Origin: Bacteroidota bacterium
GTDB taxonomy: Bacteria; Bacteroidota; Bacteroidia; Flavobacteriales; Flavobacteriaceae
Assembly (NCBI GenBank): GCA_949487855.1
Contig: CATAMV010000049.1
Coordinates: forward strand, 1 to 39,527
Direction of reading: 5' to 3'
Length of the DNA: 39,527 nt
Below, piece after piece: positions 1 through 39,527 of this stretch. The notes beneath the pieces are model-generated. The model was not told where the DNA came from and did no database searches. It saw nothing but the letters and a program-made list of their open reading frames with translations. Positions within the stretch are counted from its first letter, which is position 1, and each line of letters begins with the position of its first letter. A program made the translations under genes and the position numbers.

Positions 1-548
1 GTCGCATACCCCTCTAATTTAGTATCAACACCATTAATGTTATAGGTAGGGTTCCAGTAATGCCCTTGTTGTCCAGCGGAATTGTGGTACTTAAACACAT
101 CAAAGCCTTGAGGCTCGGTGCCTAAATGCCATTTGCCAAATAAACTGGTTTGGTATCCATTCTTTTGAAACTCTTGTGGGAATGTCCATTGTGAAGCATC
201 AAATTTTCCACCACTTTCGTTTTTATAGTATCCATTTAGGTTACTATAATTCCCCGTTAATATAGCCGCCCTAGATGGTCCGCAAATAGAGTTGGTTACC
301 AATACATCTTGAAAAAGCATGCCTTCATTTGCAACCCTATCAATATTGGGAGTTGGCGCAATGTCTTTGTAAATACCGCCGTACACACTAATGGCTTGGG
401 TTGTTAAATCATCGGCCATGATATAAATGATATTTGGCTTTTGATCCGCTGCTACTTTTTCCCCTTTCGAAGTGTTTTGCTTATTGGATTCACTACATGA
501 AAGTGCTAGTAATGCAAGCGCAAAAACGTAATTGACTATTTTGAACAT
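1..548 (-). CDS. Sulfatase, S1 family lipoprotein, C-terminal part outside window
   Basis: N-terminal 182 residues of a secreted sulfatase; the rest runs off the window edge. The protein starts at ATG 548-546 and opens with a lipoprotein signal ending in ALSC (Cys18), so it is probably anchored in a membrane facing the periplasm or outside. The sulfatase domain begins near residue 38 with NIIYIMADDL, whose paired Asp46-Asp47 are the usual calcium ligands. The signature CGPSRAAILTG gives Cys89 as the residue converted to formylglycine. FGKWHLG follows near residue 137, with the conserved Lys and His. These enzymes remove sulfate esters from polysaccharides or small molecules; the substrate cannot be told from this part. 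It starts 5 bases after the stop of the upstream GH3 gene, so the two are almost certainly cotranscribed. Confidence 0.9.
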   Translation of the reverse strand, partial: MFKIVNYVFALALLALSCSESNKQNTSKGEKVAADQKPNIIYIMADDLTTQAISVYGGIYKDIAPTPNIDRVANEGMLFQDVLVTNSICGPSRAAILTGNYSNLNGYYKNESGGKFDASQWTFPQEFQKNGYQTSLFGKWHLGTEPQGFDVFKYHNSAGQQGHYWNPTYNINGVDTKLEGYA

Positions 549-553
549 GTTGC

Positions 554-2929
554 TTAGTTGTTTTTATTTAAAATGATTTTTTCAGTTACTGAAATCGTAG
601 TTTTTTTAAGGGCTTTATCGGCAGAAGAATTTCCTGTCATGATGGTAAAATCACCTGGTTCGACAACAAAATTGTAGTCCGCATCATACATCGCTAGGCT
701 TTCTGCAGTAACTGGAATGGTAACTGTTTTTGCCTCTCCTGCTTTTACGAACACCCTCTTGTAGCCTTTTAATTCTTTAACAGGTCGCGTAAAAGAACTG
801 ATGTTATCTCTCACATACATTTGAACGACTTCTTCCCCATCAACATTACTCGTATTTTTTACTGTAACATTTACCAAAATTTCATCATCTATGCTAGACA
901 AAGTAGCCTTTGAAACTGTAGGTTCTGAAATTTTAAAAGTTGAATAACTCAAGCCAAATCCAAACGGATGTAAGGGTACTTTCTTTTCCGTGTTGTACTT
1001 ATGAATATAGGCAGTGGGTTTATGGTTGTATACCATTTGTAACTGACCGACACTTCTAGGAACAGTTAGGGGGAGTTTTCCAGATGGATTTGTAATTCCA
1101 AATAAAATTTCTGCTGTTGCTTGCCCAGCAAAAGCACCGCTTTCCCAAGTGTTAACAACCGCTGATGCTCGCTGCTCCAACCAAGGTTCTGCAATTGGAC
1201 TTCCACTAACATAAATAACAACAACTGGCTTTCCCAAGGCTAACATTTTATCTGCCAGTTTCATTTGATTACCAGATAATTTAAGCGTAGCTCTGTCAAC
1301 ATTCTCACCGGTAGTTTTACGTTTCCAGTCGTGGCGAAACGAGTTTTCGCCTAAAACCAAAACCACAATATCAGAATTGCTAGCATGGGCTACTGCTTTG
1401 TCGATTTTTTCAGTTGTTATTTCTTTAGAACGATCACCAGAATCAACGTATTTGACATTGTAACCAATTGCTTCTCCAATAGCAGTTACTCCTTCAAGAA
1501 TTGTAATGATATTTTCTTCAGGTTGTGGAGACACCCAGTCGCCAAGTGTTGTTTGGTTGTTGGCGTTTGGTCCTGTTAAAAATATTGTTTTTCCATTTCC
1601 CTTTTGGCTTAATGGCAAGTAGTTGTTTTTGTTCTTTTGTAATACTATAGATCTTCTTGCTTGTTCCAATGCATTCTTTTGGTGTGCTTTTGAGAAGTTA
1701 ACTTCCTTAGCCTTTTCCAAATCCACAAATGGATTTTCAAACAACCCTAACTTGAATTTAGCTTCTAAAATTTTTCTACAGGCATAATCTACACGAGATT
1801 CATCAACCTTTCCTTCTTTGACCAACTCAATAAGGAGTTTGTCAAAAACGGGGCCGTGCATGTTCATATCCATTCCAGCGTTTACTGAAAACTCGATAGA
1901 TTGCTTAAAATCTTTTGCAACATAATGCCAAAGTGCTATTCTAGAAACATCATTCCAATCACTCACATAAAATCCATCAAAACCCCATCTGTTACGCAAC
2001 AAGTCGTTCATCATAAATTTGTCCATGTGTCCTGGAATACCTGCAACTTCGTTGTGCGCTGCCATGATAGAAAACAAGTCTGCCTCTTGAACAGCTCTTT
2101 TATAGGGTGGCAAAAAGACTTCAAAAAGAGTGCGTTTAGACACATCTGTAGGCGAAGCATTTAAACCGTTAACAGATTGACTACCCGCAATTAAATGCTT
2201 TGCACAAGCAATGACGTGGTCTTCTCCTGTGAAGTCGTCTGATTGCAAGCCTTTAACAGTCGCCACACCCATATTACCAACCAAATATGGATCTTCCCCA
2301 AAAGTTTCGCCAGTGCGCCCCCATCTCGGGTCGCGGAGCACATCAATATTTGGGGTAAAAGACCATTGCATTCCATTTGCACGCATTTCCAATGCGGTCT
2401 GACGACTACTTTCATATATTAAATCATCTGCAAAAGTTGCCGCTTGACTTATTGGAGAAGGGTAAATAGTTGAGCCACTTACTAATCCGTTTCCATGAAT
2501 GGCATCAATTCCAATAAGTAAAGGTATTTTTAAGGGTGACTGTTGTGCTAATTCCTGTAATGCATTGGCTTCCTCGGGGGTAACGACATGAAGAAAAGAT
2601 CCGATTTTACCTTCCGTTGCTAGTACAGCAACATCCTTGCTAAGCATCCCTGGATAAAACCCCAAGGCGTCGTTTTTTTCTAAATCTGCAGCAGTGATGT
2701 TATTTTCAGCGTGCTTCATGTGGTCTAAACCCACATATTGACACATTTGATATACTTTGTCTTCCAATGTCATACGAGACATCAAATCATTTACCCTGTC
2801 ATTGACAGTAGCTTTTGGGTTTTGGTAAAGTGGTGCTTGTTCTTGAGCTAAGGCTTGGTTATTGCTTTGAAAAGCAAAAAGGATAAGAAGTAGAGAGCCA
2901 AATAAAATGGAGGGAATTTGTTTTATCAT
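554..2929 (-). CDS. Secreted glycoside hydrolase family 3 (beta-glucosidase/xylosidase type)
   Basis: 791 residues, the usual size for a three-domain GH3 enzyme of the BglX type. Residues 1-28 are a signal peptide ending in ALAQ. The N-terminal barrel shows IGIDAIHGNG (139-148), DPRWGRTGETFGEDP (200-214) and KHLIAGS (244-250), where KHF is more usual. The catalytic nucleophile is Asp324 in YVSDW. The second domain carries GE at 541-542 before VDRATLKLSGNQ, a likely acid/base Glu542. The C-terminus (about 680-770) is a fibronectin III-like domain with EVVQMYVRD and PVKELKGYKRV. It probably releases beta-linked glucose or xylose units from oligosaccharides in the periplasm. It lies directly before the partial sulfatase gene and the pair looks like a polysaccharide-use operon. 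Exact sugar specificity is not readable. Confidence 0.93.
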   Translation of the reverse strand: MIKQIPSILFGSLLLILFAFQSNNQALAQEQAPLYQNPKATVNDRVNDLMSRMTLEDKVYQMCQYVGLDHMKHAENNITAADLEKNDALGFYPGMLSKDVAVLATEGKIGSFLHVVTPEEANALQELAQQSPLKIPLLIGIDAIHGNGLVSGSTIYPSPISQAATFADDLIYESSRQTALEMRANGMQWSFTPNIDVLRDPRWGRTGETFGEDPYLVGNMGVATVKGLQSDDFTGEDHVIACAKHLIAGSQSVNGLNASPTDVSKRTLFEVFLPPYKRAVQEADLFSIMAAHNEVAGIPGHMDKFMMNDLLRNRWGFDGFYVSDWNDVSRIALWHYVAKDFKQSIEFSVNAGMDMNMHGPVFDKLLIELVKEGKVDESRVDYACRKILEAKFKLGLFENPFVDLEKAKEVNFSKAHQKNALEQARRSIVLQKNKNNYLPLSQKGNGKTIFLTGPNANNQTTLGDWVSPQPEENIITILEGVTAIGEAIGYNVKYVDSGDRSKEITTEKIDKAVAHASNSDIVVLVLGENSFRHDWKRKTTGENVDRATLKLSGNQMKLADKMLALGKPVVVIYVSGSPIAEPWLEQRASAVVNTWESGAFAGQATAEILFGITNPSGKLPLTVPRSVGQLQMVYNHKPTAYIHKYNTEKKVPLHPFGFGLSYSTFKISEPTVSKATLSSIDDEILVNVTVKNTSNVDGEEVVQMYVRDNISSFTRPVKELKGYKRVFVKAGEAKTVTIPVTAESLAMYDADYNFVVEPGDFTIMTGNSSADKALKKTTISVTEKIILNKNN

Positions 2930-3032
2930 ATAGTTATTTTACGCATTATGTTAAGAGCCATTCATGTATGTAAACCAAATTACTACATCGAACTTCAATC
3001 AAATAAAAGATTTGTGTTAAAAATTGTAAAAT

Positions 3033-3182
3033 ATGATTAAAGATATTAGGATTAGTGAAGACGATTCCGATTCATATACCACAGATTACAGATATGATTA
3101 TAACGCTGACAACTATCCGAGAAATGTACAAATATATCGAGATGGAGAGCTTTAGGAATCAGTAGATATCGAATACTACTAG
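3033..3182 (+). pseudogene. Remnant of a small Bacteroidota protein C-terminus, with in-frame stop
   Basis: In the 354-base space upstream of the GH3 gene, the plus strand reads about 40 codons rich in Asp and Tyr: TTDYRYDYNADNYPRNVQIY, then RDGEL. A TAG at 3153-3155 interrupts it, and it resumes in the same frame as ESVDIEYY before a second TAG at 3180-3182. The pattern resembles the repetitive tail of flavobacterial lipoproteins of unknown function, which often end in a similar acidic Tyr-rich strand. No signal peptide or full-length gene is present. I take it for a decayed fragment. The rest of 2930-3283 shows nothing recognisable. Confidence 0.4.
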
Positions 3183-3283
3183 TTTTAGATTAACAAATCA
3201 TTTCCTGATATTCAATCAATTGTTTATGTTGATTCTATTATAACATTTCTCTTAACCCCTTTCATATTCAGCTTGTGTTTAAA

Positions 3284-4543
3284 TTAACGATTGCCCAATT
3301 TTTCTTTTGTTTGTTTTAACTTTAACATTGTAAATTGTTGTAGGGTGTAACTAATCCATACCAAAAGCATAGGTAACAAAATATCTAAAAATCTTGGATA
3401 GCTAGATAGCAAGCTTATGCCACCAATATAGACGAGTATAAAGCTTGCCAAAAAACAGAAAACGGGTTTTGATTTTTTATAATGTTTTAAGCTCAAAAAG
3501 ACCGATACTACCACAAAAAATAGTAAAACACCTTTAAACATTGAATTTATAAAAACGCTTTTGGGTGGTTTAAATTCAGTTGAATAAGGAGAATTAAAAA
3601 ATAAACGGTTTAAATTAAAGAGCCAGTTTTTAAAAAATTTAAGCTTATTGTTTTTAATGTTTTCAATAGCTTTTTCTTTTAGAGCGATATCTTTATTAAC
3701 TGGATCTAGGTTTTGTATGGAGTTTATAAAACAACCGTGATTTTTATAAAGTTTGGGTTTTTCTTTTAAGGTAATAAAAGAATGCCAGTCACCAAATTCT
3801 TCTTCATAAGGCGTACTCATCCAATACAAACTCATACCTCCAGAATTTCCGAAATAGAATAATTTGTTAGTAAGTGAATATGTGTATGCTAAATATGGTG
3901 TAGTAAAAGTAAAGCTCAAAAATAAAAGAAGGGCGTACTTTCTTGAAGTTTTTTTTATAAATAAAAAAGGTATTAAAATTACAACCAAAGCCGTTATTAC
4001 ATAAGCGAAAATTATTTTTGTTAGAATTAAATAACCTAAAGATATGATAGCCAACCACTTGTTTTTTTTCGAATTATTGTTTGAGTAAAGCAATAGATTG
4101 TATGTAAACAAACTAATTAAAAAGAAGCTTAAAGCTTCGGTGAGCATAAATGGTAAAGCTTGAGATAAAAAGGGATAGTACAATCCTAAAATTAGACTGA
4201 CATATAAAGCTTTTTTTTCTGGGATTAAGAGCTTTAATGCTTTAAAAAAAAGAGTGACACCAAAATATAAAAATAACGCATTACACAATCTAGGAATTAA
4301 ATATGAGCAGTCAAAGAACTCAAATATCATTAAAAAAATTGGGTAGCCTGGACCATTCCATAAAAAAGCATAGTCGTTCGATGTATGTGCATAATATCCA
4401 TTTAAAAGATTATTAGCGTACCTTAAATAATCATCTTCATCGCCAACTAAATTATTTTGTGATTTTACAATACATATAAGAACATATATAAGTAAAAGTG
4501 GTGTAAATTTTAGATAATCTTTTTGAAGCAAAAATTTTTTCAT
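3284..4543 (-). CDS. Polytopic membrane protein, GT-C (ArnT/PMT-like) glycosyltransferase
   Basis: 419 residues with about eight to ten hydrophobic segments. The first is at about 13-27; clusters follow near 100-220 and 330-400. After the first segment comes GDEDDYLRYANNLLNGYY (from residue 34). This acidic periplasmic loop matches the position of the catalytic acidic motif of GT-C enzymes, which move a sugar from a polyprenyl-phosphate carrier. The start abuts the stop of the preceding gene (TAA then ATG with no gap). That gene is a family 2 transferase of the polyprenyl-phosphate-sugar synthase type. The pair therefore reads as carrier charging followed by transfer, perhaps onto lipid A or a surface glycan. 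The stretch is visibly richer in A and T than its surroundings, with many Lys, Asn, Ile and Phe codons, which suggests transfer from elsewhere. Acceptor and sugar are unknown. Confidence 0.65.
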   Translation of the reverse strand: MKKFLLQKDYLKFTPLLLIYVLICIVKSQNNLVGDEDDYLRYANNLLNGYYAHTSNDYAFLWNGPGYPIFLMIFEFFDCSYLIPRLCNALFLYFGVTLFFKALKLLIPEKKALYVSLILGLYYPFLSQALPFMLTEALSFFLISLFTYNLLLYSNNNSKKNKWLAIISLGYLILTKIIFAYVITALVVILIPFLFIKKTSRKYALLLFLSFTFTTPYLAYTYSLTNKLFYFGNSGGMSLYWMSTPYEEEFGDWHSFITLKEKPKLYKNHGCFINSIQNLDPVNKDIALKEKAIENIKNNKLKFFKNWLFNLNRLFFNSPYSTEFKPPKSVFINSMFKGVLLFFVVVSVFLSLKHYKKSKPVFCFLASFILVYIGGISLLSSYPRFLDILLPMLLVWISYTLQQFTMLKLKQTKEKLGNR

Positions 4544-5257
4544 TTATGATAGGTTATATTTTAAGATACACCATAAAGCTCTAAACCCATCCTTCCAACT
4601 AATTTTTTTACCTTCTTTGTAAGTCCTTCCGTAGTAGGAGATGCCAACTTCATAAATTTTAATGTCTTTAATTTTAGCAATTTTTGCTGTTACTTCAGGC
4701 TCAAAACCAAAACGTTTTTCCTTTAATTGTAAGCTTTTTAGAATGTCTGCTTTAAATAATTTATAGCAGGTTTCCATGTCTGTTAAGTTAAGATTACTAA
4801 AAGCATTGGATAGAAATGTCAAAAATTTATTTCCTATAGAATGCCAGAAAAATAAAATTCTATGTGGATTGTTACCAACAAATCTAGAGCCATATACAAC
4901 GTCGGCATGACCATTTTCTATTGGTCTTAGTAGCACATTATATTCGGCTGGGTCGTATTCTAAATCTGCATCTTGAATTATTATATAATCACCAGTAGCA
5001 TGTCTAATACCGGTATGTATTGCAGCTCCTTTTCCTTTATTTTTATCGTGTTTGAAGTATGCTATCTTTAATTCAGGATTAGCTTTAATATACTTGTCAA
5101 TGATTTGTTTGGTGTTATCTGTAGAAAAGTCATCGATTATAAGAACAGATTTTTCAATATCAAAATCCAATTCAATAGCTTTCAATTTTTCTAAAATGAG
5201 ATGAATTGTTTTTGCTTCGTTGTAAGTAGGAACAATTATAGATATTACTTTAGCCAT
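4544..5257 (-). CDS. Family 2 glycosyltransferase, polyprenyl-phosphate mannose synthase-like
   Basis: 237 residues, a single GT-A domain without membrane segments, as in DPM1-type soluble synthases. [14 protein letters not shown] (5-18) is the nucleotide-sugar binding start. [10 protein letters not shown] (40-49) holds the first Asp pair. [19 protein letters not shown] (73-91) is followed by QDADLEYDP with the metal-binding DAD at 96-98. [13 protein letters not shown] and [11 protein letters not shown] in the C-terminal half are strongly conserved in this subfamily. The family joins a sugar from a nucleotide donor to a polyprenyl phosphate on the cytoplasmic face. The GT-C gene follows directly, supplying a plausible user of the product. 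The sugar transferred cannot be read from the sequence. Confidence 0.85.
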
Positions 5258-5308
5258 ACAAGTTAAAAAGAATAAATTTAAATATATACCAAGATATCAA
5301 ACCCTAAT

Positions 5309-5357
5309 GAAATCTCAAACATAAAAAAAGGAGAGCCAATTCCTTTGAATCAATTCT
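5309..5357. repeat. Degraded direct copy of the tRNA-Arg terminator
   Basis: This stretch matches 9016-9064 in the same orientation with two mismatches over the first 48 bases. The original at 9030-9066 is the terminator behind tRNA-Arg. Here the outer stem pairs are broken (CTAAGAATT replaces GGAGAATT, and the partner has GGCTCTCC), so it is probably a poor terminator. It lies between the second sulfatase and the glycosyltransferase pair. Confidence 0.8.
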
Positions 5358-5359
5358 TA

Positions 5360-5483
5360 GATAAAATCGGTATTGACCCAAAAATAGCATTCACTTTTTG
5401 GGATCGAACTCGGTCGTTTGACTTGTCGAAACCCAGTCCGAATGTAAAAACTAAATGTTGCAGTTTTTGTCGTTGTTTTAAAT
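5360..5483 (+). repeat. 124-base inverted repeat, copy 1
   Basis: Reads from GATAAAATCGG to GTTGTTTTAAAT. It matches the reverse complement of 8888-9011 over its full 124 bases without a gap, with about 14 mismatches by eye. The last 26 bases are identical. It sits next to the terminator copy at 5309-5357. Copy 2 touches the true terminator, but there this block is flipped. No coding capacity is convincing. Confidence 0.85.
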
Positions 5484-5578
5484 TCCTAAAATACGTTTTA
5501 GGTGGTCTTCATCTACATCACCTCCAGCAAAGTTGTCAAAGCTTTTTTTGTTGTGTTATCATCTAAAGAATCATTCCC
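5478..5578 (-). pseudogene. Remnant of a protein C-terminus, frameshifted
   Basis: Reading the minus strand from 5578 gives GNDSLDDNTTKK. A one-base shift at a run of seven A then gives SFDNFAGGDVDEDHLKRILG, followed by an Ile codon and TAA that lie inside the end of the inverted repeat (5478-5483). The two pieces make sense only together, so this looks like the last 33 or so codons of a lost gene. No upstream part exists, because the second sulfatase ends at 5604. The parent family is not recognised. Together with the two repeats this accounts for most of the 346-base space between the transferase and sulfatase genes. Confidence 0.35.
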
Positions 5579-5603
5579 TTTTTTTTAATAATTAAAGTTG
5601 TAT

Positions 5604-7079
5604 TTATTGTTTTAACAGGCCTAATAATTTTTTCTTTAATGTTTCTTTGACATCTCTATATTCTATTTCGTTTGCAAGAGATTTTCTTTCCAATGGGTCA
5701 ACTTGGTAATCATATAGCTCAACACCAATTATATCTGGATTAGACATGATATTTTCTTTGTGAAACTTCCCCTGTAACCATAGTGTTAATCTATAACGAT
5801 TTGTTCTAATGGAATATCCCATTTTGTTTTTGCCTCTTGGATACTGACTAATAGCATAATCTTTAACGATATTGTTAGCATCTTGAAGTGCGGGCACTAA
5901 ACTTTTACCCTCAAGATGTACCCCAACAGGCAAGCCAGCCAATTCAGTGAGTGTTGGATAGATATCAACTAATTCTGCCATGGTAGAAGCACTTTTGTTT
6001 TTCAAATAACCTGGCGCAGAAATGATTAAAGGCACGCGTGTGGCTTGCTCAAAATTACTGTGTTTGCACCATAGCCCGTGATCGCCTAAGTGCCAACCAT
6101 GATCTCCCCATAAAATGACTACCGTATTTTCACGTAAGCCTAGTTTATCTAGTTTATTCATTACCATTCCAATTTGCGCGTCTATATAAGAAACACAAGC
6201 TTTGTAAGCATGGATCAATTCACGTTGTTTGTTTTCAGGAACAGGACCTTGTCTGGGGATGTCTGAGTAATTACGTAATTCTCCCCATGTATGATAGGCT
6301 GATGCTGGTGTGTTTTCTGCCTTTTTTTGATAAGAGGCAAGTGTAATTTCGTCTCTGTCGTATAAGTCCCAATATTTTTTGGGAGCCACAAAAGGAAGGT
6401 GGGGCTTATGGAAACCTAGTGCCAAAAAGAATGGCTTGTCGCTTTTACTGAAGTGTTCCAATTGCTTTAAGGCTTGTACTGCTATCGCCCCGTCTTCATA
6501 AGCATCATCTGGAACATCAAGACTTTCTGTAGATGGTCTAAATCCTTTATCTCTCAATAATCGATTGCGTTGCTTATAATTTAGGTTTTGATTTTTAACT
6601 TCTTGATAAGCTTTATGTATTTCCTCAGACTGATATTTTCCAGTGACTGGGTAATCAAATCCATCTGCATAGGTTAATTTATCGTCCTTTTCGTACGGAA
6701 TTGTCCATGAAATTTGGTCGCCATTTCTTGCGCCATGAAAAATTTTACCATAACCAACCGTTTCGTAGCCGTTCTGTTTAAAGATTTGGGGTAGTGTCAC
6801 TACGTCAGGATTCATATCTCTCATGAAGGTTCGTAAATCCCATACTTTTGTTTTATCTGGTCTTAGGCCAGTAAGCAAACTTATTCGAGAAGGCGCACAA
6901 ACCGCTTGTTGACAATATGCATTTTCAAAAACAACTCCATTTTCTGCTAGGCTATCAATGTTAGGGCTACAAATATCTTTATAGTCGTAAGACCCCAACA
7001 TAGGCTTTAAATCGTCCACATTTAAAAAAAGAATATTGGGCTGGGTTTGTGCATATAAGCTTGTCAAACAAACCAACAA
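5604..7079 (-). CDS. Secreted sulfatase, iduronate-2-sulfatase-like; 5' end frameshifted
   Basis: 491 residues from a TTG at 7079. The signature CAPSRISLLTG holds the formylglycine-forming Cys61. NILFLNVDDL (15-24) carries the metal-binding Asp pair, and GYGKIFHG, WGDHGWHLGDHG and KHSNFEQATRVPL are typical of iduronate-2-sulfatase-like S1 enzymes. It probably strips sulfate from algal or other sulfated glycans in the periplasm or outside the cell. No ATG lies in frame. An ATG at 7111-7109 opens MDKK but is one base out of frame. If the run of seven A (7099-7105 on the plus strand, as T) were eight, the product would begin MDKKNTIIAIFLLVCLTSL, then YAQ, a perfect signal peptide. The gene is thus either frameshifted, phase-variable, or affected by a base-calling error. 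Confidence 0.85.
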   Translation of the reverse strand: MLVCLTSLYAQTQPNILFLNVDDLKPMLGSYDYKDICSPNIDSLAENGVVFENAYCQQAVCAPSRISLLTGLRPDKTKVWDLRTFMRDMNPDVVTLPQIFKQNGYETVGYGKIFHGARNGDQISWTIPYEKDDKLTYADGFDYPVTGKYQSEEIHKAYQEVKNQNLNYKQRNRLLRDKGFRPSTESLDVPDDAYEDGAIAVQALKQLEHFSKSDKPFFLALGFHKPHLPFVAPKKYWDLYDRDEITLASYQKKAENTPASAYHTWGELRNYSDIPRQGPVPENKQRELIHAYKACVSYIDAQIGMVMNKLDKLGLRENTVVILWGDHGWHLGDHGLWCKHSNFEQATRVPLIISAPGYLKNKSASTMAELVDIYPTLTELAGLPVGVHLEGKSLVPALQDANNIVKDYAISQYPRGKNKMGYSIRTNRYRLTLWLQGKFHKENIMSNPDIIGVELYDYQVDPLERKSLANEIEYRDVKETLKKKLLGLLKQ

Positions 7080-7177
7080 AAAGATAGCTATTATCGTATT
7101 TTTTTGTCCATGAAGTAGGGGTTTATAGCCTTAATATACAACTTTTTCATTAAAATATTTTCGGGTCAATACTCTTT

Positions 7178-8626
7178 TTAATTCCATCTGTCTCTTCGTT
7201 TGGAGTATTCAAACTTTTCAGAACCAGCATCACTGTGCCATTTTATTGCATTGATGTTTGCTTTTTTAATAGGTTCTAAGGCATCTAGTCTTGGTTTCCC
7301 AAAAGGGTCAAAAAGTCCTGTTTGTTGCTTGCCAGTATCGTCAAGTTTTCCTCCAGTCCACTGTTCCAGATAGCCACAATTATGCCATCCCAACATAAAT
7401 GGAAGGTTCATAATCCCTTTTAGATAAACATTATACTCTTCTCCCACAGCTGCATGGCTTTCTACTTGCAATCCTTTTGAAGCTTTTTGTTCTTTCACAG
7501 TAACGGCATAGGACGCATCACCATTCAATACGGGTTTTCCTGAAAGGCGATGGTAGCGTTCTAATTCTTTAATATGTGAAGGTTTTAACATTTCGTAATC
7601 TTGAATGAGCAAAACATCTACATATTTGCCAACAATTTCAAATACCCAGTCTGGATGTCCTTTACCATGACTAAATATTTTGTCTCCAAAGATTAGATGA
7701 TTAGGGTCGTATTTCAGAATAGATTCACGATTAATGCTATGCCAATTGTCAAGAATCTTTTTATTCATATCTTCTTGATCGATTAACCATTTATTTTTAT
7801 CATTTGGCTCAGGCCAACTTGCAATTGCAGCAACATCTTCCCAACTTTTTATTTCGATATTATAATTCGCAGCCATTTCTTTTGGGCTGCTGTAATTATT
7901 TTTAAGAATGGAAAGCCATACTTTCTTTCCATTTGTCATGCCTTTATTGTTGATGATATCGGCGACCCATGGATGGTAAACGAAGTCTTTATTTTGTCTT
8001 AAATGTGCTTGCTTGTACATTTTATATTCATAAGCGGGCAAGTCTTCATAAGTGTATCCAAGGAAGTATTTATTGTCTTTATGTTTGGAGCAGTATTCTT
8101 TTGCAATGCGATCAGCTCTTTCCCTAAATTGCGAACTAAATACATCTGGAAACTTACCATTTGGAGATAGCTTTTTCACACGATTGGCGTGGATAATTCC
8201 CGTTTTTATTTTTCCAAAATAAAAAATTTCTAGTTCTTCAAAATATTCGTCTGGAATATTCAATTGACGGTGATAGGGAATGGTATTAAAACCAAAGTCT
8301 TTGTGATCTTTGGTAGTTTGGGCCATCCACTTTTTTACAGCAGCTGTTGATCTGTCATTGAAACGCTCATTTTGGAGTATGTCTTTACCGAATTTTTCCG
8401 CCCAGTATGCTTTGTTGTAATCGGCAAATCTAATGTTGGCTTGCATATGATTCATTCCGGTTGAGATGAATTTTTCACCATTCGCGTCTACAAACCACCA
8501 AACATTATTTATTTTTTTAAGGTGAACGAACAATGTATTACCGACAGTAATATCCTGGGCGTATAAATTAAGAGACAATACCGTAATGCTCAAAAAAAGG
8601 ATGGAGGATTTAATTTTGATATTCAT
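7178..8626 (-). CDS. Secreted clan GH-A hydrolase, agarase (GH50)-like
   Basis: 482 residues with a signal peptide ending LNLYAQ (residue 24). The mature start, WWFVDANGEKFISTGMNHM (43-61), is the typical entry strand of agarase-like TIM-barrel hydrolases. YDPNHLIFGDKI (306-317), VDVLLIQDYE (336-345) and SGKPVLNGD (362-370) fit later barrel strands. Catalytic residues look unusual: GYTYEDLP (190-197) stands where GH50 enzymes have an Asn-Glu pair, and Asp370 stands where a nucleophile Glu is expected. It may belong to a sister family with different chemistry. It lies 98 bases upstream of the sulfatase gene on the same strand, so the two may remove sulfate and cleave the same polysaccharide. 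Substrate is not established. Confidence 0.6.
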   Translation of the reverse strand: MNIKIKSSILFLSITVLSLNLYAQDITVGNTLFVHLKKINNVWWFVDANGEKFISTGMNHMQANIRFADYNKAYWAEKFGKDILQNERFNDRSTAAVKKWMAQTTKDHKDFGFNTIPYHRQLNIPDEYFEELEIFYFGKIKTGIIHANRVKKLSPNGKFPDVFSSQFRERADRIAKEYCSKHKDNKYFLGYTYEDLPAYEYKMYKQAHLRQNKDFVYHPWVADIINNKGMTNGKKVWLSILKNNYSSPKEMAANYNIEIKSWEDVAAIASWPEPNDKNKWLIDQEDMNKKILDNWHSINRESILKYDPNHLIFGDKIFSHGKGHPDWVFEIVGKYVDVLLIQDYEMLKPSHIKELERYHRLSGKPVLNGDASYAVTVKEQKASKGLQVESHAAVGEEYNVYLKGIMNLPFMLGWHNCGYLEQWTGGKLDDTGKQQTGLFDPFGKPRLDALEPIKKANINAIKWHSDAGSEKFEYSKRRDRWN

Positions 8627-8705
8627 GATATTATTTAATTTATAAACGGTATAAAATATTTCATTTAAATAATTTTTGCACGCTGCGTCGACATAACTTT
8701 TACAT

Positions 8706-8885
8706 TTAGGTATATTCTCCTTCTTCTAGGTGAATACGCCCCACATTTATTTTTCTTCGTTGAAGTTTAGCTTCAGCATTTTCTTGGTCGCAGCTTGCCC
8801 TTAGGGCTGTATTGTTTATATTTTTATTGCTTGCAACCGTAACATTATAATTTCCATCGTGATTAACAAAGATATGGATTGATAG
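8706..8885 (-). pseudogene. 5'-truncated remnant of a secreted protein
   Basis: An open frame of 59 codons ends in TAA at 8708-8706 and has no start codon. It reads LSIHIFVNHDGNYNVTVASN and later LQRRKINVGRIHLEEGEYT, protein-like and beta-strand rich in character. It begins exactly where the inverted repeat copy 2 ends (8888), so the repeat appears to have replaced the 5' part. Resemblance to the C-terminal domain of a carbohydrate-active enzyme is only an impression. With the repeat and terminator this explains most of the 447 bases between the GH gene and tRNA-Arg; 8627-8705 shows nothing. Confidence 0.45.
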
Positions 8886-8887
8886 AG

Positions 8888-9011
8888 ATTTAAAACAACG
8901 ACAAAAACTGCAACATTTAGTCTTTCCATCCAGATTGGGTTACAATAAGTCAAACGACAGAGTTCGAACCCCAAAAGTGAACGCTATTTTTGGCTCAATT
9001 CCGATTTTATC
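8888..9011 (-). repeat. 124-base inverted repeat, copy 2
   Basis: Reverse complement of 5360-5483 with about nine tenths identity. One end (ATTTAAAACAAC) abuts the gene remnant at 8885, the other (CCGATTTTATCG) abuts the tRNA terminator. It contains GTTCGAACCCC at about 8962-8972, which resembles a tRNA T-arm, but no tRNA folds around it. Confidence 0.85.
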
Positions 9012-9029
9012 GAAGGAAATCTCAAACAT

Positions 9030-9066
9030 AAAAAAAGGAGAACCAATTCCTGTGAATCAATTCTCC
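9030..9066 (-). terminator. Rho-independent terminator of tRNA-Arg
   Basis: On the minus strand GGAGAATTGATTC and GAATTGGTTCTCC form a 13-pair stem (three are G-U pairs) with loop ACAG, followed by seven T. It begins 7 bases after the tRNA 3' end. A degraded copy stands at 5309-5357. Confidence 0.85.
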
Positions 9067-9073
9067 GATTGCG

Positions 9074-9147
9074 TGACCCAGGGAGGATTCGAACCCCCAA
9101 CCCTCAGAGCCGAAATCTGATATTCTATCCAGTTGAACTACTGGGCC
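9074..9147 (-). tRNA. tRNA-Arg (anticodon UCG)
   Basis: 74 bases that fold into a standard cloverleaf. The acceptor GGCCCAG pairs with CTGGGTC (one G-U), with discriminator A. The D-arm is GTTC/GAAT. The anticodon stem TCAGA/TCTGA encloses TTTCGGC, so the anticodon is UCG for CGA and other CGN codons. The T-stem is GGGGG/CCTCC around TTCGAAT. CCA is not encoded. It lies downstream of the division cluster on the same strand and is followed at once by a strong terminator. Thirty-eight bases of its 5' half recur upstream, split, at 9205-9274. Confidence 0.95.
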
Positions 9148-9204
9148 GTTTACTAATTAATTCAAGCAAATATATAACGGTAATGGCCGTAAACAAAAGG
9201 AATA

Positions 9205-9274
9205 CCGAAATCTGATATTCCCCGCCCGTACCGAACGATACGTTCGGGCGGGTATCCAGTTGAACTACTGGGCC
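9205..9274 (-). pseudogene. Split duplicate of the tRNA-Arg 5' half
   Basis: Bases 9253-9274 and 9205-9220 together reproduce, without mismatch, the first 38 bases of the tRNA (9147-9110), from the acceptor through the anticodon. Between them lies the 32-base palindrome 9221-9252, exactly between D-loop and D-stem. The 3' half is absent, so this cannot make a tRNA. It lies 34 bases after the yqeY stop. A transcript leaving the division cluster would pass through it before the intact tRNA. Confidence 0.9.
9221..9252. repeat. GC-rich palindromic element (REP-like) inside tRNA fragment
   Basis: 32 bases framed by CCCGCCC and GGGCGGG. The inner GAACG-ATA-CGTTC extends the hairpin after a five-base bulge (GTACC). 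It is far richer in G and C than its surroundings. The interruption is precise: removing it restores the tRNA sequence exactly, with no target duplication. It looks like a small mobile palindromic unit. It could also act as a 3' hairpin for the transcript ending after yqeY. Confidence 0.75.
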
Positions 9275-9307
9275 ATTTAAAGGAAAAAATACGATTTTAA
9301 AAACGTG

Positions 9308-9754
9308 TTACGTCAATTTTTGACGAACGATAGCCGAAATGGTTTTCCCATCCGCTTTACCTGCCATAGTTTTAGTTGCCATGCCCATAACCTTACCCAT
9401 ATCTTTCATCCCCTCGGCATTCGTTTGAGTAATAATACCTTCAATGATTTTAGCAATGGCGGCTTCATCTAATTGCTCGGGCAAAAACTGCTCAATGATT
9501 CTAATTTGTGCTTCCTCAGGTTCAGCTAAATCTTCGCGTCCTTGCTGACGAAAAATCTCGGCGCTATCTTTTCGTTGCTTTACCAATTTCTGAACCAACT
9601 TGATTTCATCCTCTGCGGTAAGGTCTTTGGCACCAGCTTGTGTTTGTGTCAATAAAATGGCAGATTTTATGGCTCGAAGTGATTCTAGCGCAACGCTGTC
9701 TTTGGCTTTCATGGCGGTTTTAAGCTGTTGGGTAACTTGTTCTTGTAAACTCAT
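9308..9754 (-). CDS. yqeY: GatB/YqeY domain protein
   Basis: 148 residues, the full length of stand-alone YqeY proteins. The start MSLQEQVTQQLKTAMKAKD and the blocks LESLRAIKSAIL (24-35), EEAQIRIIEQFLPEQL (78-93) and MGKVMGMATKTMAGKADG near the end are diagnostic. The domain resembles the tRNA-binding tail of the GatB amidotransferase subunit, but no reaction is established for the free protein. It begins 2 bases after the ftsZ stop, so it is the last gene of the dcw operon, its usual place in flavobacteria. After it come the split tRNA fragment and tRNA-Arg. Confidence 0.92.
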   Translation of the reverse strand: MSLQEQVTQQLKTAMKAKDSVALESLRAIKSAILLTQTQAGAKDLTAEDEIKLVQKLVKQRKDSAEIFRQQGREDLAEPEEAQIRIIEQFLPEQLDEAAIAKIIEGIITQTNAEGMKDMGKVMGMATKTMAGKADGKTISAIVRQKLT

Positions 9755-9756
9755 AT

Positions 9757-11577
9757 TTAGTCAACGTTATCGTGTAAAAAAGAATTATTTGTACGGAGTT
9801 GCAGCTCGTCTTTACTGTCTGTACTAAGACTTGTTCGTGAAGCAGATGCATCATTATCATCCGGCTCATCTAAATCAATTTCATGACGCTTATATGCGGG
9901 TTCACGCTCCAAATCCTCTAGCTTACTATTTTGATTAAAACGATAATTAAACTGCTTTAGCTTTTCTTTTCGCTCCTCGGTTCTTCGAGATAAACCTTCT
10001 TCAATTGTACCGTCAATTGGAGAAAATGGCTTGCTTACTTCCACAGCTGGTTTTTGTTCTGAAGCTTGTGTTTGCATTACTGCAGCAGAAACAGGAGCAG
10101 GTTCTTCATCCATTTCCAATACAAAACGTTTCACTTCACTCTCGCTAGATTGCAAACTCACATCTTGACTATCGTCATCCAATTGGAATAATACCGCAGG
10201 TGCTTCGTGTTGCGGTGGCTGTACAGTTAAAGGTTCGTCTAAAGGAGATTTTTTCTGCGGTTCTGGAAGCACTTCTTCAGCATCAATAACTTCAATATCG
10301 TGAACTGTGGGTGTGATATCCTGTATCGTAAACGATCCCATATCAGTTGTTTTTGATACTTCCAAAGGGGCACTAACGATTTCGAAAGAAACATCCAGTG
10401 TGCGTAGGACTTCCGTTGTGGGTACATATCCCTCAAAGGAAGTTGTCTCTTCAATTTTCTCTTCAAAAATAGCTTTTGATGATACCACTTCGGGTTCAAA
10501 AAGCGGAATTTGACCAACAGACAAATCATGAGTTACCTTTTGGTCGTCATCTAAAGAATGGATGATTTTTTGTGGATCGGCGTGTACAATTTCTTGTTGC
10601 ATATCGGGTGCAAAACCCGTTGCAATAATCGTAACCGTAATAGCATTGTCAAGGGTTTCGTCCTCTCCAATACCCATGATGATATTGGTATTATTCCCTG
10701 CCTCTTTCTGAATAAATTCATTAATTCCACTAATCTCATCAATGGTAACTTCATCACTTCCAGAAACGATAAGCAGTAATACGTTCTTTGCACCTAAAAT
10801 TTTATTGTCATTTAGTAAAGGAGAGTCTAAAGCTTGTACGATAGCCTCATTTGCCCGTTGGCTACCAGATGCCGTACCAGAGCCCATAATGGCAGTTCCA
10901 CTATTGGCTAGTACCGTTTTGGCATCTTTAAGGTCAATGTTTTGGGTGTAGTGATTTGTAATAACCTCTGCTATTCCACGCGACGCATTTGCCAATACTT
11001 CATCCGCTTTTGCAAAACCTTGCTTAAAGCCTAAATCGCCATAGACCTCTCTTAATTTATTATTGTTGATGACAATAAGCGAGTCAACGTGTTTACGCAA
11101 GTTATTTAATCCCTGCTGTGCTTGTTCGTTTCGTGTTTTTCCCTCAAATTGAAAAGGCATCGTAACAATTCCAACGGTTAAAATCCCGAGTTCCTGCGCC
11201 AATTTTGCAATGACAGGTGCAGCTCCTGTACCTGTTCCGCCGCCCATTCCAGCAGTTATAAATACCATTTTGGTGTTCACTCTTAAGGCGTCCGAAATTT
11301 GATCTAAGTTTTCAATGGCAGATTGCGCTCCAACTTCTGGATCTGCGCCTGCGCCCAACCCTTCCGTCAGCGAAACACCAAGCTGTATTTTATTTGGAAC
11401 AGGGCTGTTTTCAAGTGCTTGTGCATCGGTATTACAAACTACAAAGTCCACACCATTGATGCCTTGACGGTACATGTAATTTAAGGCATTGCTGCCGCCG
11501 CCACCAACACCAATAACCTTGATGACGTTACTCCTGTTTTTAGGTAAATCGAATGTGATATTATCAAATGAATCCAT
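9757..11577 (-). CDS. ftsZ: Cell division GTPase FtsZ
   Basis: 606 residues. The tubulin-like GTPase part is about 15-325, with VGGGGSNA (24-31) and the tubulin signature GGGTGTGA (112-119). [14 protein letters not shown] is the usual follow-on motif. Residues about 330-585 are a long, acidic, Pro/Glu/Gln-rich linker, giving a protein much longer than the roughly 380 residues of E. coli FtsZ but normal for flavobacteria. The end, [13 protein letters not shown], is the C-terminal peptide that should dock to FtsA and other partners. It polymerises into the division ring at mid-cell. It starts 9 bases after the ftsA stop. Confidence 0.98.
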
Positions 11578-11586
11578 AAGAAAAAT

Positions 11587-12888
11587 TTATTCTGCGCTTT
11601 CTAAAAATGTTTTTAATTTCTCTGTAAATCGGTCAATTACTGAACTGCGTTTAGCTGGTTTGTCTGGTAAAGATTGTGATGTCTCCCCTTCTGCAACCGA
11701 CTCGTGTTCTTCCTCTAAAGAAGGTAGTTGGTTAACTGCAGCATTCATCACCAAACCAACAGCCGTAGCATAAAGCGGACTTGCCGTGGTTTTGTCAGTA
11801 TCTCCTGCAAGATGCTCGTTTGGATATCCAATCCGCGTATCCATTCCCGTAATGTACTCGACAAGTTGTTTTAAGTGTTTTAGCTGACTTCCGCCACCTG
11901 TAAGGACAATGCCCGCGATAAGCTTTTTCTTCTGCTCCTCGTGTCCGTAATTTTTTATCTCTGCATATACTTGTTCTATGATTTCTTGAACTCGTGCATG
12001 TATGATTTTGGATAAGTTCTTAAGCGTAATTTCTTTTGGATCGCGACCACGAAGTCCAGGAATCGAAACAATCTCATTGTCTTTGTTTTCACCAGGCCAC
12101 GCAGAACCAAACTTAATTTTAAGCATTTCTGCTTGCTTCTCAATGATAGAACAACCCTCTTTGATGTCTTCAGTAATGACGTTTCCACCAAAAGGAATTA
12201 CAGCTGTGTGGCGAATAATACCGTCTTTGAAAATGGCTAAATCAGTTGTTCCACCTCCAATGTCAATAAGGGCAACTCCTGCTTCTTTTTCTTCTTGACT
12301 AAGCACCGCATCAGCAGAGGCAAGTGGCTCAAGTGTGATGCCTCCAAAATCTAATCCTGCAGATTTTACGCAGCGCATGATATTTCGAATAGATGAAACT
12401 TGACCAACAACCACATGAAAATTAGCTTCTAAGCGACCACCGTACATACCGATTGGTTCTTTAATTTCAGCCTGTCCATCTACTTTATATTCTTGAGGAA
12501 GCACATGAATAATCTCCTCGCCCGGAAGCATGACCAATTTAAAAACCTGATTTTTTAGCCGTTCAATATCTGCCTCATCAATTACAGCATCTGGGTTTGT
12601 ACGTGTAATATAGTCGCTGTGTTGCAAACTGCGAATGTGCTGACCGGCAATACCCACCACAACACTTTCAATTTTTTTGCCCGATACACCCTCCGCTTCT
12701 TGAGCAGCGGCCTGAATAGACTGAATGGTCTGGGTGATATTATTTACCACACCTCTATGAACACCCTGACTTTTTGATTTCCCAATACCAACAATTTCTA
12801 ACTTGTCGTATTCATTCTTTGCACCCAACATCGCCACTATTTTTGTGGTTCCAATGTCTAATCCAACGGCGAATTTTTCTTGATCCAT
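11587..12888 (-). CDS. ftsA: Cell division protein FtsA
   Basis: 433 residues from the ATG at 12888. An ATG 21 bases upstream is also open, but family members start with a few residues before AVGLDIGTTK, so MDQEKFAVGLDIGTTK fits better and avoids overlap with ftsQ. It is an actin-like ATPase with phosphate-1 GLDIGTTK, phosphate-2 LIDIGGGTTDLAIF and an adenosine motif near GIVLTGGGSQLKHL. The C-terminus, SVIDRFTEKLKTFLE, is an amphipathic helix for membrane attachment. FtsA tethers FtsZ filaments to the inner membrane; its partner gene follows after 9 bases. Confidence 0.97.
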   Translation of the reverse strand: MDQEKFAVGLDIGTTKIVAMLGAKNEYDKLEIVGIGKSKSQGVHRGVVNNITQTIQSIQAAAQEAEGVSGKKIESVVVGIAGQHIRSLQHSDYITRTNPDAVIDEADIERLKNQVFKLVMLPGEEIIHVLPQEYKVDGQAEIKEPIGMYGGRLEANFHVVVGQVSSIRNIMRCVKSAGLDFGGITLEPLASADAVLSQEEKEAGVALIDIGGGTTDLAIFKDGIIRHTAVIPFGGNVITEDIKEGCSIIEKQAEMLKIKFGSAWPGENKDNEIVSIPGLRGRDPKEITLKNLSKIIHARVQEIIEQVYAEIKNYGHEEQKKKLIAGIVLTGGGSQLKHLKQLVEYITGMDTRIGYPNEHLAGDTDKTTASPLYATAVGLVMNAAVNQLPSLEEEHESVAEGETSQSLPDKPAKRSSVIDRFTEKLKTFLESAE

Positions 12889-12896
12889 ATCATGTT

Positions 12897-13601
12897 TTAT
12901 TTTGAACAAACTACTTGTCCGTGAAACGAAAGATTTACTTTTTTATAGGTTTTTAATACAGTGCTATCTTGCATTTTAGCGTAGAATGCTTTGTATTTTT
13001 TAAATTTTTGCTCAAGCTGATCTGGTGTACCCAAGACAATTTGATACGTCTCTTGACGCGATTCTAATGCCAATCCTTCTGGAAGCCACTCGTAGGCAAC
13101 CACATGGTCAGACATAAAAACATCTTGAGCTGTTTTTTGAACGGCATCAATAAGCAAAAGGCGTTGATTGGCAGTGGGGTTTCCATAAAAAATAGGCACC
13201 ACAACCGACTCGTTTTTTGAAAGTGGAAATGGTACTCCACTTGCATCAAGATAATAATTACTATCGCCCTCTACGCGCACAATTGGTATTTTGGATGTAA
13301 CGTGAACGCCCAACCCGCCGTTAATGGACACGAAGCTTTGGGCGTCTTCGACCCAAGCATTTTGGTTAAGCGTCTGTTCAATGTTTCTCAAATTTAGACC
13401 ACTTTTGAACGCAGACGCACTATCACTCAATACAACTTTCAACAATTTATTAACGGAGTCTTGAGAAATCAATCTTGGGCGATTGTCAGCCCAACGAATT
13501 GATTCCAAATGCACTTCCCGCAATGCATTTCGTTGATGCATAAAAACACTGAGTATTACCAACATCACAAACAATATCGAAGCCAAAATCATTTTATTCA
13601 T
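12897..13601 (-). CDS. ftsQ: Cell division protein FtsQ/DivIB
   Basis: 234 residues with one N-terminal membrane segment (about 5-22) after a very short cytoplasmic tail, then a periplasmic part. The POTRA-like stretch shows LISQDSVNKLLKVV and LNLRNIEQTLNQNAWVEDAQ (about 72-91), the typical FtsQ arrangement. Sequence identity within this family is low, so position matters: it lies between murC (8-base overlap) and ftsA, its normal place. FtsQ links early and late divisome proteins through FtsL and FtsB. Confidence 0.9.
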   Translation of the reverse strand: MNKMILASILFVMLVILSVFMHQRNALREVHLESIRWADNRPRLISQDSVNKLLKVVLSDSASAFKSGLNLRNIEQTLNQNAWVEDAQSFVSINGGLGVHVTSKIPIVRVEGDSNYYLDASGVPFPLSKNESVVVPIFYGNPTANQRLLLIDAVQKTAQDVFMSDHVVAYEWLPEGLALESRQETYQIVLGTPDQLEQKFKKYKAFYAKMQDSTVLKTYKKVNLSFHGQVVCSK

Positions 13602-14931
13602 GGTGTTGATTCATAAGAGTTTGTATAATATTTGGCACTTCAAAAGCAATATCTCCAGCGCCCATAATTGCCACAACTTCGGACGTAGAATTTGTCACTT
13701 TTTGTGCAAGTGATGCTTTGGAAATTAGAGCGGTATTGCAATGCGATTCATCCATCAACATTTGGCTTGAAATTCCTTTTAAAGGTAACTCTCGAGCGGG
13801 GTAAATATCCAAAAGTAGCACTTCGTCAAAGCGAGTAAGGGCTTTCTTGAAGCCACCGGCGAAGTCGCGCGTACGCGAAAACAAATGCGGCTGAAAAACA
13901 CCTAGTTTTCTTTTGTTTGGATAAAACGACTCAAGTGCATCTACAATAGCATTAATTTCGGTTGGATGATGTGCATAATCGTCTATCAATATCTTGGGAG
14001 AAGTCATGCGCAAGCTAAACCTGCGATCAACACCCTTAAATGTTGCCAAACCATTTCGTAAGGTCTTTGCATCACAGCCTACTTCCAACGCCAATGCCAA
14101 TGCAGCTGCAGCATTCATCAAGTTGTGTTTCCCTGGATAAGGGAGTTTTAGATTTGTAATTGTAGTTTTTGGTGTTTGGAAATCAAAAATATAACAGCCC
14201 TCTTTTGTTCGTAAATTTACCACGCGATGTGTCCCAACATCCATTCCAAAAGAATTCCCTTCAACGGCTAATCCATTGCGAATAAATCGTTTTTCGGGTG
14301 AAACTTTAGCCGCAAATTCGCTAAACGTTTTGGTGAGTTCATCTGAAGTACCATAAATATCCAAATGGTCTGCGTCCATAGACGTGAGCGCAATTGCCGT
14401 AGGGAATAAATACATAAAAGAGCGATCAAACTCATCAGCTTCTACCACCATCACATCTTGACCTTCGAGTAAAAAATTACTTCCAATGTTCTCTGCTATC
14501 CCTCCCAAAAAAGACGTGATTTTTTTACCACTTGCACGCAACAAATGCGTTAGCAAAGATGTTGTTGTTGTTTTTCCATGCGTTCCCGCAACTGCCAAAC
14601 AAGGCATAGTAGCACTAATTTCACCAATAATTTCAGCTCTTTTTTGAAGTCTAAAGCCACCTGTTTGAAAAAAGTTCAGCAAAGGCGAATCTGAAGGAAT
14701 TGCAGGAGTGTAAATTATTTTAGTTTGAGCAGCGTCTGTAAACAATTTCGGAATGGCGCTAATATCTTCACTATCTGTGACAGTTGCGCCCATTGCCACT
14801 AACTTTTTGGTGAGCGGAGTCAAGGTGCGGTCATAGCCTGCAACAGCATGCCCTTGTGCCAAGAAATATTGCGCCACACCAGACATTCCGATACCACCAA
14901 TTCCCACAAAATATACCGGAGTTTTATACAT
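13594..14931 (-). CDS. murC: UDP-N-acetylmuramate--L-alanine ligase MurC
   Basis: 445 residues, full length. The N-terminal Rossmann motif is VGIGGIGMSGVAQYFL (9-24). The ATP loop is GTHGKTTTTS (116-125). AHHPTEI (from DDYAHHPTEI) and FQPHLFSRTRDF are typical of the Mur ligase C-terminal domain and of MurC in particular. It adds L-Ala to UDP-MurNAc in the cytoplasm, the first step of stem peptide synthesis. It overlaps murG by 8 bases upstream and ftsQ by 8 downstream. Confidence 0.97.
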   Translation of the reverse strand: MYKTPVYFVGIGGIGMSGVAQYFLAQGHAVAGYDRTLTPLTKKLVAMGATVTDSEDISAIPKLFTDAAQTKIIYTPAIPSDSPLLNFFQTGGFRLQKRAEIIGEISATMPCLAVAGTHGKTTTTSLLTHLLRASGKKITSFLGGIAENIGSNFLLEGQDVMVVEADEFDRSFMYLFPTAIALTSMDADHLDIYGTSDELTKTFSEFAAKVSPEKRFIRNGLAVEGNSFGMDVGTHRVVNLRTKEGCYIFDFQTPKTTITNLKLPYPGKHNLMNAAAALALALEVGCDAKTLRNGLATFKGVDRRFSLRMTSPKILIDDYAHHPTEINAIVDALESFYPNKRKLGVFQPHLFSRTRDFAGGFKKALTRFDEVLLLDIYPARELPLKGISSQMLMDESHCNTALISKASLAQKVTNSTSEVVAIMGAGDIAFEVPNIIQTLMNQHHE

Positions 14932-16015
14932 GAGAAATGAGTTGGGTTAGTTTTTTTACAATCTCTTTTGTCGCATTTGGATGCGCAAACGATTTGATGT
15001 TTTCACCAAGTGTTTTTCGCAATGCTTCGTCTTCAATCATTGATTTAAGGGAAGGCCAAAACGTTTTATCTGCATCTTTTTCCACTACCATATAGGCAGC
15101 TTGTTTGTCCTCAAGTGCTTGTGCATTTTTTTCTTGATGATTTTCAGCAACATTAGGCGATGGGATGAACATGGTTGGCTTACCCATCAGGCACAACTCC
15201 GAAATAGCTAACGCGCCTGCGCGCGACACCACAAGGTCTGCGGCTGCATATGCCGCTGGCATATGGTCGATGAACGGAACCACATGGGTGTTTTCGTTTG
15301 CGAAGGGTTGATAATCAGTGGTGTAAAGATTTCCGCATTGCCAGATGAGCTGAACGTCGAGTTGTTGAATGTCATGTAAATGATTTTTGACGAGTTGATT
15401 AATTTTACGTGCGCCCAAACTTCCACCCATAACCAAAAGGGTGAATTTGTTTGCATTGATTCCTAAGGTTTTACACGCCTCAACCTTTGAAATATCTTGA
15501 AATAGCGCAGCACGAACTGGATTTCCAGTGACCAAAGATTTTGTTTTTGGAAAGAATTTTTGTGCTGCGGCACTTCCCAAACAAATGGCTTGAGCGCGTT
15601 GTGCAAGTTGTTTGTTCGTGACACCAGGGAAAGCATTTTGCTCTTGTAACAAAGAAGGAATTCCAAGAAGTGACGCCACAAAAACCAAAGGTCCGCTTGC
15701 AAAACCGCCTGTACCTACCACGGCATTGGGACGAAATCGGACTAAAACAGCAAACGCTTGAAGTAAACTCCATCCTAGCTTTAAAGGAAACAACAAATTG
15801 CGTAACATATTTTTTCTATCAAAACCTGAAATCCACAATCCCTTAATGCGGTAGCCTGCCTTGGGAACACGCTGCATTTCCATACGGTTATAGGCCCCTA
15901 CAAAAAGAATAGAAGCTTCTGGAAATTGCATCTTTACTTCATCGGCAATAGCCAATGCTGGAAAAATATGGCCTCCCGTGCCGCCTCCCGAAATGATAAG
16001 TTTAGGCTTCATCAC
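14924..16015 (-). CDS. murG: Undecaprenyl-PP-MurNAc-pentapeptide GlcNAc transferase MurG
   Basis: 363 residues, full length. The first glycine loop GGGTGGHIFPALAIA (10-24), the middle VVGTGGFASGP with LLQEQNAFPGVTNK, and VMGGSLGARKIN are all diagnostic, as is the UDP-GlcNAc site VVSRAGALAISEL. It makes lipid II from lipid I on the inner face of the membrane. Overlaps: 14 bases with ftsW before it and 8 with murC after it. Start could be either of two adjacent Met codons. Confidence 0.97.
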   Translation of the reverse strand: MMKPKLIISGGGTGGHIFPALAIADEVKMQFPEASILFVGAYNRMEMQRVPKAGYRIKGLWISGFDRKNMLRNLLFPLKLGWSLLQAFAVLVRFRPNAVVGTGGFASGPLVFVASLLGIPSLLQEQNAFPGVTNKQLAQRAQAICLGSAAAQKFFPKTKSLVTGNPVRAALFQDISKVEACKTLGINANKFTLLVMGGSLGARKINQLVKNHLHDIQQLDVQLIWQCGNLYTTDYQPFANENTHVVPFIDHMPAAYAAADLVVSRAGALAISELCLMGKPTMFIPSPNVAENHQEKNAQALEDKQAAYMVVEKDADKTFWPSLKSMIEDEALRKTLGENIKSFAHPNATKEIVKKLTQLISHV

Positions 16016-17186
16016 TAAGTGCTGCTAAAGGGTTAGACTCATTCTCTTGTATTGCTGCTTTTCTATTGGCACTTACGCTCAAAATAATCCCGACTGCCAA
16101 AAAAGTCATCCAAAGTGAGGTTCCACCACTACTGATTAGTGGCAACGACTGTCCTGTTACAGGCAATAACGCAACCGCAACACCCATATTGATAAAGGCT
16201 TGCGTAACGATTGGTATCCCCATAGCTAAAATCAGTAATTGCCCAAAAAAGCTTTCCGATTTATTGGCATTTATCAAAATGCGGAGCAACAACAACAGAA
16301 ACAAAAAAAGTAAAAATAACGCGCCTAGCATTCCGTATTCTTCCGCAATGATGGCATAAATAAAATCCGATGAACTTTGAGGCAGTACATTTTTCATCAT
16401 GCTTTTTCCAGCACCAATTCCTACTACACCACCCACAGCAACTGCAGCCTTTGCGCGTTCAATTTGGTAATCGGTAGTATTGGTGCCATTGCCCGAAAAA
16501 CTATCGATTCGACTCATCCATGTGTCCACACGATTTGGAAACGCATCTGGATAGGCTTTAGCAAGCAAAACAAAAATAACCAGTCCCAAAATTGCTACTC
16601 CTAACATGCCAAGTAAAAACTTTAACGGATAGCTCCCTAAAAAGGCTACAACCGCAACCATAAACAATAAGAGTAACGCCGTGGATAAGTTTGCAGGCAG
16701 AATTAAGGAAACGATAAGAAATACAGGAAACCAAAGCGGCAGAAGGCTTTCAACAAAACGGATTTTAACTTCACGTTTGGTCGCAAAATAATCGGCAACA
16801 TAGGCTAATAAAACTACTGTAGCTAGTGTAGATGTTTGGAACGACATACCTATAATGGGAATATTCAGCCATCTACTTGCATTTGCACCCTCAATAGTTG
16901 TGCCTTGCAGCGCGGTTATAATCAATAAAATAACGACTATTGGAATTCCAATTTTGGCAAGACCAGAAAAATAGCGAAATGGTACAAGATGCACTGCATA
17001 CATTATAATCCAGCCCACACAAACAATAGCAATATGTTTAAGCAAGTGTCCAAAAACAGATCCAGAACCCACAACATAAACCAAATTTGAACTAGCACTA
17101 TACACAGGCAAAAAGGAAAAAATAGATAGTAATACCACTATTCCCCAAATAGATTTATCGCCTTGTAAGTATTGCCTTAATTTCAT
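16002..17186 (-). CDS. ftsW: SEDS glycosyltransferase FtsW
   Basis: 394 residues from the ATG at 17186, one base after the murD stop. A longer frame reaches 17285 inside murD but adds an unlikely charged extension, so MKLRQYLQGDKS is preferred. About ten membrane segments; the conserved blocks are AKAAVAVGGVVGIGAGKS, SDFIYAIIAEEYGMLG and the C-terminal PVTGQSLPLISSGGTS, all SEDS hallmarks. It polymerises septal glycan from lipid II with the FtsI transpeptidase, whose gene is upstream in the same cluster. Overlaps murG by 14 bases. Confidence 0.96.
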   Translation of the reverse strand: MKLRQYLQGDKSIWGIVVLLSIFSFLPVYSASSNLVYVVGSGSVFGHLLKHIAIVCVGWIIMYAVHLVPFRYFSGLAKIGIPIVVILLIITALQGTTIEGANASRWLNIPIIGMSFQTSTLATVVLLAYVADYFATKREVKIRFVESLLPLWFPVFLIVSLILPANLSTALLLLFMVAVVAFLGSYPLKFLLGMLGVAILGLVIFVLLAKAYPDAFPNRVDTWMSRIDSFSGNGTNTTDYQIERAKAAVAVGGVVGIGAGKSMMKNVLPQSSSDFIYAIIAEEYGMLGALFLLFLFLLLLLRILINANKSESFFGQLLILAMGIPIVTQAFINMGVAVALLPVTGQSLPLISSGGTSLWMTFLAVGIILSVSANRKAAIQENESNPLAALSDEA

Positions 17187-17187
17187 C

Positions 17188-18465
17188 CTATAATCTTCTA
17201 ACTGCTGCTTTAAATTGATTTCCTCTGTCCTCGAAATTTTCAAACAAATCGAAACTTGCACAGGCAGGTGATAGCAATACCGCATCCCCCTTTACAGCCA
17301 ATTTATAGGCTGCATTTACTGCCACATCCATGCTTTGAGCCTCTACAAGAACATCAACAACTGGAGCAAAAACATCCATTATTTTTTGATTATCGACTCC
17401 TATGCAAACAATTGCTTTTACCTTTTCATGAACAAGAGGCAATAGACTCGTGTAATCGTTGCCTTTATCAACTCCTCCAACAATCCACACTGTTGGTTTG
17501 GTCATGCTGTCAAGAGCAAAAAAAGCTGCGTTGACATTAGTGGCTTTAGAATCGTTGATGTAAGCTACTTTTAAAATTGTTACAACATGTTCTAGGCGGT
17601 GTGCTGCACCCTGAAAAGTTTGTAAACTGGCTTGTATTTCTTGGCTACTCAATTGAAATAATTGTGCTATTGTGGCGGCAGCCATTGCATTTTTAGCATT
17701 GTGGCGACCACGAAGCGAAGGGTTATCAATGGTGAACATAGGATTTGTATTAGCGTTGGTATATGGATGCTGTTTTGCTTTCACATCGTGTCGGGCTATA
17801 CCCGAAACGATGGACTTATCACCAGCATCGTACAAAAAATGATCGTTTTCAGTTTGATTTTTAATGAGGTTAAACTTGGCATCGCAATACGCCTCAAAAG
17901 AGTTGCCGTATCGATCCAAATGGTCCGGAGTGAGGTTCGTAATTACAGCTATATGCGGGTGGAATGTTTGAATATGTTCCAACTGAAAACTACTGATTTC
18001 CAATACATACACTTCATGTTGATCTTCAATTACCGCTTTTGCAAAGCTATTTCCTATATTCCCTGCGAGTCCTGCATTCACCCCACTTTCTATAAGCAAA
18101 TGATGTGTGAGCATTGCAGTTGTAGTTTTGCCATTACTACCCGTTATGCCAATAAGCGTTGCATTCGTATAATTACTGGCAAACTCGATTTCTGAAACGA
18201 TTGGAGTTCTCGCTTTTTTTATGGCAACAATTACAGCAACGTGATTTGGAATTCCAGGGCTTTTTACCACAAGTGAAGCTTCCAAAATTTTATCTAAAGA
18301 ATGGCCCCCTTCTTCCCAAGAAATATTATTTGACTCAAACTCTTGCTTAGCTGCAGTAGATAGTGTGCCTGCGTCTGACACCAAAACGTCCCAATTGTTT
18401 CGCTGTGCCAATAGTGCTGCACCAATGCCGCTTTCACCTCCGCCAAGTACTACCAATTTCTTCAT
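17188..18465 (-). CDS. murD: UDP-N-acetylmuramoylalanine--D-glutamate ligase MurD
   Basis: 425 residues. N-terminal glycine loop VVLGGGESGIGAALLA (5-20), KSPGIPNH (68-75), ATP loop GITGSNGKTTTA (106-117), NLTPDHLDRYG and INDSKATNVNAA are classic MurD blocks. The end LFENFEDRGNQFKAAVRRL is the usual C-terminus. It adds D-Glu to UDP-MurNAc-L-Ala in the cytoplasm. Start shares one base with the mraY stop (TAATG). Confidence 0.97.
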   Translation of the reverse strand: MKKLVVLGGGESGIGAALLAQRNNWDVLVSDAGTLSTAAKQEFESNNISWEEGGHSLDKILEASLVVKSPGIPNHVAVIVAIKKARTPIVSEIEFASNYTNATLIGITGSNGKTTTAMLTHHLLIESGVNAGLAGNIGNSFAKAVIEDQHEVYVLEISSFQLEHIQTFHPHIAVITNLTPDHLDRYGNSFEAYCDAKFNLIKNQTENDHFLYDAGDKSIVSGIARHDVKAKQHPYTNANTNPMFTIDNPSLRGRHNAKNAMAAATIAQLFQLSSQEIQASLQTFQGAAHRLEHVVTILKVAYINDSKATNVNAAFFALDSMTKPTVWIVGGVDKGNDYTSLLPLVHEKVKAIVCIGVDNQKIMDVFAPVVDVLVEAQSMDVAVNAAYKLAVKGDAVLLSPACASFDLFENFEDRGNQFKAAVRRL

Positions 18466-19661
18466 TATCTAACTTTTAGTGTTACAAGACTGATGATGGC
18501 TAGCATGATGGCTACAATCCAAAAACGACTCACAATTTTACTTTCGTGGTACCCCAATTTTTGATAATGATGGTGTAGAGGCGCCATTTTAAAAATGCGC
18601 TTCCCCTCGCCAAATTTCTTTTTGGTGTATTTAAAATAGCCCACTTGTAGCACCACAGAAAGGTTCTCAATCAAAAACACCCCGCACAAAATGGGAATCA
18701 ATAACTCTTTGCGAACCGCAAGTGCTAACACCGCTATAATTCCACCAATAGTTAGGCTTCCTGTATCGCCCATAAACACCTGAGCTGGATAAGCATTGTA
18801 CCACAAAAAGCCAACTAAAGACCCCACAAAAGCAGCAACAAAAACAACCACTTCACTTATTTGAGGGATATACATCACATTGAGATAATCGGCAAAAATG
18901 ATGTTCCCAGACACCCACGCAAAAACCCCAAGGGTAAGTACAGAAATAGAAGCTGTCCCTGCCGCTAATCCATCTACGCCATCGGTAAGATTTGCGCCGT
19001 TAGAAACGGCAGTAATGATAAAGATGACCGCTGGAATAAAAATCAGCCATGCGTAATCGGCTGCGCCATCGCCTGCCCATGCAATGACATCGCTGTAATC
19101 AAATTCGTTATTTTTAAATAATGGAATGGTTGTTTTGGCTGATTTTTCTTCTTGCATAAAAGCACCACCCACATCCATTTGTTGTCTAATTGTTACATCT
19201 GGATGGAAATATAATACTGCACCAACAAGCAACCCAAGACTTAGCTGACCCACAATTTTGAAACGTCCTTTAAGACCTGCTTTGTCTTTCTTTTTTACTT
19301 TTAAGTAGTCATCCAAAAAGCCTATTAGTCCCATCCAAACCGTAGTAACTATCAGCAAAATGATATAGATGTTATCGAGTTTTGTAAGTAGTAAAACAGG
19401 GATCAATGTTCCGAAAATAATCATCAAGCCACCCATTGTAGGCGTACCTGCCTTTTCTTGCTGCCCTTCAAGTCCTAAATCGCGGATGGTTTCACCCATT
19501 TGGTAGCGCTGCAACATCGCAATAATGCGTTTTCCCAAAACGGCAGTAACCAAAAGTGAAAAAATAATGGCTACCGCAGCACGAAAAGAAATGTAACCAA
19601 ACAATGAAGCACCTGGTAATTGATAGGTTTTTTCTAAATATTCAAACAAATAGTACAGCAT
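18465..19661 (-). CDS. mraY: Phospho-MurNAc-pentapeptide transferase MraY
   Basis: 398 residues, ten or so membrane segments. KAGTPTMGG (about 71-79), [12 protein letters not shown] with the Asp pair, [20 protein letters not shown] and [13 protein letters not shown] carry all family motifs. It moves phospho-MurNAc-pentapeptide to undecaprenyl phosphate, forming lipid I. The loop around residues 150-190 ([10 protein letters not shown] onward) is long, as is common in Bacteroidota. TAATG one-base overlaps join it to murE before and murD after. Confidence 0.97.
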
Positions 19662-21118
19662 TATTTCTTAATTTGTAGTTGTTGTTTAAGTTGCGCCACG
19701 TCATCAAATGGAAGGCGTTTTCCATTTTGTTCTTGATAGGTTTCATGCCCTTTGCCTGCCACCAAAATGATGTCTTGTGGCTGCGCCATAGTGCACGCGG
19801 TTTTTATGGCTTGTGCCCTATCCAGAACGGTAAGGTGTTTATGGTTGACTTCCATCGAAATGCCTTCGAGCATATCTGAAATGATTTCCTCAGGATCCTC
19901 ATTTCTTGGATTGTCAGATGTAAAAATGGTCAAATCACTTTTTTCTACGGCTGTTTTTGCCATTAGCGGACGCTTGGCTTTATCCCTATTTCCGCCACAA
20001 CCCACAATAGTGATGAGTTTTTCATTGCGCGTGCGCAGCGTAGCTATGGTTTCCAACACTTGAACTAATGCATCAGGTGTGTGTGCATAATCTACAATTG
20101 CTGTAACAGGGTATGTGGTAACTGCCTGAAAACGTCCTGCTGCTCCTTTTAGCGTACTCAACGCAGTTAAAAGTTCGTTTTTATCAATTTCCAGTAGCAC
20201 ACCTACAGCAAAAACACATACAAAATTTGAAGCATTAAATGTACCTACCAAAGAGGTCCAAACTTCGTCATGTTGTAACTTTAAGAGCATTCCCGAAAAG
20301 CTTTTTTCCAATACTTTCACATGGAAATCTGCAATACTTTTCATGCCAAAAAAGTATTTTATAGCCTTGGTGTTTTGCAACATAAAAGAACCGTTTTTAT
20401 CATCGGCATTAGAAAGTGCAAAAGCATCTTCTGGAAGCGAATCAAAAAACATTTTTTTGGTATCTCTATAGGTTTTAAAGTCCTTGTGATAGTCCAAATG
20501 GTCGTGGGAAAGATTGGTGAAAACTCCTCCCGAAAACTTTAAGTCTGCAATTCTATCCTGATCGATGCCATGCGACGATACTTCCATAAAACAATGGGTA
20601 ACACCCGCATCAACCATTTGGCGTAAAATCTCATTCGTAGTCAGTGCATCTGGAGTGGTGTGTGTGCTTGGCAAAACTTTTTCACCTATTCGTATTTCCA
20701 CCGTTGATAATAGTCCTGTCGTGTACCCCAATTGATGTAATAATTGATATGCCATAGTAGCCACAGAAGTTTTACCATTTGTTCCAGTTACACCTACTAA
20801 TTTGAGTTCAGCGCTTGGCTTATCATACCAGTGATTTGCAACTGTAGCCAATGCACGGCGAGAATTTGCAGTTGAAACGTACGTAACACCTTTATGAAGT
20901 ATTGACGGGATTTCTTCACACAATACAGCAACAGCTCCCTTTTGAATGGCATCAGCAATATGGGTGTGTCCATCGTTGGCAGTTCCCTTTATCGCAACAA
21001 ACAGCGCGCCTTTATTAACAGTACGTGAGTCAAAAGATAGGTGGTTAATTTTGATATGCGTGTTACCCGAAACCGAGTGCAACGAAACGCCAAACAAGAT
21101 GTCTTTTAGTAACTTCAT
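19661..21118 (-). CDS. murE: UDP-MurNAc-tripeptide synthetase MurE (meso-DAP type)
   Basis: 485 residues. ATP loop [14 protein letters not shown] (about 109-122), [33 protein letters not shown] and the substrate motif [13 protein letters not shown] is the form found in enzymes that add meso-diaminopimelate, whereas Lys-adding enzymes differ there, so a DAP-type wall is expected. It acts in the cytoplasm between MurD and MurF; no murF is in the window. ATGA overlap with ftsI. Confidence 0.97.
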
Positions 21119-23109
21119 GTTAGCGTTAATGTTACGGTTTGATTCTTCTTAAGCTGCACACCTGGCTTTTGCGACTGACGCAATACCTTTCCTTTTCCCT
21201 TGAGATTTACCGAAATACCTAAATTTTCAAGTACGGCAACTGCCTCCATAGCAGGCCACCCCCGAACATCCGGCATACGTTCTTTGTTGAGTAGTTCTGT
21301 AGTATCTGGTTTGTTTTTTTGGTAATTTAATGTAGCAATTTTATCAAGTGTTACGGTACTTTCTTGTGGAATGTCATGAATAACAGCTTGCGCGATTTTC
21401 TTAAATACGGGCGCAGCCACCACATTCCCATAGTACCCTATTCTTTTATTTGGCTTATGCACTACTACAATGCAAGAGTAGGTTGGATTTTCGACAGGAA
21501 AATATCCAACAAAACTTGAGATATACTGCATGTTATCTGTAGTATAATCTACTTGACAAGTGCCTGTTTTTCCAGCTATTGAAATTTTTTCGTCATAGAT
21601 ATTATGGGCTGTTCCCCACTTGTTTTTAACCACACCTTCCATTAATTTTTGCAATTTTGAGCGTGTTTCTGAAGAACAAATAGCAGGGTTTAGTACTTTT
21701 TTAGGGAACGATTTTACCACCTTGCCATCTATACTTCGAACAGACGAAACAAAACGGGGTAATACCAACTCACCATCATTTGCAATAGCATTATAATAAC
21801 TAAGTGTTTGAAGCGGTGTAAGCGAAACCCCGTAGCCAAATGCCATCCACGGTAAATCCAATCCGTCCCAATCTGCATCTTTGGGGTGTGGTATTTTTGG
21901 TGTTCCCTCTCCCGTAATCGCCAAGCCCAAAGGCTTATCTAACCCCATTGATAAAAGCCTGTCCGTAAATTGCGATGGGTTTTCTTTATAGTTTTCGTAA
22001 ATCAACTTTACAATACCTGTATTCGAGGATCGTTCAAAGACTTGACTTACTGGGATAACCCCATAACCTCCTCGTTTTGAATCACGAACATGATATTTTC
22101 CAAAAAATGTTAGTTTTCCTTTTTCGGTGTTCACTAGGGTCGTAGTATCAATTACTTTGTCTTCAAGTGCCGCCATAAGCGCAAACAACTTAAACGTAGA
22201 TCCTGGCTCGTGGGCTTCACCAACAGCATAGTTCAAACGTTCAAAATATTTATTGTCGCTTGTACGCCCCAAATTTGAAATGGCTTTTACCGCACCTGTT
22301 TTTGTCTCCATAACCACTACGGTTCCGTGCTCCGCTTCATATTTCTCCAATGCACCAAGTAACGCATGGTGCGCAACATCTTGTAAATTTGTATCAAGAG
22401 TCGTCCACACATCCAAACCATCAACGGGTTCTTGTTGGTAGTCGTTTGTTAACGGTTTCCACTGATTATTAGCAATGCGTTGACGCAATTGTCGTCCAGA
22501 TTGGCCTCTCAACGGAATTCCATACGCACCTTCTAGCCCTACTTTTAAATAGGTTCCATTTGGGTTTCGCTGTTCATAACCAATCGTGCGCTCAGCAATT
22601 TTACCAAGAGGTAAGTCACGAATAAATTGACGCTCCACAATAAAGCCACCTCTTACCCCTCCTAAACGAAACATGGGGAATTTGCGAATACGCTGGTATT
22701 GCGGGTATAATAATCGGCGGGCAACAAGTTGGTAGCGGCTGCGTTTTGAGCGTGCATTGCGCAACAATTTTGTGTAATAATTACTTGAATTACCAAGTAA
22801 TTTGGCTAACGAATCACTTAAAGCTCCTAGCTCTTGCTGGAAAACTCTTTCGCTAACTGTAACGGCATCAAAATGAATGCTGTATTTAGAAACTGAGGTG
22901 GCTAATAAGCTGCCATCTTCACTATATATGTTTCCGCGAACTGGCAGCACCTCTACGTTTTTGATGCTCCTTTTCTCAGCTAAGGCACGGTACTTATCTC
23001 CCTGAGTAAGCTGCAATGACACCAATCGGTACCCTACTGTAACGCCAAGCACAAAAAGCACAAAGACAACTAAATAGCCACGAGACATCATGTTTCTTTG
23101 CTTATTCAT
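21115..23109 (-). CDS. ftsI: Peptidoglycan transpeptidase FtsI (PBP3) with PASTA domain
   Basis: 664 residues. One membrane anchor (about 11-31), a pedestal domain beginning at LPVRGNIYSEDGSLLA (55-70), then the transpeptidase: active-site Ser304 in GSTFK, SSN at 361-363 and KTG at 514-516. Residues about 610-664, from MPDVRGWPAMEAVAVLENLG, are one PASTA domain, normal for Bacteroidota but absent from E. coli FtsI. It cross-links septal peptidoglycan with FtsW. It overlaps ftsL by 8 bases and murE by 4. Confidence 0.96.
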   Translation of the reverse strand: MNKQRNMMSRGYLVVFVLFVLGVTVGYRLVSLQLTQGDKYRALAEKRSIKNVEVLPVRGNIYSEDGSLLATSVSKYSIHFDAVTVSERVFQQELGALSDSLAKLLGNSSNYYTKLLRNARSKRSRYQLVARRLLYPQYQRIRKFPMFRLGGVRGGFIVERQFIRDLPLGKIAERTIGYEQRNPNGTYLKVGLEGAYGIPLRGQSGRQLRQRIANNQWKPLTNDYQQEPVDGLDVWTTLDTNLQDVAHHALLGALEKYEAEHGTVVVMETKTGAVKAISNLGRTSDNKYFERLNYAVGEAHEPGSTFKLFALMAALEDKVIDTTTLVNTEKGKLTFFGKYHVRDSKRGGYGVIPVSQVFERSSNTGIVKLIYENYKENPSQFTDRLLSMGLDKPLGLAITGEGTPKIPHPKDADWDGLDLPWMAFGYGVSLTPLQTLSYYNAIANDGELVLPRFVSSVRSIDGKVVKSFPKKVLNPAICSSETRSKLQKLMEGVVKNKWGTAHNIYDEKISIAGKTGTCQVDYTTDNMQYISSFVGYFPVENPTYSCIVVVHKPNKRIGYYGNVVAAPVFKKIAQAVIHDIPQESTVTLDKIATLNYQKNKPDTTELLNKERMPDVRGWPAMEAVAVLENLGISVNLKGKGKVLRQSQKPGVQLKKNQTVTLTLT

Positions 23110-23419
23110 TTGCTAAAACGATTATTTGAATTGCCGATTTGTCTGGAGGCAACACCCCTTGAGTTTCCAGTTTGTTTGCCAATTGGGTTTCCATGCGCTT
23201 ATGCATAACTTCTTCGCGCACAGAAACAAACTCACTTCGTACAGCCTGCAACTGCTTACTGGCTTTTTCTATTTGCACCACTTTCTGGTCAACCTTATGC
23301 GAAGCGGTAATCATAAGTCCCGCTAGAAAAAAAACAAATAAGATAAATCGCCAGTTTTTTGATGCGCCTTCTTGCACCAAAAAAGTTCCCTTGAGCAGAT
23401 TTAAAATTCCTGTTTTCAT
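23102..23419 (-). CDS. ftsL: FtsL-like cell division protein
   Basis: 105 residues: a basic cytoplasmic start, one membrane segment (about 25-40, FILFVFFLAGLMITA), then a helix with coiled-coil spacing (about 42-85). This is the FtsL plan. Sequence similarity in this family is weak; the call rests on topology and on its place between rsmH and ftsI, with ATGA and 8-base overlaps. It should form the FtsQLB-type bridge to FtsI and FtsW. Confidence 0.85.
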   Translation of the reverse strand: MKTGILNLLKGTFLVQEGASKNWRFILFVFFLAGLMITASHKVDQKVVQIEKASKQLQAVRSEFVSVREEVMHKRMETQLANKLETQGVLPPDKSAIQIIVLANE

Positions 23420-24309
23420 ATGCGTTCAGCTACGCGTAATTTTGCGCTTCGTGCTCTGTTATTTTCATTGATTTCATGTTGCGACGGCACTTGAAGTCCG
23501 CCCCATTTTTTAAAGTATTTTTCTGGATTTCCAAAAGCATCTTTTTTGGGTTCGCTTTCAAAATTTCCGTTTTGAATAAAACGTTTTACCAAGCGATCTT
23601 CAAGTGAATGATAACTGATAACACTTAACCTGCCCCCAACACCCAAGACTTCCTTGCATTGCAACAAAAAATCTTGCAATACCTCAATTTCTTTATTTAC
23701 TTCCATGCGCAACGCCTGATAAATTTTAGCAAGCACTTTGTGCTCGTTCCCTTTTGGCAAAAAGCCTGAAAGAAGTTCGTTTAACTCTTGTGTTGTGCTG
23801 ATTTCGTTTATCCTGTTTTGTGTAATTTGTTGTGCTAATTTTCGGGCATTGCGCAATTCGCCAAAAGCAAATAACACATCTGCCAAATCCGTTTCTGAGT
23901 AGGTGTTTACAACATCTTTGGCCGTTCGTTTTTGCTGCTGATTCATGCGCATATCCAAAGGACCGTCAAATCGTATAGAAAAACCTCTTTCGGGAGTGTC
24001 AAACTGATGAGATGAAACTCCTAAGTCTGCAAGAACACCATCGACTTTAGCAACTTTGTGAAACCTTAAAAATCGATGCAAATGTTTGAAATTATGTGGG
24101 ATAAGTGTAAAGCGCGAGTCGTCAATGAAGTTTTGATGCGCATCTTCGTCTTGGTCAAAAGCAAAAAGCCTACTTTGTTCGTCGAGCTGATTCAAGATTT
24201 CTTTTGAGTGCCCTCCGCCACCAAATGTTGCATCCACATAAATCGAAGCGGGCTTGATGTTTAACCCTGCAACAGACTCAGATAGCAGCACTGGCTTATG
24301 ATACGTCAT
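23416..24309 (-). CDS. rsmH: 16S rRNA (cytosine-N4) methyltransferase RsmH (MraW)
   Basis: 297 residues from ATG 24309; two further Met codons just upstream (24315, 24318) are possible. HKPVLLSESV near the start, the SAM loop VDATFGGGGHSKEIL (about 25-39 here), LADLGVSSHQFD, FSIRFDGPLDMRM and SYHSLEDRLVKRF are the complete set of RsmH motifs. It methylates C1402 of 16S rRNA (E. coli numbering). It overlaps mraZ by 14 bases and ftsL by 4, so it is translated as part of the dcw chain. Confidence 0.96.
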   Translation of the reverse strand: MTYHKPVLLSESVAGLNIKPASIYVDATFGGGGHSKEILNQLDEQSRLFAFDQDEDAHQNFIDDSRFTLIPHNFKHLHRFLRFHKVAKVDGVLADLGVSSHQFDTPERGFSIRFDGPLDMRMNQQQKRTAKDVVNTYSETDLADVLFAFGELRNARKLAQQITQNRINEISTTQELNELLSGFLPKGNEHKVLAKIYQALRMEVNKEIEVLQDFLLQCKEVLGVGGRLSVISYHSLEDRLVKRFIQNGNFESEPKKDAFGNPEKYFKKWGGLQVPSQHEINENNRARSAKLRVAERI

Positions 24310-24760
24310 CTCCATCATCCCCCATTACTTCTTCTGCTAAAGCAGCAAAATCCACAGCTGCTTCATCAATTGCCTTTTCATAGCGCTCTGCATTCCAAAT
24401 CTCAATTATATTCACAGCAGCAGACAACACCACCTCTTTTTCAATACTGGCAATCCGTGCCAAATCACGAGGAATTTGCAGCCTGTCAGTAGCGTCAAGC
24501 TCCACAACCTTTACGCCTGCAGTAAAGCGGCGGATAAAGTCATTGTTTTTCTTTTTAAACCTGTTGAGCTTATTTACCCGCTCCATTAAGGCATTCCATT
24601 CGGCTAATGAATACAACTCCAAACAGGGCTGGAAAACCGCACGTTTAATCACAAAAGCCTGCTGACGCGCATCCGACAATTGTTTCCCTAAGGCAGTTGG
24701 GATTTTTACCCTCCCCTTTGGATCAGCTTTGCATTGATATGTTCCAATTAAGTGTGACAC
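24296..24760 (-). CDS. mraZ: Transcriptional regulator MraZ
   Basis: 154 residues from a GTG codon; there is no in-frame ATG before it. The start IGTYQCKADPKGRVKIP (5-21) and DATDRLQIPRDL (89-100) are the two AbrB-like swapped-hairpin repeats of MraZ. The C-terminal tail is acidic (GDDGDD). MraZ forms ring-shaped oligomers and binds tandem repeats upstream of its own operon; such repeats lie at 24804-24854. It heads the cluster and probably controls it. Confidence 0.95.
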   Translation of the reverse strand: MSHLIGTYQCKADPKGRVKIPTALGKQLSDARQQAFVIKRAVFQPCLELYSLAEWNALMERVNKLNRFKKKNNDFIRRFTAGVKVVELDATDRLQIPRDLARIASIEKEVVLSAAVNIIEIWNAERYEKAIDEAAVDFAALAEEVMGDDGDDVS

Positions 24761-24789
24761 GCTTGCGGCTTTTATGCTTAGATATGAGT

Positions 24790-24797
24790 CAAAACTA
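24790..24797 (-). promoter_or_regulatory. Bacteroidota -7 element of the mraZ (dcw) promoter
   Basis: Minus-strand TAGTTTTG fits TAnnTTTG. It lies about 30 bases before the GTG start of mraZ and 7 bases from the first MraZ-type repeat. No TTTG is seen at the -33 position; the repeats occupy that place. Confidence 0.6.
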
Positions 24798-24803
24798 CTA
24801 AAA

Positions 24804-24854
24804 TTTTACCACATTTTACCACATTTTACCACATTGTTAATAAGTTTTACCACA
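24804..24854 (-). promoter_or_regulatory. MraZ-box array: four copies of TGTGGTAAAA
   Basis: Three perfect head-to-tail 10-base units at 24804-24813, 24814-24823 and 24824-24833, and a fourth at 24845-24854, about two helical turns from the third. E. coli MraZ binds TGGGN repeats with a 10-base period; the spacing here is the same with core GTGGT. The array covers the expected -33 region, so bound MraZ could block or replace polymerase contacts. Confidence 0.85.
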
Positions 24855-24989
24855 AGGAAAAAGTAAAATTCATTTTGTTGATTATCAATTAATTAAGCTA
24901 TTTCAGAACGCTTTGATGCATTAGAATATGCCATTTTAAGTCTTTAATACAGAAACAAAAAAATGCGTTTAGCATGGAACAGAATTACC

Positions 24990-24997
24990 TATCTTTG
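24990..24997 (+). promoter_or_regulatory. -7 promoter element for the hydrolase-engB transcript
   Basis: TATCTTTG is a perfect TAnnTTTG. TTTA at 24968-24971 stands 18 bases upstream as a near -33. It is only 11 bases before the first ATG at 25009, so the message would have a very short leader. Confidence 0.7.
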
Positions 24998-25008
24998 TGT
25001 TTCATTTT

Positions 25009-25779
25009 ATGCACATGCAAGATCCACTTACAGAGTCTGGAAGCTTTAAGTACTTTGAAAAAGGCGAGGGCGTACCACTAGTAATCTTACACGGTTTGAT
25101 GGGCGGATTGAGTAACTTTGACGGTGTTGCAAAGCATTTTCCCGCGCTTGGCTACAAAGTTATTATCCCCGAATTACCGTTATATGATTTACCACTACTC
25201 AAAACCAACGTAAAGGAATTTGCGCATTATTTACGTGATTTTATCACACATTTGGGAGAGGACAAAGTGGTGCTTATTGGAAATTCTTTGGGCGGACATA
25301 TTGGTTTGCTTCACACAAAACTATTCCCTGAAAAAGTAAAGGGATTGGTCCTTTCAGGAAGTTCTGGGTTGTACGAGAACGCTATGGGTGAAAGCTACCC
25401 AAAACGTGAAAATTACGATTACATTTTAAAGAAAACACAAGATGTTTTTTACGATCCGAAAGTAGCTACCAAAGAAGTGGTTGATGATGTCTTTGAAACT
25501 GTGAACGACAGAAAAAAACTTATTAAAATCCTTACCATTGCTAAAAGTGCCATTCGACACAATATGGCTAAAGATTTACCTAATATCAGCACTCCAACTG
25601 GAATTATTTGGGGAAAACAAGACGGCGTTACTCCTCCAAATGTGGGCGAAGAGTTTAATAAACTTTTGCCTAACTCAACGCTGTACTGGATTGACAAGTG
25701 CGGCCACGCACCTATGATGGAACATCCAGCGTTATTTAACGAATATCTTACCAACTGGCTTAGCGAAAATAACATGTAG
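25009..25779 (+). CDS. Alpha/beta hydrolase
   Basis: 256 residues from ATG 25009; a second ATG at 25015 is equally possible. A GTG at 24997 is open but lies inside the promoter element. ILHGLMGG is the oxyanion loop. IGNSLGGH holds the nucleophile Ser (residue 91 counted from 25015). WGKQDGVTPP holds the acid Asp, and CGHAPMMEHP the His. All parts of the triad are present. No signal peptide, so cytoplasmic. Substrate is unknown. Its stop overlaps the start region of engB, so the two form an operon. Confidence 0.88.
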   Translation: MHMQDPLTESGSFKYFEKGEGVPLVILHGLMGGLSNFDGVAKHFPALGYKVIIPELPLYDLPLLKTNVKEFAHYLRDFITHLGEDKVVLIGNSLGGHIGLLHTKLFPEKVKGLVLSGSSGLYENAMGESYPKRENYDYILKKTQDVFYDPKVATKEVVDDVFETVNDRKKLIKILTIAKSAIRHNMAKDLPNISTPTGIIWGKQDGVTPPNVGEEFNKLLPNSTLYWIDKCGHAPMMEHPALFNEYLTNWLSENNM

Positions 25780-25781
25780 TG

Positions 25782-26372
25782 ATGCGTATCAAAAACGCAA
25801 GGTTTGTTGTAAGCAATTCACGTGTGGCACTTTGTCCGAACACGAACCTCCCAGAGTTTGCCTTTATTGGGCGCTCCAATGTTGGGAAATCGTCTTTAAT
25901 TAATATGCTTACCGACCGTAAAAAGCTGGCGAAAACTTCAGGAAAACCAGGGAAAACACAACTTATTAATCACTTTTTGATTAACGAAAAGTGGCATCTT
26001 GTAGATTTACCTGGCTACGGCTACGCACGTGTTTCCAAAAAAAACAAAAAGGAGTTTCAACAATATATTACCGACTATTTTTTGGAACGAAAACAACTTG
26101 TAAATGCATTTATACTTGTTGACATTCGGCACGAACCGCAACCCATAGATTTAGAATTTATGGAATGGATGGGCACGCAGCAAATCCCGTTTTCTATCAT
26201 TTTCACAAAAGCAGATAAGCTTTCCGACCGCGTTATTGAGGCAACTGTATCTTCTTACCTCAACACACTTTTAGCGGGAGCTTGGGAAGAAACCCCACTG
26301 CATTTTGTGACCTCATCAACATCAAGATTGGGGAAAGATGCCGTATTGGCATATATTGGAACGCTACTTTAA
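25782..26372 (+). CDS. engB: Ribosome biogenesis GTPase EngB (YsxC/YihA)
   Basis: 196 residues from ATG 25782 (a GTG at 25779 is in frame directly before). G1 GRSNVGKSS (30-38), a switch I Thr in GKPGKTQ, G3 DLPGYGYARV (75-84) and G4 TKADK are in order. It assists 50S subunit assembly. It follows the hydrolase stop by two bases. Its own stop overlaps that of gldC on the other strand in a shared TTAA. Confidence 0.96.
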   Translation: MRIKNARFVVSNSRVALCPNTNLPEFAFIGRSNVGKSSLINMLTDRKKLAKTSGKPGKTQLINHFLINEKWHLVDLPGYGYARVSKKNKKEFQQYITDYFLERKQLVNAFILVDIRHEPQPIDLEFMEWMGTQQIPFSIIFTKADKLSDRVIEATVSSYLNTLLAGAWEETPLHFVTSSTSRLGKDAVLAYIGTLL

Positions 26373-26713
26373 TTCGATTTTTTGACGTCATTAAGATTAC
26401 GCTCTGACGCAAAAAAATCACAAAATTGCTGCATGGCTTCTGCCATTTGAGCATCATCAGTTGCCCTCAAATACGATTCTCGAATGCCCACCAACATTTG
26501 ATGTACAAACACTTGCATTTGATCTACAGGCATTTCCTTTGTCCACAAATCAATGCGTGCACTCTCTTGCGATTCTTTGTCCCATGTGCTTAGAAAAAAA
26601 GCTTCCATAGCTTGGTGTTTTATACCTCCATCGGGAGCCGACCATTGCATGTGTTCTGGTGTGTTGTTTTCGTCTAATGTCACGCTAAGTGTGATATCTG
26701 TTTTACGTTGCAT
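26369..26713 (-). CDS. gldC: Gliding motility protein GldC
   Basis: 114 residues, cytoplasmic, no membrane segment. The start KTDITLSVTLDENNTPEHMQ and WSAPDGG, with DLWTKEMPVDQMQVF and YLRATDD later, are the conserved GldC blocks. In Flavobacterium johnsoniae, GldC is a helper of gliding; loss weakens but does not abolish movement. It follows gldB by one base, as in that organism. Its last four bases are also the last four of engB. Confidence 0.92.
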   Translation of the reverse strand: MQRKTDITLSVTLDENNTPEHMQWSAPDGGIKHQAMEAFFLSTWDKESQESARIDLWTKEMPVDQMQVFVHQMLVGIRESYLRATDDAQMAEAMQQFCDFFASERNLNDVKKSN

Positions 26714-26714
26714 A

Positions 26715-27701
26715 TTAAGGGTTGTATCTAGATTTTTTTAATATTTCTTTTGCGTTAGCAGCAAGAACTTTTTCCAGGCTTGCCCCTGTGCGTTTTTGGT
26801 AAGCTTTCACCATGCGATAACCTATCCATTGCCCTATGCGTCCAGGGGAATTTTCATCTAAATAAGAATAAAATTTTGAATATGGACTTTGACTTAAAAA
26901 TCGGAAGCGCAGGGATTCGTCTGACGAAAAAAGCAATTCATTATCTACAAAATAACGCCACACATCTGTTTCGTGAGTTACTGCCCAATCCCATTCGTTT
27001 TGAGTGTATTGAATATGCCGATAAGCAGCTAGGTCTGGAGCCAAGTAGTCGTGTAGCAATAAGCGCTTACCATGCGTAACCATACGATTTAAAAACGACC
27101 TGCTATTTGTTTTTACAATATAACGATCTGAAAGTGCATCAATAAGTTCGGATTCCAAATGTTCGGTAATAAGACTATTCTTTATGTATTGTGGTATGCC
27201 ATTATAAAGGTGGTGAGATTCACCTAGATAAGTGTCAATAGATATAAGCAATAAACTATCGGCATCAACGGCTCGAAGGGAATAATCTACATCTGTTAGC
27301 AAAGTGATCACTTTACTTGGTAGCTTGTCGTTGGGGAAATAATAATTTGCATAGCGGAGAACATACGAAGTACGCTGCTTTAAATCGTCTTTAAAAAGGG
27401 ATTGAGTTGCCTTAAACAGGGCTTGTTGTAGTGAATCCGTTCGTTTAGCTTCCCAAATATCATCAGGCGTTTGAGAAGGGAAAAAATAAGGGAATTTCGA
27501 TTTCAATTGATCTAGTGGAGTATCCAAATCTCCAAAAAACAAGTGTTCAAAACGAATGAGCTCGAAAGGAGGTTCAGTCAAACCCTCTGGCTTTGGATGT
27601 GTAGAGGTGGCACAGCCTATAACCAATAAAAAAAAACCAAAAAAAACCGCTTTTTGGTAACGAAAAAATCTACTAATTTTACTGTGTGTGTAATTTTTCA
27701 T
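26715..27701 (-). CDS. gldB: Gliding motility lipoprotein GldB
   Basis: 328 residues. A hydrophobic stretch (20-30) ends in LVIGC, a lipobox with Cys30, after a long basic N-terminus. FELIRFEHLFFGDL (about 46-59), then FPYFFPSQTPDDIW and WAVTHETDVWRYFVDNELLFS are GldB blocks; GIPQYI also fits. GldB is an essential lipoprotein of the flavobacterial gliding and type IX secretion apparatus. Start lies 24 bases from that of nadE on the opposite strand, so the two share a very tight divergent control region. Confidence 0.93.
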   Translation of the reverse strand: MKNYTHSKISRFFRYQKAVFFGFFLLVIGCATSTHPKPEGLTEPPFELIRFEHLFFGDLDTPLDQLKSKFPYFFPSQTPDDIWEAKRTDSLQQALFKATQSLFKDDLKQRTSYVLRYANYYFPNDKLPSKVITLLTDVDYSLRAVDADSLLLISIDTYLGESHHLYNGIPQYIKNSLITEHLESELIDALSDRYIVKTNSRSFLNRMVTHGKRLLLHDYLAPDLAAYRHIQYTQNEWDWAVTHETDVWRYFVDNELLFSSDESLRFRFLSQSPYSKFYSYLDENSPGRIGQWIGYRMVKAYQKRTGASLEKVLAANAKEILKKSRYNP

Positions 27702-27709
27702 TTAGGCAC

Positions 27710-27717
27710 TAAAGATA
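27710..27717 (-). promoter_or_regulatory. Possible -7 element for gldBC
   Basis: Minus-strand TATCTTTA differs from TAnnTTTG in the last base and ends 8 bases before the gldB ATG. The same octamer stands at the same distance before the polyprenyl synthase gene. A short leader would result. Confidence 0.4.
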
Positions 27718-27725
27718 CAAATGCT

Positions 27726-28520
27726 ATGAATAACAAAGAAGTGATCGAATATATTGTCAATTGGCTAAAATCCTATGCCCTAGAAAATGGCATGAATGGA
27801 TTTGTAATTGGCGTTTCGGGTGGTATTGACTCGGCGCTTACCTCTACCCTGTGCGCCAAAACGGGACTTCCAACACTCTGCCTAGAAATGCCCATAAAAC
27901 AACAAAAAAATCAAATTGATCGAGCGCAAGAACACATTGAATGGCTTAAAAAAAACTTTACGAATGCTTGTGGAAAGACCCTAAACCTAAACCCTATTTT
28001 TACTTCCTTTTCAGAAGTCACAAGCGAAGGCGATACAAGCGATGCTGCATTGTTATCGTTGGCAAATAGTCGTTCGAGATTACGAATGGTTACGCTATAT
28101 TATTATGCTGCGCGTCATCGCTATTTAGTAGCTGGTACTGGCAATAAAGTTGAAGATTTTGGTGTAGGCTTTTACACCAAATACGGAGACGGCGGTGTGG
28201 ATCTTAGCCCAATTGCAGATTTAACGAAAACTGAAGTGCGTGCACTAGCAAAGGAAATAGGTGTTAGTGACGCCATTTTACAGGCACCTCCTACAGATGG
28301 CCTTTGGGATGACGATCGAAACGACGAAGATCAATTGGGGGCGACTTATGAAGAGCTTGAATGGGCCATGCAACAACATTCTGAAGGTAAAACTGTAAAA
28401 GATTTTGTAGGAAAAGACGCACAAGTCCTTAGTGTTTTTTTACGCCACCATAATGCGAATAAGCACAAAATGAATCCTATTCCTGTTTGCGAAATCCCCA
28501 AGGCATTGCTTCACCCTTAA
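27726..28520 (+). CDS. nadE: NAD synthetase NadE (ammonia/glutamine type, short form)
   Basis: 264 residues from ATG 27726; a longer open frame to 27654 runs back through the gldB start and is not believed. The ATP loop is IGVSGGIDSALTS (28-40). GTGNKVEDFGVGFYTKYGDGGVDLSPIADLTKTEV is the NaAD/ATP site, and PTDGLWDDDRNDEDQLG follows. There is no N-terminal glutaminase domain, so ammonia (or a separate glutaminase) supplies nitrogen. It makes the last step of NAD synthesis. Confidence 0.95.
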   Translation: MNNKEVIEYIVNWLKSYALENGMNGFVIGVSGGIDSALTSTLCAKTGLPTLCLEMPIKQQKNQIDRAQEHIEWLKKNFTNACGKTLNLNPIFTSFSEVTSEGDTSDAALLSLANSRSRLRMVTLYYYAARHRYLVAGTGNKVEDFGVGFYTKYGDGGVDLSPIADLTKTEVRALAKEIGVSDAILQAPPTDGLWDDDRNDEDQLGATYEELEWAMQQHSEGKTVKDFVGKDAQVLSVFLRHHNANKHKMNPIPVCEIPKALLHP

Positions 28521-28593
28521 ATTTTAAACGATATCGTATATTCTTCCAAACAATGAGAATATTTTTTTATTTTAGTTGACAACAATTAAATTC

Positions 28594-29229
28594 ATGATAC
28601 GCGTTTTTGTAGCTGATCCACATCCTATAGTCTATAAAGGAATAAAAGCGGTTTTTCGAAATTCCACAGAAATAGATATTGTAGGAAAAGGACTTCACTA
28701 CAGAGATCTTTATGATTACTTAAAAACCAAAAAGGTCAGTATCGTCGTATTGGAGTTAGAATTGCCTGGTTTTGATGGAATTCACTTAATTAATGAAATG
28801 AAAGAAATGCACGCTGATGTTCGTTTCATGATTTTCAGTAATTTAAAGGAGGAGGTTTACGCCATTAATTCACTAAAAGCGGGCGCCTCTGGATATTTAT
28901 CTAAAACGAATCACTTGAGTAGACTAAGAGAGGCCATCCTTAAAATTAGCTCTGGAGGTGTTTACATTACAAACGAATTGGCAGAACTTATTGCCTTTAA
29001 TCAAACTGGTGCCAACCCACTCTCGCCTATTGAAATATTGTCACGGCGTGAAATTCAAGTGCTTCGGTTGCTTATCAATGGTAGAAAGAACGTAGAAATT
29101 GCTTTAGCCCTGAATATAAGTGACAAAACCGTAAGTACATACCGTGCGAGAATTATGAAAAAACTCAACGCCAAAAACATCATTGATTTGGCACGAAAAA
29201 CACAAGAAGTAGATTTGAATCTATATTAA
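28594..29229 (+). CDS. NarL/FixJ-type response regulator with atypical receiver
   Basis: 211 residues from ATG 28594 (an in-frame TTG lies 18 bases upstream). Receiver about 1-118, LuxR-type helix-turn-helix about 145-205 with LSRREIQVLRLLINGRKNVE and ISDKTVSTYRARIMKKL. In the receiver, the place of the phospho-accepting Asp is Glu54 (VVLELELPGFDG), and the acidic pair near residue 8 reads ADPHP instead of ADDHP. Switch Ser (IFSN) and Lys (GYLSK) remain. It may act without phosphorylation or be locked on. No kinase gene is nearby. Its stop overlaps that of dnaG in TTAA. Confidence 0.9.
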   Translation: MIRVFVADPHPIVYKGIKAVFRNSTEIDIVGKGLHYRDLYDYLKTKKVSIVVLELELPGFDGIHLINEMKEMHADVRFMIFSNLKEEVYAINSLKAGASGYLSKTNHLSRLREAILKISSGGVYITNELAELIAFNQTGANPLSPIEILSRREIQVLRLLINGRKNVEIALALNISDKTVSTYRARIMKKLNAKNIIDLARKTQEVDLNLY

Positions 29230-31181
29230 ACCACCCTATTTAACCTTCCGCTAAGTAGTGTTTTTAATTGGTGGTACTGCACAATTTCTTCTAACAAATC
29301 TTTATGGTGTGCCTCATGATTATTTTCTGTTTGCGCTTGAAGTGTTGACACCTTTTCATCAATTAACTGGCACCTAAACCTCAAAATAATTTCATGCACC
29401 CATCTTGGCAGTGACTTTGATTTGTCAGAAACAAAAATATTCTTACGTTCCCAATCATGCAGGGTATATTGTTCATCTTGCAAAAGTAAGTCTGAAACTT
29501 CAGTGGCCAGCTCAGGCGACAAAGAAGAAACAAAAGAGTCCATTTGCATTTCCCCTTGTTCGCTGAGCGCATTTAAAATTTTAGGATAAAGCAATTTGAA
29601 TGAATTTGTGGTAAAGTCAATTTCATCTTGTTGCAGATCTAAATAAATCTTTTCAAAAACACGAGACTTCACTTTAGAGCTAATCATTTTTAAGTCCCCC
29701 GATTTTTCGTCTGTTTGCAAAATGGGTTCTTCAAATTCAACTTCTTTATGTCCGTAAAGCAGCAGTATTTTGATGATGTTTTTCTCCAACTCAAATCGGG
29801 TACTCACATGGGAAACAGGCTGCTCAGCAGCCACCACTTGCATGGGTTGAGCCACTTTTTGCTGTGCAGGTTTGGTCGCATTTTTTTGTGACACTTGTGC
29901 TAATGTAGCAAAGAGGACTTCTTCGCTAATATCCATTTGTGCAGCACACGAACGCACATATACTTCTTGCTTAATTCTATCTGGAATTTTGGCAATACTT
30001 TGCACCATTTCCCGAATAGTTTCTGCCTTTTTGATGGGGTCTTGAGCAGCTTCGTTTACAAGTAGTGCAGCTTTAAACTGAATAAAGTCTTTTGCGTTTT
30101 CCGATAAAAAAACCTCCACTTCTTCCTTAGAGTGCGTACGCGCAAAACTGTCTGGGTCTTCGCCCTCAGGAAACGAGCATACTCGAACATTCATTCCCGC
30201 TTCAAGAATCAAATCAATACCACGAAGTGATGCGCGCAATCCAGCAGCATCTCCGTCAAAAAGTACGGTTATATTTGGTGTAAGGCGCCGAACAAGGCGA
30301 ATTTGGTCAGGAGTTAATGCTGTGCCTGAAGAAGATACCACATTTTTTACACCACGTTGGTGCATTTGAATAACATCCGTATAACCTTCTACCAAAAAGC
30401 AATTATCCTCTTTTGCGATACTTTGCTTTCCCTGATAAAGACCATAAAGCACCTTGCTTTTGTTATAAATCTCACTCTCTGGTGAGTTCATGTATTTAGC
30501 CGCCTTTTTGTCTTGCGTTAGGATACGACCGCCAAAACCCAACACACGGCCCGACATGCTATGAATGGGAAACATCACACGTCCTTTAAAACGATCAAAT
30601 TTTTTATCTTCTTTGACAATAGTGAGGCCTGTTTTTTCTAAAAAATCTAACTGATAACCTGCCTTTAATGCAGCATCTGTGAAAGCAGTCCATTCGTTGG
30701 GCGAATAACCCAACTGAAAATCACGAATGGTTTCTTCTGTAAAGCCACGCTCCTTATAGTAACTAAGGCCAATAGCCTTGCCTTGTGTTGTTTCAAAAAG
30801 CGAATCTTGAAAAAAACTAAGTGCAAAGGAGCTAACCAAATACATGCTTTCACGAGCGCTGGCAGCAGCTTTTTGCTCATCATTTTGTTCAGTTTCCTCA
30901 ATTTCAATGTTGTATTTTTTTGCCAAATAGCGAATTGCCTCTGGATATGAAAAGTGTTCATGCTCCATCAAAAAAGCAATGACATTGCCGCCTTTCCCAC
31001 TCGAAAAATCTTTCCAAATTTGCTTTACAGGCGATACCATAAAACTTGGTGATCTCTCATCTGTAAAAGGACTTAATCCCTTAAAATTAGAACCCGATTT
31101 TTTAAGCTGCACAAAATCGCCAATAACCTCCTCAAGTCGGGAAGTTTCAAAAACAGCGTCAATGGTAGATTTATGAATCAC
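29226..31181 (-). CDS. dnaG: DNA primase DnaG, zinc ribbon without zinc ligands
   Basis: 651 residues. Order: N-terminal CHC2-type domain (1-100), RNA polymerase core with TOPRIM (about 255-345: FLVEGYTDVIQMH and VLFDGDAAGL), then a C-terminal helicase-binding part. The N-terminal domain keeps its fold signature (SPSFMVSPVKQIW, FSSGKGGNVIAFLMEHE) but the zinc ligands are gone: CPFH has become SPFT (37-40) and CFGC has become DFSS (58-61). I recall the same in other Flavobacteriia, so this is likely lineage-wide, not decay. It makes primers for replication. Confidence 0.95.
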   Translation of the reverse strand: MIHKSTIDAVFETSRLEEVIGDFVQLKKSGSNFKGLSPFTDERSPSFMVSPVKQIWKDFSSGKGGNVIAFLMEHEHFSYPEAIRYLAKKYNIEIEETEQNDEQKAAASARESMYLVSSFALSFFQDSLFETTQGKAIGLSYYKERGFTEETIRDFQLGYSPNEWTAFTDAALKAGYQLDFLEKTGLTIVKEDKKFDRFKGRVMFPIHSMSGRVLGFGGRILTQDKKAAKYMNSPESEIYNKSKVLYGLYQGKQSIAKEDNCFLVEGYTDVIQMHQRGVKNVVSSSGTALTPDQIRLVRRLTPNITVLFDGDAAGLRASLRGIDLILEAGMNVRVCSFPEGEDPDSFARTHSKEEVEVFLSENAKDFIQFKAALLVNEAAQDPIKKAETIREMVQSIAKIPDRIKQEVYVRSCAAQMDISEEVLFATLAQVSQKNATKPAQQKVAQPMQVVAAEQPVSHVSTRFELEKNIIKILLLYGHKEVEFEEPILQTDEKSGDLKMISSKVKSRVFEKIYLDLQQDEIDFTTNSFKLLYPKILNALSEQGEMQMDSFVSSLSPELATEVSDLLLQDEQYTLHDWERKNIFVSDKSKSLPRWVHEIILRFRCQLIDEKVSTLQAQTENNHEAHHKDLLEEIVQYHQLKTLLSGRLNRVV

Positions 31182-31219
31182 AACTAAAAATAAGCTCTAA
31201 AATACGGATTTCGTTGAAG

Positions 31220-32197
31220 TTATTTTTTTCGGTCAATCACATAATGCACCATTTCTTCTAGCGCGTCTCGAAATTCGTTTTGAGGAAAGACGCGCAGTTG
31301 CATTAATGCCTTGTCTTTAAAAGCGTGCATTTGCTTGGTAGCATAGTCCAGTCCACCATGTTCTTTCACAAAAGCAATCACAGCTTTTACCTGTTTTTTG
31401 TTTTTATTATGATGACGAACAGACTCTATCAACCACTTTTTTTCTTTATCACTTACCTTATTCATCACATGAATAAGAGGTAATGTCATTTTCTTTTCTC
31501 TAATGTCAATTCCTGTGGGCTTCCCAATTTTGGTTTCGCCGTAATCAAATAAATCATCCTTGATTTGAAAGGCTGTGCCTATATTCTCTCCAAAGGTGCG
31601 CATCTGCGCAATAACGTCTTTTGAAGCATGGACTGATGCTGCGCCTAACGCACAACAAGATGCAATAAGTGTTGCCGTTTTTTGCCGAATAATTTCATAG
31701 TAAATCGCCTCGTCAATATCCAATCGGCGGGTTTTTTCGATTTGCAAAAGTTCGCCCTCACTCATTTCACGAACGGCAACAGAAATAATTTCAAGTAAAT
31801 CAAAATCTTTGTGATCTATACAAAGTAGTAATCCCTTTGATAGCAGATAATCGCCAACCAAAACAGCAATTTTATTCTTCCAAAGCGCATTGATTGAAAA
31901 GAATCCGCGTCTTTGGTAACTTTCGTCAACTACATCGTCATGAACAAGTGTGGCGGTATGAATAAGTTCAATTACAGATGCCGCACGGTAGCTGCGTTCG
32001 TTGACTTCATTCTTACCCAACATTTTTGCAGACAAAAAAACAAACATAGGCCGCATTTGCTTTCCCTTTCTGTTTACAATGTAATAGGTAATACGATTTA
32101 GTAGTGCTACTTGAGAACGCATGGCAGTGGAAAACTTTTCTTCGAAGCGTTCCATCTCTGTGGCAATAGGTTGTTTAAGTTGCTCTACGATTTTCAT
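31220..32197 (-). CDS. Polyprenyl diphosphate synthase
   Basis: 325 residues from ATG 32197; the frame stays open to 32221 but that start lies upstream of a promoter-like element. First Asp-rich motif DDVVD in LVHDDVVDESYQRRG, second DDLFD in QIKDDLFDYGE, plus GKQMRP and EGELLQ-like SEGELLQIEK. This is a long-chain trans-prenyl synthase of the IspB type. In Bacteroidota it most likely supplies the side chain of menaquinone. It stands 58 bases after rlmN on the same strand. Confidence 0.93.
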   Translation of the reverse strand: MKIVEQLKQPIATEMERFEEKFSTAMRSQVALLNRITYYIVNRKGKQMRPMFVFLSAKMLGKNEVNERSYRAASVIELIHTATLVHDDVVDESYQRRGFFSINALWKNKIAVLVGDYLLSKGLLLCIDHKDFDLLEIISVAVREMSEGELLQIEKTRRLDIDEAIYYEIIRQKTATLIASCCALGAASVHASKDVIAQMRTFGENIGTAFQIKDDLFDYGETKIGKPTGIDIREKKMTLPLIHVMNKVSDKEKKWLIESVRHHNKNKKQVKAVIAFVKEHGGLDYATKQMHAFKDKALMQLRVFPQNEFRDALEEMVHYVIDRKK

Positions 32198-32204
32198 TGG
32201 GGTA

Positions 32205-32212
32205 TAAAGATA
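32205..32212 (-). promoter_or_regulatory. Possible -7 element for the polyprenyl synthase gene
   Basis: Minus-strand TATCTTTA, 7 bases before the ATG, as in front of gldB. No clear -33 element is seen. Confidence 0.4.
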
Positions 32213-32255
32213 CAATTTCACGCATTAGTTACACGCTAAATCGCTGATTTTGAAT

Positions 32256-33302
32256 TTAAGTGATTGATTTATTTGCCAATTGACCACAAGCAGCATCAAT
32301 ATCTTTGCCGCGCGAGCGACGAATGGTAACCGGAATCTGGTGCTTTGAAAGTTCGGAAACATAAAGATCGATGGCTTCATTGTCGGCCTGTTCAAATGCA
32401 TCGTTCCCTACTGGATTATACTCGATTAAATTTACTTTGGATGGTGTATGCTTGCAAAAGCGAACCAACGCTTTTATCTCATCTTTACTGTCATTGATTT
32501 CCTTCCACACCACATATTCATAGGTTACGCGCTCTTTGGTTTTGGAGTACCAGTATTGAATGGAATCCTTCAAAGCAGTAAGTGGGAAATTTGAACTAAA
32601 GGGCATTATTTTATTTCGGGTTTCTTCAACAGCGCTGTGCAGCGATACGGCAAGTTTAAAACGTGGATGTTCCTCTGCCATTTTCACAATCATTTTTGGA
32701 ATTCCTGATGTCGAAACCGTAATGCGACGAGGTGACATCCCCATTCCTTCTGGGCTTGTGATTTTTTCAATGGCTTTGATCACATTGGGATAGTTCATCA
32801 TAGGTTCGCCCATTCCCATAAAGACTATATTAGATAAGGGCCGATTAAAGTATTCCAAACTTTGTCGATTGAGCGTTGCTACTTGGTCAAAAATCTCATC
32901 TGGGTTTAGGTTACGCATACGCTTTAGCTGTGACGTAGCGCAAAACGAACAGTCCAAACTGCACCCCACTTGACTGGAAACACAAGCTGTTGAACGCGAT
33001 TCTGTAGGAATTAAAACAGACTCTACTACTTTACCGTCATGTAGGCGAACGGCATTTTTTATTGTGCCATCATCGCTTTTTTGTACTTGTGCAACATCGG
33101 CATGGTTGATGCTAAAATGTGCTGAAAGCAACGTACGATGCGTTTTGGAAAGGTTGGTCATTTGAGCAAAATCCGTAACGGCTTTTTGCCACAACCACTC
33201 ATACACTTGATTGCCATGAAAAGCAGGTGCTCCATGTGCTACAAAAAAAGAACGAAGTTCTTCCTTGCTACGTCGGCGAATATCTTTCCGAACGTCGCTC
33301 AT
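32256..33302 (-). CDS. rlmN: 23S rRNA/tRNA adenine-C2 methyltransferase RlmN
   Basis: 348 residues. The radical-SAM cluster Cys are C114, C118 and C121 in CSLDCSFC. VFMGMGEPMMNYPNV and RITVSTSGIPKMI are RlmN blocks, and Cys339 in DIDAACGQL is the resolving Cys. It methylates A2503 of 23S rRNA and A37 of some tRNAs. It follows queA by 6 bases, so both RNA-modifying enzymes share a transcript. Confidence 0.96.
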   Translation of the reverse strand: MSDVRKDIRRRSKEELRSFFVAHGAPAFHGNQVYEWLWQKAVTDFAQMTNLSKTHRTLLSAHFSINHADVAQVQKSDDGTIKNAVRLHDGKVVESVLIPTESRSTACVSSQVGCSLDCSFCATSQLKRMRNLNPDEIFDQVATLNRQSLEYFNRPLSNIVFMGMGEPMMNYPNVIKAIEKITSPEGMGMSPRRITVSTSGIPKMIVKMAEEHPRFKLAVSLHSAVEETRNKIMPFSSNFPLTALKDSIQYWYSKTKERVTYEYVVWKEINDSKDEIKALVRFCKHTPSKVNLIEYNPVGNDAFEQADNEAIDLYVSELSKHQIPVTIRRSRGKDIDAACGQLANKSIT

Positions 33303-33308
33303 ATTTAC

Positions 33309-34358
33309 CTATAAAATTAGCATCGCATCTCCGTAAGAGTAAAAGCGATACTTGTGACTTATCGCCTCGGCATAGGCTTTTTTGATAAAATCGTGACCCG
33401 CAAAGGCAGAAACCATCATGAGTAATGTGGATTTTGGCAAGTGAAAATTGGTTACTAATGCGTCTCCAATTTTAAAATCATACGGAGGAAAGATGAATTT
33501 ATGGGTCCAACCTTGATAAGGATTTAACGAATTACTAGACGAAACAGAGGTTTCGACAGCACGCATTGAAGTAGTCCCAATAGCACAAACACGACTCCCT
33601 GCTTCTTTTGCACGATTTACAAGTGCAGCTGCATTCGCTTCAATTATTAACTCTTCAGAGTCCATTTTGTGTTTGGACAAATCTTCTACCTCTACTGGGT
33701 TAAAGGTTCCTAAACCTACGTGAAGTGTGATTTCAGCCAAGTCAATCCCTTTAATTTCAAGGCGTTTTAACAGGTGTTTTGAGAAGTGAAGCCCTGCTGT
33801 AGGTGCGGCTACTGCTCCTTCATGCTTAGCGTAAATAGTTTGATAACGTTCGCGGTCAAAACTTTCTTCTGGGCGTTTGATGTACTTAGGAAGTGGTGTT
33901 TGCCCAAGTTTTTTCAACTTTGTTCGAAATTCGTCGTAACTCCCATCAAATAAAAAGCGTAATGTTCGCCCTCTTGAAGTGGTGTTATCAATTACCTCCG
34001 CAACAAGCGTTTCGTCGTTGCCAAAGTATAGCTTGTTTCCAATTCGGATTTTACGTGCAGGGTCAACTAACACATCCCAGAGGCGTTGTTCTTTGTTTAG
34101 TTCTCTAAGTAAGAAAACTTCAATTTTAGCTCCAGTTTTTTCTTTGTTGCCTATCAGTCGTGCCGGGAAAACTTTGGTATTGTTAAGTACCATTACATCA
34201 CCTTCATCAAAATAATCCGTGATGTCTTTGAACTGCTTATGTTCAATGGTTTGTGTTTCACGGTGCAACACCATAAGCTTGGACTCGTCGCGGTGCTCAG
34301 CTGGGTTTTCGGCTAATAAATCTTCGGGGAGGTCAAAATTAAAGTGTGAGAGTTTCAT
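33309..34358 (-). CDS. queA: S-adenosylmethionine:tRNA ribosyltransferase-isomerase QueA
   Basis: 349 residues. [23 protein letters not shown] at the start, [40 protein letters not shown] and [17 protein letters not shown] are complete family blocks. It forms epoxyqueuosine in the wobble base of tRNAs for Asp, Asn, His and Tyr. It has the best-formed promoter in the window just upstream and leads rlmN. Confidence 0.97.
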
Positions 34359-34376
34359 ATCGTATTAAGAAAGGCG

Positions 34377-34408
34377 CAAATATACTATCTGAAAAGGGGG
34401 GTTGTCAA
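34377..34408 (-). promoter_or_regulatory. Promoter of queA-rlmN
   Basis: Minus-strand TTGAC (34408-34404), 19 bases, then TATATTTG (34384-34377), a perfect TAnnTTTG. The ATG follows 18 bases later. The spacing and motifs fit the Bacteroidota -33/-7 promoter. The spacer contains a run of six C. Confidence 0.75.
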
Positions 34409-34430
34409 GGATTTTGGATATTTATTTACC

Positions 34431-35651
34431 TTAATTAATAGAAAAGCCCAAGCTACGAAGGTCATTCCAAAAAGTGGGATATGATTTACTCACTACATCT
34501 GCATCATTTATACAAATAGGAACCTTAATTCCCAGCGGCGCAAATGCCATTGCCATACGGTGATCGTGATAGGTGTCAATAGCAACATCTTCGTGAATAG
34601 GGTTTTTACGAGCTGCCAAATGCAGCGAATCGTTGGTCACTTGAATCTCTGCGCCCAACTTACTAAGTTCTATATCAAGTGCCACCAAACGGTCAGTTTC
34701 CTTAATTTTAAGTGTATGAAGCCCCGTTAAGTCACATGAAATACCCAATCCAAAACAAGTAACGGCAATGGTTTGTGCAATGTCGGGTGCTTTAACCAAG
34801 TCTAGTGTTATATGGGGCTGCACAGTCTCATTATTTTTTAGAGTCAACGTATTGCCATCAAAGCTTGAAGATACGCCCATCTGCTTATAAATTTCCACCA
34901 AAACACTATCGCCTTGCAGGCTATCGGAGACGTAATTATTTATGGAGATCTGGGCATTATCTGCCAAAGCGACCATACTAAAATGATAGGATGCCGAACT
35001 CCAATCTGACTCTACCTCAACTGTTTTGGGTGCAATTTTCTCTTGCGGAAAGATTTGAATGGTTTGCCCTTCAAATTTTGCCTGAACACCCACTTTTTGC
35101 AACAACGAACACGTCATGTTGATATATGGAATAGATGTAATCTCACCCACCAGACGAATCGTTAATCCATTGGGTAATTTGGGTGCGATAAGCATTAAAG
35201 AGGTAATGTATTGGCTGCTCACATTCGCAGCAAGTTCTACGCTATCAACCGTAATTTTTCTAACCGAAATGCGCAACGGAGGATAGCCCTCGTTTTTTTC
35301 ATATTCAATATCAGCGCCAATGGCGCGCAATGCGTCAACTAAAATTTTGATAGGACGTTCTTGCATTCGTTTTGACCCTGTTAAAATCTTTTTTACACCA
35401 GCAGTAGTCGCAAAATAGGAAGTCAAAAAACGCATAGTTGTTCCTGCATGGCCAATATCAATTGTTTCTGATGAAGAAGATAAACCGCGCGTCATGGCTT
35501 GTGTGTCATCTGAATTTGATAGATTTTGAAGCTCCAAAGCTGGAAATAATGCTTGAAGGATAAGCAAGCGATTTGACTCACTTTTTGATCCTGTAATGGT
35601 ACAGTTTCCTGAAAGTTGTTGTGATGGATGCGTTAGGCGCAAAGTACTCAT
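34431..35651 (-). CDS. aroA: 3-phosphoshikimate 1-carboxyvinyltransferase (EPSP synthase)
   Basis: 406 residues. GSKSESNRLLILQAL (22-36) is the phosphate-binding start. IGHAGTTMRFL corresponds to the GNAGTAMR region that contacts phosphoenolpyruvate. ETDRLVALDIELSKLG and the end DTYHDHRMAMAFAPL are diagnostic. It makes EPSP in the shikimate pathway. It overlaps the MazG-like gene by 4 bases (ATGA) and shares the operon with the DAHP synthase and tyrA genes. Confidence 0.95.
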   Translation of the reverse strand: MSTLRLTHPSQQLSGNCTITGSKSESNRLLILQALFPALELQNLSNSDDTQAMTRGLSSSSETIDIGHAGTTMRFLTSYFATTAGVKKILTGSKRMQERPIKILVDALRAIGADIEYEKNEGYPPLRISVRKITVDSVELAANVSSQYITSLMLIAPKLPNGLTIRLVGEITSIPYINMTCSLLQKVGVQAKFEGQTIQIFPQEKIAPKTVEVESDWSSASYHFSMVALADNAQISINNYVSDSLQGDSVLVEIYKQMGVSSSFDGNTLTLKNNETVQPHITLDLVKAPDIAQTIAVTCFGLGISCDLTGLHTLKIKETDRLVALDIELSKLGAEIQVTNDSLHLAARKNPIHEDVAIDTYHDHRMAMAFAPLGIKVPICINDADVVSKSYPTFWNDLRSLGFSIN

Positions 35652-35977
35652 GAACGAAGTTTTGGATTGTTATGATGTCGCTCGTGGTCACGTTGGGTTT
35701 TAATTTCCAATTTGCGATCAAATGCTGCTTGTAAATCGGTATCGGTTTGGTTTGCCAAACACAATAACACAAAAAGTACATCGGCAAGTTCTTCGCCTAA
35801 GTCCTTGTCCTTGTCGCTTTCTTTTTCGGATTGCTCGCCATATCTACGTGCGATAATACGGGCAACTTCTCCAACTTCCTCGGTAAGCTGTGCCATATTG
35901 GTGAGTTCGTTGAAATAACGTACGCCATGGGTTTTAATCCATGCATCTACAGCCTTTTGTGCATCTTGAATATTCAT
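35648..35977 (-). CDS. MazG-like nucleotide pyrophosphohydrolase
   Basis: 109 residues, all-alpha. EEVGE (29-33) and EELADVLF (about 62-69) give the metal-binding ExxE ... ExxD set of the MazG/dUTPase-like fold. Single-domain members hydrolyse non-standard nucleoside triphosphates (house-cleaning). The tail is basic and rich in Arg and His. ATGA overlaps on both sides (dtd before, aroA after). Confidence 0.9.
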   Translation of the reverse strand: MNIQDAQKAVDAWIKTHGVRYFNELTNMAQLTEEVGEVARIIARRYGEQSEKESDKDKDLGEELADVLFVLLCLANQTDTDLQAAFDRKLEIKTQRDHERHHNNPKLRS

Positions 35978-36429
35978 AAATCTCTATTTTTTGAATCCAT
36001 TATAATCGTCACGGGACCATCATTTACCAAATCTATTTGCATATCTGCACCAAAAATACCGCACTGCACGGGTTTTCCCATTGTCAAAGTGGCTTTTTCT
36101 AAAAACATTTCATACAACGGCACGGCTATATCGTGCTTTGCTGCTTCGCTATATGAGGGTCTGTTCCCTTTTTTGGTTTGCGCAAAAAGGGTAAACTGAC
36201 TTACCACGAGCAGCTCGCCTCCAACATCAAGAATACTTTTATTCATTACGTCGTTTTCATCATTGAAAATGCGCATGTTTACTATTTTTTGTATCAACCA
36301 ATCTACATCTTCCAAAAGGTCTGCGTGGGTAATGCCCAACAACACAACAAGTCCGTTGCCAATACGCTGCACATGCGTTTTGTTTGCGGTAACTTGTGCT
36401 TTTGAAACACGTTGTACTACAGCTCTCAT
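35974..36429 (-). CDS. dtd: D-aminoacyl-tRNA deacylase
   Basis: 151 residues from ATG 36429, chosen because MRAVVQRVSKAQV is the usual start and gives an ATGA overlap with rsgA; an upstream ATG (36438) is inside rsgA. SQFTLFAQTKKGNRPSY is the substrate motif, and GPVTIIMDS near the end is the second active-site motif. It removes D-amino acids, and Gly from tRNA-Ala, to keep translation accurate. Confidence 0.96.
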   Translation of the reverse strand: MRAVVQRVSKAQVTANKTHVQRIGNGLVVLLGITHADLLEDVDWLIQKIVNMRIFNDENDVMNKSILDVGGELLVVSQFTLFAQTKKGNRPSYSEAAKHDIAVPLYEMFLEKATLTMGKPVQCGIFGADMQIDLVNDGPVTIIMDSKNRDL

Positions 36430-37373
36430 ACGTCCCAAAAATCTGTGCGATACTGCGCCTCGTCGCCTGCCATTATCTGCGCATAGCTTTTGTAACGAGA
36501 AGCGGCAATTTCTCCCGATGCAACTGCTGCTTTAATGGCACATTTGGGCTCTTCAAGGTGAAGGCAGTTGTTAAACTTGCAGTTTTCTTTACGTTCAAAA
36601 AATTCACGGAAATAATCACCAATTTCTTCTTGTTCCATATTGACTATCCCAAAACCACGAATGCCCGGTGTATCAACTATTCGCGCACCAAAGTCCAAAT
36701 CATGCATTTCTGCAAAAGTGGTGGTGTGCTGCCCTTGCGCGTGCTGCGCAGAGATTTCTGCGGTCTTGATATTTAGCCCTGGTGCTAAACTGTTGATGAG
36801 CGTAGATTTCCCCACACCGCTATGCCCCGAAAGCATACAGGTTTTCCCTTTCATCCAGTCCTTAACGCTCTCTAAATTAATCCCCTTTAGCGCAGAAATT
36901 TCCAAACAGGTATAACCAATAGCGGCATACATTTCTTTTAACGCCTGAATTTGTTTTGACTCATCGTCGCTATAGGTGTCTTCCTTGTTGAACAACAATA
37001 CCGTTTCAATTTCATAAGCTTCGGCAGTAGCCAGAAAACGGTCGATAAATGCAGGATAGGTTACAGGATTATTGAGCGTAACCAACAAAAAAGCACAGTC
37101 GATGTTGGCTGCAATAATGTGAATTTGCTTGGACAGATTCACGGATTTACGCACGATATAGTTCTTACGCTCGTGAATAGTAGTAATCACCCCTTGTGGG
37201 CCGTCTTGCGTGTCTTTAATGGTCGCATCAACGATATCGCCCACGGCAACAGGGCTGGTACTTGTCAGTCCTTCAATGCGGAACTTACCTTTAATGCGAC
37301 AGGGAATAAGTTCCCCGTCGGCATCTTTTACGTGATACCAGCTACCCGTTGATTTGTATACGACTCCTGTCAT
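36426..37373 (-). CDS. rsgA: Small ribosomal subunit biogenesis GTPase RsgA
   Basis: 315 residues. N-terminal OB fold (about 1-70), then a circularly permuted GTPase: G4-type FNKED, G1 GHSGVGKSTLINSL, G3 DTPGIRGFG. The C-terminal zinc knuckle is ENCKFNNCLHLEEPKC with the Cys and His ligands. It checks late 30S assembly. It lies 34 bases after the DAHP synthase gene and overlaps dtd by 4. Confidence 0.96.
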   Translation of the reverse strand: MTGVVYKSTGSWYHVKDADGELIPCRIKGKFRIEGLTSTSPVAVGDIVDATIKDTQDGPQGVITTIHERKNYIVRKSVNLSKQIHIIAANIDCAFLLVTLNNPVTYPAFIDRFLATAEAYEIETVLLFNKEDTYSDDESKQIQALKEMYAAIGYTCLEISALKGINLESVKDWMKGKTCMLSGHSGVGKSTLINSLAPGLNIKTAEISAQHAQGQHTTTFAEMHDLDFGARIVDTPGIRGFGIVNMEQEEIGDYFREFFERKENCKFNNCLHLEEPKCAIKAAVASGEIAASRYKSYAQIMAGDEAQYRTDFWDV

Positions 37374-37407
37374 ACAGCCAAATTAACGGATTTTTGGTTT
37401 ATATGCA

Positions 37408-38490
37408 TTAACCGTTAATAATCTGGTCTTGATGATTGATAGATTCTTGGTGAATCGCCTTAAAGATTCTAAGGATAAATTCTTCACTAAGTCCTTTTTC
37501 ATCGCCGTCTAAAATCATTTTGCCCAAAATTTCATTCCAACGCTTCGATTGCAATACCGCTACGTTGTGATCCTTTTTGAGTTCACCAATTTCGTTCGCG
37601 ATTTTCATCCGCTTGCTTAAGCTTTCCAACAAACTTGCGTCAATAACGTCAATTTGCGTACGTAATGTATTCAGTTTGTTTTTGTAATCGGCATCGTCAT
37701 CGGTTTCCTTGCGGATTTTCAAGTCATCCATCATTTTAACAAGGGTGTCTGGCGTAATTTGCTGAGCAGCATCACTCCATGCATTGTCCGGATCCCAGTG
37801 TGTTTCTACCATCAATCCATCAAAGTTTAAGTCCAACGCTGTTTGGCAAATGTCTTGAAGAATATCACGGCGGCCAGCAATATGCGATGGATCACAAATA
37901 AGTGGTAGGTCTGGGAAGCGGTTTTGCAGTTCCACTACGATTTGCCACTCTGGATTGTTGCGGTATTTTGTTTTCTCATAAGCAGAGAATCCTCTGTGAA
38001 TAACTCCAAGGTTTTTGATGTTGGCAGTGTATAAACGCTCAATACCACCCAGCCAAAGCGATAAATCTGGGTTTACAGGGTTTTTAACCAATACAATCTT
38101 ATCTGTTCCTTCAAGCGCATCGGCAATTTCTTGCACAATAAACGGGCTAACCGTTGAGCGTGCGCCAATCCAAAGGATATCAATATCATGCTCTAACGCC
38201 AGTTGTACGTGGGCGCGGTTGGCAACTTCCGTACAAGTAAGCATTCCTGTTTCTTCCTTTACACGTTGTAGCCATTTTAGTCCAATAGCACCAACCCCTT
38301 CAAAGTTTCCGGGTCGGGTTCTTGGTTTCCAAATACCTGCGCGAAAAGCAGTAACGTCTGTATCTTTAAGTTGATGTGCAATTTTTAGCACTTGTTCTTC
38401 TGTTTCAGCGCTACAAGGTCCTGCAATTACTAGCGGATGATCGAGCTCAAAATCGTTGAGCCATTGGCGCATTTTCGGGTTGTTTTCCAT
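37408..38490 (-). CDS. Bifunctional DAHP synthase / chorismate mutase
   Basis: 360 residues. The N-terminal DAHP synthase (about 10-260) has LVIAGPCSAETEEQ, FRAGIWKPRTRPGNFEG, LVKNPVNPDLSLWLGGIERL, ICDPSHIAGRR and VETHWDPDNAWSDAAQ. The C-terminal AroQ-type mutase (about 272-355) has LRTQIDVIDASLLESLSKRM and VLQSKRWNEI. It begins aromatic synthesis and also converts chorismate to prephenate. This fusion is common in Bacteroidota and often allows feedback on the synthase through the mutase part. It follows tyrA by 8 bases. Confidence 0.95.
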   Translation of the reverse strand: MENNPKMRQWLNDFELDHPLVIAGPCSAETEEQVLKIAHQLKDTDVTAFRAGIWKPRTRPGNFEGVGAIGLKWLQRVKEETGMLTCTEVANRAHVQLALEHDIDILWIGARSTVSPFIVQEIADALEGTDKIVLVKNPVNPDLSLWLGGIERLYTANIKNLGVIHRGFSAYEKTKYRNNPEWQIVVELQNRFPDLPLICDPSHIAGRRDILQDICQTALDLNFDGLMVETHWDPDNAWSDAAQQITPDTLVKMMDDLKIRKETDDDADYKNKLNTLRTQIDVIDASLLESLSKRMKIANEIGELKKDHNVAVLQSKRWNEILGKMILDGDEKGLSEEFILRIFKAIHQESINHQDQIING

Positions 38491-38498
38491 GGTTTTAT

Positions 38499-39344
38499 TT
38501 ATTTGTGTTTTAAAATTGATTTTATTCTATTAATATCTTTCATTTCAGCAAGCAGCTCTTCAACTGCTTCTGCTTCAAGTTTTTCTTTGAAGGCGTTCAG
38601 GTTTGAAATGTACTCATTTAGTGTTTCCAAAACGTTATCCTTGTTTTGTATAAAAATGGGCATCCACATTTCTGGTGAACTTTTCGCAAGGCGTACCGTA
38701 GACGCAAATCCACTACCTGCCATATCAAAGATGTTTTGCTCGTCGGTTTCTTTTTCCAAGACCGTTTTTCCAAGCATAAATGAGGTGATGTGCGACAAAT
38801 GCGACACATAGGCAATACGTCTATCGTGCGCAACGGGGTCCATATGACGCACCACCATATTGAGTTCTTTTAAAACATTTTCGGCGCGTTGTAACAAATC
38901 TGGACGTGTGCGTGTTGCTTCGCAAAGCATCATCGTCTTACCGTCATATAAATTTGGAATAGCCGCATCGGGGCCTGAAAACTCGGTACCCGCAATGGGG
39001 TGAGCTGCCAAAAACTGATTGCGTTTTGGGTGTGTGGCTACCGCTTCGCAAATAGCTGTTTTGGTCGATCCAAAATCCACCACCAAGGTGTTCTCGCCTA
39101 CCTTATCTAAAATTTGTGGAAGTAGTTTAGCAATTGCTTCAACGGGAATAGAAACAAACACCATATCCGCATTTTCAATGCTGTCTAATGTACCTTTTTG
39201 ATGAATAAGCTCGAGCGCCATAGCACGGTCAAGCGTGGTCTCTTTTCGGCTGATGCCTTCCAAAAGCACGTTTGGGTAAAGGCGTTGTAAATCCAACGAA
39301 AGCGACCCGTTCATTAATCCGATACCTATAAAACTGACTTTCAT
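38499..39344 (-). CDS. tyrA: Prephenate dehydrogenase TyrA
   Basis: 281 residues. NAD-binding start FIGIGLMNGSLSLDL (5-19), VDFGSTKTAICEAV, AAHPIAGTEFSGPDAA and HDRRIAYVSHLSHI are the family blocks. It is a single domain without the ACT or mutase part seen in E. coli; mutase activity is in the next protein. It converts prephenate to hydroxyphenylpyruvate for tyrosine. ATGA overlap with the aminotransferase gene upstream. Confidence 0.95.
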   Translation of the reverse strand: MKVSFIGIGLMNGSLSLDLQRLYPNVLLEGISRKETTLDRAMALELIHQKGTLDSIENADMVFVSIPVEAIAKLLPQILDKVGENTLVVDFGSTKTAICEAVATHPKRNQFLAAHPIAGTEFSGPDAAIPNLYDGKTMMLCEATRTRPDLLQRAENVLKELNMVVRHMDPVAHDRRIAYVSHLSHITSFMLGKTVLEKETDEQNIFDMAGSGFASTVRLAKSSPEMWMPIFIQNKDNVLETLNEYISNLNAFKEKLEAEAVEELLAEMKDINRIKSILKHK

Positions 39345-39527
39345 AACGTAATTCGGTTTAATGCTTCTTTAATTCTTTCCTCGGAAACGCAAAGCGAAAA
39401 ACGGATATAGCCTTCGCCTGCCGTTCCGAATATGGTTCCGGGTGCAATAAAAATACCATGCTCGTGCAACAAGGCATCGATATAGGTTTCGCTGTCTGCT
39501 GCGCCTTCGGGCAATTTTGCCCAAACA
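39341..39527 (-). CDS. PLP-dependent aminotransferase, C-terminal end only
   Basis: The last 61 codons of a gene that enters from beyond the window. VWAKLPEGAADSETYIDALL, then GIFIAPGTIFGTAGEGYIRF and SLCVSEERIKEAL, are the end of a class I/II aminotransferase; the FxxxGEGYIRFSL block holds the substrate-binding Arg. In this operon it probably transaminates phenylpyruvate, hydroxyphenylpyruvate or prephenate. Its TGA overlaps the tyrA start. Confidence 0.9.
   Translation of the reverse strand, partial: VWAKLPEGAADSETYIDALLHEHGIFIAPGTIFGTAGEGYIRFSLCVSEERIKEALNRITL

Follow-up and report, generated by a model that had tools for sequence, protein, structure and literature searches.

The window analyzed here, the whole 39,527-nucleotide stretch of a contig from a draft Flavobacteriaceae genome, carries a division cluster with ftsZ and ftsA (Pfam). 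Behind yqeY in this cluster lies an unusual arrangement around a tRNA gene. Read 5′ to 3′ on the minus strand, nucleotides (nt) 1 to 22 of tRNA-Arg are followed by a 32-bp palindrome, tRNA nt 23 to 38, a 57-nt spacer, and finally an intact tRNA-Arg(tcg) gene (Table 1).

Table 1. Features of the tRNA-Arg locus in window coordinates
Feature	Position	Strand	Support
Displaced tRNA-Arg(tcg) nt 1-22	9253..9274	-	22/22 identity to intact gene
32-bp palindrome between tRNA nt 22 and 23	9221..9252	-	
Displaced tRNA-Arg nt 23-38, ending in anticodon loop	9205..9220	-	16/16 identity
57-nt AT-rich spacer, where other units hold a GIY-YIG ORF	9148..9204	-	
Intact tRNA-Arg(tcg)	9073..9147	-	ARAGORN; Rfam RF00005, 61.3 bits
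Whole 127-bp insertion, one among several equivalent placements	9148..9274	-	Empty sites in sisters

The displaced copy matches the intact gene at all 38 of its bases, as an earlier note on this DNA had recorded for the split 5′ half, and the match ends at nt 38. The cut falls after nt 22, where the D-loop ends and the 3′ strand of the D-stem begins, exactly where that note had placed it; the 58-base distance that it gave to the intact tRNA is corrected here to 57 nt (9204-9148). The palindrome has 8 perfect terminal base pairs and an imperfect interior, and no other 32-mer in the window has at least eight perfectly complementary terminal base pairs. With a GC content of 0.72 (0.39 for the window) and a fold of −18.3 kcal/mol, equaled in stability by 2 of 200 shuffles, it is indeed a GC-rich hairpin.

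We then compared the yqeY-tRNA-Arg interval within a genus set of 17 genomes, 16 of which, counting the window genome, contained a yqeY match. In 12 of the 15 sisters (loci L016, L018 to L022, and L024 to L029), an intact tRNA-Arg follows yqeY after about 35 nt, and neither the half nor the palindrome is present. Two further sisters (L017 and L023) have a different sequence behind yqeY, with tRNA-Arg farther along, and L030 is truncated by a contig end at this locus. The insertion was found solely in the window genome among the 13 syntenic sites compared and, judged from the 12 sisters with an empty site, is recent, as the earlier note had supposed. The size difference from the sisters is 127 bp, which can be written as the palindrome, tRNA nt 23 to 38, the spacer, and tRNA nt 1 to 22. 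With its position set at the nt 22/23 boundary, the insertion delivers nt 1 to 22 of the intact tRNA-Arg, and these nucleotides form a tRNA-restoring identity block at both ends of the insertion. No simple target-site duplication was present, in line with the entry without one that had been proposed, and the spacer sequence had no match in the 16 sister genomes. An assembly artefact might be suspected in a draft genome of 129 contigs and 89.97% completeness; however, the feature is interior to a 39.5-kb contig and the same anatomy occurs in many independent genomes, isolates included, and we give this explanation virtually no credence.

Flavobacterial sigma-A promoters have a TTG element. The spacer contains TTG-N19-TATATTTG, a match to a promoter of this type that ends 19 nt before the intact tRNA. 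In the available text of PMC9723704, TAnnTTTG is given as the −7 box of these promoters. Allowing N17-21, we counted 5 instances of the full promoter pattern over the two strands of the 39.5-kb window; when the spacer was mono-shuffled, 0.45% of the shuffles contained it (frequency 0.0045). The pattern was chosen post hoc. At the old promoter position (window 9284-9291), 9 of the 12 sisters have TATTTTTG and 3 have TATTTTTA, while the window has TATTTTTTC. We infer that the old tRNA-Arg promoter was replaced by the inserted one, and the window copy would now give the tRNA its own promoter. The old box at window 9284-9291 seems altered, as though dispensable.

The window layout is not a product of chance, as it recurs at other tRNAs in other genomes. 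The same palindrome, in the same position and order, was found at tRNA-Ala, tRNA-Arg, and tRNA-Val with an ORF for a GIY-YIG protein behind it. Downstream of such tRNA-associated copies lies a GIY-YIG ORF of about 80 to 85 codons, and beyond it an intact tRNA whose type matches that of the displaced half; PF01541 (GIY-YIG) was recognized in 5 of 5 representative proteins. We examined the best 80 of 429 relatives in named genomes, that is, the top-scoring proteins. A tRNA on the same strand was located within 700 nt downstream in 74 of the 80, starting 190 to 250 nt past the ORF start in 62 of these 74; in 3 others the tRNA ends 45 to 65 nt before the ORF, and 3 of the 80 loci had no tRNA nearby. 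In 73 of 77 loci, a displaced piece of tRNA was interrupted by an insert of 14 to 75 nt, and in 4 no such split was detected; far control regions from the same loci had split fragments in 6 of 282 cases. Where the split lay upstream of the ORF (71 cases), the tRNA was broken at nt 21 to 23 in 35, at nt 7 to 11 in 31, and elsewhere in 5, counting the single break per fragment that the program reports even where two exist. At least 5 perfect terminal base pairs were found in 47 of the 73 inserts (4.2% of shuffles) and fewer than 5 in 26, and arms resembling CCCGCCCG and CGGGCGGG were both present in 51 of the 73 (at most 2 mismatches each).

The nuclease ORF and the restored tRNA usually overlap. 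In 58 of 74 units, the stop codon lies within the restored tRNA, with the ORF ending at nt 10 in 29 and at nt 23 in 24, and thus the final residues of the nuclease are encoded by the tRNA's own 5′ end. With dN/dS values of 0.06 to 0.16 (14 pairs), the ORF is under purifying selection. In some units, L115, L120, and L155 among them, it is interrupted by stops, as with decaying selfish genes. A search of 199 genomes detected a nuclease match in 67; at the best-match loci of 30 family genomes, which are partly the same places, a GIY motif was parsed in 24, and 22 of these had a tRNA. Within the genus, 6 of 17 genomes had nuclease matches, the empty-site comparison covering the window's tRNA-Arg only. 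The window genome itself contains one open-ORF unit, at tRNA-Ala, whose palindrome differs from that of the window by 2 bases.

The window copy differs from these fuller units in having no nuclease gene: only 57 nt separate the displaced half from the tRNA, so the copy is not itself a free-standing nuclease gene. Units that lack an ORF also occur elsewhere, measuring 118 to 120 bp at tRNA-Gly (3 loci) and 91 bp at tRNA-Met (1 locus), against 127 bp in the window. We conclude that the window feature is probably a copy, ORF-less and either internally deleted or non-autonomous, of a minimal element that invades tRNA genes. No remnant of an ORF was seen in the 57-nt spacer, so an ORF-bearing ancestor at this site is hypothetical. 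A group I intron with a homing endonuclease was rejected as a candidate; one of the 5 representative proteins weakly matched a group I intron endonuclease model in NCBIfam, and Rfam at gathering thresholds returned only tRNAs, and no intron RNA, in the window and in 20 related loci.

Integrative elements at tRNA genes usually duplicate the 3′ end. A leftover att site of such an element, or of a prophage targeting the tRNA gene, would also account for a short block of tRNA identity at both ends and for a rebuilt tRNA. Here, however, the duplicated part is the 5′ end, the related full units of about 310 bp have the GIY-YIG ORF as their only content, and no site-specific recombinase fits a 127-bp unit. 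A pattern scan of viral contigs recovered only 6 weak relatives of the nuclease (30 to 40% identity). An att-site origin is accordingly very improbable. Because the scan was based on short peptide patterns, its outcome weakens a phage vector for the element but does not exclude one.

The palindrome is not confined to the window. Searching 397 Flavobacteriaceae genomes with a degenerate pattern (at most 2 mismatches), we found near-copies in 29 genomes, with up to 21 copies per genome; a reversed control pattern had no match in the same 397 genomes. Among the loci listed, there are at least 83 distinct copies. Some of them, as in the window, sit inside broken tRNA 5′ halves, with a GIY-YIG ORF often coming next and an intact tRNA after it. 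A motif rule, applied to the 78 distinct contexts whose flanks were complete, classed 20 as tRNA-like and 58 as lying elsewhere; the rule is rough, as L045, visibly a broken tRNA-Ala, was placed in the group of 58, and L067 and L078, both in the group of 20, are likely false positives. A GIY-YIG motif was located within 700 nt in 12 of the 20 tRNA-like contexts. L138 (Flavobacteriaceae), L158 (Scalindua), and L174 (Peregrinibacteria) share one and the same palindrome, 1 base from that of the window, although the three nucleases are just 54 to 57% identical; such near identity of the palindrome across phyla suggests recognition. Nuclease matches were present in 9 of 11 palindrome-bearing genomes compared with 67 of 199 overall (P = 0.001), and in 5 of 7 (P = 0.037) after removal of the 4 genomes with copies wholly or partly in nuclease units; both values are provisional, since membership of the 199-genome set was reconstructed.

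Most of the 78 contexts are solitary palindromes outside tRNAs, and the tRNA unit alone does not account for them. One palindrome copy (L003, G029:C21, 1501-1530) lies in frame close to the beginning of a paaA-like gene (Pfam PaaA_PaaC), where it creates the peptide insertion RPNVPLGTG between MSEEQIT and VENLEAQF. Some solitary copies sit within short-period simple repeats (L052 and L080 to L084 in G199; L053, L085, L086, L090, and L092 in G378). We rejected the idea that solitary palindromes are hairpin-targeted insertions: when the palindrome was removed in silico from the 58 non-tRNA-classed sites, the joined 60-mers folded no better than shifted controls (mean −4.77 versus −4.44 for 345 controls, P = 0.25). 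When only the better-folding 40-nt flank of each site was taken, stability did exceed that of controls (mean −4.55 versus −3.33, P = 0.0019), a result that is suggestive only, as the sites are non-independent and some lie in simple repeats.

These solitary copies bear on a two-event explanation, in which ordinary recombination duplicated part of the tRNA in tandem and a palindrome with a mobility of its own (REP- or MITE-like) subsequently inserted into the dispensable half. About 58 of the 78 contexts would suit such a palindrome, as would its presence inside a coding gene, the occurrence of two different palindromes in some units, and the use of both orientations at the same tRNA position (at 35 D-loop sites, 19 one way, 10 the other, 4 with both patterns, and 2 with neither). 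Two separate events would not, however, be expected to yield breaks clustered at two positions across tRNA types and phyla, nor an insert in 73 of 77 displaced fragments with perfectly paired ends in most, and none of the 12 empty-site sisters has the half or the palindrome alone. We regard this explanation as unlikely. The earlier note had taken the palindrome for a mobile unit; the palindrome does belong to a dispersed family, but its jumping in by itself does not fit an inserted unit of 127 bp that includes tRNA nt 1 to 22 and matches a wider class with fuller, GIY-YIG ORF-bearing members. Many displaced halves (L108, L118, L130, L143, and others) have a further palindrome, unlike the first, where the D-stem starts on its 5′ side.

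Several units are mirror images of the window arrangement. In L166, L170, and L173 (the last truncated by a contig end), the intact tRNA precedes the ORF, the displaced 3′ part follows it, and the palindrome lies in the T-loop; in L188 and L199, it occupies the anticodon arm of the displaced 3′ part. Mirror-image units are also present in sisters at another tRNA, the type of which was read by eye. In L215, L216, L218, and L198, from the window genus and a relative, the anticodon arm of the displaced 3′ part of mirror-image units is replaced by a different, AT-richer palindrome. The mirror-image layout implies that the palindrome tracks the broken tRNA copy and not the leader of the ORF.

This layout also bears on whether the hairpin and the tRNA-half mimic form a selected RNA device that tunes the yqeY transcript or tRNA processing. 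Such a role would draw on the strength of the hairpin and on the position of the nuclease ORF behind such a leader in fuller units, 25 of 71 of which have a promoter-like TAnnTTTG box within 70 nt upstream of the displaced half (49 such boxes occur on both strands of the 39.5-kb window). However, the feature is present at only 1 of 13 syntenic sites, that of the window genome, and the mirror-image palindromes lie downstream of the ORF, making an RNA device highly unlikely. The earlier note's suggestion that the feature marks the end of the operon or affects processing likewise found no support, the spacer containing instead a promoter match. In at least some units, the old tRNA promoter may drive the half, the nuclease, and the tRNA jointly.

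Tandem arrays with a period of 300 to 370 bp were also found. The largest listed comprises 8 copies in one contig; at G212:C34:6988-9769, eight GIY-YIG matches form one run with a spacing of mostly about 365 bp. The hosts are mainly Flavobacteriaceae but extend to Planctomycetota (three tRNA-Val units), Peregrinibacteria and other candidate phyla, Ignavibacteriota, and Fidelibacterota; many are metagenome bins, and isolates are also included. On a weakly resolved tree of the nuclease (76 of the 80 rows, 4 short or broken ORFs having been dropped), 23 changes of tRNA type were needed compared with a shuffled mean of 42, suggesting that tRNA types are inherited yet frequently switched.

The closest parallel that we found is with the free-standing GIY-YIG homing endonucleases of T-even phages, such as SegB (available text of PMC2988022 and PMC13096335). 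According to the portions of PMC13096335 at hand, SegB cuts tRNA-bearing DNA and drives tandem amplification, which is attributed there to recombination via microhomology that the 5′ end of the tRNA shares with the 3′ end of the SegB gene. As far as these texts describe, both systems pair a small GIY-YIG nuclease with an adjoining tRNA gene, and tandem arrays and an ORF ending in the tRNA occur in the bacterial units too. The bacterial class has the GIY-YIG domain and, at the tRNA-Arg site of the window, a clean presence/absence pattern, and the window copy has no nuclease gene. Unlike SegB as presented in those portions, the bacterial units sit in chromosomes, their ORF usually ends within the tRNA, the nuclease is a single domain of about 80 residues, and a displaced tRNA piece has a palindrome at its break; the few, weak viral relatives set the bacterial nuclease apart as well.

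RAYT proteins use Y1 transposase chemistry. The REP/RAYT system (the subject of PMC3733652 and PMC8049555) shares with the tRNA units short dispersed palindromes, a linked enzyme gene, and many solitary copies, but here the linked gene encodes a GIY-YIG protein rather than a Y1 transposase, the gene-bearing sites are tRNA genes, and the palindrome breaks tRNA arms. Mitochondrial hairpin elements, including the Allomyces double-hairpin elements, likewise show signs of mobility and a patchy distribution among close relatives; they are organellar, and the available portion of PMC2800124 mentions no endonuclease and describes no restored tRNA. Homing-endonuclease insertions in rRNA genes of CPR bacteria resemble the present units, from what the accessible text of PMC11270868 reports, as nuclease-linked insertions in an essential bacterial RNA gene, except that the gene is rRNA there and tRNA here. 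Integrase-type elements at tRNA genes share the tRNA-restoring identity block, but a recombinase is absent from the 127-bp insertion and from the units of about 310 bp. Literature searches, which covered few subscription papers and no bioRxiv preprints, brought up no account of palindrome-bearing GIY-YIG units that split a tRNA; the available text of a 2006 GIY-YIG survey (PMC1564403) mentions tRNA 3 times, unrelated to such units, and palindromes 0 times.

Starting from the observed anatomy, empty sites, and recurrence at many tRNAs, we propose how a tRNA-invading element may move, by analogy with phage SegB. A full unit consists of the palindrome, the tRNA piece downstream of the break, the GIY-YIG ORF, and tRNA nt 1 to 22, and would enter a tRNA gene at the edge of a stem and a loop, most often the 3′ edge of the D-loop. 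As the last 22 nt of the unit equal the tRNA 5′ end, the tRNA gene would be rebuilt, and its old 5′ end, capped by the palindrome, would be left upstream. Entry may follow cleavage by the nuclease within or close to the tRNA gene, the break being repaired via short tRNA repeats from an element-bearing copy; alternatively, a circular form that recombined once through the 22-nt repeat would produce this order as well. Since the target is rebuilt, tandem units could accumulate by repeated entry or unequal exchange. The palindrome might be a substrate of the nuclease or a block on the dead copy, and the window copy could have arisen in trans or shed its ORF once inserted. The system would thus putatively work like a free-standing homing element, with the complication that a nuclease acting on tRNA genes should still find its target in the rebuilt one, a poor fit to classical homing.

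A broader reading, which we put forward tentatively and hold to be possible rather than probable, is that the nuclease and the conserved 32-bp palindrome constitute a minimal bacterial mobile system, analogous to REP/RAYT but with another enzyme at its core. The nuclease would recognize hairpin loops (the D-, anticodon, and T-arms of tRNA and the palindrome itself), mobilize palindromes and ORF-less units in trans, and install its own gene in tRNAs while carrying the tRNA end that rebuilds them; as a combination, these activities are offered with the same reserve.

Taken together, our results point to a compact and widespread class of selfish DNA in essential tRNA genes that the searches made did not find described, and the element is seemingly tolerated because the displaced tRNA end is given back. 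This class offers a way to test how a nuclease of about 80 residues moves from one tRNA type or phylum to another, whether hairpins are among its substrates, and what gave rise to many of the dispersed palindromes in bacteria. Where the ORF ends in the tRNA, synthesis of the nuclease should be coupled to tRNA maturation, and trimming of the tRNA 5′ end should take away the stop codon of the ORF.
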